Notes under the pieces: model-generated | The model's database searches: none | Told to the model about the DNA's origin: nothing | Seen by the model: the letters and a program-made list of their open reading frames with translations, nothing else | Made by a program: the position numbers and the translations under genes | Shown: one piece after another, positions 1-49,210 of the stretch | Position numbering within the stretch: the stretch's first letter is position 1 | Layout: each line of letters begins with the position of its first letter | Assembly (NCBI GenBank): GCA_020201095.1 | Contig: JAIVHM010000150.1 | Coordinates: 1-49,210 of the forward strand | Direction: 5' to 3' | Length of the DNA stretch: 49,210 nucleotides | Origin: Halomonas sp. | Lineage (GTDB): Bacteria; Pseudomonadota; Gammaproteobacteria; Pseudomonadales; Halomonadaceae

Positions 1-1
1 G

Positions 2-346
2 CGCATTGATGCTTCAACCGAGAAGGTCACAAGCGGCACCCAAATGGTGCGCGACGCTGAAGCAGCCATGCACGAGCTCGCCGAAAGCGTCTCCCGGGTC
101 ACCCAGATGCTGGGCGATATCAGCACGGCGGCTAACGAGCAGAGTGACGGTATCAGCCAGGTCAGTATTGCGGTCACCGACCTGGACCAGATGACCCAGC
201 AAAACGCCGCGTTGGTGCAGGAGTCGACCACCGCTGCCGAGCAGCTGAAAGATCAGGCTGACTATCTTGCCGAGCTGGTAGGCGGGTTCACGCTGGAGAC
301 CGATCGTCAAGGCCAGGCGTTACCGGCCCCTGAAACGCGCCGTTAA
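2..346 (+). CDS. Methyl-accepting chemotaxis protein, C-terminal fragment (gene starts before window)
   Basis: Reading frame open from window start; MCP signalling-domain C-terminus: EQSDGISQVSIAVTDLDQMTQQNAALVQESTTAAEQLKDQA. Confidence 0.93.
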   Translation, partial: RIDASTEKVTSGTQMVRDAEAAMHELAESVSRVTQMLGDISTAANEQSDGISQVSIAVTDLDQMTQQNAALVQESTTAAEQLKDQADYLAELVGGFTLETDRQGQALPAPETRR

Positions 347-1269
347 GGAATTGGCGGCAGGGGGATGTCATCGCTGCGCTTGGCGCCAGCTGTCATCTCC
401 CGGCACAGCCTCAGGAACTCGCGCACGCCGGTGGTAAGGTACTTGTGGCGGTGCCAGATAAAGGTGAACTGGCGCTTGAGGTCCAACTCCGGCGTGGGCA
501 GCGGTACCAGGCTGCCCCGCCGGAAGGCGTCGCGCAGCGCCAGGCGTGAGACACAGCCAATCCCCAGCCCCGACTCCACCGCACGTTTGATGCCCTCGGT
601 ATGCTCAAGCTCCAACAGCGTATTGAAGCGGCTACGGCGATGACGCGCGGCGTGCTCGAGAGTCACCCGTGTCCCCGAGCCCTCCTCACGCATGATCCAG
701 TCCTCCCGCAGCAGCTGTTCAAGCTCCAGATGGTTCTTACCCGCCAACGGATGACGCGGTGAGCAGAATACGCACAGCTCGTCCTCGACCCACGGCTGGC
801 TAATGATCATATCGTCGTCGCAGGGCCCTTCGATCAAACCCAGATCCAGCGAGTGCTGGCGAACGCCCTCGATAATATGCCGCGTATTACGCACCGCCAG
901 GCGCACGCGGCTGCCGGGATAACGCTGCATAAAATCGCTGATCAAAAGCGTTGCCAGATAATTGCCAATGGTCAGGGTAGCGCCAACATCCAGCGAGCCC
1001 ACGCCTTGCTGGCCACGCAATAATTCCTCTACCTCCTCGGCGCGGTCCAGCAGCGCCACCGCCTTGGGCAGCAGCTGGAAGCCAAGGGCATTGAGCTTAA
1101 GCCGCTTGCCCACGCGGTCGAGCAATTGGCAGTCGAACTGGCGCTCCAGCTCGGCAAGCGCCGTACTGGTCGCCGACTGGGACATGGCAAGCGCACGCGC
1201 CGCATGAGACACGCTTTCGTGCTGGGCAACGGCAACAAAGACTTCCAACTGACGCAAGGTATAGTGCAT
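343..1269 (-). CDS. finR: LysR-family transcriptional regulator (FinR-like)
   Basis: N-terminal LysR HTH (MHYTLRQLEVFVAVAQHESVSHAARALAMSQSATSTALAELE); divergent from fpr as in the pseudomonad finR-fpr arrangement. Confidence 0.85.
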   Translation of the reverse strand: MHYTLRQLEVFVAVAQHESVSHAARALAMSQSATSTALAELERQFDCQLLDRVGKRLKLNALGFQLLPKAVALLDRAEEVEELLRGQQGVGSLDVGATLTIGNYLATLLISDFMQRYPGSRVRLAVRNTRHIIEGVRQHSLDLGLIEGPCDDDMIISQPWVEDELCVFCSPRHPLAGKNHLELEQLLREDWIMREEGSGTRVTLEHAARHRRSRFNTLLELEHTEGIKRAVESGLGIGCVSRLALRDAFRRGSLVPLPTPELDLKRQFTFIWHRHKYLTTGVREFLRLCREMTAGAKRSDDIPLPPIP

Positions 1270-1444
1270 AAGATCTGACCTATCATTAAGACGCTATATC
1301 TATTTTAAAGATAAGCGTTATCAAGATTATTCACTTAACAGATATACCATCCTTCGCTTAGACTTGCTGGCAACTTAATACCTATTTTTTATTCTTTTTA
1401 TGCATAACTGTGGCGTTGACGGCGTCACCGACGGAGGAAATGGC

Positions 1445-2158
1445 ATGAGTAAGTTCGCCCTGGAAGACGTACTCAGCGTTCACCACTGGAACGACACCCT
1501 ATTCAGCTTCCGCACCACCCGGGAACGCAGCCTGCGCTTCAAGACCGGCCAGTTCGTCATGATTGGCCTGGAAGTCGACGGCAAACCGCTGATGCCCGAT
1601 GGCCCGCTCACGTCGCGCCTGCAGCACCTTAAAGTCGGCGACCAGATCATGGTCAGCCGCAAGCCGACCGGCACGCTGGTCACTGACGACCTCTTGCCAG
1701 GGCGCAACCTTTACATGCTGTCGACCGGTACCGGCCTCGCGCCCTTCTTGAGCCTGATTCAAGACCCGGAAGTCTACGAGCGGTTCGAGAAAGTGGTCCT
1801 GGTTCACGGCGTGCGCGAAGTCTCGGAACTGGCCTACGCCGACTTTATCACCAAAGAGCTGCCCGCCCACGAGTACCTGGGTGAAGAGATCGCCGACAAG
1901 CTGGTTTACTATCCCACCGTCACCCGTGAAGAGTTTCACACCATGGGCCGCCTGACCGACCACATTCGCACCGGCAAGCTGTTCGAAGACACCGGCCTGC
2001 CGCCCATCGATCCTCGCCAGGATCGCGCAATGATTTGCGGTAGCCCGTCCATGCTTGATGACACCAGCGCCATGCTCGACGAGCTGGGCCTGAACATCTC
2101 ACCGCGCATGGGCGAGCCGGGCGACTACGTCATCGAACGGGCTTTCGTCGAAAAGTAA
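1445..2158 (+). CDS. fpr: Ferredoxin--NADP+ reductase
   Basis: MSKFALEDVLSVHHWNDTLFSFRTTR...LYMLSTGTGLAPFLSLI...MICGSPSMLDD; GGAGG ribosome-binding site just upstream of ATG 1445. Confidence 0.95.
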   Translation: MSKFALEDVLSVHHWNDTLFSFRTTRERSLRFKTGQFVMIGLEVDGKPLMPDGPLTSRLQHLKVGDQIMVSRKPTGTLVTDDLLPGRNLYMLSTGTGLAPFLSLIQDPEVYERFEKVVLVHGVREVSELAYADFITKELPAHEYLGEEIADKLVYYPTVTREEFHTMGRLTDHIRTGKLFEDTGLPPIDPRQDRAMICGSPSMLDDTSAMLDELGLNISPRMGEPGDYVIERAFVEK

Positions 2159-2205
2159 TTCTCCCAACGAATTACTCTCCAAGCGGCAAGTTGCTCAATA
2201 AAAAA

Positions 2206-2245
2206 CCCCCGCCACTCGGTGCATAACAGCATCGCTTGGCGGGGG
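2206..2245. terminator. Bidirectional Rho-independent terminator between convergent fpr and glnK
   Basis: CCCCCGCCA (2206-2214) ... TGGCGGGGG (2237-2245), flanked by A-run on left and TTT on right. Confidence 0.75.
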
Positions 2246-2268
2246 TTTCGTGTTCTGACGCGGAGGCG

Positions 2269-2667
<399 letters not shown>

Positions 2668-2716
2668 TTATCCGTTACCTATCAGCATACACCGCTACCG
2701 GCGCAGAATAAAAAAA

Positions 2717-2737
2717 GCCTCCCCGTAAAGGGGAGGC
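2717..2737 (-). terminator. Rho-independent terminator downstream of amtB
   Basis: GCCTCCCC-GTAAA-GGGGAGGC followed (minus strand) by T-run (A6+ at 2711-2716). Confidence 0.8.
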
Positions 2738-2794
2738 CAGTAACGAGCTCAGGCTCGGCGAGTTAGCACCCAATGACGCTTGGATGCCACCGAG

Positions 2795-4042
2795 TTATTT
2801 TTTGATGCCAAATTCAGGGTAGGCTTCCAGACCGCACTCGGCGATATCAACGCCTTCGTACTCATCTTCCTCGCTCACCCGGACACCCATAATGGCTTTC
2901 AGGATCAGCCACACGATCAAGCTGGCAATGAAGACCCAGGCGAAGATACCCACGATACCGATAAGCTGCGGGCCGAACGATGCGCCATCGTTGTTCAACG
3001 GCACGGCCAACACGCCCCAGATACCCACGACACCGTGAACGGAGATAGCACCAACCGGGTCGTCCAGTTTTACTTTATCAAGCGTAACGATAGCGGCCAC
3101 CACGATCAGACCACCGATGGCGCCGATTATCGTCGCGCCCAGGGCTGAAGGCGACAGCGGGTCGGCAGTAATCGCGACCAGGCCAGCCAGCGCGCCGTTA
3201 AGCGCCATGGTCAAGTCCGCTTTACGGAACCACAGCTTGGCAAGGATCAGCGCAGCGATCACACCACCTGCAGCCGCGGCGTTGGTATTCACGAACACCT
3301 GGGCGACGTTGTTGGCGGAATCGATCGCCGCCAGCTTCAGCTCAGAGCCGCCGTTAAAGCCGAACCAGCCCATCCACAGGATGAAGGTACCCAGCGTGGC
3401 CAGCGGCATGTTGGCGCCCGGAATCGCATGGATAGAACCATCTTTGCCGTACTTACCCTTACGCGGACCCAGTACGATAACGCCTGCCAACGCGGCGGCG
3501 GCACCGGCCATGTGGACAATGCCCGAACCGGCGTAGTCAGAGTAGCCAACTTCGGCCAACCAGCCGCCGCCCCAGGTCCAGTAGCCAGACACCGGATAGA
3601 TCACGGCAGTCATCACCACGGCGAACGCCAGGAAGGCCCACAGTTTCATGCGTTCAGCGACAGCACCCGAGACGATCGACATCGCGGTTGCCACGAACAC
3701 GACCTGGAAGAAGAAGTCGGAGCGCATGGAGTAGTAAGGCGCGTCATCGCCACCTGCGGTGACCGCATCCGCACTGTTCTCAGCGCCGATCAGGAAGCCC
3801 AGATTGGGCAGGAAGCCACCGGCGTTGCCGGAATACATGATGTAGTAGCCCACCAAAAGGTACATGGTGCAGGCAATGGCAAACAACGCAATGTTCTTGG
3901 TAAGAATTTCGGCGGTGTTTTTGGAACGCACCAGGCCAGCTTCCAGCATGGAGAAGCCAGCGGCCATCCACATTACCAACACACCGCAGATCAGAAAGTA
4001 AAACGTATCAAGCGCGTAGCTAATATCAGTCAACTCTTCCAT
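2795..4042 (-). CDS. amtB: Ammonium transporter, Amt family
   Basis: 415 aa, multi-TM; motifs DTFYFLICGVLVMWMAAGFSMLEAGLVRSKN, GSGIVHMAGAAAALAG. Confidence 0.96.
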   Translation of the reverse strand: MEELTDISYALDTFYFLICGVLVMWMAAGFSMLEAGLVRSKNTAEILTKNIALFAIACTMYLLVGYYIMYSGNAGGFLPNLGFLIGAENSADAVTAGGDDAPYYSMRSDFFFQVVFVATAMSIVSGAVAERMKLWAFLAFAVVMTAVIYPVSGYWTWGGGWLAEVGYSDYAGSGIVHMAGAAAALAGVIVLGPRKGKYGKDGSIHAIPGANMPLATLGTFILWMGWFGFNGGSELKLAAIDSANNVAQVFVNTNAAAAGGVIAALILAKLWFRKADLTMALNGALAGLVAITADPLSPSALGATIIGAIGGLIVVAAIVTLDKVKLDDPVGAISVHGVVGIWGVLAVPLNNDGASFGPQLIGIVGIFAWVFIASLIVWLILKAIMGVRVSEEDEYEGVDIAECGLEAYPEFGIKK

Positions 4043-4087
4043 TGTAAGTTCCCCGTTGAACTAAAGAAATGATCCGTAAAGCCAGGT

Positions 4088-4522
<435 letters not shown>

Positions 4523-4604
4523 TTATTTTTCATTGTTTTAAATGTAATAAAATGCAACATACTGGCGAGCCTCCACCGGCAACACCTGCTAAAAAGCCGG
4601 GTAT

Positions 4605-4653
4605 TGCACCAAAATTGAGCAAAGGCAAAATGCAAGCGCTCCACTGTGGCGCA
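4605..4653. promoter_or_regulatory. Two putative NtrC-binding sites
   Basis: TGCACCAAAATTGAGCA (4605-4621) and CGCTCCACTGTGGCGCA (4637-4653) versus TGCACCA-N3-TGGTGCA; centres 32 bp apart. Confidence 0.6.
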
Positions 4654-4759
4654 TTAACAAGGCGCACAAATTAGCCCAAGAAGCATGCGAATCCCGCCCG
4701 GGTTGCGTATCCTGATTATTAGATAGCCATATCGAGACATTGACCGTTAGGAGAAAGCC

Positions 4760-5125
4760 ATGGCGCCTCAAGACCGTATTAGCCGACTCGCCCAGCAGAT
4801 CGGCGACCGCTTGCAGAACGCTTCCCAAGCGCCTGAAGATATCCAGAAGGGGGTTCATCAGGTGGTGCGCGGGGCCTTCGATCGCTTGGAACTGGTGTCC
4901 CGCGAGGACTTCGATATCTTGATGGACGTATTGCAGCGCACCCGCTCGCGGGTAGAAGCACTAGAACGCCAGGTCGCAAGCCTGGAAGCCGCCGTAGACG
5001 CCCAGGCAGCCGATGCCTCGACGCCCATTGAAGCCGAGGCGCCGCCGCTACCGGCAGAGCCCCAGCGGGATTCCGATCACACCGACACCAAAGAAGGTGG
5101 CGACGCATCCAAATCGTCATCATGA
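4760..5125 (+). CDS. ubiK: Ubiquinone biosynthesis accessory factor UbiK (BMFP family)
   Basis: MAPQDRISRLAQQIGDRLQN...VREDFD-type core VSREDFDILMDVLQRTRSRVEALERQVASLE; next to comM. Confidence 0.9.
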   Translation: MAPQDRISRLAQQIGDRLQNASQAPEDIQKGVHQVVRGAFDRLELVSREDFDILMDVLQRTRSRVEALERQVASLEAAVDAQAADASTPIEAEAPPLPAEPQRDSDHTDTKEGGDASKSSS

Positions 5126-5161
5126 ATACGAATAAATATCATTGACTCTTATTGTGCGCAT

Positions 5162-5240
5162 GGTAACGTGATTCGCATCCCATGATGCGCGCAATGCATC
5201 AATGCCCCATTTTGATGCATTGCTGATTTTCACTGTTACC
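5162..5240. repeat. Nested inverted-repeat element
   Basis: Inner perfect 11-bp arms GCAATGCATCA (5191-5201)/TGATGCATTGC (5213-5223); outer arms GGTAACGTGA (5162-5171)/TCACTGTTACC (5230-5240); separate small hairpin CGCATC-CCAT-GATGCG (5174-5189). Confidence 0.7.
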
Positions 5241-5427
5241 GTGATGCACGCATGACCACTGCCACCTTCGGCCTCAATCCAGCCAACCGCTTTATGAACT
5301 AACGCCAGGGGCGCTTGCCCAGCTAGGACAGCGTTTAGGTGTCGAATTTCGCCTTAGCACCGCGCCCTGGCACTCGCCATGGCGTTTTTGTTTGCAAACA
5401 ATAAATATTATCGTTTAAATACAGCCC

Positions 5428-6336
5428 TTGTTTTCTATTGATGCCGTTATCATGCGCTGCTCCGCTGTGTCTTCCCTGCTCACTCGTATTGGCTTGCTGA
5501 TTGTGTGCCTGCTCGGCGCCTTGCCCGCCCAGGCGCAGCTGGCCACCATCGACTGGACGGTGGCTGAAACCTTGATGGCCCTGGACGCCCCCATTGTCGG
5601 TGGTGCCCAAAAAAAGGGCTACCATGAATGGGTGGGTGAGCCACGGCTGACAAGCGAAACCGCTGACCTTGGCCTGCGCAGCCAGCCCAATCTGGAGCTG
5701 CTGGCACAGATGCAGCCCGAGCGAACCCTGATATCGCCCATGTTTGCCGGGTTAGCGCCGCGCCTGGAGCGCATCGCGCCCGTTACCTCCATGGAGCTTT
5801 ACACCCCCGACAGTGACACCTGGGAAGAGATGCAACGCATCACCGAGCAGATAGGCGAATTGGCCGACCGCGCGCCTCAAGCGTCGCAACTGATCGAACA
5901 GACGCATGCACTGATGGCCAGGCTGCGTGATGAACGCCCCGACACCGGTTCGCTATTGATGATCCAGTTTATGGATGCCCGCCACGTGCGCGTGTTCGGT
6001 GATAACAGCCTCTATAACGCGGTACTGGAGCAGCTTGATCTGCCTAACGCCTGGGATCAGGAGACCAACGCCTGGGGCTTTTCGCTGGTCGGCGTTGAAG
6101 AACTCGCGCGCTATCCTGAGGCCACCCTGGTGATCGTCGACCCACTGCCCACCGGGGTCGAGGCACAACTCGCCGAAAGCGGCCTGTGGCAGCAGCTGCC
6201 AAGCGTCCAGAAAGACAGGCTTCTACGCCTGCCCCCCGTGTGGAGCTTTGGCGCACTGCCCTCAGCGCAGCGCTTCGCCAGGGAGCTGGTCACCGCGTTG
6301 GAAGACGCGCCTAAAGAAACGTTAAGCCCAGAGTGA
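5428..6336 (+). CDS. Iron-siderophore ABC transporter substrate-binding protein (FhuD/FecB-like)
   Basis: Signal peptide; TIDWTVAETLMALDAPIVGGAQKKGYHEWVGEPRL...DLGLRSQPNLELLAQMQPERTLIS. Confidence 0.88.
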   Translation: MFSIDAVIMRCSAVSSLLTRIGLLIVCLLGALPAQAQLATIDWTVAETLMALDAPIVGGAQKKGYHEWVGEPRLTSETADLGLRSQPNLELLAQMQPERTLISPMFAGLAPRLERIAPVTSMELYTPDSDTWEEMQRITEQIGELADRAPQASQLIEQTHALMARLRDERPDTGSLLMIQFMDARHVRVFGDNSLYNAVLEQLDLPNAWDQETNAWGFSLVGVEELARYPEATLVIVDPLPTGVEAQLAESGLWQQLPSVQKDRLLRLPPVWSFGALPSAQRFARELVTALEDAPKETLSPE

Positions 6337-6435
6337 TAGCGCTCTATGCCGCACCGCGCACCCGGCTACTCATCCTCTAATAAATACGGTAGGTTAATAA
6401 GCATACGTTAATTAACAACCAGCGAGGGAACGCGC

Positions 6436-7944
6436 ATGACGCTTGCCATTGTGGCGACACGGGCCGGGGTTGGCCTGGACGCACCGGCGGTGCACGTGGA
6501 GGTGCACCTGGCCAACGGCCTGCCTGGCTTGACGTTAGTCGGCCTGCCGGAAACCGCCGTCAAAGAAAGCCGCGAACGGGTGCGCAGTGCCCTGGTCAAC
6601 GCCGGCTTTGATTTCCCCAATACCCGACGTATTACCCTTAACCTGGCTCCCGCCGACCTTCCCAAGGAAGGCGGCCGCTTCGACCTGCCCATCGCGCTGG
6701 GTATCCTCGCTGCTTCCGGGCAGATTCCCGTGGACGCCCTCGAAGGCATGGAGTGCGCTGGCGAACTGGCGCTGGACGGTAAGCTGCGCGCCGTGCCGGG
6801 CATACTACCGTTTGCCCTGGCCACGCGGCGCGCCAATAAAGCACTGATTATCCCCCGCGCCTGCGCCGATGAAGCGGCGCTCGCGGGCGATTTGCCGGTG
6901 CTGCCTGCGGACTCACTATGGGAAGTCGTCGCCCACCTGCTCGACCAGGAAAAAATCCCGCCCCACCAGCTGCCAGCCTCGGTCAAAAGCCCAACGCCAA
7001 TGGCCGATTTGGCCGACGTGCGCGGCCAGCAGCAGGCCCGTCGCGCCTTGGAAGTCGCCGCTGCCGGCGGCCATAACCTGCTTTTCGCTGGCCCACCAGG
7101 CACCGGCAAGACCATGCTGGCCAGTCGCCTGCCCGGTATTTTACCACCACTCTCGGAAGAAGATGCCCTCGCCGTGGCGGCAGTACGTTCGGTGTGCGGG
7201 CTACCGCTGGAAGCCGACTGGGGCCAGCGGCCGTTCAGGCAACCCCATCACAGCGCCAGCGCCGCAGCACTGGTGGGCGGCGGCTCAAAACCCAAACCCG
7301 GCGAAATCTCGCTGGCCCACCATGGCGTGCTGTTTCTGGATGAGCTGCCGGAATTTTCCCGCAGCGTGCTGGAAGTTCTAAGACAGCCACTGGAAACCGG
7401 TGAAATTCATCTCGCCCGCGCCAGCCATGAGCGGCGTTACCCGGCGCAGTTTCAATTGGTAGCCGCAATGAACCCCTGCCCCTGCGGGCACCTGGGCGAT
7501 CCACGCAACCGTTGCCAGTGTACTGCCAGCCAAATCCAGCGCTATCAAAACAGGCTGTCAGGCCCGCTTCTCGACCGCATCGACCTGCAGGTGGAAGTTC
7601 CGGCGCTGCCACCGGAGCAGCTCACCGCGCAAACCCAGGGCGAATCGTCTGAAGCCGTGCGTGAGCGCGTGATGGCCGCCCGCGAGAGGCAAATGGCCCG
7701 TGGCGCGCTGAATAGCCAGCTCAGCGGCAAAGCCCTGGAAGCGGCCTGCGCCCTGGATGACGAAGAGCGCGCTTGGCTGGCCGGGGTGCTGGAAAAACTC
7801 AAGCTCTCCGCCCGCGCCTACCACCGCGTACTGCGCGTCGCGCTAACCCTCGCCGACCTTCAGGGCGAACCCAAGCCCACCCAACCCCATCTGATCGAAG
7901 CCATTGGCTACCGGCAGCTGGATAGGCTGTTGAAGGGGGCTTAG
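6436..7944 (+). CDS. comM: YifB/ComM family Mg-chelatase-like AAA+ ATPase
   Basis: 502 aa; Walker A GPPGTGKTMLA; FLDELPEFSRSVLEVLRQPLE; NPCPCGHLGDP. Confidence 0.95.
   Translation: MTLAIVATRAGVGLDAPAVHVEVHLANGLPGLTLVGLPETAVKESRERVRSALVNAGFDFPNTRRITLNLAPADLPKEGGRFDLPIALGILAASGQIPVDALEGMECAGELALDGKLRAVPGILPFALATRRANKALIIPRACADEAALAGDLPVLPADSLWEVVAHLLDQEKIPPHQLPASVKSPTPMADLADVRGQQQARRALEVAAAGGHNLLFAGPPGTGKTMLASRLPGILPPLSEEDALAVAAVRSVCGLPLEADWGQRPFRQPHHSASAAALVGGGSKPKPGEISLAHHGVLFLDELPEFSRSVLEVLRQPLETGEIHLARASHERRYPAQFQLVAAMNPCPCGHLGDPRNRCQCTASQIQRYQNRLSGPLLDRIDLQVEVPALPPEQLTAQTQGESSEAVRERVMAARERQMARGALNSQLSGKALEAACALDDEERAWLAGVLEKLKLSARAYHRVLRVALTLADLQGEPKPTQPHLIEAIGYRQLDRLLKGA
7881..7944 (+). 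repeat. comM 3'-end direct repeat, copy 1 (in-frame end of the present comM)
   Basis: 59/64 identical to 8595-8658. Confidence 0.95.
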
Positions 7945-7960
7945 TAGAAGCACTGGAAAA

Positions 7961-7979
7961 TATAACGTGACGCGTTATA
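7961..7979. promoter_or_regulatory. Putative operator/promoter palindrome of the TA operon
   Basis: TATAACG-TGACG-CGTTATA perfect 7-bp arms, overlapping a -10-like TATACT, ~30 bp upstream of the toxin ATG. Confidence 0.65.
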
Positions 7980-8009
7980 CTGTGGATAGATGCCATCAGG
8001 GAGATAGGC

Positions 8010-8291
8010 ATGATAAAAAGCTTCAAGGATAGGCAGGCCGCGTTGATTGCTGAAGGCACCGTGTCTCGGAAACTGCCACAAAAAATGCAACGCAATGCGC
8101 TCAAAAAATTGCGTCAGCTTGAAGCAGCGGCAACGCTTGATGATTTGCGTATTCCTCCCGGCAACAGATTGGAGCCACTGCATGGCAACCGTGAGGGTCA
8201 GTACAGTATTCGCATTAACGATCAGTGGCGCCTGTGTTTTCGCTTTCAAAATGGTGATGCTCACGACGTTGAGATTGTCGACTATCACTAG
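8010..8291 (+). CDS. higB: RelE/HigB-family type II toxin
   Basis: MIKSFKDRQAALIAEG...LPQKMQRNALKKLRQLEAA...LEPLHGNREGQYSIRINDQWRLCFRF. Confidence 0.92.
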   Translation: MIKSFKDRQAALIAEGTVSRKLPQKMQRNALKKLRQLEAAATLDDLRIPPGNRLEPLHGNREGQYSIRINDQWRLCFRFQNGDAHDVEIVDYH

Positions 8292-8308
8292 GCTTGCAGG
8301 AGGTCGAA

Positions 8309-8569
8309 ATGGCCAAACTACCTAATATCCATCCCGGCGAAATTCTCTATGAGGACTTCATGCAGCCAATGGGATTAAGCAAAAATGCCTTAGCCCGGCA
8401 GATGGGCGTGCCGGCGACCCGAATAGGGGAAATTACGTTGGGTCGCCGCGCGATTACCGCAGACACCGACCTGCGCCTGGCACGCATCCTTGGCACCAGC
8501 GAGGGTTACTGGCTGCGCCTGCAAAACGCCTACGATCTGGAAGAAGCCCGCCGCCAGCAGGTAGCTTGA
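8309..8569 (+). CDS. higA: HigA-family antitoxin (XRE HTH)
   Basis: MAKLPNIHPGEILYEDFMQPMGLSKNALARQMGVPATRIGEITLGRRAITADTDLRLARILGTSEGYWLRLQ; immediately downstream of toxin. Confidence 0.93.
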   Translation: MAKLPNIHPGEILYEDFMQPMGLSKNALARQMGVPATRIGEITLGRRAITADTDLRLARILGTSEGYWLRLQNAYDLEEARRQQVA

Positions 8570-8594
8570 CGGGCCGTTTTTGTAACAGCCCATC

Positions 8595-8658
8595 CCAACC
8601 CCACTTGATCGAAGCCATCGGCTATCGGCAGCTGGATAGGCTGCTGAAGGGGGCTTAG
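8595..8658 (+). repeat. comM 3'-end direct repeat, copy 2 (detached remnant)
   Basis: CAACCCCACTTGATCGAAGCCATCGGCTATCGGCAGCTGGATAGGCTGCTGAAGGGGGCTTAG; encodes QPHLIEAIGYRQLDRLLKGA* identically to the comM C-terminus. Confidence 0.95.
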
Positions 8659-9236
8659 CCGTGCGTTTTGGTCAGCGAATCAACCAGACGCTGGCAGAGG
8701 GCATCGAGTTTTTGGCCGGTCGCGTCATCCTTTAGCGCGCCAGCGTCATCGAACGCGCTGCCCGCACCGGGTAATGACAGCGGCTGCGGCAATACCGTGA
8801 GGCTCAGGTTGGCGAGTAGCTGCTGCGCCAGGGGCATGGCACGAATGCCGCCCAAACCGCCAGGTGACGCCGCCACCAGCGCCGCCCACTTGCCTGCAAA
8901 GAGCCCAAGACCCGGGGTGTCTTCATAGGGCCGCGATAGCCAGTCCAGGGTATTTTTGAGCAGCGGCGTGATAAAGCCGTTGTATTCGGGTGAGGCAATC
9001 AATACCGCCTGATGCTCGGCGAGGATGGCGCGCAGTTTCAGCACATTGTCAGGCATGCCTTGCGCTTCAATGTCCTCGTCAAATAACGGGCAGGGATAAT
9101 TTTTTAGGTCGATAAAGGTTGCTTGGCCACCCAGCGCTTCAATACGCTTGGCAGCGAGTTGAGCCAACTGTTTGTTGAGTGACCCTTCACGGGCACTACC
9201 AGCAAATACCAGTACTTTCGGTGAGTTAGATGTCAT
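8655..9236 (-). CDS. NADPH-dependent FMN reductase family protein
   Basis: KVLVFAGSAREGSLNKQLAQLAA...LIASPEYNGFITPLLKNTLDWLSR. Confidence 0.9.
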   Translation of the reverse strand: MTSNSPKVLVFAGSAREGSLNKQLAQLAAKRIEALGGQATFIDLKNYPCPLFDEDIEAQGMPDNVLKLRAILAEHQAVLIASPEYNGFITPLLKNTLDWLSRPYEDTPGLGLFAGKWAALVAASPGGLGGIRAMPLAQQLLANLSLTVLPQPLSLPGAGSAFDDAGALKDDATGQKLDALCQRLVDSLTKTHG

Positions 9237-9341
9237 CGCACGATCCTGAGTGAAAATGGGCTAATGTAAATAGACCCTTGCGAGTTTCGCACAGGCATCA
9301 AGCGGTAGCATTAACCCTCACTCATATAAAGCAGCCAATAG

Positions 9342-10379
9342 TTAAAGGTTATCACCCGTCGTCGGCGATGAGGGCGGTTTCCTAGGTAACGCTTCTGTCT
9401 TGGACGCCGCCACTTGATCGATGAACGCATCCAGGGCATCGAACAGCGCGCGGCGAATCGGCTCAGCTTCATTTACCAGATGATGCCTTGCGTCCGGATG
9501 CCGGTAGATCTGCGCGCCGGGGAATTTTTCCTGCAGAATCGCCAGGTTCCATTCCCAGTCCACAGTAACGTCCTGCTCGCCCTGTAAAATCATCACCCGC
9601 AGATCCAGCGGGTCGCGGGCCAATAGTCGGGGAATCCAGCGGCGCATGGCGGTGACCCAGGCCACGCTCAGTTGATTGGGCTGCAGGGGGTCATGGTCGC
9701 GCAGAAACTCGGTAAATTGCTGGTCGGTAGAGTTGGGCCGATACTTGCGCGGCAGCGCTTTAACGAAGGGGCTGGCGATCAGATGCAACCAGCTCGCCTG
9801 GCTCCAACCCCAGGGGCGAACCAGCGGCGCCAATAGCACCAGGCCATCCCATCCCGCTGCATAGCGACGGTTCAGCGCATCGGTCGCTAGAATCGCCCCA
9901 CCGGTACTTTGCCCAATGCCCAACCACGGGGTAGGCGCCATGGCCTGTTGGGCCAGGATGGTTTGCACATACGTCAGGCAGTGCTGATAGTCGTCAAAGT
10001 CGTCGATGGCAGCACGCGCGCCGCTTGACAGCCCATGACCGGGCAAATCCCACAGCACAACGCGCCAGCCTTTATCCAACAAGCGTTCAAGCAGGTGGCG
10101 ATAAAGCCCCAGGTGGTCGTAGTAGCCGTGCACCACAAAAGCAGTGCCTTTTGGCGCAGGCGGGCTCCATACCTGGCACCACAACGCAAAACGCCCGGTA
10201 TCGATAAACCCCGCGTAAACGTCCCGCGTGTCAAGGCGCAGCGCTTCCAGGCCGTAGTGCTGAAAATAGTCATTCATCGCCGTGGCTAGGGTGTCACCAG
10301 GCACCAAGCGAGAGAGGGCTGAGTCACCAGCGTGGCGGCGAAACAATGCTTCTAAATGATCAAACTCGCGCATTCGCAC
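9342..10379 (-). CDS. Alpha/beta hydrolase (serine aminopeptidase S33 / lysophospholipase-like)
   Basis: GTAFVVHGYYDHLGLYRHLLERLLDKGWRVVLWDLPGHGLSSG...GIGQSTGGAI. Confidence 0.88.
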   Translation of the reverse strand: MRMREFDHLEALFRRHAGDSALSRLVPGDTLATAMNDYFQHYGLEALRLDTRDVYAGFIDTGRFALWCQVWSPPAPKGTAFVVHGYYDHLGLYRHLLERLLDKGWRVVLWDLPGHGLSSGARAAIDDFDDYQHCLTYVQTILAQQAMAPTPWLGIGQSTGGAILATDALNRRYAAGWDGLVLLAPLVRPWGWSQASWLHLIASPFVKALPRKYRPNSTDQQFTEFLRDHDPLQPNQLSVAWVTAMRRWIPRLLARDPLDLRVMILQGEQDVTVDWEWNLAILQEKFPGAQIYRHPDARHHLVNEAEPIRRALFDALDAFIDQVAASKTEALPRKPPSSPTTGDNL

Positions 10380-10603
10380 CTCTCCTTAAACCGCTCTTTC
10401 GCCACCGGCCAGCCAATAACCCGTGGCATCGTTCCTTATCTTTTGGTCGAGCATGATAGCGCTTTAGCGTCTATGCTGTTTACATGCCCAGCCGGATATG
10501 GAATTATTTTCCACAAATAGTTTTTAAATGCGTTTTCATCTGACTGTGACGGGGCATCAGCCGAGTAACACGGCGTCACAGCCACCTTAACAGGAGAGTC
10601 TCC

Positions 10604-12778
10604 ATGAGCGAGCGTATCACGCGTCACCGTTTACAGGTGGCAGCCGACCTAGATCGTTTTATCAGCGAGCAGGCCCTGCCCGGCACCGGCGTCGACGAAA
10701 GTGCCTTCTGGGCAGGCGTCGATGCTCTATTCCATGATTTAACGCCCAAAAACCGTCAACTGCTAGAAGAACGTGATGTTCTTCAAGATAAGCTGGACGC
10801 CTGGCATCGCGAAAACCCCGGCCCGGTCGCCGACATGCCTGCTTACCGTCGCTTTTTGAAAGACGCCGGTTACTTGGTAGACGCCCCTGCCAATGTTAAG
10901 GCCACCACCGCCAACGTTGACCGTGAAGTCGCCGTACAGGCTGGCCCGCAGTTGGTCGTGCCGATGAGCAACGCGCGTTACGCCCTCAACGCCGCCAACG
11001 CCCGCTGGGGCAGCCTGTACGACGCGCTCTACGGCACCGACGTGATTTCCGAAGAAGACGGCGCGGAAAAAGGTACCAGCTTCAACCCCAAGCGCGGCGC
11101 CAAAGTCATCGCCTACGCGCGCGGTGTGCTCGACCGCGCCGCACCGCTGGCAACCGGCTCTCACCGTGATGCGGTGAACTACGCAATTCGCGATGAGCAC
11201 CTGGTCGTCACCCTGGAAGGCGGCCGTGACACCGGCCTGAAAGACCCGGATAAACTAATCGGCTTTACCGGCGAGCAGGCTAAACCTGACGCGATTCTGC
11301 TGGGCAACAACGGGTTGCACCTGGAAATCCAGATCGACGCCAACGACGCCATCGGCAAAACCGACCCGGCAGGTGTCAAGGACGTGGTGGCTGAAGCCGC
11401 GCTGACCGCGATCATGGACTGCGAAGACTCCGTGGCCGCCGTCGACTCGGAAGATAAAGTCGGCGTCTACAGCAACTGGCTCGGCCTGATGAAGGGCGAC
11501 CTGGAAGAGAAGATCGAGAAGGGCAGCAAGACCTTTACCCGCAAACTCAATGCTGACCGCACTTGGCAAACCACCGATGGCAGCAGCGTAACGCTACCGG
11601 GCCGCTCGCTGATGTTCGTACGTAACGTCGGCCACCTGATGACCACCCCGGCGATCCTGGACGAGAACGGCAACGAACTGCCGGAAGGTATCCTGGACGC
11701 CGTCGTTACCTCCTTGCTGGCATTGCACGACCTCAAGAAAGACGCTGACCAACCGCGCAACTCGCGGGCGGGCTCGGTGTATATCGTCAAGCCGAAGATG
11801 CACGGCCCCAAAGAAGTCGCGTTTGCCAACGAGCTGTTCAGCCGCGTGGAAGACATCCTGGGCATGAACCGCGATACCCTGAAAATGGGCATCATGGACG
11901 AAGAGCGCCGCACCACGGTCAACCTTAAGGCGTGTATCGCCGAGGCCACCTCGCGCGTCGTATTTATTAACACCGGCTTCCTTGACCGTACCGGCGACGA
12001 GATGCACACCGCCATGGAAGCAGGCCCCATGGTACGCAAGGGCGACATGAAGAGCGCTGCGTGGATTCAGGCCTACGAGAAGAGCAACGTCCAGGTCGGC
12101 CTCGCCTGCGGCCTGCGCGGTCGCGCCCAGATCGGCAAGGGCATGTGGGCGATGCCCGATTTGATGCACAACATGCTTGAGCAGAAAATCGGCCACCCTA
12201 AAGCGGGCGCCAACACCGCCTGGGTACCCTCGCCCACTGCTGCCGCACTCCACGCGCTGCACTACCATCAGGTCAACGTCACCGACGTTCAGCGCGAGCT
12301 AGAAGCCCAGGGCGAGCCGGACTTCCTGGATGATCTGCTCACCGTGCCGGTGGCCGAAAACGCCAACTGGTCTGATGAGGAGAAACAGCAGGAGCTCGAC
12401 AACAACTGCCAGGGCATTCTGGGTTACGTGGTGCGCTGGGTTGAGCATGGCGTCGGCTGTTCAAAAGTGCCGGATATCCACAACGTGGGCTTGATGGAAG
12501 ATCGCGCCACGCTGCGTATTTCCAGCCAGCACATTGCCAACTGGCTGCACCACGGCATTGTCGACGCGCCGCGGGTCGAAGAAACGCTCAAGCGCATGGC
12601 CAAGGTGGTCGACGAGCAGAACGCCGGCGACCCCACCTACACCGCCATGAGTGCTAACTTCGAAGATTCTACCGCGTTCAAGGCGGCGTCCGACTTAATC
12701 TTCAAAGGCCGCGCCCAGCCGTCTGGCTACACTGAGCCGCTACTCCACGAGTGGCGTCAGGTGCATAAGGCGAAGTAA
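10604..12778 (+). CDS. glcB: Malate synthase G
   Basis: 724 aa; [20 protein letters not shown]...[20 protein letters not shown]...[18 protein letters not shown]. Confidence 0.97.
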
Positions 12779-12797
12779 ACTCTCTAAAGGTCTGATC

Positions 12798-12828
12798 AGC
12801 CCCGGGGCGTTTGCCTCGGGGCTTTTTT
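12798..12828 (+). terminator. Rho-independent terminator of glcB
   Basis: AGCCCCGGGG-CGTTTG-CCTCGGGGCT followed by T6. Confidence 0.85.
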
Positions 12829-12841
12829 ATGGAGGAAAGTC

Positions 12842-13072
12842 ATGACCGTGATGACTGTCGAACAGATCGAACACTTTCTCGATGAGGTCTTCCCTCAGCG
12901 CATGGGCAGGATTGAAAGCGTAGGCGAGATGAGCGCCACAATGCGCCTGACGATTGGTAACGAGCACCTGCGACCGGGGCCGGTGGGCGAAGTGCAGATC
13001 GTCTCCACTGCCGATGAGACCAAACCGGTCATCCACGTCACCGCAAGCTACGTGCTGCCGGATAAGTCTTAA
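12842..13072 (+). pseudogene. PaaI/YdiI-type hotdog thioesterase with apparent in-frame loss of the hotdog core (76 aa product)
   Basis: N-terminal EHFLDEVFPQRMGRIESVGEMSATMRLTIGNEHLRPG joined directly to C-terminal VGEVQIVSTADETKPVIHVTASYVLP; the GGTVSGP...ALADVA... core expected between them is absent. Confidence 0.7.
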
Positions 13073-13125
13073 CGCCGGCGTGGTTCCAGAAACTCAAACA
13101 AACACGGACATTCACGCCAAGAAGC

Positions 13126-13569
13126 TTACGGCTCAAGCGTCATAAACGGCGCGTCTTGCTGATCGGTGAAACTATAGACCTCGTAGGGTTCTTCTTGAGG
13201 CCCTGGCATGCCCGGCGTGCCGATGGGCATTCCGGCCAGGCCGATACCATCAACATCGGGCTGTTCGTCAAATAGCTCTGTGACGGCTTCCATGGGCACG
13301 TGGCCTTCAATCCAGTAGTCGCCTATTTCGATGGTGTGACACGACCCAAGCCCATGCGGCACGCCCGCTTGCTGCTTGATCTCGCCGAGTTCAGCATCAT
13401 CGACAATGGTGACCTCAACGCCCTGTTCTTCCAGATGGCGCGCGTATTCATCGCAGCAGCCGCACTGGGGGTTTTTATAAAGCGTGGCTTCATCGGGCAG
13501 CGCGGCCTGAGCCGAGGTGACACCGAGAAACAAAGCACTTGATAGCATCGAGGCAGTTAAGCGTTTCAT
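13126..13569 (-). CDS. DUF411 domain-containing (metal-binding) protein
   Basis: ATLYKNPQCGCCDEYARHLEEQGVEV...GVPHGLGSCHTIEIGDYWIEGHVP; signal peptide. Confidence 0.93.
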   Translation of the reverse strand: MKRLTASMLSSALFLGVTSAQAALPDEATLYKNPQCGCCDEYARHLEEQGVEVTIVDDAELGEIKQQAGVPHGLGSCHTIEIGDYWIEGHVPMEAVTELFDEQPDVDGIGLAGMPIGTPGMPGPQEEPYEVYSFTDQQDAPFMTLEP

Positions 13570-13608
13570 GAGGGATCTCCCTATAGGATCTACTGACACA
13601 ATTCATGA

Positions 13609-13640
13609 AGCTTACAACCCTAGGGTTACCCCTAGGTCAA
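13609..13640 (-). promoter_or_regulatory. MerR-family (CueR-like) regulated promoter
   Basis: Minus strand TTGACC (-35), 20-bp spacer containing dyad ACCTAGGGGTAACCCTAGGGT (13617-13637), TAAGCT (-10), upstream of DUF411 gene. Confidence 0.65.
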
Positions 13641-13849
13641 GTGATCATTGCGATCAGCCAATGCCTCCTATTTAACCCTATTAGCCTACCCCCAGTGCTG
13701 CACGCGCACTATTGGGGTGCATTGCGTGTTAAGGTTTTGCGTATCTGGATCATACTTTTCAAACGCCATTGAACAAATCTATTACAGATAACAAAGTATG
13801 TGTCGATATTAACTATATGCTTTAAGTCAAAAGGGTCTGCGATTTATAA

Positions 13850-16357
13850 ATGCTATTCAATATGTTGTCAGACCCTGGCGCTTTAAACGCGGTTCAGGGA
13901 GAACACGATACTTTCCTGGTGCTGGTTTCATGGCTGGTCGCCCTTGCAGCGTCATACGCTGGCTTGGATATCATCAAACTGGTCAGGAAAGGACCCAACC
14001 CGGCCTGGCAGCGTGGCTGGCTTTGCGCTGGGGCCAGCGCAATGGGGCTGGGCGTTTGGAGCATGCACTTTATCGGCATGCACGCCTACAAGCTTGATTT
14101 TCCGGTAAGCCATGCGCCAGCGCTTACCCTCATATCGATCGTTCCCGCTATTCTGGGTAGCTTTGGTGTCATGGTAGCGCTTTCCCGTGAGACACCGTCC
14201 AACCGCTCACTGATGCTAGCGGGACTCGGCCTGGGTCTCGGCATTGGTGCCATGCACTACAGCGGCATGGCCGCGATGCGAATGCCTGCCGAGTTGTATC
14301 ATGAATTAGTGGTTTTTTGGGGATCGCTATTTGCGGCTATTGGCTTTGGTATTTTAAGCGTTTATGCCTATCGACTCGGCCAGCAAGAATGGGGGCTCAA
14401 GCGATCCAGAAGCTACGCCTTTATTGCGGCATTGTGCTTTTCTACCGCGGTGTGTGGAATGCATTACTCCTCCATGCAGGCGGCCTGGTTTCTGCCTACC
14501 CCTGATGCCGTGACACCTTCGGTTTCGCCAGCTTCCCACTGGATTATTTACCTGATTGGTGGCGTTGCGGTATTGACTGCGCTGCTTGTGTTAGTAGCTA
14601 CCCGGGTACAGCGACGGCTGCATGACAGCGAGCGCCATGAACACATGACTCAGACGCGCTTGCTCGAAGTCGTTTCCGCGCTGCAGGATAGCGTGATACT
14701 GCTCGATGAACAGGCCCGAATTCGCCTATGTAATGCGGCGTTTGAACGGTTGGTGGGCTTCAGCAGCCAGCAGCTTGAAGGCATGTCGGTCTCACAACTT
14801 GACTACGCTGAAGACAGGCTCGCACTCAGCCAGCACGTCCGCCAAGTATTGGAAGAAAAAGGTGAATGGAGCGGCATGATCACCGCCTTAAATGCCAGCG
14901 GTGAACGCTTTCCCGCCTGGTTAAGCGTTAGCCGCGTTATCTACGCCGACAGCGACGAACGGGACTATGTCGCACTGCTTAGCGACCGTTCAAAAGAACA
15001 ACAGGCCCAAGCGCGTATTCGTCACCTCGCCTACCACGACATGCTGACCGAGCTTCCCAATCGGCGGGCATTGCAGGAGCGGCTCGCTGAGCTTGGCGAT
15101 TCGAAGACGCTTAACCACCCGCACGCATTTTTAGCGCTATTTGATATTGATCGCTTCAAGGTACTTAACGACAGTCTCGGGCAAGATATTGGCGATGAGC
15201 TGCTACGCCAACTGGGCGGGCGCCTTCAACAATGGGCAGAAGCTGAGTGGCTGGTCGCAAGGTTGGACGGCAACGAGTTTGCCTTGGTGGGCACGCTTGA
15301 CTCTCACGAAGCACTCAGCGCTGAACAGGAGGCGATGCGTCTCATTGATAAAATAGTAGCATCGCTGAAGGCCGACTATCTGCTCAAAGGCCATCCCTAT
15401 CCGTGCCAGCTTAATGTTGGCGTGCTGATCTTCCAGCCCCTCGACAGGGAGGCGACGCCGCAGCTTTTCAAACGAGCAGGCCTTGCCCTGTTAGAAGCCA
15501 AACGCCAGCGAGATGGTAAACCAAGCCTCTTTCATCAAGCCCAGGAAGACGAACTGGAAGAGCGCCTGACACTTGAACGGGAATTGCAGCACGCCATTGA
15601 CCACAATGAGCTGTGCCTTTATTTACAGCCCCAGGTCGATGCCGAAAGGAAGGTGATCGGCGCCGAAGCCCTTATACGCTGGCAGCATCCCGAACGCGGC
15701 ATGATTTCACCGGGGCACTTTATCCCCGTCGCCGAAGAGACCGGGCTTATTCTGCCGTTGGGGCATTGGGTCTTACAGGAAGGCTGCCGACTGCTGAGCG
15801 AATGGCGTCATACTCCGGCGCTTCAACGCATTCAGCTGTCGTTGAATGTCAGCGTCCGCCAGTTCCAGCAGCCTGACTTTGCCGACCAGGTGCTGTCAGT
15901 CATACAGCAACATGATGCGCCCCCCGAACGCTTGACGCTGGAGCTTACCGAATCGCTGCTTTTAAGCGACCCCGAAGGCACCATCAAAAAAATGCAGCAG
16001 CTACAACGTGTGGGCGTAAGCTTTGCTCTGGATGACTTCGGCACGGGTTATTCATCACTTGCCTATCTCAAGGTATTACCCCTCGACACGCTTAAAATCG
16101 ACATTGCCTTCGTCAGGGACTTGAGCCTGGGCATGCAAGCCACGCCGATTGCCGCGTCTATCATCGCCCTGGCACAAAGCCTGGGGCTTGGGGTAGTGGC
16201 CGAAGGCGTGGAAACCGACGACCAGCGTTTGGTGCTCGCTCAACTGGGCTGCCATTTTTATCAGGGTTTCCTGTTTGGCCGCCCCGACACGGCGGCGGCT
16301 TTTTCGAGCGCAATACTCAAAGACGGTGCAGCAGATCACGCCAATCTGATGCAATAA
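13850..16357 (+). CDS. MHYT-PAS-GGDEF(degenerate)-EAL membrane signalling protein
   Basis: Repeated MHYT-type motifs (SMHFIGMHA, AMHYSGMAA, GMHYSSMQA); GGDEF site reads DGNEF; EALIRWQHPERG and DDFGTGYSSLAYLK intact. Confidence 0.95.
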   Translation: MLFNMLSDPGALNAVQGEHDTFLVLVSWLVALAASYAGLDIIKLVRKGPNPAWQRGWLCAGASAMGLGVWSMHFIGMHAYKLDFPVSHAPALTLISIVPAILGSFGVMVALSRETPSNRSLMLAGLGLGLGIGAMHYSGMAAMRMPAELYHELVVFWGSLFAAIGFGILSVYAYRLGQQEWGLKRSRSYAFIAALCFSTAVCGMHYSSMQAAWFLPTPDAVTPSVSPASHWIIYLIGGVAVLTALLVLVATRVQRRLHDSERHEHMTQTRLLEVVSALQDSVILLDEQARIRLCNAAFERLVGFSSQQLEGMSVSQLDYAEDRLALSQHVRQVLEEKGEWSGMITALNASGERFPAWLSVSRVIYADSDERDYVALLSDRSKEQQAQARIRHLAYHDMLTELPNRRALQERLAELGDSKTLNHPHAFLALFDIDRFKVLNDSLGQDIGDELLRQLGGRLQQWAEAEWLVARLDGNEFALVGTLDSHEALSAEQEAMRLIDKIVASLKADYLLKGHPYPCQLNVGVLIFQPLDREATPQLFKRAGLALLEAKRQRDGKPSLFHQAQEDELEERLTLERELQHAIDHNELCLYLQPQVDAERKVIGAEALIRWQHPERGMISPGHFIPVAEETGLILPLGHWVLQEGCRLLSEWRHTPALQRIQLSLNVSVRQFQQPDFADQVLSVIQQHDAPPERLTLELTESLLLSDPEGTIKKMQQLQRVGVSFALDDFGTGYSSLAYLKVLPLDTLKIDIAFVRDLSLGMQATPIAASIIALAQSLGLGVVAEGVETDDQRLVLAQLGCHFYQGFLFGRPDTAAAFSSAILKDGAADHANLMQ

Positions 16358-16478
16358 TTAAAAACTTACTTATCACACTTCCCACAGCCTAACGCCCAAA
16401 CCTATTTACCTGCTTAGCCGTTCAGCAACCCTCATGGGGCAATGGATGCCGCTAAGTATGTGTTGGATTGGAAAGCCG

Positions 16479-16859
16479 CTAATGACGGCCTAAAAGCGCC
16501 ACAACGCCGAGCGCCAGCCAGCCTGCCATGAGCAGCAGCCCGCCAATCGGGGTAACGATACCCAGACTTAGCCCCGCCAGTGCCATCAGGTAAAGCGAGC
16601 CCGAAAACCCGGCAATGCCTAGCGCCCAAAGCGCCAGCACCCAGCGCTGCCCCGCTACTGGGCGGCTGCTGCGCCATACCAGTACCGCCAGCATGGCCAG
16701 CGTATGCCAGGCCTGGTAGCGCACCCCGGTTTCTACCGCGCTGACCATTTCGGCCCCGGCACGCGCAGCTAGGCCGTGGGCCGCGTAGGCACCCAGCATC
16801 ACCATAAGCGCCCCGGAAAGCGCTACACAGACCCACCACACTTTATCTGTTCGCTGCAC
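16479..16859 (-). CDS. DUF423 domain-containing membrane protein
   Basis: GAYAAHGLAAR...QAWHTLAMLAV...GIAGFSGSLYLMALAG...TPIGGLLLMAGW. Confidence 0.9.
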   Translation of the reverse strand: MQRTDKVWWVCVALSGALMVMLGAYAAHGLAARAGAEMVSAVETGVRYQAWHTLAMLAVLVWRSSRPVAGQRWVLALWALGIAGFSGSLYLMALAGLSLGIVTPIGGLLLMAGWLALGVVALLGRH

Positions 16860-16998
16860 CTTGCTCTCCTAATCTAGCGATTTATCGGCTTTCATTGTGC
16901 AGTTTAACGCTGCCACATACCTTGCGCGGCGCGAAACCGCTACAATAGGACGTTTAGCACCGTACGCTTTGTTGTACACAATGGGACGCGCCCAGTTT

Positions 16999-17220
16999 AT
17001 GTCTACCTCTAATGAGTCAATACAGCTTACGCTCAACGGCGATCCACACGCCCTCGCCGCGGGCGCGACGGCGGCTGACCTGGTTGAACAGCTAGGCCTC
17101 AGTGGCCGCCGCATCGCCGTTGAGATCAACGAAGAAATCGTGCCCAAAAGCCAGCTTGCCGACACCCGCCTGGCCGATGGCGACCATATAGAGGTCGTCC
17201 ACGCTATTGGCGGCGGCTAA
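16999..17220 (+). CDS. thiS: Sulfur carrier protein ThiS
   Basis: [44 protein letters not shown]...[10 protein letters not shown] (terminal GG); followed by thiG. Confidence 0.95.
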
Positions 17221-17228
17221 AGGAATCC

Positions 17229-18026
17229 ATGATGACGCCACTCTCTGATACACCGTTTACCGTTGCCGGACGCGACTTCAGCTCTCGCCTGCTAGTCGGC
17301 ACTGGCAAGTATAAAGACTTCGACGAAACCGGCGCGGCCATTGCCCAAAGCGGCGCTGAGATCGTTACCTTTGCAGTGCGCCGCACCAACCTGGGCCAGG
17401 ATACCGAAGCGCCCAACCTGCTGGATGTGATTTCGCCCAAGCGCTACACCCTGCTGCCCAACACCGCAGGCTGCTACAACGCCAAAGATGCCGTACGCAC
17501 CTGCCGGTTGGCCCGCGAGCTGCTCGATGGTCACAATTTGGTCAAGCTGGAAGTACTGGGCGACGACCAAACGCTTTACCCCAACGTGGTTGAAACTCTG
17601 CAAGCCGCGGAAACGCTGCTCGCCGACGGTTTCGACGTCATGGTCTACACCAGCGACGACCCCATTGTGGCACGCGAACTGGAGGCCATGGGCTGCTGCG
17701 CCATCATGCCGCTGGGCTCGCTGATTGGCTCCGGGCACGGCATTCAAAACCCGCATAACGTGCGGCTGATTGTTGAGCAAAGCCGCGTGCCGGTGCTGGT
17801 AGATGCAGGCATTGGTACTGCTTCCGATGCCGCCATGGCAATGGAGCTGGGCTGCGACGGCGTACTGCTGAACAGCGCGATTGCCCATGCTCGCGATCCG
17901 TTGCGCATGGCCAACGCCATGAAGCTTGCCGTGCAGGCCGGCCGAGACGCCTTTTTATCGGGCCGCATGCCGCGCCGCCAAACCGCCGACCCCTCTTCGC
18001 CTTTTGCTGGCCGGATTAACGGCTGA
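17229..18026 (+). CDS. thiG: Thiazole synthase
   Basis: [36 protein letters not shown]...[16 protein letters not shown]...[33 protein letters not shown]. Confidence 0.97.
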
Positions 18027-18038
18027 TACAGAGACACC

Positions 18039-18767
18039 ATGACCGATACGAAAGACACCACGCCCGAAAACGCCGACGCCCCACTGCACCGCCGGGGCAT
18101 TAAAAGCTATGTGATTCGCGCCGGGCGTATGACCCCAGCACAAACGCGTGGATTAGAAGACATTTGGCCGCGCTTGGGGCTGACCATCGCCGACGGCCAT
18201 CAAGACTTATACGCCCTGTTTGGCCGCCAGGCGCCTCGCGTCGTCGAGATCGGGTTTGGCATGGGCAACTCACTAATTGAGCAGGCCGAAACCCATCCGG
18301 AAACCGACTTTATCGGAATTGAAGTGCACGCCCCAGGCGTGGGTAAACTGCTCGATGAAGCGGATAAACGCGGCCTCACCAACCTGCGCGTTTACCGCGA
18401 AGACGCCCTGGCCGTGTTGGAGCAGTGTCTACCGGAAGGCACACTGACCACCGTTCAGCTGTTCTTCCCTGACCCTTGGCCGAAAAAGAAACACCACAAG
18501 CGGCGCATCGTGCAGCCTGCGTTTGTTGAGCTGATTCGCACCCGCCTTAAGCCCGGCGGCACCTTTCATCTGGCCACTGACTGGGAAGCCTATGCCGCGT
18601 GGATGGCCGACGTGATGAAAGACGCCCCCGGCTACGCCAATACGGCAAGTGCTGAAACCGCCCCCTACGTACCCCGCCCAGCGTTCCGCCCGTTGACCAA
18701 GTTTGAAGCCCGCGGCGAAAAACTCGGCCATGGGGTGTGGGATTTGATTTACCGTCGGGAAGACTAG
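18039..18767 (+). CDS. trmB: tRNA (guanine-N7-)-methyltransferase
   Basis: VVEIGFGMGNSLIEQAETHPETDFIGIEVHAPGVG...LFFPDPWPKKKHHKRRIVQ. Confidence 0.97.
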   Translation: MTDTKDTTPENADAPLHRRGIKSYVIRAGRMTPAQTRGLEDIWPRLGLTIADGHQDLYALFGRQAPRVVEIGFGMGNSLIEQAETHPETDFIGIEVHAPGVGKLLDEADKRGLTNLRVYREDALAVLEQCLPEGTLTTVQLFFPDPWPKKKHHKRRIVQPAFVELIRTRLKPGGTFHLATDWEAYAAWMADVMKDAPGYANTASAETAPYVPRPAFRPLTKFEARGEKLGHGVWDLIYRRED

Positions 18768-18783
18768 GCGCTAGCCTCAAAAG

Positions 18784-19386
18784 CTACTCAAACGCCGTCA
18801 TCGCAAAGCTCTCGCACTCCACCACCTTGGCATGCCAGGCCTGAAGCGTCGGAAAGCGGTTAGACCAATCAAAGGCCGGTAATCGGAAGCTGATATAGCA
18901 AAGCGCCACGGCAACGGTAATCGACCCAAGCGTGCGTTCCGCATTGCCCGAAAGCATGCTTGGGTGCGTATCAAGCGTTGCCAGCGTGCGCTCGATGGCT
19001 TTCAAGCGACGGCTGCCCAATACCGTTGTATCGACCTCATGGCCATTATGTTTGCGGCCAATCACTACATTGAACGCCGCCTCCATCAAACCATGCCCCA
19101 GACCGGCAAGCGACAGAGTTTCCGCGAATGCCTCGTGGGGCAACAGCGAAGCCCCTTCGCCCTGGGCGTCCAAATAGAGCGCGATCAAAAGCGACTCGGT
19201 CAGCACCTCGCCGTCGTCGGTGACCAGCGTCGGGATGCGGCTGAGCGGGGTAATCTGCAAAAGCTCGCTATCCTTCGCCCAGGGGTCACACCAGCATAGC
19301 TCGGTACGCTCGATCAACTGCTTTTCATACAGGCAAACCCGCGCCACACGGGCATAGGGGGAGGTCGCGTTCAGGTAGAGTTGCAT
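18784..19386 (-). CDS. Glutathione S-transferase family protein
   Basis: MQLYLNATSPYARVARVCLYEKQLIERTEL...SRIPTLVTDDGEVLTESLLIALYLD. Confidence 0.9.
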   Translation of the reverse strand: MQLYLNATSPYARVARVCLYEKQLIERTELCWCDPWAKDSELLQITPLSRIPTLVTDDGEVLTESLLIALYLDAQGEGASLLPHEAFAETLSLAGLGHGLMEAAFNVVIGRKHNGHEVDTTVLGSRRLKAIERTLATLDTHPSMLSGNAERTLGSITVAVALCYISFRLPAFDWSNRFPTLQAWHAKVVECESFAMTAFE

Positions 19387-19533
19387 CGGAGTCTCCTTGG
19401 ATGGGCATGTTCACCGCAGCTTGCGTGGCTAACGCGCGCAACGCAATAGGCTTATAGCCACATGGAAACGGATGAACTTAAAACTCGTGATGAAGACGGT
19501 TGCGGGTGGGATCAGCGGGATTGCCAAGGCCTT

Positions 19534-19668
19534 AAAAAAAGAAAGCCGCTCCAGGGGAGCGGCAAAAAGACCGTGACTAGCAATGAGAGGGAGAAACCAT
19601 GACAAGAAAAGGGTAATGAATACCAAATCTGTCGTGGTCTGTGGCGTCTCATCAAACGCCACAGTCAC
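19534..19668 (-). ncRNA. Candidate intergenic small RNA (~125-135 nt)
   Basis: Minus-strand promoter TTGACG (19692-19697)-17 bp-TACATT (19669-19674); 5' stem CTGTGGCGT/ACGCCACAG (19639-19664); unstructured UUUCUCCCUCUC; terminator GCCGCTCC-CCT-GGAGCGGC + TTTCTTTTTTT (19534-19563). Confidence 0.6.
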
Positions 19669-19726
19669 AATGTAATAGTTCTCATTTACTACGTCAACAC
19701 AAATACGAATATTTTTTATTCAGTTT

Positions 19727-20644
19727 TTACCCGCTTGCCCACTGGAGCCAAACCGGTAGCGTTAGCATCGCCAGTAGCGTCTGACCGGTAATGATCGCTG
19801 CCATCAATTCGGCATCGCCGCCGAGCTGGCGGGCCAGAATATACGCTGACGTCGCCGTCGGCAGTGCGGCAAATAACAGTGCGACGTCGCGGCTCACTGT
19901 ATCCAGGCCAACCAGCCACGCAAGCCCTAGCACCAACGCAGGCATCAGCACCAGCTTGACGCTGTTCGTCGCCAGCACGCCGCGATCAATGCGCAGTAGC
20001 GCTGCCGGGCGCAATGCCACACCCACAGCAACCAGCCCAAGCGGCAAGGCGGCACGGCCTAGTAGATCGACGGTAGCGTAGCTCCAGCCCGGTAGCCCTA
20101 TGCCTGAAAGATTCAGCGCAATGCCCAGCAAACACGCCAGAATCAGCGGGTTTTTGGCCAGTGCCATTGCGCTTTTACCCAGGCTTGCGTGACCCAGCGT
20201 GCCCGCAGCGACAAAGCTTGCCACGCACATGATATTGACCACCGGTACCATCAACGCCACTGCCACGGCGGCGGTGGTGGCACCTGCGCTGCCATGCAAG
20301 GCCGCCGCGCCCGCCACCCCGACGTAGGTATTGAATCGCACGGCGCCTTGAAATACCGACGTAAACGCCGCGGGCGACAGTTTCAGTTGGGTTCTCAAAC
20401 ACCACAACAGCACCCCGAACGCGGCCATCGCGCCGAGTAATACCAAGGCCAATCGGAAAACGGGCACCTGGCTGACATCCGCCGTCGCAAGCGTCGCCAC
20501 CAGCATGGCAGGGAAGAGCACAAAATAGATCAGCCGCTCCATAGGCGGCCAGAATGTATCGCTGGGCCAGCGTTTTACGCCCAGCGCTGCGCCCAGCAAG
20601 ATCAATAGAAACAGGGGGCCAAGGGCACCACTAATGCTTTCCAT
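19727..20644 (-). CDS. AEC (auxin efflux carrier) family transporter
   Basis: 305 aa with ~10 hydrophobic segments; LGPLFLLILLGAALGVKR... RDVALLFAALPTATSAYILARQLGGDAELMAAIITGQTLLAMLTLPVWL. Confidence 0.9.
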   Translation of the reverse strand: MESISGALGPLFLLILLGAALGVKRWPSDTFWPPMERLIYFVLFPAMLVATLATADVSQVPVFRLALVLLGAMAAFGVLLWCLRTQLKLSPAAFTSVFQGAVRFNTYVGVAGAAALHGSAGATTAAVAVALMVPVVNIMCVASFVAAGTLGHASLGKSAMALAKNPLILACLLGIALNLSGIGLPGWSYATVDLLGRAALPLGLVAVGVALRPAALLRIDRGVLATNSVKLVLMPALVLGLAWLVGLDTVSRDVALLFAALPTATSAYILARQLGGDAELMAAIITGQTLLAMLTLPVWLQWASG

Positions 20645-20759
20645 TGGACTTCCTTTTCATTTTGTTGGGCTACACCGTGACAGCCGCGGGTTTACTGTTA
20701 CTATGAAAGTAGTCGCTCAGTCGCCAACGGGGCTGATTCACCGCCTGCAGGGAGATACC

Positions 20760-21350
20760 ATGGCCTACTCCAAATTATGGCTAGGTGTTGGCGTCGCCGC
20801 GCTGGTCGCCGCCGGTGGCATTCTACTTTACAAGGTCACGTTATCTCCCCAAGACGACATGCCAACTGGCGGTGAGATTGCGCTACCGTCCACCCAAGGC
20901 AGTTTTTCGCTGTCTCAGCTTGATGACGATCAGATTGCCCTGCTGTCGTTCGGCTATACGTATTGCCCTGATATATGTCCCATGACGCAGTCAGTCAAGC
21001 GTCAGGCGCTGGCTGAACTTTCGGCATCACAACGCGAACAGGTGGTGCCTGTCATGATTACCGTCGACCCACAGCGCGATACCCTGGAACGGCTTGAAGA
21101 GTATCTGGCCTTTTTTGGCGAGGACTTTATCGGCGCTAGCGGAGACCAGGCCGAACTGGATGAAGTAATGACCCGTTATGGGGTCATTACACGCCGCGTC
21201 GAGGCGCCCGACTCAGCCATCAAGTACACTATCGACCATAGCTCATCACTCTACCTGGTCGATCGTGAAGGCGACATTTTGCAGCGTGTGCTGTATTCGC
21301 CTACGCCTCAAGGGCTTACGGCTGCCTTATCGCATGAGCTGAGTCGTTAG
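20760..21350 (+). CDS. SCO family protein (copper chaperone / cytochrome oxidase assembly-like)
   Basis: LLSFGYTYCPDICPMTQSVKRQAL (CxxxC), ITVDPQRDTLERLEEYL, IDHSSSLYLVDREG. Confidence 0.93.
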   Translation: MAYSKLWLGVGVAALVAAGGILLYKVTLSPQDDMPTGGEIALPSTQGSFSLSQLDDDQIALLSFGYTYCPDICPMTQSVKRQALAELSASQREQVVPVMITVDPQRDTLERLEEYLAFFGEDFIGASGDQAELDEVMTRYGVITRRVEAPDSAIKYTIDHSSSLYLVDREGDILQRVLYSPTPQGLTAALSHELSR

Positions 21351-22411
21351 TCTTGTTCGGGTGTTGCCTGCAGTCGTTCCAGCATGGCCACTAGCGCCTG
21401 AACCTGCACCCCTTCACGGGTATCGTGCAGCGGGGCTAACTTTGAGGAATCCTCTGCATAGCCCCACCAGTCCCAGCAGCCCTGAGGGTTCATCATGCTG
21501 CTTTCTGCCTGGGGATAAAGCACGATCTGCTGGTGCGATGCTGCCCAGTCATTGAGTCCGCTGTGTCGCACAAACGCATCGCCAATCGCATCTTCACTCA
21601 TCTGGCAGCCGTGAAGTGCCAACGTGACCTGGCATCCGCCCTGCTCACAACCCTTAGGTATGTAGACAAAACCGCTATCGGCCATCCCGGCTACGGCGAA
21701 CTCGGACTGATCGAAGGCGCTTAACTCGCCCCGACCTTCATCGCTCGCTTCGCGCTCGGGATATAGAAAGCGCAGCATGGCGCCAGCCACATCGTCATCA
21801 CAAGCCAGCAGATAGCTGCCACCCCCTTGCTGGCAGTCACCCAGAGCTTGGGGAGGCGGCGTATCATCATTAAGACTTACCGGCCAACCGTGGCCGGTTT
21901 CGTCACGCTGGACGACACTCAGCTGCGACGTATTATCCAGCCAACGTCGCCACTGATCCGCCAATAAATCGCCCAACTTGGGATCCACGACATCATCAGC
22001 CTCGCCGTGCCACAAAAACACCCTTAGTTGACCGAGCGCTTCCCTTGCCCCCACCTGCTCTGCCGACTCGTAGCGCCGACGGCGATTCTCAAGCCTTTCG
22101 AGAGTGGGTTCACCACCTGAGGTCGTCATACAGGTATTTAACGCCCGGCTCAGCGAGCCTTCCGCACACCCCCAGAGGCCTGCCGCCAAAACGCCCAGCG
22201 CACTGAAGCGTTCCGGAAAGGCGACCGCCAGTTGCGTCGCCATGTACCCACCGGACGAAATGCCCACAACGCTGGCATCGTGCTTATCAGCGCCCAGCGC
22301 GGCTAACGGCTCGGGCGCTGCCTGAACAACCGTCGCTCCCTGCAAGCTACCGACAAACAGTAGTCTACTGGTCAAACAACGTAGGGATAAACGCGACGGA
22401 AGAGGCATCAC
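21347..22411 (-). CDS. Poly(3-hydroxybutyrate) depolymerase family protein (secreted)
   Basis: Signal-like N-terminus; SVVGISSGGYMATQLAVAFPERFSALGVLAAGLWGCAEG; ALHGCQMSEDAIGDAFVRHSGLNDWA. Confidence 0.85.
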   Translation of the reverse strand: MMPLPSRLSLRCLTSRLLFVGSLQGATVVQAAPEPLAALGADKHDASVVGISSGGYMATQLAVAFPERFSALGVLAAGLWGCAEGSLSRALNTCMTTSGGEPTLERLENRRRRYESAEQVGAREALGQLRVFLWHGEADDVVDPKLGDLLADQWRRWLDNTSQLSVVQRDETGHGWPVSLNDDTPPPQALGDCQQGGGSYLLACDDDVAGAMLRFLYPEREASDEGRGELSAFDQSEFAVAGMADSGFVYIPKGCEQGGCQVTLALHGCQMSEDAIGDAFVRHSGLNDWAASHQQIVLYPQAESSMMNPQGCWDWWGYAEDSSKLAPLHDTREGVQVQALVAMLERLQATPEQD

Positions 22412-23092
22412 TTATTCAACGTCCAACAGTTCAACACGGAAGGTTAGCACCTCGTTGGGACCAATCGGCCCCTGACCGCTTTCACCGTAAGCCAGGTCAG
22501 AAGGGATATACAGCATCCAGCTGTCGCCCACACTCATTTCCTGAAGGGCTTCTTGCCAACCTTCGATGACCTGATTGACCTGGAAGCTGACCGACTCACC
22601 ACGTTCATAGGAACTATCAAATACCGTGCCGTCCAGCAACATGCCTTCGTAATTCACCTCGACGGTATCATCGGCGCCAGGAGACGTTCCATCGCCGGAC
22701 TCAAGCACTTCGTACTGCAGGCCTGAATCAGTGACCGTCACCTCATCGCGTTCAGCATTTTCAGCCAGAAAGGCGACACCGGCCTCACGGTTTTCTTCAC
22801 CGGCCTGCGACGCTTCGGCTTCACGGTCTGCCATCGACTGTTCCTGAAAGGACATCAGCGCTTCGCTCATTTGCGTTTCATCAAGCGCCAGATCGTTACC
22901 TTCAAACACATCGCGTATGCCGTCGGTAAAGGTGTCGATATCCAGATCTTCAACATCGGCCTGCATGCTTTCACCCAGCGTGACGCCCAAGCTATAGGCC
23001 AGACGTTCTTCTTCTGTTTCCGGCGAGGCAGCGGCCAGGGGAGCCACCAGTAGTAAGCCAATCAGGGCTGTTGACGAAATGACTGCTTTCAT
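22412..23092 (-). CDS. FKBP-type peptidyl-prolyl cis-trans isomerase
   Basis: N-terminal dimerisation domain plus FKBP: VEVNYEGMLLDGTVFDSSYERGESVSFQVNQVIEGWQEALQEMSVGDSWMLYIPSDLAYG. Confidence 0.95.
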   Translation of the reverse strand: MKAVISSTALIGLLLVAPLAAASPETEEERLAYSLGVTLGESMQADVEDLDIDTFTDGIRDVFEGNDLALDETQMSEALMSFQEQSMADREAEASQAGEENREAGVAFLAENAERDEVTVTDSGLQYEVLESGDGTSPGADDTVEVNYEGMLLDGTVFDSSYERGESVSFQVNQVIEGWQEALQEMSVGDSWMLYIPSDLAYGESGQGPIGPNEVLTFRVELLDVE

Positions 23093-23170
23093 AGAACACC
23101 TTTTCTAGATGGTGCAAAGCACCGTTATTTATGAGGGTAATTGATGCGTATTGAAAGGACACTTAAAAGA

Positions 23171-23218
23171 GTAACACCCGCCGCCCCAGGCTGCATCTGC
23201 CGAAGCGACGGGTGTTAC
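23171..23218 (-). terminator. Stem-loop terminator downstream of teaD
   Basis: GTAACACCCG (23171-23180) / CGGGTGTTAC (23209-23218). Confidence 0.6.
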
Positions 23219-23248
23219 GCTTAAACGATATTGCTGATGAAAGAGGCG

Positions 23249-23692
23249 CTAAACCACCATGGTCGGGCAGTGGGCAGCACCTGCCACACGCTGAGAGACA
23301 CTACCTAACAATAGGTTTTTATCGCCATTCGTACCTTGGGCACCAATAACGATAAGGTCACATTCACGTTTGCGGGCAAAGCGAACAATCGTCCGCGATG
23401 GACGGCCACCCTTGACGAACGCACGCACGCGAGCGCTGTCCGCACCTATCTCTATCGCATGGGATTTGGCGTGCACCGCGATTTCCGTTGCGTACTCTTT
23501 CAGTGCATCGTCCGGGATATCCAACTGGCTGGGACGCACCATGGAAAGCGACGCCTCAAGCAGACTGTGGTGCTTGAACACGCATAGCAGATAAAGGTCC
23601 GCGCCGGTCAGCATTTGCAGCCCAACGGCCTTTTCAAGTGCTTTCAAGGCGCCTTTGGAGCCATCCACCGGCACTAAAATGCGGTTAAACAT
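23249..23692 (-). CDS. teaD: Universal stress protein, TeaD-like regulator of ectoine TRAP transport
   Basis: UspA fold ([24 protein letters not shown]...[33 protein letters not shown]); last gene of tea cluster. Confidence 0.9.
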
Positions 23693-23713
23693 TGGCGTTC
23701 TCCTCGAGACGAC

Positions 23714-24997
23714 TTAGCGAAACGCTATATCGCGCAGGAACAAGGCGATTTGCGGGAACATGATCAACAGAGCGGCCGCTAAAATCAGCATAAAGATAAA
23801 CGGCGGCGTGCCCTTGATAACATCCCAGTAGGGGCGCTTGAAAATAGCAATCGCGGTAAAGATATCGCAGCCAAAGGGTGGCGTTGCCGAGCCGATGGCC
23901 ACCTGCAGGGTAATCAAGATGCCCACCAGAACCGGATCCAGCCCCGTTGCTTCAATCGCCGGTGCGAAGATGGGCGTCAGCACCAGGATTACCACGATCG
24001 GATCGACGAACATGCACGCTACAAAGAACGCGATACAGATGGCAATCAACACGCCAGTGGGGCCTGCTTCATTGACGCCTACCGCTTCCAAAATCGTCTG
24101 AGGGATTTGCGCAAACGAGATAATCCACGAAAAGCTGTTGCCAACGCCCACCAGAATAAACACCACGGCAGTGATCAGGCCCGTCGATTTGGCAATGGCG
24201 TAAATATCGTTCATTTTGAGCGAGCGAAATACTATGAACTCAAGGAAAAAGGCATAAAGTACGCAAGCCGCCGCGGCTTCAGTTGGGCTGAAGATGCCGC
24301 CATAGATACCGCCAACGATAATCACCGGGAAGCCCAGCGGCCATAATGCTTTCTGTACCGCCTTGCCACGCTCTCCCCAGCTCGCTTTTGGTTCGGTAGG
24401 GACGTTTTTCACCGTCGCATAAATCATGCTGTAGGTGGCGAACATCATTAGAATCATCAGGCCAGGGCCGATGCCGGCGATGAATAGCTCCCCAATGGAG
24501 GTGCCTGAAATAACCCCGTAGATAATCATGCCGATACTCGGCGGAATCAAAAAGGCAATATCGCTGGAATTGATAATCAACGCCAGCGTGAACGAGTCTG
24601 AATACCCGGCTTTCAACATGCGTGGACGCAGTGGCGAGCCGACGGCCACCACTGTTGCCTGCGTCGATCCCGACACCGCGCCAAACAGCGTACATGAGGC
24701 TGCCGTGCTGACAGCCAAGCCACCCTTAACATGACCAATAAACGCCATGACCATATCGATCAAGCGGCCAGCAGACTGGCCCCTCGTCATAATATCGGCG
24801 GCTAAAATAAACATGGGTACCGCAATCAGCGATGCGGGGCGTATCCCCGCCATCATCTGTTGAATCAAGGTCTCCATCTGCCCCAACCCGCTGAACATCA
24901 TGTAAAAGCCGATGGCCGAAGCGGTGATCAACGGGATCATCATTGGAAAGCCCAGCAGCAGCAGGACAATCATCGTCGTGACCATTATTGTCGTCAT
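23714..24997 (-). CDS. teaC: Ectoine TRAP transporter large permease
   Basis: DctM family: GLAVSTAASCTLFGAVSGSTQATVVAVGSPLRPRM...IPPSIGMIIYG; synteny with teaA/teaB/teaD. Confidence 0.93.
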   Translation of the reverse strand: MTTIMVTTMIVLLLLGFPMMIPLITASAIGFYMMFSGLGQMETLIQQMMAGIRPASLIAVPMFILAADIMTRGQSAGRLIDMVMAFIGHVKGGLAVSTAASCTLFGAVSGSTQATVVAVGSPLRPRMLKAGYSDSFTLALIINSSDIAFLIPPSIGMIIYGVISGTSIGELFIAGIGPGLMILMMFATYSMIYATVKNVPTEPKASWGERGKAVQKALWPLGFPVIIVGGIYGGIFSPTEAAAACVLYAFFLEFIVFRSLKMNDIYAIAKSTGLITAVVFILVGVGNSFSWIISFAQIPQTILEAVGVNEAGPTGVLIAICIAFFVACMFVDPIVVILVLTPIFAPAIEATGLDPVLVGILITLQVAIGSATPPFGCDIFTAIAIFKRPYWDVIKGTPPFIFMLILAAALLIMFPQIALFLRDIAFR

Positions 24998-25027
24998 AGC
25001 GGTTCCCCTAGGCAGCAATGCCCTGCG

Positions 25028-25606
25028 TTAAACTTCCGTTTCTGTATCTTTATAGCCATCCACCACCCCGGTGGAGAGATAAACATCCCGGGAGGTCATG
25101 TTTTTAATGGCCGTTAGCAGGTATTGAATGCCGGTAATCAAAAAGCCCATCGGCACCCACAGGTAAATAATCCAAATCGGTAGCCCCATGGATGGCAGCA
25201 CGCGCCCTTTGCTATACATATCGAGGATGAAAAACACCGAGTAGTAAAGCAAAAAGAACATCACCAACGAGGTAAATAAGGCAATGGCAATCATCAATAC
25301 CTTTCTGCCACCAGTCGGTAGGGCATCGTAGATGGCCGACATGCGGATATGCCGCCCGTGTCGAGCTGCATAGCCAATACCGGCAAACGTGATCATGATA
25401 ATCAGGATGCGGTTGAGCTCACCGGAAAACATGATGCTGTTACCAAATACAAAGCGTGACACCACGTTAGTAACGGTATTCAGCGCCATTAATAGCACAC
25501 CAAGCGCCAGAATCACCGACTCGATTTTACTGATAACGGTATCCAGTGTGCCGAGGATACCGGGCAGGCTGGAGTGGTAATCTTTTTCGGACTCTTCTTC
25601 GGTCAT
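25028..25606 (-). CDS. teaB: Ectoine TRAP transporter small permease
   Basis: DctQ family: [46 protein letters not shown]. Confidence 0.93.
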
Positions 25607-25668
25607 GGCCGGACTCCTTTAATCTCGGCAGCCTTAAGCTGTCTGCTTCACGTTTCCACACCAATCTG

Positions 25669-25732
25669 AACGCTGGGTGTTGTTGTTCCACCCATTACAC
25701 TTACATTCTTAGCCTAACGATAACCCAGCGTT
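25669..25732. repeat. Long-spaced perfect inverted repeat in teaA-teaB intergenic region
   Basis: AACGCTGGGT (25669-25678) / ACCCAGCGTT (25723-25732). Confidence 0.7.
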
Positions 25733-25801
25733 ACTGGTTCAACGTTAGATGAACGAAGGTTACGTCAATCTAGCGAATTGATATTGCTATTAATCAATGA
25801 G

Positions 25802-25828
25802 AAAGGGGCAGCCCCTGGCCACCCCTTT
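25802..25828 (-). terminator. Stem-loop after teaA (possible partial terminator)
   Basis: AAAGGGG (25802-25808) / CCCCTTT (25822-25828) ~35 bp downstream of teaA stop. Confidence 0.5.
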
Positions 25829-25863
25829 GGTTCTACAGTTGCAGTGCCTAACGGCGAGACAGC

Positions 25864-26883
25864 TTATTCATCGCCAGAGACTGCTTCCAGATCGGCTTTA
25901 AACTGCTCGAGCAGTTCTTGACCGCGATCACCGGTCATTTCAAGGAACTCTTCCTCAACCTGAGGAGCACGGTCACGGAAGGCCTGAATCTGATCTTCAT
26001 CCAGACGCGTTACCGTTACTTCATCCGAGGCTTCCTGGATTTTCTCCAGTGACTCTTCGGCCAAGCCCTGAATATGCTCGATGGTGTGGTCGTAGGCCAC
26101 TTGAGAGGCTTCTTGAACCAGCTCTTTATCCTCGTCAGATAGACCTTCGTAGAAGTCCTGGTTGGCCATCATCGCGGTCGTGAACCAGCCGTGACCTGTA
26201 AAGGTCAGGTGCGGAGACACTTCGTAAAGACCACCGGACTCGATCCAGAAGATCGGGTTTTCCTGGCCGTCGATAACGCCGGTCTGCAGACCACCGTAGA
26301 CTTCACCCCAGGGCAGCGGTGTAGGCGTGGCCCCAAATGCGTCGTAAGTTTCCGACAGCAGCGGGTTCGTCATGGTCCGGATTTTCTTGTTGTCCAGATC
26401 GTCCGGTGAGCTGATCTGCTCATCGGTGGTGATGACCATCTCACCTTCTGGATACATCTTCATCAACTCAAGTCCCTGCTCAGCGTAGAGCTCCGGAAAC
26501 ATCTCGTTGATCGCTTCACTCTCTTCGAAGAACTCAAGCACGGTTTCTTCGTCAGTCGGAAGCAGGTAAGGAATGAAGAAGATTTGCGCTTCAGGGATGA
26601 GTGAACCCGTGAAGCCAGGCGACTGGTTAACGAACTGCAGAATACCGTTCTGGGTCTGCTCCATGATGTCGTCTGATTCGCCTAGCTCACCAAAGCGATA
26701 GACCTGGACGGTGTGATCAGAGTTGTCCTCAACGTGCTCTTTGAACGCATAGGCGAAAACGTCCTGAACGTCGCCTTCATATTCTTCGTGCGCGTAACGC
26801 CAGTTGTCAGCCTGAGCGACGCCCGACATACCAACCAATAATGCACTGACGCTCGCCGTCGTTACTAACTTGCTTGCCTTCAT
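25864..26883 (-). CDS. teaA: Ectoine/hydroxyectoine-binding TRAP substrate-binding protein
   Basis: MKASKLVTTASVSALLVGMSGVAQADNWRYAHEEYEGDVQDVFAYAFKEHVEDNSDHTVQVYRFGELGESDDIMEQTQNGILQFVNQSPGFTGSLIPEAQIFFIPYL; closely resembles the known Halomonas elongata TeaA. Confidence 0.96.
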   Translation of the reverse strand: MKASKLVTTASVSALLVGMSGVAQADNWRYAHEEYEGDVQDVFAYAFKEHVEDNSDHTVQVYRFGELGESDDIMEQTQNGILQFVNQSPGFTGSLIPEAQIFFIPYLLPTDEETVLEFFEESEAINEMFPELYAEQGLELMKMYPEGEMVITTDEQISSPDDLDNKKIRTMTNPLLSETYDAFGATPTPLPWGEVYGGLQTGVIDGQENPIFWIESGGLYEVSPHLTFTGHGWFTTAMMANQDFYEGLSDEDKELVQEASQVAYDHTIEHIQGLAEESLEKIQEASDEVTVTRLDEDQIQAFRDRAPQVEEEFLEMTGDRGQELLEQFKADLEAVSGDE

Positions 26884-27055
26884 GCGGTGTTCCCCTTGCA
26901 GTGGTAAGCGCGCTGTACGAGTGCGCAGAAATCTGCTTTGATCGGCGCGCCTTACAACGCGCTAAGTTATTTGCCACCGTGCAGGCGCAGAATGGCGCTG
27001 CACAGTCTAAAGGCCCAATAACCTTTCATTTATTCAAAAGCAGCTAATTTTCAGG

Positions 27056-27643
27056 CTAGCGCGCCCGCTGTGAGGGGTCAAGTTGCTGACCTAGCACATT
27101 AAAGGCGTTTTGAAGGGCCTTTCGTGCTTTTGGCTGACACTCCCCCACAAACGTATCGTGGGGCAATAAAACACGTTCTTGCAGCCATCTTCCTGCATCG
27201 TGCGGGCTATCTGGAGTATTTATCAGCCGCGTGGAGGACTGTTCGTTGTTCCAGGCCCAAGTTTGCCAACGTTGAAGGTTTTCACGTTCGGCCAGCAACT
27301 CCGCCTGTTTAATCTGCTTACGCAGGGCGGAGACGGTCTCGCTTGGGGTATCGGGATGCTTCAAATCACGCCGTAAACCGCGCAGCACTGCGGTCACTTG
27401 CGTCTGCCACTTGCGGCGCGCCTGGCGCAGCGCGACAAGCGGTTCGGGTAACGCCTCGAGCCCATGCACATACAGCCAGCTATGAAAAAAAAGTTCGCAG
27501 ACATCCACACCGGCGTCGTCCTGAAGCGTCAGGCATGCCTGCTCGACACCGGGCAATGCATAAAAGGTTAGCGCAAAATCCCACAGTGGAGTCTGCTTGA
27601 GCGCTGCGAATCGGGTAGAATCAAGCGCAGTAGAATCTGGCAT
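27056..27643 (-). CDS. TIGR02444-family protein
   Basis: TPLWDFALTFYALPGVEQACLTLQDDAGVDVCELFFHSWLYVHG...; divergent from yheS-like gene. Confidence 0.85.
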   Translation of the reverse strand: MPDSTALDSTRFAALKQTPLWDFALTFYALPGVEQACLTLQDDAGVDVCELFFHSWLYVHGLEALPEPLVALRQARRKWQTQVTAVLRGLRRDLKHPDTPSETVSALRKQIKQAELLAERENLQRWQTWAWNNEQSSTRLINTPDSPHDAGRWLQERVLLPHDTFVGECQPKARKALQNAFNVLGQQLDPSQRAR

Positions 27644-27672
27644 TGTATGACCCATTTTATTCGGGAGAACGC

Positions 27673-29356
27673 ATGATCGCACTGCGCCAAGTCGCTCTGC
27701 AACGCGGCACGCAAACGCTACTCGACAACGCCGGCCTCACCCTGCCTGACGGGGTGAAGGCGGGGATTATCGGGGCTAACGGTGCAGGCAAATCGAGCCT
27801 TTTTAAACTGCTTCTCGGCGAACTCGGCCCCGATCAGGGCGATGTTGAGCTGAGCGGCGGACAGCGTATCGCCCACATGGCCCAGGAAGTCGATGCGCTG
27901 GACCGGCCGATTATCGAGTATGTGCTGGATGGCGACATCGCCCTTCGCCAGGCAGAAGCGGATTTACAGGCCGCCCGTGATGCGGATCAAGCCCACCGAG
28001 AAGCTGAACTACACGGCTTGATTGAAACCCTCGACGGTTATCGCGCCGAATCGCGCGCAGCGCAACTGCTGGTCGGGCTTGGCTTTACTCAAGCCGACCT
28101 CAACCGGCCGCTTTCGGCGTTTTCTGGGGGCTGGCGGATGCGCGTTAACCTGGCCCGCACGCTGTTTATGCCCTCCGACCTGCTACTGCTGGATGAGCCC
28201 ACCAACCACCTGGACCTTGATGCATTGCTGTGGCTTGAGCAATGGCTCACCCGCTACCCGGGCACATTGCTGTTGATTTCTCACGACCGCGATTTTCTCG
28301 ACGCCGTGTGCGACCACATTGTGCACATGCATCACCAAACGCTGGAACTATACCGCGGCAATTACTCGCTTTTTGAGCGGCAATGCGGGCGATGTCGTCC
28401 AGCTCGACAAGGTCAATGTCACCCTACTGCCGGGTAGCCGGATCGGCCTGCTAGGTCCTAACGGGGCGGGTAAATCAACGCTGATTAAATCGCTCACAGG
28501 TGAACTCGAACTGCTAAATGGCAAGCGCGTGGCCGGCGAGCACTTGGCCATCGGCTATTTCGCCCAACACCAGCTCGAAGGGCTCGACGTCACCACCACG
28601 CCGTTCGTGCATGTTCAAAGGCTTTCTCCGACCGTCAGCGATCAGGAAATCCGCAACTTCCTGGGCGGGTTTGGCTTTAAAGGCGACGATGCTTTCGGCC
28701 CGGTGGCGACCTTTTCGGGCGGCGAGAAAGCCCGACTGGCGCTGGCCTTGGTGGCGTGGCAAAAACCCAATCTGCTGCTGCTGGATGAGCCCACCAACCA
28801 CCTGGACCTGGAAATGCGCGAGGCGCTCACCCAGGCGCTGGCGAGCTTCGAAGGCACCGTCATCCTGGTATCTCACGACCGTCACCTGCTGCGCGCTACG
28901 GTAGATGAGTTCTGGCGGGTCGCCGACCATCGCGTCGAGCCTTTTGACGGTGACCTCGACGACTACCGGGCGTGGCTCAAGGCACGCCTGGAAGAAAGCC
29001 GCCGCGATAACCGCAGCGAGAAGAACGAGCGTCAAGCTCAACAGCCCAGCGGCGATCGCAAGGCGGCGCGCAAAGCCGCTGCCGAACTCCGCGAGAAACT
29101 GCGGCCTCTCAAAAAACAGCGTGACCAGGCAGAAAAAACGATGGAGAAAACCCAGCAGTCACTGGAGAAGGTCGAGGAAATACTCGGCGATCCGATGCTC
29201 TACACCGACAGCGCTCGGAAAGCGGAATTGACCGATGCCCTGGCCCGTCAAGCCGAAATCAAAGCACGCTTGAACGACGTCGAAGCCGAATGGCTGGCCG
29301 CTGAGGAAGCGCTCGAGACAATGGAAGCAGAGCTGCTGGCCAGCGAGAACGCCTGA
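27673..29356 (+). pseudogene. yheS: YheS-type ABC-F ATPase, split by frameshift with loss of the interdomain linker
   Basis: Frame 1 (27673-28437) encodes the first ABC domain through LELYRGNYSLFERQ; frame 2 (from ~28385 to 29356) resumes at GDVVQLDKVNVTLLPGSRIGLLGPNGAGKST; the ~80-residue linker expected between them is missing. Confidence 0.85.
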
Positions 29357-29364
29357 TCACCCAC

Positions 29365-29802
29365 TTAGCTCTCAAGCAAAAAGGTCACCGGCCCGTCGTT
29401 CACCAGCGAGACTTGCATATTGCCACCAAACTCACCCGTGGCGACGTTCTGCCAGGCAGCTTGTGCCTGAATCACCAAATAGTCGAACAATTGCTCGCTA
29501 TCTTCGGGGGGCGCGGCGCTTGAAAAACTGGGCCGCAGACCTTTGCGCGTATCGGCAGCCAGGGTGAACTGCGACACTAGCAGCAGGCCACCGGCGACCT
29601 GCTGCACATTCAGATTCATCTTGCCCTCCGCGTCGCTGAACACGCGGTAGTTCAGCAGCTTGTGCAATAGCTTGTCGGCATCCGCGTGGCTATCGCCCTT
29701 TTCGACGCCCACCAGCGCCAAGAGCCCATGGTCGATGGCACCCACCGTATCGCCTTCGACATCCACGCTTGCCCGCGTTACCCGCTGTATCAGTGCTTTC
29801 AC
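29365..29802 (-). CDS. dtd: D-aminoacyl-tRNA deacylase
   Basis: [37 protein letters not shown]...[27 protein letters not shown]. Confidence 0.97.
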
Positions 29803-29854
29803 GCTTATGCCTCGCTTACAAAAGCGCCAGTATAGCGCGCTTGCAAAGGCGTGA

Positions 29855-30454
29855 TTACCTCCCTAACAGCGCATCGCGGAAGTCATCACCCAGAGGCTCC
29901 TCGCCCAGCCAAATACCAAACATGGCGCTGGCAAAGTCAGCATCGCCACCTTCGAATAGCGTTTCGCCATTGAGTACCAGGCGCAGCTGATCACCGTCCC
30001 ACCCCAGAACGTAGCGGTCACCGGAACTGACATCGCGGTAGCTATCGTTGAGGGCCTGAAGGTCGCTTTCGAGCGCCCTATAAGCGCTGCTGTCCAGTGT
30101 GTCTTGCAGGGTTTCAGTGGTGGCCTCGGCAAACTCTTCGGCCTCAATATCATGGAAGTAGGCCAACTCAAGGCGGCGCGGTATATCGCTTTGCGGCTGG
30201 GGGTCGGTTTCGCCCTCTGCCTGGTAATATGCCCCGGCGTAGGCCGTCCAGATCATGTAGGTGAAAACACCGCTGCCGATGAGCTCATAGCGCTGGCCGT
30301 TTTCTTCCAGCGTTCGTTCGAAGCGTTCGCCTTCTTCGCTGACGGTCTGCGCCCAGAGAGAGGGGGACCCGACCAACAATAGCCCGCCAGCGAACCCAAC
30401 TGCGACACGAGAAATGATTGGCCTCAGGCGAGTGGTAAATGTGAGTGATGGCAT
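29855..30454 (-). CDS. Chalcone isomerase-like family protein (periplasmic)
   Basis: [27 protein letters not shown]...[19 protein letters not shown]. Confidence 0.85.
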
Positions 30455-30524
30455 AGCAAGGCACCTCTTATTATTGCAAGACAGTACCTCTACTACACAA
30501 AATATAAATAAAAGTTCCGTATAG

Positions 30525-31367
30525 CTATGCCCTGCATAGCATCACGTCGCAATGCGGCTCGCTCAGCAGCATATCGGTCAGCTGGCTCGCATGGTGGGGT
30601 TGATCTCGGCTGCCGATTACCACCAGATCGGGGGTATGGCGCTTGATGTAGGCACTCAAAACATCGCACGGAGGGCCGTGCTCCAGCACCAGCTCGACGT
30701 CGGGTACGCCCGCCAGCTCGTTCATCAAACTGTCAATTTCATGCGCGAGTCGTTCGCGCAGCCGCGCCACCTCGTGATCGCGCCACTGAGCATAGTAGGG
30801 GTGCGAGCCGAGTTCGCGCTCGCCCGGCAAACTCCAGGCATGCAATAGTGTCAGGGAAGCGTTAGGGAAACGCTGCAATGCTTCACGCAGGCTATGGCGC
30901 GCCGTCAAAGAAAAGTCGACGGGCACCAGTATCGAGCCCCACGGCTGGGTCGGCGGCTGCGAGGCAACCACTACCGGGCAGGGCGCGCTTCGAATGATAC
31001 GCATCAGGGTGGTTCCGGCGAGCAGGTCTCTTTGACCGCGCTTGCGGTGCATACCCAACACGACCAGGTCAGCCTGGCGCTCGTGGGCCTCGCGGATAAT
31101 TTCGACGTAAGGCGCCCCGGCGACCGTCTGGATTAACGTCTTGGGTTCTTCGAGGGCGTAATCTTCGCGGACGTCTTTGAGGGTCGCGGCGATATCGTCC
31201 ACTACCGCCGCTTCGACATCGTGGAAGACGCGCCGGGGTAAATAGGGGTCTAGCGCGTGGATGATATCGAGCTGAGCGCCATCGGCGTAAGCCAGACGTA
31301 ACGCTCTGGCAAACGCCGCACGATTATCGGCAGAGAGGTCAGTGGCAAACAGTACGGTACGGGTCAT
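30525..31367 (-). CDS. Tandem-domain universal stress protein
   Basis: Two Usp domains: TVLFATDLSADNRAAFARALRLA... and ILVPVDFSLTARHSLREALQRFP... Confidence 0.92.
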   Translation of the reverse strand: MTRTVLFATDLSADNRAAFARALRLAYADGAQLDIIHALDPYLPRRVFHDVEAAVVDDIAATLKDVREDYALEEPKTLIQTVAGAPYVEIIREAHERQADLVVLGMHRKRGQRDLLAGTTLMRIIRSAPCPVVVASQPPTQPWGSILVPVDFSLTARHSLREALQRFPNASLTLLHAWSLPGERELGSHPYYAQWRDHEVARLRERLAHEIDSLMNELAGVPDVELVLEHGPPCDVLSAYIKRHTPDLVVIGSRDQPHHASQLTDMLLSEPHCDVMLCRA

Positions 31368-31445
31368 CGCAAACGCTCCTCGGCCTGCTAGCGAATACCC
31401 TTCAGCATGGTGCGCAATGGCCCATTGCGCAAGCAACGTTATGCG

Positions 31446-32267
31446 TTACCACCAGGCGTGAAAGTGATGCACCGGGCCGCGCCCGTTACCCACATTCAGC
31501 CTTGCGCTGGCTTCAAGGCCAGCATGCAGCCACTGCTTAGCCTCGGCAATCGCGGCGACCGGGGCATCATTCTCAGCGCCGACCGGAAGCTTGGCCAGGC
31601 AGGCAGCAATGGCTGACGACAGCGCGCAGCCGGTGCCATGAAGATTCTCCGTGGCAATCCGCGACGCCGGCAGCCAACGATGCTCATCAGGCGTCGCCAG
31701 CAAGTCGGGGCAGGTCTCGCCACGCAGATGGCCCCCTTTGAGTACCACATAGGGCGCGCCAAGCTGCGTCAAGCCCGGTAGCATCGCTTCCATCTCATCC
31801 AGGCCAGTGGGTGATGGCGCGTCAAGCAGCACAGCGGCCTCGGGCAGGTTGGGGGTAATCACGTCCGCCAGCGGCACCAGAATATCGCGCACCGCGTGTA
31901 TGCCTTCATTATCGACCAGAATATCGCCGCTTTTGGCCACCATCACCGGGTCGAGGACAATCCACCTCGGCCGACGCCGTCTTAGCACGTCGGCAATGAC
32001 CTCGGCCACATCACGGCTGGCCACCATGCCGATCTTGACGGCATCGATCTCGACATCATCGAGCAGGTTCTCCATCTGCTCGCGAATTGCCTGGGGCGAC
32101 ACCGGGTATACCGAAGCGACACCGCAGGTATTCTGTGCGATCACCGCCGTGATCACATTGGTACCGTAGACCCCAAGCGCCGAGAAGGTTTTCAAATCGC
32201 CCTGCAGCCCAGCGCCGCCGGACGGGTCAGAGCCGGCAATGGTTAATACGTTCGCAATCGGTGTCAT
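31446..32267 (-). CDS. thiD: Hydroxymethylpyrimidine/phosphomethylpyrimidine kinase
   Basis: NVLTIAGSDPSGGAGLQGDLKTFSALGVYGTNVITAVIAQNT...ENLHGTGCALSSAIAACLA. Confidence 0.96.
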   Translation of the reverse strand: MTPIANVLTIAGSDPSGGAGLQGDLKTFSALGVYGTNVITAVIAQNTCGVASVYPVSPQAIREQMENLLDDVEIDAVKIGMVASRDVAEVIADVLRRRRPRWIVLDPVMVAKSGDILVDNEGIHAVRDILVPLADVITPNLPEAAVLLDAPSPTGLDEMEAMLPGLTQLGAPYVVLKGGHLRGETCPDLLATPDEHRWLPASRIATENLHGTGCALSSAIAACLAKLPVGAENDAPVAAIAEAKQWLHAGLEASARLNVGNGRGPVHHFHAWW

Positions 32268-32276
32268 GGTGTCTCC

Positions 32277-33683
32277 TCACATGACTGAAGGCAGCCAGGT
32301 GGCGAGCCCTGGGAATAGCGCCAGCGCCAACAACATCGCCAACTGCATCAAAATGAAAGGTATTACCCCTCTGTAAATGGCCGAGGTCGGCACCGACGGT
32401 GGTGCCACGCCCCGCAGGTAAAACAGCGCAAAGCCAAACGGTGGCGTCAAGAACGACGTTTGCAGGTTAATCGCAATCATGATGCCAAGCCAGATCGGAT
32501 CGAGCCCCATGGCGAGCAGAATCGGCCCCACAATGGGCACCACCACAAAGGTGATTTCGATAAAGTCGAGAATGAAACCCAGCAGGAAGATGACCAGCAT
32601 CACAATGATCGTCGCGCCGACCACGCCGCCTGGCATGCCTTCAAACAGCTCGGTGACCATGTGTTCACCACCATAAGCCCGGAATACCAGCGAAAACAGC
32701 GCCGCCCCGATCAAAATTAGAAACACCATGGTCGTGACGTTGGTCGTCGAGCGCAGCACGTCTTTAAGGGTCGCCATATCCAGCTGGCGATAGGCCAGCG
32801 CCAACACCAGAGCACCAAAGGCGCCTACCGCCGAGGCCTCGGTGGGTGTCGCAACGCCACTGAGGATCGACCCCAGCACCGCCACAATCAGCACCACGGG
32901 GGGCACCAGCCCTTTGAGTAACAACATGCCCAGCCCCGAGGTGTGCCCAAGCTCCTCCATCAGTTCTTTTCGGTCAGCGGCGGGGGCGGCATGGGGTTTC
33001 AGCCATGCAACGACCGCCACATAGATCATGTACATGACCACGAGAATTAACCCTGGTACCAGCGCGCCCATGAAAAGGTCACCCACCGACACCGTTTCAG
33101 GGCTGAAAATCCCCATATCCAGCTGCGCTTGCTGATACGCCGATGACAAGACATCCCCCAGTAATACCAGCGCGATGGAAGGCGGAATAATCTGCCCAAG
33201 CGTGCCGGTCGCGCAAATCGTGCCGGTCGCGAGCGAGGTGCTGTAGCCACGCTTCAACATCGTCGGTAGTGACATCAGGCCCATGGTGACCACGGTCGCC
33301 CCAACGATGCCGGTGGAAGCGGCCATCAGCATACCCACCAGCGTAACGGAAATACCCAGGCCACCGCGCATGGCGCCGAACAGCAGCGCCATGGCATCGA
33401 GCAGCGTTTCGGCCACCTTGGACTTTTCCAGCAACACCCCCATCAGGACGAACAGCGGCACCGCCAACAGCGTCTGGTTGGTCATGATGCCGTACAGGCG
33501 ATTGGGCAAGGCGGCGAGATAGCCGCTGTCAAAATTGGCATCGACGCCCATGGCTTCAAGGCCCAGCCCCATCCCGGCAAACAGCAGCGACGTGCCCGCC
33601 AGCGAGAGCGCCACGGGAAAACCGAACATCAACACAATACAGATGACGGCGAACAAGATAATCGGCATGACGTCCAGCATCAA
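32277..33683 (-). CDS. TRAP transporter large permease (DctM)
   Basis: 468 aa multi-TM; GIMTNQTLLAVPLFVLMGVLLEKSKVAE...IIPPSIALVLLGD...TSFLTPPFGFALFYLRGVAPP. Confidence 0.94.
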   Translation of the reverse strand: MMLDVMPIILFAVICIVLMFGFPVALSLAGTSLLFAGMGLGLEAMGVDANFDSGYLAALPNRLYGIMTNQTLLAVPLFVLMGVLLEKSKVAETLLDAMALLFGAMRGGLGISVTLVGMLMAASTGIVGATVVTMGLMSLPTMLKRGYSTSLATGTICATGTLGQIIPPSIALVLLGDVLSSAYQQAQLDMGIFSPETVSVGDLFMGALVPGLILVVMYMIYVAVVAWLKPHAAPAADRKELMEELGHTSGLGMLLLKGLVPPVVLIVAVLGSILSGVATPTEASAVGAFGALVLALAYRQLDMATLKDVLRSTTNVTTMVFLILIGAALFSLVFRAYGGEHMVTELFEGMPGGVVGATIIVMLVIFLLGFILDFIEITFVVVPIVGPILLAMGLDPIWLGIMIAINLQTSFLTPPFGFALFYLRGVAPPSVPTSAIYRGVIPFILMQLAMLLALALFPGLATWLPSVM

Positions 33684-34237
33684 AGGCGCTCCTCAAGATG
33701 GCTATCACCTTTGGCGGGGGCTATTCGTCCGGCCAGCACGTAGCCGTTGCGGACTAACTCGATCACACCTTGCACAATCATCAACAGAGCAAACAGCGGT
33801 ATCAGAGTTTTCAGTGCAAATACGGCCGGAATGCCGCCGTGGTCGGAAGACCCTTCGAGGATACGCCAGGAATTAGCCACGTAACCCAGGCTCGATGCAA
33901 TAATAAACACCATCACCGGCATCAATAACGTCAAGATGCCCACGACATTGATGAGGGCCTGGCGGCGTGGCGACATCCCCCGATAGAAGATATCGACCCG
34001 CACATGGCCGTCGTGGCGAAAGGTATAGGCGGCAGCAAGCATGAAGATGCTGGCGTGCATGTACATCACCAGCTCTTGCATAAAGATGCTGTTCACGCTG
34101 AACGCATAACGAAGTAATACAATCGCAAACTGGATCAGCATCATGATGATGATCAGCCACGCAAGGGTTCGTCCGAACCACTCCGAAGCGCGATCCAGCG
34201 CACCTATCAATGCAGGTAGTTGTGTTGTGTCCGGCAT
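33680..34237 (-). CDS. TRAP transporter small permease (DctQ)
   Basis: LLRYAFSVNSIFMQELVMYMHASIFMLAAAYTFRHDGHVRVDIFYRGMSPRRQALINVVG; ATGA overlap with dctM. Confidence 0.92.
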   Translation of the reverse strand: MPDTTQLPALIGALDRASEWFGRTLAWLIIIMMLIQFAIVLLRYAFSVNSIFMQELVMYMHASIFMLAAAYTFRHDGHVRVDIFYRGMSPRRQALINVVGILTLLMPVMVFIIASSLGYVANSWRILEGSSDHGGIPAVFALKTLIPLFALLMIVQGVIELVRNGYVLAGRIAPAKGDSHLEERL

Positions 34238-34336
34238 GGAAATGTCTCGCGTATAACGGCTAGGGGGAGTCAGCGACCCAGACAATAGCGCAAATACGCA
34301 GACATTGCAGCGCGCCTATGCGACGAGGCGCGCTTG

Positions 34337-35146
34337 TTAGTTAATAGTTTTGCGAATCGCTGCCAGGCAGGCGTCAGGAAGCGGCAAATCGACGGCAATA
34401 GGCAAATGATCAGAGAACAGATGATCCAATACCTGCACATCCGCCACCTCGAGAGATTGGGAGAGCAAAATATGATCCAGCGCGCGCCTTGGCTGCCAGG
34501 ACGGGTAGCTCAGCAGAGGCTTTACCGGGTGTAACGGCAGGGCGTCATTGAAGCGTTCGTGAGCATGCAACTGATCTGGCGTGCAGTTCAAATCCCCCAT
34601 CACCACCACATGGCGCAACGGCTGAATGATGTCGCTGAGGTAGTTGAGCTGCCTTACCCGTCCGCGATGGCTCAGTGCTAGATGCGCCACAAAAATATGC
34701 AGTGCATCAGGCCCTTCCCCATAGCGCGCATGGATGGCACCGCGCCCCGGCATTGCGCCTGGCAACCGATGTTCTTCTATTTGGCTGGGAACCAACCGCG
34801 ACAAAAGCCCATTGCTGTGTTGGGCAATGCGCCCCAAATTGCGGTTAAGTTGCTGAAAGTGGTGAGGCAGACCCGCTTTGGTGGCCAGGTATTCAACTTG
34901 GTTAACGCGGCTTGAGCGAAAGCTGCCTCCATCGACTTCCTGGAGCCCGACTACGTCAAAGTTACCCATCACCTCCGCCATCAGCTCGAGTCGTTGCAAA
35001 CGGCGGGGGTGGGGCAAAAAGTGCTGCCAGCTACGTGTCAGGTAATGGTGATAGGCCGAGGTCTGGATACCGACCTGGAGATTAAAGGTCAACAGACGCA
35101 GGTGGCCGCTGCTCAGCAGCGGCGCATGTGCCTCCAGATTTTTCAT
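34337..35146 (-). CDS. Endonuclease/exonuclease/phosphatase family protein
   Basis: LRLLTFNLQVGI...FDVVGLQEVDGGSFRSSRVNQVEYLA...VVMGDLNCTPDQ...LDHILLSQ...SDHLPIAVDL. Confidence 0.92.
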   Translation of the reverse strand: MKNLEAHAPLLSSGHLRLLTFNLQVGIQTSAYHHYLTRSWQHFLPHPRRLQRLELMAEVMGNFDVVGLQEVDGGSFRSSRVNQVEYLATKAGLPHHFQQLNRNLGRIAQHSNGLLSRLVPSQIEEHRLPGAMPGRGAIHARYGEGPDALHIFVAHLALSHRGRVRQLNYLSDIIQPLRHVVVMGDLNCTPDQLHAHERFNDALPLHPVKPLLSYPSWQPRRALDHILLSQSLEVADVQVLDHLFSDHLPIAVDLPLPDACLAAIRKTIN

Positions 35147-35181
35147 GCAAAATCCCGTGTCGGATGCAGCGTCAAACAGCG

Positions 35182-35814
35182 TTACTCTTCGCGCGCTTCA
35201 CGTACCTGGTCAACCAGGGCATCCGCGACATTAGGCATGTTTTCCAGACTACCGGCGCTGTTTGGTGTTACAACGTAGCGACCATCGATCACCAGCGCGG
35301 GCACACCCTGTAGTCGCATATCGCGCATGCGGCTATTGGCTTTGTTCACATTGCTGCGAACGTTGAAGGCCGTAAGGGCTTCCTTGGCTTCCTCTTCGCT
35401 AACGCCGTAATCGGTGAAGAACGCGGCGATTTCGTCTTCATTGGTCAACGAACGCTCGTCCTGATGGATGGCGTCGAAGAAATCTGCATGCAGATCTTCT
35501 TCTATACCAAGTTCTTCAGCGGCGTAGAAGGCGTTGGCATGGGTGTTCCAGTCACCACCCATGGTCGCGGGCATTTTTTCAATCGTCACGTCATCATCGA
35601 GGGTTTCAACCCACTCATTAACGTGCGGCTGCAGCCGGTAGCAGTGCGGGCAGCCGAACCAGAACACATCGAGCACTTCGATTTGACCGTTATCCACCTG
35701 AGTCTCGATCGGCTCATCAAGGGTTTCGTAGTCCTCGCCTTCGACTAACTCCTGGGCACTTACTGCTGCCGACAGACCTAACCCAGCAACTGCAACCATT
35801 AACGTTTTCAGCAT
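35182..35814 (-). CDS. dsbA: Thiol:disulfide interchange protein DsbA
   Basis: Signal peptide; IEVLDVFWFGCPHCYRLQPHVNEWVETL; GVPALVIDGRYVV. Confidence 0.95.
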   Translation of the reverse strand: MLKTLMVAVAGLGLSAAVSAQELVEGEDYETLDEPIETQVDNGQIEVLDVFWFGCPHCYRLQPHVNEWVETLDDDVTIEKMPATMGGDWNTHANAFYAAEELGIEEDLHADFFDAIHQDERSLTNEDEIAAFFTDYGVSEEEAKEALTAFNVRSNVNKANSRMRDMRLQGVPALVIDGRYVVTPNSAGSLENMPNVADALVDQVREAREE

Positions 35815-35922
35815 AGTGACTCTTCTCCGTGGGAAAGCGACCTTATGACCCCAACACCTGGCTGGGGTTCCGCGCTTGGCAAAGCAAGCCGTGAATCGGG
35901 TGATCTTATTGAGAGTGGTCGT

Positions 35923-36543
35923 TTAATTCAAACCCAACAGATAATTGGCCACTGCCTGCATGTCGTCATCGCTCATTTTGGTCGCGATATCACGCATTAC
36001 GCCGTTGGGGTCGTTGTCCCGGTCACCGGCGGCAAAGTCCTGCAGAGTGCTGACCGTGTAATCGATTTGCAACCCCGAAAGCGCCGGATAAGCCGCGCTG
36101 CCTATTCCCTGGCCGGTAGGCGAATGGCAGGCACTGCAGGCCGGAATGCCACTTTCCATGTCGCCGGCCCGATACAGCGCTTCGCCACGTGCCAACAACG
36201 CTTCATCATCGTCCGCCTGGCCGAGATGAGGGTCTTGCTCAGCGTAAAAGGCGGCAACGTCCCAGGCATCTTGATCATCGTAGTCATCCACCTGCCCCGC
36301 CATCTGCGGCACCTCTCGACGACCGTCACGAATATCCATGATTTGCTTGGCAAGGTACGACATCTGTTGGCCCGCCAAATGAGGGAATGTCGGCGTAGGA
36401 CTAATGCCGGTTTCTCCGTGACAAGCCGCACAGGGCGTTGCCAGGGTTTCACCGGCGGCGGCGTCAGCCTCTGCACGAGGATCTGCCGCAGCGGTTCCTG
36501 CGGCACCCAAGGTAATGGCCAGGCTTGCCAGTAATGTTCTCAT
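35923..36543 (-). CDS. Dihaem cytochrome c4
   Basis: Two CxxCH motifs: ATPCAACHGETG and IPACSACHSPTGQG; signal peptide. Confidence 0.95.
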   Translation of the reverse strand: MRTLLASLAITLGAAGTAAADPRAEADAAAGETLATPCAACHGETGISPTPTFPHLAGQQMSYLAKQIMDIRDGRREVPQMAGQVDDYDDQDAWDVAAFYAEQDPHLGQADDDEALLARGEALYRAGDMESGIPACSACHSPTGQGIGSAAYPALSGLQIDYTVSTLQDFAAGDRDNDPNGVMRDIATKMSDDDMQAVANYLLGLN

Positions 36544-36759
36544 CGCAATTCCATTATGGTTGGTGTTATCAAAGCCTCCGCACGACACACAAGCTGACAC
36601 GTTGGTCGCTGCCCGGCAGAGCACGGTGTTACACTACCCGCGGGCCATAGGAACCCATCTGTGTGCAGTATAGCGAAGCCTCCAAATTGCAGAAATCTTG
36701 TCGCGCATTGCTAGTCACCTTATTGATTGTTTTTATCTTTGTTTGTCAGGATTAATGCC

Positions 36760-37395
36760 ATGCCTACCCCCCATGATAGTTCAGCTGCGCGACTTAATTA
36801 CCCCACCGCGCAATTTATGACCAGCGCGCCCACGCTTGCCCTCTGCCCGGACGACACCGGCGCCGAAGTAGCGTTTGCCGGGCGCTCGAACGCGGGAAAA
36901 TCCAGCGCGATCAACGCCCTCACCCAGCAGAAAGCGCTGGCCCGCACCTCCCGCACGCCGGGGCGCACCCAGTTGATCAACTTTTTTAGCGTCATGAATG
37001 ATGAGGCCTGCCGCTTGGTCGACCTGCCTGGCTACGGTTACGCCAAAGTGCCCGAAACCGTCAAGCTGGAGTGGCAGCAGCACATGTCTGACTACCTACG
37101 CGGCCGCTTCAGCCTGCGTGGGCTGGTGCTGTTGATGGATGTACGCCACCCGCTCACCGAGTTTGACCAGATGATGCTGGGATTTGCCGACCAGCGTGAC
37201 ATGCCCGTGCATATCCTGCTCACCAAAGCCGACAAGTTGAAGAAAGGCCCCGCCAGCGCGTCGCTGCAGCAAGTACGTTCACGCTTGAAAGAGTGGCAGG
37301 ACCTGGTATCGGTTCAGCTGTTTTCGTCGCTCAAGCGTGATGGGGTCGACACCCTTGCACAGCGCCTGGATCAGTGGCTGAAAACGCCTCAATAG
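36760..37395 (+). CDS. engB: Ribosome biogenesis GTP-binding protein YihA/YsxC/EngB
   Basis: [41 protein letters not shown]...[13 protein letters not shown]...LLTKADKL. Confidence 0.97.
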
Positions 37396-38126
37396 GGGGC
37401 ATTCAACGTCACCAGCACGCCCGGTAGCTCTCTCACGTGACTAATTTGATGGACGCCCTCGGGCAGCGCGTTGCTACGCGTCTCGCTGATCCACACCGCG
37501 TGCATGCCCAACTGCAATGCCGGTACTACGTCTTCTTCCCAGGAATCGCCCACATGCATAGCGTTTTGCGGCGCGATGTCGAAGTGTTCAAGAACAGTAA
37601 GAAACGCTTTGGGGTCGGGCTTGGGGGCCAATAGTTCACCGGCGGCAATCGCCACTTCAAAGTAGCCCGCCAATGGTTGACGTTTGAGGTGGATATTGCC
37701 GTTGGTAATTGCCGCCAGCCGATAGCGTTGCCCCAAATCTGCCAATAACTCAACAGCTTCAGGGTGCGGCATTACCTGCACGCGCAGACGATGGAATTCA
37801 TTCATGGCGGCAGCGGCCCACAGCGTTGCGGCACTGCGCGGCAGGCCCTGAGCCTCCAGTTGCCCTTCCAGAGCACGCAAACGCAGCCAGGTAAAATCGC
37901 CTCGCCGTTCAGGCACTTCCAAGGCAAGCCGCTTACGGCGTTGCAGATAATCCTCAAGCCCTTGCTCAAAACCTAGCCCCCACGGCGGCCAGCAGCGTTC
38001 GTCCAACCACACGGTCAGGTTTTCCAGCAGCCAGCCGTAATGCCCGGTTTCCGTTCGCGCCATCACGCCGCTGTTGTCCCAGAGGGTATCGTCTAAATCA
38101 AAGGTAATCACTTTGAGAGAGGTCAT
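37389..38126 (-). CDS. HAD-superfamily hydrolase
   Basis: [21 protein letters not shown]...[13 protein letters not shown]...[24 protein letters not shown]. Confidence 0.93.
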
Positions 38127-39022
38127 GGCTCGCTCCGTGGGCGGCGTTTCGCGCGGGGATGCGCGGCGTCGTAGCTGGTCGCCAGATGCTGCCAGTCCAG
38201 CCGCGTGTAGACCTGCGTGGTCGAAAGGTTGGCATGCCCCAGCAATTCCTGCACCGCGCGCAGATCCTGGCTGGACTCGAGCAAATGACTGGCAAATGAA
38301 TGGCGTAGCCGGTGAGGATGCAAATGCTCGGGTAGACCTCGCTCAATGGCGAGCGTTGCCAGGCGCTTTTGAATCGCCCGGTGCCCCAGGCGTGCCCCGC
38401 GCTGGCCAACAAACAGCGCTGTTTCAGCGTCAGCTGCCCATTGCGACCGAACCCTCAGCCAGGCCGCCAATGCCTGCTGAGCTCGGCGCCCTACCGGTAC
38501 CTGGCGGGGTTTACCGCCCTTCCCCAGTACGCGTACGCGTTGAGCCTGAAGGGCCTCAAGATCGAGTGATGCGAGCTCCGCCAAGCGCAGCCCGCTTGAA
38601 TAGAGCAGTTCCAGCATCGCTTGATCGCGACGCGCCAATGGCGAGTCATCGTGCGGCGCATCCAGAAAGCGCGCCAAGGTATCAACGTCCACCGGGCGCG
38701 GTAAGTGCTGGGGTTGCTTGGGGGTACGCACCAGGTCCAGCGGGTTATCGGCGATGACGCCCTGCTTCATCAGGTAATCGGCGAAGCGCGATAACGCCGC
38801 GCGGCGCCTAGCCAGGCTGCGTGGCGCAAGCCCCCGGCGGCGCTCTTCCCCCAGAAATGCACGCAGCAGGTGCTGGTCAAACGCGGCATCATCACCCTGG
38901 CGCTCAATAAACCCGCACAGCGCGCCGATATCCTGACGGTAGGCAGCCACCGTCGCCTCGCTTGCGTGGCGTGCGAGCGAGATCAGAAAGGCATCAAGGT
39001 GCTGACGGGCGTCGTCATTCAT
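38123..39022 (-). CDS. xerC: Tyrosine recombinase XerC
   Basis: LLYSSGLRLAELASLDLE...HPHRLRHSFASHLLESSQDLRAVQELLGHANLSTTQVYTRLD; context dapF-DUF484-xerC-HAD. Confidence 0.96.
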   Translation of the reverse strand: MNDDARQHLDAFLISLARHASEATVAAYRQDIGALCGFIERQGDDAAFDQHLLRAFLGEERRRGLAPRSLARRRAALSRFADYLMKQGVIADNPLDLVRTPKQPQHLPRPVDVDTLARFLDAPHDDSPLARRDQAMLELLYSSGLRLAELASLDLEALQAQRVRVLGKGGKPRQVPVGRRAQQALAAWLRVRSQWAADAETALFVGQRGARLGHRAIQKRLATLAIERGLPEHLHPHRLRHSFASHLLESSQDLRAVQELLGHANLSTTQVYTRLDWQHLATSYDAAHPRAKRRPRSEP

Positions 39023-39578
39023 GGGGGGTCAGGCGAAGCAGCAGCCGCGCCACGATGTCGCCAAGGTACTCGGTAAATAGCGTGTCCATGCTGGCGCGGT
39101 ACTGATCGGCGTCGGGGCTGGCAATCAGCAAGTAACCCATCGGCTCACCCGCCGAGAGCCTAGAAATGGCGCATGAACCTGCCTTGCGCGGCGCTTTGAC
39201 GTGGGGCAGTAGGCACTTCCAGTCGCTGACGCTGAGTTTGGCGCAACGACTGGTGCGGCCATCGAGCAACGCCGCCAAGCGGGCGCTGGCGTGCTGATCC
39301 AGCACATGCCGGGGCGGCTGCGGAAGTGCCGGCTCCGCATCGCTCAACGAAGCGGGGCACCATAGATGCTCCAGACGCCCCTCGGCGGTCTCGGCGCGCT
39401 GGCGTAAATCGATTACCAGACGCTCAAGCAGCGACACCGCACCTTCGATATGCGGATGGGGAACCTGTAACTGCTGCAACAGCCCTTCCCGCCCCACGAA
39501 AAAGTCGGGATGACGCGCCAGCCAAAACGCGACTTGATCGGGGTCGAGCGTTTTGCGCGGTTCTGGGGCTTGGGACAT
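39015..39578 (-). CDS. DUF484 family protein with an apparent internal in-frame deletion
   Basis: DPDQVAFWLARHPDFFVGREGLLQQLQVPHPHIEGAVSLLERLVIDLRQRAETAEGRLEHL joined to WCPASLSDAEPALP...SCAISRLSAGEPMGYLLIASPDADQYRASMDTLFTEYLGDIVARLL; GAF-like segment shortened. Confidence 0.88.
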   Translation of the reverse strand: MSQAPEPRKTLDPDQVAFWLARHPDFFVGREGLLQQLQVPHPHIEGAVSLLERLVIDLRQRAETAEGRLEHLWCPASLSDAEPALPQPPRHVLDQHASARLAALLDGRTSRCAKLSVSDWKCLLPHVKAPRKAGSCAISRLSAGEPMGYLLIASPDADQYRASMDTLFTEYLGDIVARLLLRLTPHE

Positions 39579-39634
39579 CGCCGTTCTCCTAGGGTTAGTC
39601 AAAGACTGTTCGTTTTATGACCTGTTAGCAAGCG

Positions 39635-40468
39635 CTAGTAAACCGTCACCCGACCGTCGAACACACGCGTCGCCGGGCCCACCATGATCAGCGGTGACTC
39701 GGGCGACGGCCACTCGATACTTAACTCACCGCCAAGCAAATGGACGCGCACCGGGCTTTTTAATAACCCCTGGCGGATACCGCTGGCAACCGCCGCGCAG
39801 GCCCCCGTCCCACAGGCTAGCGTTTCGCCACTGCCGCGTTCAAATACCCGTAGCCGGATTTCGCTCGCCGACAGCACCTGCATAAAACCAGCGTTCACCC
39901 GTTGCGGGAAGCGCGGATGCGCTTCAATTAGCGAACCCAAGCGCGCGACGGGGGCAGTATCAACGTCCTCGACCTGAAGCACTGCATGGGGGTTGCCCAT
40001 CGATACTACGCTCAGCTGCAGCGTTTCGCCGTCCACTTCGATCTCATGCAACGGCTGGTCGCCCGGCGCGTCGAAGGGCACGGCTGACGGATTAAAGCGT
40101 GGCTGGCCCATATCGACACGCACCATGCCGTCGTGCTGAACGTTCAATATCAGCGGGCCGCCAGCGGTTTCAACACGAATTTCATGCTTGTGGGTCAGAC
40201 GCTGTTCGCGGACAAAGCGCGCAAAGCAGCGTGCCCCATTGCCACAATTTTCGACTTCGCTGCCATCGGCGTTATAAATCCGGTAGCGGAAGTCCATATC
40301 GGGGTCGCGGGGCGGCTCCACGATCAGCAGTTGATCAAAACCGATGCCAAAGCGCCGGTCCGCTAACTGGCGGATTTGCTCATTGCGCAAATTAGCCCGC
40401 TGAGTGACCAGATCGACCACCATAAAATCGTTGCCCAAGCCGTGCATTTTGGTGAAGTGCAAAAGCAT
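39635..40468 (-). CDS. dapF: Diaminopimelate epimerase
   Basis: [19 protein letters not shown]...[20 protein letters not shown]...[17 protein letters not shown]. Confidence 0.98.
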
Positions 40469-41739
40469 TAAGCGCCTCCTTCGGGCAACAACGCTTCACC
40501 GGCCCACAGGCTTTCAAGCGTTTCGCGAGCACGCACCAAGTGACAGCGCTCGCCGTCTACCATCACTTCGGCGGGTCGCGGGCGGCTGTTGTAGTTGGAA
40601 GCCATGACAAATCCGTAGGCGCCCGCGGAACGCACGGCCAGCAGGTCGCCCGCGGCAATCGCCAACGCGCGCTCCTGGCCCAGAAAGTCGCCCGTTTCAC
40701 AGACCGGCCCCACCACGTCGTAGGTCGCGGTTTCCCGCTCAGAGCGGGTATCCACCGGTATAATCGCCTGCCACGCCTGATACAGCGCTGGGCGTATCAG
40801 ATCGTTCATGGCGGCATCGACGATGGCAAAGTTCTTGGTTTCACCAGGCTTTAAAAACTCTACGCGGGTGAGCATGACCCCGGCGTTGGCGGCGATCGAA
40901 CGACCGGGTTCGAACAGCAGCGTGAGTTGCTCACCGCCTTCCCAGCGCGACAGGCGCGAGAGCAGTTGGCTGGCGTAGTCAAACGGATGGGGCGGCGTTT
41001 CATCGCGGTAGGGCACGCCAAGGCCGCCGCCCAGGTCCAGATGGTCGATCTCGATGCCACGCTCGCGCAGGCGCTCCATGAGCACCAGCAAACGCTCCAG
41101 GGCATCCAGAAACGGCGCTGTTTCGGTGAGCTGCGAGCCGATATGGCAATCCAGGCCCTTGACCTGCAGGTTGGGTAGGCTCGCCGCCAGTTCGTACACT
41201 GCCAGGGCGTCGTCGACGGGAATGCCGAACTTATTGTCCTTGAGGCCGGTGGAAATGTACGGGTGGGTACCCGCATCCACATCGGGGTTGACCCGCAGCG
41301 ACACCGGCGCCACTTTGCCCAACTCGCCCGCCACGGCGTTCAGCCGCTCAAGCTCGGGGCGCGACTCGACGTTGAAGCATTTGATGCCCACTTCAAGCGC
41401 ACGGGCCATCTCAAAGGGCTGCTTGGCCACGCCGGAAAACACCACCTTGGCCGGGTCACCGCCGGCCTTGAGCACACGCTCAAGCTCGCCCACAGAGACA
41501 ATATCAAACCCCGCGCCCAGCTTGGCTAATAGCCCCAGCACGGCAATATTGGAGTTGGCCTTTACCGCGTAGCAAATCAGGTGCGGGTGGTTGCCCAGCG
41601 CTTCGGTGTAGGCGCGGAAATGACGCGTCAGAGTTGCCTTTGAATAGACGTAGCAAGGCGTGCCGTATGTCTCGGCAATACGGTCAAGCGGAACATCCTC
41701 GGCAAAAAGCAGGCCGTCACGGTCGTTAAAATGATCCAC
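40468..41739 (-). CDS. lysA: Diaminopimelate decarboxylase (GTG start)
   Basis: [20 protein letters not shown]...[15 protein letters not shown]...[11 protein letters not shown]...[12 protein letters not shown]. Confidence 0.98.
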
Positions 41740-41850
41740 TTAGCCCTCCTGCTGATCGACATTATCGTCGTCGGGCAGATAGAGCGGCCCTTTTTGCCCG
41801 CAGCCCACCAGTAATAAGGCGACAACGGCGAGTAAGGCGATTTTTTTCAT
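41740..41850 (-). CDS. lptM: LptM (YifL-type) small lipoprotein, 36 aa
   Basis: Not in the ORF track (too short); minus-strand translation [36 protein letters not shown]: lipobox LVGC followed by [13 protein letters not shown] overlap with argH stop; next to lysA. Confidence 0.95.
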
Positions 41851-43253
41851 TGCGCTTCCCCTTTCATGGTGGCCAAAGCCTCACGGGCGCGCTGAGCGGC
41901 GGCGCGAACCTGGTCGGGGGCCGTGCCGCCAATGTGATTGCGCGCGGCCACGGAGCCTTCAAGCGTCAGCACCTCGAACACATCCTGCTCAATGGTGGCC
42001 GAGAACTGCTTGAGCTCATCAAGCGTCATTTCCGAAAGGTCTTTTTCAGCTTTCAGGCCATAGGCCACCGACTGGCCGACAATTTCGTGGGCATCGCGGA
42101 AGGCCACGCCCTTGCGCACCAGGTAATCGGCCAGGTCGGTGGCCGTGGAAAAGCCTTTGCGCGCCGCTTCGAACATGTTGGCTTTTTTCGGCTCGATGGC
42201 GGGCACCATATCGGCAAACGCTTTCAGGCAGTCGTGCACGGTATCCACGGCGTCGAACAGCGGCTCCTTGTCTTCTTGGTTGTCCTTGTTGTAGGCCAGC
42301 GGCTGAGACTTCATCAGCGTCAGCAGGCTCATCAAGTGACCATATACGCGGCCGGTTTTGCCGCGCACCAACTCGGGCACGTCAGGGTTCTTCTTCTGCG
42401 GCATGATCGACGAGCCGGTACAGAAGCGGTCGGGCAAATCGATAAAATCAAACTGGGCGCTGGTCCACAGCACCAGCTCTTCGCTCATGCGCGACAGGTG
42501 CATCAGCAGAATGCTGGCGAAACTGGTGAATTCAATGGCGAAGTCACGATCGGACACGGCGTCCAGCGAGTTTTCCGCCGGGCGGTCGAAGCCCAATAGC
42601 TCCGCGGTGACGTGGCGGTCGATCGGGTAGGTGGTGCCGGCAAGCGCGGCAGCGCCCAGCGGCATCACGTTAATCCGCTTGCGACAGTCCAGCAGGCGCT
42701 CGTGGTCTCGGGCAATCATCTCCTGCCAGGCCAGCAAATGGTGGCCAAACGTCACCGGTTGGGCCGTTTGCAAGTGGGTAAAACCGGGCATGATGGTGTC
42801 GGCTTCACGGTCGGCAAGCTCGATCATGCCTTCGCGCAGACGGATCAGCTCAGCTTCAATGACGTCGATGGCATCACGCATGAACAGGCGAATATCGGTG
42901 GCCACCTGGTCGTTGCGCGAGCGCCCGGTGTGCAGCTTTTTGCCGGTAATGCCGATTTTATCGGTCAGCCGAGCTTCGATGTTCATGTGCACGTCTTCCA
43001 GCGGCACCGACCACTCAAACTCACCGCGCTCGATTTCGCCCTTGATCTCGCTCAGGCCGTTGATAATCGCGTCACGTTCGTCGTCGGTCAGCACGCCGAC
43101 GCGCGCCAGCATCGTCGCGTGGGCGATCGATCCCTGAATATCCTGGCGCGCCAGGCGTTGATCAAAATTAACGGACGCAGTAAAGCGTTCAACAAAGGCG
43201 TCGGTGGGCTCGCTAAAGCGACCGCCCCAAGACTGGTTCGTAGCTTGGCTCAT
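41847..43253 (-). CDS. argH: Argininosuccinate lyase
   Basis: [29 protein letters not shown]...[17 protein letters not shown]...[26 protein letters not shown]. Confidence 0.98.
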
Positions 43254-43379
43254 CGGAGGCATATCCTGCTGACAAAACAATTAGAGTCGATAGCGGAAAG
43301 TGTAACAGAGTCGCCGTGGGGAGCGGCACGCCGTTTTTATCACGACGGCGTTAATGCCAGGTAAGTCGAGCATCAAGGA

Positions 43380-45449
43380 CTAGGGCGTCGTAAACGCCGG
43401 AGGAGAGGCTAAAAAATCAATAAGGGCGTTCAAAGGCATGGGGCGAGCGAGGTAGTAGCCCTGAAAGTAGTCGCAATGATGCGCTTTGAGGTAGGCAAAC
43501 TGCTCGGCTGTTTCTACCCCTTCTACCAATACATCCAGCTTCAGTTTGGCGGCCATGGTCACTACGCCTTCGACAATCGCCGCGTCACGATGGTCGCTGA
43601 TAACATCATTGATGAACGAGCGGTCAATCTTGATCTTGCTGATCGGCAAACGTTTAAGGTAACTGAGGCTCGAGAAACCGGTGCCAAAATCATCCATGGC
43701 AATGTGTACACCCAACTGCCGTATGGCCTGCAGGGTCTGAATGGCCTGCTCCACGCTATCCATCAGCACACCTTCGGTCAGTTCCAGTTCAAGCAGATCT
43801 GGCGCCAGGCCGCTTTCCGCCAGCACCCGGTCAATCGTTTCCAGAAAGCCGGGGCGCTGGAAATGCATCGGCGAGACGAAATGCATCGGCGAGACGTTCA
43901 CCGCCATGGTAATGCGCCCCAGGCCCAGCTCATTCAGCTGTTTGGCGACCCGGCAGGCGGTCGCGAGCACCCAGTCGCTGATCGGGATGATTTGCCCGGT
44001 GTCTTCCGCCAGGCCAATAAAATCTCCGGGCGGAATATGGCCCCGCTCAGGGTGCGGCCAGCGGATCAAGGCTTCCACGCCCACCACCTTGCCACTGGGC
44101 CCGTGCACTTGCGGTTGGAAGTAGAGCTCAAACTGCTGCTCTTCAATCGCGTGCTGCATGGCATTGCGCAGGCTAACCCTTTCGCTGACCTTGCGGTTAA
44201 GGTCCTCGGTGTACCAGTGACAGGTATTACGCCCACGCCGCTTGGCTTTAAACATGGCCAAGTCGGCCTGCTGGATCAGTTGGGGCGGATCGCTGAGATT
44301 ACCGTCGCTTATCGCCACCCCGATACTTGCGGTAATGCGCAACTCGCTGCCTTGCTGCCAATAAGGCGTCGCCAACCGTTTGAGAATCCGCTCCACCACC
44401 TGAATGACATCGTTAGGATCGGCCAGATCCGGCAGCAACACCACGAATTCATCGCCGCCAAAACGCGCCACGATATCCCAGGAGCGCAGTTCGTCTTCCA
44501 GCCGTCTGGCAACCTCCATCAGAACAAAGTCGCCTACCTCGTGCCCCAGGGTGTCATTGATCGGCTTGAATTCGTCCAAGTCGATAAACAGCACGGCCAA
44601 ATGACGCTGGTAGCGGCGCGCCACCTGACAACCCTGCTCCAATCGCTGGGTTAGCAGCGCCCGATTAGGCAGCCCGGTCAGCGCGTCGTGGTTGGCGTTA
44701 TAAGCCAACTGCGCCTGGTACTCGCGCTGCTCAGAAATATCGTTCTGAACGCCAATATAGTGGGTCAGCTTGCCCGTTTCATCGTGCACCGGAGAGAGAT
44801 ACAGGTCGTTACAGAACGGTTCGCCGCTGCGCCGATAATTGCGAATCACCACATGTACTTCTGCGCCGTCAGCGATACCTCGGCGTAGTTGTTTGACGGT
44901 GTGAGGGTCGCTATCTTCACCTTGTAAAAAACGGCAGTTGCGGCCAAGCGCTTCCTCGCGGGTATGCCCGGTGACCCGCTCAAAAGCGCTATTAACGTAT
45001 ACGATAGGCAAATCCGCATGCCCCGCATCCGCAATGATCATACCGTTGGTGCTCGACTCGACGCTGCGTTCGAGGAGTTTCAGTCGGCTTTCGGCGGCCT
45101 TGCGCTCCGTTACTACCCGCCCAATGACATAGGCCACCCCGTCACCCAGCGAAGGGTCGATCTCTAACCAGTGGAGTACCTGGGAGGCAGAACGGGCTCG
45201 CACCTCGAAGATGGGAACATCCTGCCCCTGGATCAAGCGCTCAAACATTGTCTCGATGAGACGATGATCACGCACATCAACGACCTTGCCGCAGTGCCTG
45301 CCCTCGAGTTCGTCCGCGGAATAACCCAGCAGGGCCTCAAATGCAGGGTTTACCTGCAAAAATCGCCCTTTCAGGTCAATGCAGAAAAATAAATCGTGAG
45401 AGAGCAGGAAAAAGTGATCCAACTGTCCATGGGGTGTTGAGGGCGTCAT
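43380..45449 (-). CDS. PAS-PAC(LOV-like)-GGDEF-EAL signalling protein
   Basis: PAS: FLQVNPAFEALLGYSADELEGR; LOV-like motif GRNCRFLQG; VARFGGDEFVVLL; VEALIRWPHPERG; MDDFGTGFSSLSYLK. Confidence 0.95.
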   Translation of the reverse strand: MTPSTPHGQLDHFFLLSHDLFFCIDLKGRFLQVNPAFEALLGYSADELEGRHCGKVVDVRDHRLIETMFERLIQGQDVPIFEVRARSASQVLHWLEIDPSLGDGVAYVIGRVVTERKAAESRLKLLERSVESSTNGMIIADAGHADLPIVYVNSAFERVTGHTREEALGRNCRFLQGEDSDPHTVKQLRRGIADGAEVHVVIRNYRRSGEPFCNDLYLSPVHDETGKLTHYIGVQNDISEQREYQAQLAYNANHDALTGLPNRALLTQRLEQGCQVARRYQRHLAVLFIDLDEFKPINDTLGHEVGDFVLMEVARRLEDELRSWDIVARFGGDEFVVLLPDLADPNDVIQVVERILKRLATPYWQQGSELRITASIGVAISDGNLSDPPQLIQQADLAMFKAKRRGRNTCHWYTEDLNRKVSERVSLRNAMQHAIEEQQFELYFQPQVHGPSGKVVGVEALIRWPHPERGHIPPGDFIGLAEDTGQIIPISDWVLATACRVAKQLNELGLGRITMAVNVSPMHFVSPMHFQRPGFLETIDRVLAESGLAPDLLELELTEGVLMDSVEQAIQTLQAIRQLGVHIAMDDFGTGFSSLSYLKRLPISKIKIDRSFINDVISDHRDAAIVEGVVTMAAKLKLDVLVEGVETAEQFAYLKAHHCDYFQGYYLARPMPLNALIDFLASPPAFTTP
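43860..43895. repeat. 18-bp perfect tandem duplication inside EAL coding region
   Basis: GAAATGCATCGGCGAGAC x2 (43860-43877, 43878-43895), encoding the doubled VSPMHF VSPMHF. Confidence 0.97.
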
Positions 45450-45588
45450 GGGGTATCCTGAGCCAAGCGATTGGGGACGCCTATAAGGTCGCTTACGGCA
45501 TTGGTCATTTTTACTGGGTAGCCGGGTGCTTTATGATGAGCAATATCATAGTTTGACGCGCCGTGTCAGCGGCAACAAGGAGAATAAC

Positions 45589-46533
45589 GTGGCATCTATT
45601 ACCAAACTACGCATCGCCACGCGGAAAAGCCAACTGGCGATGTGGCAAGCGGAGCATGTTCGCGACCGTCTGTTGGCGGTACATAGCGGGCTTGAGGTTG
45701 AACTTGTGCCACTGTCAACGCGAGGCGATAAAATCATCGATACGCCGCTTTCCAAGATTGGTGGCAAAGCATTATTTGTCAAAGAACTGGAAGAGGCCAT
45801 GCTGGACGGTCGAGCGGATATTGCGGTGCATTCCATGAAAGACGTGCCCATGCATTTTCCCGAAGGCCTGGGCCTGTCGATCATCCTCGAAGGCGCCGAC
45901 CCCACCGATGCGTTTGTCTCAAACCATTACCACAGCCTTGACGAACTCCCGGAAGGAGCACGCATCGGCACAGCCAGCCTGCGCCGAGGTCTGCAAATGC
46001 GTGAGGCGCGCCCTGATCTCAGCATTCTGAACCTGCGCGGCAATGTCCAGACGCGCCTTGGCAAGCTGGATAATGGGGAATTCGAAGCGATCATCCTGGC
46101 CACATCGGGTCTTAAACGGCTCGGCCTTGACGACCGCATCACCCAGGCAATGCCGCCTGAGATATGCTTACCCGCCTGCGGCCAGGGCGCCCTGGGCATT
46201 GAGTGCCGACTGCACGATCCTGAATTGATTGCACTTCTGGCACCGTTAGACGATGCTGATACTGCCACACGCGTTCGTGCGGAAAGAGCCATGAATACGC
46301 GTCTGGAAGGCGGTTGCCAGGTACCCATTGCCGGCCATGCAGTGCTCGACCTTGAGAACGAAACGATGTGGCTGCGTGGGCTGGTGGGCAATCCGGAAGG
46401 CACTGAAGTGCTCCGCGCGGAAGGACACGGTTCGATGCACGAACCCGAAGCGTTGGGCATTCGCATCGCCGAGGAACTGCTGGATCAGGGAGCCGGTGAG
46501 ATTTTGGCTGAGGTATACGGCAACGAAATATGA
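45589..46533 (+). CDS. hemC: Hydroxymethylbilane synthase (GTG start)
   Basis: [24 protein letters not shown]...[45 protein letters not shown]...[22 protein letters not shown]. Confidence 0.97.
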
Positions 46534-47273
46534 CGCTACCGGTACTTATCACCCGGCCCGGCGCTCGCGGGACAGTGCTTGCAGAGGCGCTGCGCCGCGA
46601 AGGCGCAAGCGTTGAAGCGCTGGACGTAATGCAGCTTAATGCGCTGCCCGAAGACGCCGCCATGCGTCAGGTTTGGCTTGATATTGATCAGTACCATAAG
46701 ATAGTGGTTGTCAGTCCTTTTGCTGCTGGCTGTTTGAGTGAGGCACTTGATCGCTATTGGCCGCAGCTACCGGTTGGCATTGACTACTACAGCGTCGGTC
46801 AAAGTACCGCAGCCCTGCTTTACCAACAGCTAGGCGTGCGCGTGCATGTTCCGCCGCCGCGCGATGGCGAAGATACCAGCGAAGCCCTGATGCGTTTGGC
46901 GTCTTTGCAAGCGCTGCATCACCAGCGGGTATTGATAGTAGCGGGGGAAGGCGGGCGTTCGCTGCTGGCAGAAACGCTTGCCGAACGCGGCGCCCAGGTG
47001 ACACCTTTGGCTGTCTATCGACGCCACTTGCTGGCACCATCGAGCCCCATGCAAGCCCGTCTCGCGGCGGGCGATTACCGGGCGTTGATCGTCACCAGCG
47101 GCGAACTCTTAGAACATCTGGCAAAATGGTGCCAACCGAAAGCGTTGAACCAACCGCTAATCGTTTCCAGTCGCCGTTTGGCTACACTGGCTGAAAGACT
47201 GGGGTTTTGTGCCCCCATTGTGGCGTCAGGAGCCACACCACCGGCGTTAATCGCCGCGTTGGCTCGGACCTAG
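46530..47273 (+). CDS. hemD: Uroporphyrinogen-III synthase
   Basis: [29 protein letters not shown]...[22 protein letters not shown]...; overlaps hemC by ATGA. Confidence 0.94.
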
Positions 47274-47324
47274 ACCCAGCGGGTGCCGATATCGATCAAG
47301 GAACTTAACAAGGGCTAGCGACAG

Positions 47325-48824
47325 ATGAGCAAACAAACAAGCGATCAGGACGACACCCAGAAAAACGCGTCAAATACCGTTGGTGAGGACAAGACACCCC
47401 CGTCGTCATCCTCCACGGCCGACTCTCCTACTACAAGCTCACCCAGCACTGGCAGTGGCGACGACTCCAACTCTTCGGTAGAAGCGTCCACCTCCCCGTC
47501 GTCGCAGACGCCTGCTTCCTCATCCAATGGACAGCGCTCACGGCGACGCCAGAAAAGCGCCAAAAATGCTGCCCAGGATACGACCCAGCAAAAGAATCAG
47601 AACAGTCCTCAATCAGGCGCGTCAGGCGACGGGCAAAAAGCCGCTGTGTCAAGCGATGCCAAGAAGGCCTCCGCCTCACAGGATACCTCCTCCAGCAGCG
47701 CTAAAAGTGCGGATTCGTCTTCAACGTCTTCATCCGGCAAAAAGCAAAGCCCGCCGCCTCAAACCCCAACGCCCACTGGCGGTGGTGGCAAAGGCAAAGG
47801 CGGATTTGCCATTGTGTTGGTACTCTTACTGGCGATTGCTGTGGGGGTGGTTGCCTGGCAGGGCTGGCTACGTCTGGAAGCCCAACAGCAACGGCTCAAT
47901 GAGCTGACCGAACGCGCCGACAGCAGTGCAACGCAGCAGACCGTCGATGACCTTGCCGCGCAGATTGAAAGCGGCGAAGCCGAGCGCGAGCAACAGTTCG
48001 ATAGCACCATCAGCGAGCTACGCGATGAGTTTGCCGACTACCGCGGCAACGTCGACGACACGCTGGACGATGTGCTGGCACAGCTCTCTCAAGAGCAGGA
48101 AACGGATGAACGCGACTGGCTGCATGCTGAAGCCGCTTATTTACTGCGTCTTGCCAACCAGCGTCTACAACTGGAAGGCGATGTTGAAGGTGCCGCCGCG
48201 CTGTTGCGTACTGCCGATGCGCGCCTTGAAGATGCCGACAACCCTGCTTTGACATCTGTCCGGCGTGAAATTGCCAACGAACTGGCTGCCCTAGATGCCG
48301 TCCCGCGCCTCGACCGCACCGGGGTTTATCTGGCGCTGAATGCGCAACAGGAGCGCGTTGCCGGATTACGCCTTTCCCAGGAGGTAGAAGAGCGTGCAGT
48401 GACCTCAAGCATCGAGCAGCCACCGACAGGTACCTTCGAGCGTCAACTGGCCCGTTTCGGCGAAGAGCTTAAAGACTTGGTGATGATTCGCCACCATGAT
48501 GAAGCCATGGAAGAGCTGGTCACGCCAGAACAAGAGTCGTACCTGCGCCAAAGTCTGCGGCTGATTCTTGAGCAATCCCAGTTGGCCTTGCTCAAAGAAG
48601 AGCAGTCGCTTTACGAAGGGAGCATCGACAAGGCGTTGGAGTTGATCAATGGCTACTACGACACTTCTCGCGAAGAGGCCCAGCGTGTTATCGAACGCCT
48701 TGAAGAGCTCAGGGAAGTCACCGTTGAGCCTGAACTGCCGGACATCAGCGCATCGCAACAGGCCATGGCGGAATTTATCGAAAACCGTCACGAGTCGCGT
48801 CAGCAAGAGGGAGGTGAGTCATGA
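47325..48824 (+). CDS. hemX: HemX-like protein (uroporphyrinogen-III C-methyltransferase family annotation)
   Basis: Ser/Thr-rich N-terminal tail, single TM (GGFAIVLVLLLAIAVGVVAWQGW), coiled coil, then AEAAYLLRLANQRLQLEGDVEGAAALLRTADARL; position hemD-hemX-hemY. Confidence 0.92.
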   Translation: MSKQTSDQDDTQKNASNTVGEDKTPPSSSSTADSPTTSSPSTGSGDDSNSSVEASTSPSSQTPASSSNGQRSRRRQKSAKNAAQDTTQQKNQNSPQSGASGDGQKAAVSSDAKKASASQDTSSSSAKSADSSSTSSSGKKQSPPPQTPTPTGGGGKGKGGFAIVLVLLLAIAVGVVAWQGWLRLEAQQQRLNELTERADSSATQQTVDDLAAQIESGEAEREQQFDSTISELRDEFADYRGNVDDTLDDVLAQLSQEQETDERDWLHAEAAYLLRLANQRLQLEGDVEGAAALLRTADARLEDADNPALTSVRREIANELAALDAVPRLDRTGVYLALNAQQERVAGLRLSQEVEERAVTSSIEQPPTGTFERQLARFGEELKDLVMIRHHDEAMEELVTPEQESYLRQSLRLILEQSQLALLKEEQSLYEGSIDKALELINGYYDTSREEAQRVIERLEELREVTVEPELPDISASQQAMAEFIENRHESRQQEGGES

Positions 48825-49210
48825 GAAAGCTCATCCTGTTGATTGTCGCCGGGCTCGCCGTTGGGGCACTGTTTGGCCATCTGATGATGTCTGTGCCCGG
48901 CTACTGGCTGATCCGCGTCGGTGATACGTCGGTGCAAACCTCCTTCTGGTTTGGCCTCGTGCTGCTATTGGCCGCCTTCATTGTGGTGCATTTTATACTG
49001 CGCTTGTTAGGCGGCATGATTCGTCCGGTAGGCCGGTTTCGCACCTGGAACAGCCGCGCCCGCAACCGTCGTGCCATGAAGCGTACGGTGCATGGGCTAG
49101 TGGCCATGACCGAAGGGCGCTGGAAGCGCGCCGAAAAAACCCTGGTGAAAGCGGCGGGTGATTCAAGCACCCCACTGGTCAACTACCTCTCTGCCGCCCT
49201 GGCGGCACAC
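48821..49210 (+). CDS. hemY: HemY N-terminal protein (partial, runs off window)
   Basis: MRKLILLIVAGLAVGALFGHLMMSVPGYWLIRVGDTSVQTSFWFGLVLLLAAFIVVHFILRLL...EGRWKRAEKTLVKAAGDSSTPLVNYLSAALAAH; ATGA overlap with hemX. Confidence 0.94.
   Translation, partial: MRKLILLIVAGLAVGALFGHLMMSVPGYWLIRVGDTSVQTSFWFGLVLLLAAFIVVHFILRLLGGMIRPVGRFRTWNSRARNRRAMKRTVHGLVAMTEGRWKRAEKTLVKAAGDSSTPLVNYLSAALAAH

Follow-up and report, generated by a model that had tools for sequence, protein, structure and literature searches.

A divergent PrrF-type small RNA gene with a conserved Fur-like operator in Halomonas and its relatives

The window analyzed here is the whole stretch of 49,210 nucleotides of Halomonas sp. DNA. 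On its minus strand lies a gene for an AEC-type transporter (PF03547; 19727 to 20644), a conserved neighbor of the locus under study, which is adjoined by an ordinary plus-strand gene for a SCO1/SenC-type protein (20634 to 21350). Downstream of the AEC gene and on the same strand, every element that the original prediction had named for a small RNA (sRNA) gene was found in its place (19697 to 19534). The promoter lies 30 bp downstream of the AEC stop codon; its -35 box (TTGACG; 19692 to 19697), kept in the orthologues, and its -10 box (TACATT; 19669 to 19674; TATATT in most orthologues) are 17 bp apart. A Fur-box-like operator, AAATGAGAACTATTACATT (19669 to 19687; AAATGAGAATGATTATATT in orthologues), overlaps the -10 box and aligns with the Fur-box part of the PrrF family model of Rfam, RF00444. 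The predicted sRNA, whose start is placed from the -10 box and the PrrF alignment, would comprise about 133 nucleotides (19534 to 19666).

The RNA opens with a 5' hairpin (19639 to 19664; stem CUGUGGCGU/ACGCCACAG, loop UUGAUGAG), in which a 9-bp stem joins CTGTGGCGT (19664 to 19656) with ACGCCACAG (19647 to 19639). A second stem, CCA-C-GACAG/UUGUC-A-UGG (19597 to 19637), encloses a variable insert between its arms CCACGACAG (19637 to 19629) and TTGTCATGG (19605 to 19597). It is followed by a conserved putative target-pairing core, UUUCUCCCUCUCAUUGCUAGUCACGGUCUUUUU (19564 to 19596), which starts with the pyrimidine run TTTCTCCCTCTCA (19596 to 19584) and is homologous to the PrrF core UCUCC...CAU...GCUAAUCACGGU. 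The most conserved part of the whole RNA, GCTAGTCACGG (19581 to 19571), lies within this segment; both it and the second stem had been overlooked in the original prediction. The 3' end is formed by an intrinsic terminator with a U-rich tail, GCCGCUCC-CCU-GGAGCGGC (19534 to 19563), which reads in DNA as GCCGCTCC-CCT-GGAGCGGC (19563 to 19545) followed by TTTCTTTTTTT (19544 to 19534).

Because the promoter pattern (2 found and 0.9 expected in the region) and the terminator pattern (4 found and 3.2 expected) are each near chance frequency by themselves, conservation had to decide whether these elements form a gene. The parts occur in the same order in all retrieved orthologues. An alignment of 33 sequences (A1) shows an almost invariant core and terminator, two stems, and one variable insert, and the covariance model derived from it (R1) matches all 82 congeneric genomes (and all 73 of the good ones), with best E-values of 1e-30 to 1e-10. 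An sRNA gene that has a promoter of its own, a stem at the 5' end, a pyrimidine-rich region left unpaired, and a terminator is thus strongly supported. R1 also matches 30 of 295 genomes drawn from the order, which belong to the genus itself, to further genera of the family, and to further families. A 26-nucleotide core, TCTCCCTCTCATTGCTAGTCACGGTC, occurs without any change in 68 contig stretches from Vreelandella, Halomonas, Billgrantia, or close kin.

Structure is conserved as well. A 135-nucleotide RNA from the window folds at -53.7 kcal/mol, 7.45 standard deviations below shuffled sequences (z, -7.45). In the stems of A1, six pairs are changed on both sides (19 cells), a level reached by none of 500 shuffles; most of this covariation comes from compensatory changes in the 5' hairpin (A-U in 22 and G-C in 11 sequences, and exchanges between C-G and U-A), which stand out more cleanly when pairs are numbered starting at the loop. 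A long-range pairing of GUGACU with AGUCAC, proposed as a means to bring the ends together, is present as complementarity in the window sequence, but it is not conserved as a pairing and shows no compensatory change; the AGUCAC side is invariant because it is part of the PrrF core. A pairing between the hairpin loop and the core (UUURAUGAG:CUCAUU) is preserved in 99.5% of cells but not in most other genera, and it is neither supported nor excluded since both of its sides are nearly invariant. The single-sequence fold of the window RNA hides much of the core. Folding suggests two forms, in that an early 5' hairpin may leave the core free and the complete RNA can rearrange, with its 5' arm covering the core; covariation favors the core-free form, and the core-covered form is a speculation. 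The supposed trans-acting, Hfq-type layout is supported by the conserved single-stranded core, the U-rich terminator tail, and the presence of an hfq gene in the window genome.

Some orthologues depart from the common plan. One of them (L032:1531-1624) has neither the second stem nor the insert and measures 94 nucleotides instead of 119 to 140, while its 5' hairpin, core, and terminator are retained. Five others (L013, L014, L017, L020, and L028) combine 5' hairpin arms of different types, with GTCGGCG or GTTGGCG on one side and ACGCCACAG or ACGCCACGA on the other, as if the arms had been recombined between copies; their outer stem is broken.

A plain Rfam scan of the window at the gathering threshold reports no match, and standard annotation would therefore miss the sRNA. 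With an E-value threshold, the scan gives one significant match, to PrrF (RF00444), at 19697 to 19537 on the minus strand; its 43 bits fall short of the curated gathering score of 90 bits. The match spans model positions 1 to 150 of 150, the -35 and Fur-box part included, and its E-value is 2.3e-5 for a search of 2.3 kb, 7.3e-6 for one of the entire genome, and 2.6e-6 for a narrower one. In the alignment, the Fur box AAAUGAgAAcUAUUAcAUU is set against AAAUGAuAAUuaUUAUuAU and the core GCUAgUCACGGU against GCUAAUCACGGU, and the 5' hairpin and the terminator are aligned too. Two further RF00444 matches in the window genome (21.5 and 15.3 bits) look like chance. At an E-value of 0.1, the family model matched 43 of the 82 genomes of the genus in a search whose strict filters lost some genomes, including that of the window itself, and none of the 14 control genomes; none of the 82 congeners reaches the gathering score. 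Continuity with PrrF is provided by intermediates in other genera and families: the 20 R1 loci scanned score 35 to 84 bits against RF00444, barring one of the weakest, and the R1 loci share the core CTC-TCATC-AGCTA[A/G]TCACGGT behind Fur boxes. Judged by these alignments, the window RNA is a divergent homologue of PrrF that lies outside the curated family by score. As the curated score is missed, we describe it as a divergent PrrF-type RNA and do not file it as a member of that family. The gathering score excludes all PrrF-type RNAs of the Halomonas group together with all other loci of the order that were tested (35 to 84 bits), and a broader RF00444 model, or a clan, would annotate the Halomonas-group and related loci.

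The PrrF kinship and the link to Fur had not been identified in the original prediction, in which the Fur-box-like promoter sequence was missed. Alone, this site is unremarkable: the best 19-mer over the window promoter agrees with the classic Fur consensus at 12 of 19 positions, and 51 sites within the 49-kb window are as good or better. Since the window copy is weak by itself, its weight comes from orthology. A Fur-like sequence, AAATGAGAAnnATTAnnTT, is conserved over the -10 box as a predicted operator, with scores to the classic consensus of 13 to 14 in orthologues and up to 16 in other families. A genome-wide search with the operator motif found one other site only, probably by chance, at the start of a TRAP-transporter gene; hence, the regions upstream of TonB receptor genes were tested. 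In the genus, these genes have sites of the same type, AATGAGAATnATT..CATT, a short way upstream. Eighteen of the 24 best TonB receptor sites fit the motif at 13 or more of 18 positions; the window promoter site fits at 13 of 18, which corresponds to the 99th percentile of background stretches in this test. A fur gene is encoded in the window genome.

Candidate targets were assessed one gene at a time, together with a single pattern search across the genome. The complement of the core, CCGTGANTAGCAA, has one exact non-self match in the genome, at the GTG start and first codons of sdhC, where the sequence complementary to the core is CCGUGAAUAGCAA. About 0.4 exact matches are expected by chance in a genome of this size, and thus it is the place of the match that counts, not the number. 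The match, GCCGUGAAUAGCAA, part of which consists of codons possibly kept for the protein, is retained in all nine congeners examined, one of which has a single change. Outside the family, two genomes with no R1 match (G083 and G084) do not have the sdhC match, whereas one with an R1 match (G082) nearly keeps it, a contrast that is small but fitting. Compared with shuffled cores, sdhC stands out in ungapped complementarity (z, 3.1; P = 0.02) but is no better in duplex energy (z, -0.3). By the same comparison, acnA appears to be the stronger predicted target: its pairing, at the leader (AAGACCGUGAC) and the Shine-Dalgarno sequence (AGAGGAGA), is conserved with a mean energy of -32.0 kcal/mol versus -21.4 kcal/mol for shuffled cores (z, -4.9), and none of 300 shuffled cores was as good. 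The pairing of acnD reaches -30.0 in the window genome and is poor in the one other orthologue tested, and that of leuC is marginal (P = 0.06). sodB is a frequent target of iron-sparing sRNAs; in the duplex test against shuffled cores, no pairing of sodB with the core was found, and it serves as an unpaired contrast. In Pseudomonas aeruginosa, sdhCDAB, acnA, acnB, and m-acnA depend on prrF (PMC2851614).

Among the other explanations, the one that survives best, though we consider it improbable, is that of an Hfq-dependent sRNA under a regulator that does not respond to iron, with a likeness to PrrF that arose by convergence in a short core and a terminator. In its favor are an RF00444 score below the Rfam cutoff and a Fur-like site that is weak alone. 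However, the match covers promoter, 5' hairpin, core, and terminator and is connected to PrrF by graded intermediates of up to 84 bits, Fur-like operators occur at the same place throughout the relatives, and the predicted targets agree with those of PrrF.

It is less probable still that the RNA is only the 3' untranslated region and terminator of the AEC mRNA, the fallback explanation of the original prediction, or an sRNA cut from that 3' end. The two genes share a strand at a short distance, no terminator was seen between them, and most Halomonas-group loci retain the AEC neighborhood, often including trmB at a greater distance. Against this stand the conserved -35 and -10 boxes, which precede the RNA with an overlapping Fur-like operator, and second copies that have their own promoter and are located further away. 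Moreover, some relatives (L110, L115, and L116) and other families (L112, L113, and L117 to L124) carry the RNA without a nearby AEC gene, and the RNA is thus independent of this neighborhood. These observations contradict the fallback.

An RNA that sequesters CsrA/RsmA in the manner of RsmY, RsmZ, or CsrB, which had been offered as an option and is favored by no tool result, is hardly credible: the window RNA has a single GGA, inside the terminator, and no ANGGA, its orthologues have zero to two GGA motifs, and no Rfam match to such a family was obtained. The initial reading of the locus therefore holds for the gene and its Hfq-type layout but not for the CsrA type or the long-range pairing of the ends. 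A small protein gene (GTG frame 19668 to 19429, 79 amino acids) or another coding feature is just as implausible, for although this frame runs uninterrupted across the RNA in the window genome, it contains the intrinsic terminator, the distance from start to core falls in all three phases among orthologues (10, 20, and 3 sequences), and each frame has stops in some of them.

The sRNA is present in multiple copies in about a third of the congeneric genomes, and the arrays fall into two groups. In one group, copies are 237 to 341 bp apart (about 1.3 kb in a few genomes) and mostly have a Fur-like promoter each; in the other, they are 135 to 195 bp apart, with a Fur-like promoter at the first copy only. 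The minus-strand loci L007:1531-2210 and L010:950-1625 contain four and five tandem units, respectively, each separated from the next by a terminator. A scan of that strand of L007 found one promoter with a Fur-like box, at the first of the four units; a weak promoter-like pattern is repeated within later units of L010. In another family of the order, L120:890-2190 contains five PrrF-like copies at a spacing of about 277 bp, each with a Fur-like box (13 to 15 of 19). A rather doubtful but conceivable scheme is that the locus of the Halomonas group is prone to repeats, with 2 to 5 seed-plus-terminator units, some of them promoterless, behind one Fur-controlled promoter; termination would be leaky and give rise to multimeric iron-stress RNAs that vary in length and dose. 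On this view, the window monomer may also alternate between two forms, one with the seed exposed (5' hairpin) and one with the seed hidden by pairing of the 5' arm with the core.

Taken together, we consider it highly probable that the window sRNA is a trans-acting, Fur-repressed, iron-sparing RNA, the Halomonadaceae counterpart of Pseudomonas PrrF. It is very probably switched on in iron shortage, shutting down such iron-consuming enzymes as succinate dehydrogenase and aconitase. When iron is ample, Fe-Fur would occupy the operator over the -10 box and keep the sRNA off; when iron is short, an RNA of about 130 nucleotides, ending at its own intrinsic terminator, would be made. Together with Hfq, its single-stranded core would then bind mRNAs that encode iron-rich enzymes by base pairing around their translation starts: UUGCUAGUCACGG would pair with the GUG start codon of sdhC, and UCUCCCUCU and GUCACGGUCUU with the 5' leader and Shine-Dalgarno sequence of acnA. 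The core segment GCUAGUCACGG is expected to carry the repression of sdhC and acnA, and acnD and leuC are weaker target candidates. Translation of the paired mRNAs would be blocked and the mRNAs exposed to decay, sparing scarce iron.

The Halomonas group serves as an industrial chassis, and naming the sRNA would add a post-transcriptional arm to the iron-starvation regulon of the whole family. Since it matches the start codon of sdhC so closely, it lends itself to a simple test of how an iron-sparing sRNA and its target remain tied over long evolution. A PrrF1 scaffold has been used for synthetic sRNA in the Halomonas group (PMC13101641). Our literature searches, whose coverage left out most subscription journals, found no native PrrF-type RNA of Halomonas.

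RyhB of Enterobacteriaceae, NrrF of Neisseria, and BrrF of Burkholderia do the same job in outline, as iron-controlled, iron-sparing RNAs with sdh and aconitase targets; the Rfam scan revealed no sequence kinship between them and the window RNA, and BrrF lacks its own Fur box (PMC7377471). The prrF genes of P. aeruginosa form a tandem pair, whose read-through product is PrrH (PMC2851614), and among Pseudomonas the tandem arrangement was thought to be nearly confined to this species (PMC4211561). Like the PrrH locus, the loci of some relatives of the window organism consist of copies arranged head to tail with intervening terminators, which indicates that multicopy prrF-type loci are not peculiar to Pseudomonas. 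Unlike it, these arrays have up to five units, of which the later ones can be without promoter and Fur box, and the window organism has one unit. In comparison with PrrF1 and PrrF2 of P. aeruginosa (RF00444, with ArrF of Azotobacter), the window RNA has a different 5' hairpin sequence and loop (UUURAUGAG), a longer pyrimidine run (UCUCCCUCUCAUUGC instead of UCUCCUCAUCAGGC), a single copy, and no detected sodB pairing. It shares with them the Fur-box promoter, the 5' hairpin, the middle stem, the single-stranded core UCUCC...CAU...GCUA-N-UCACGGU, the intrinsic terminator, and a similar length, and sdhC and aconitase are among its predicted targets and among those reported for PrrF (PMC2851614). 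The window RNA is very probably a previously unannotated, divergent member of the known Fur-repressed iron-sparing sRNAs.
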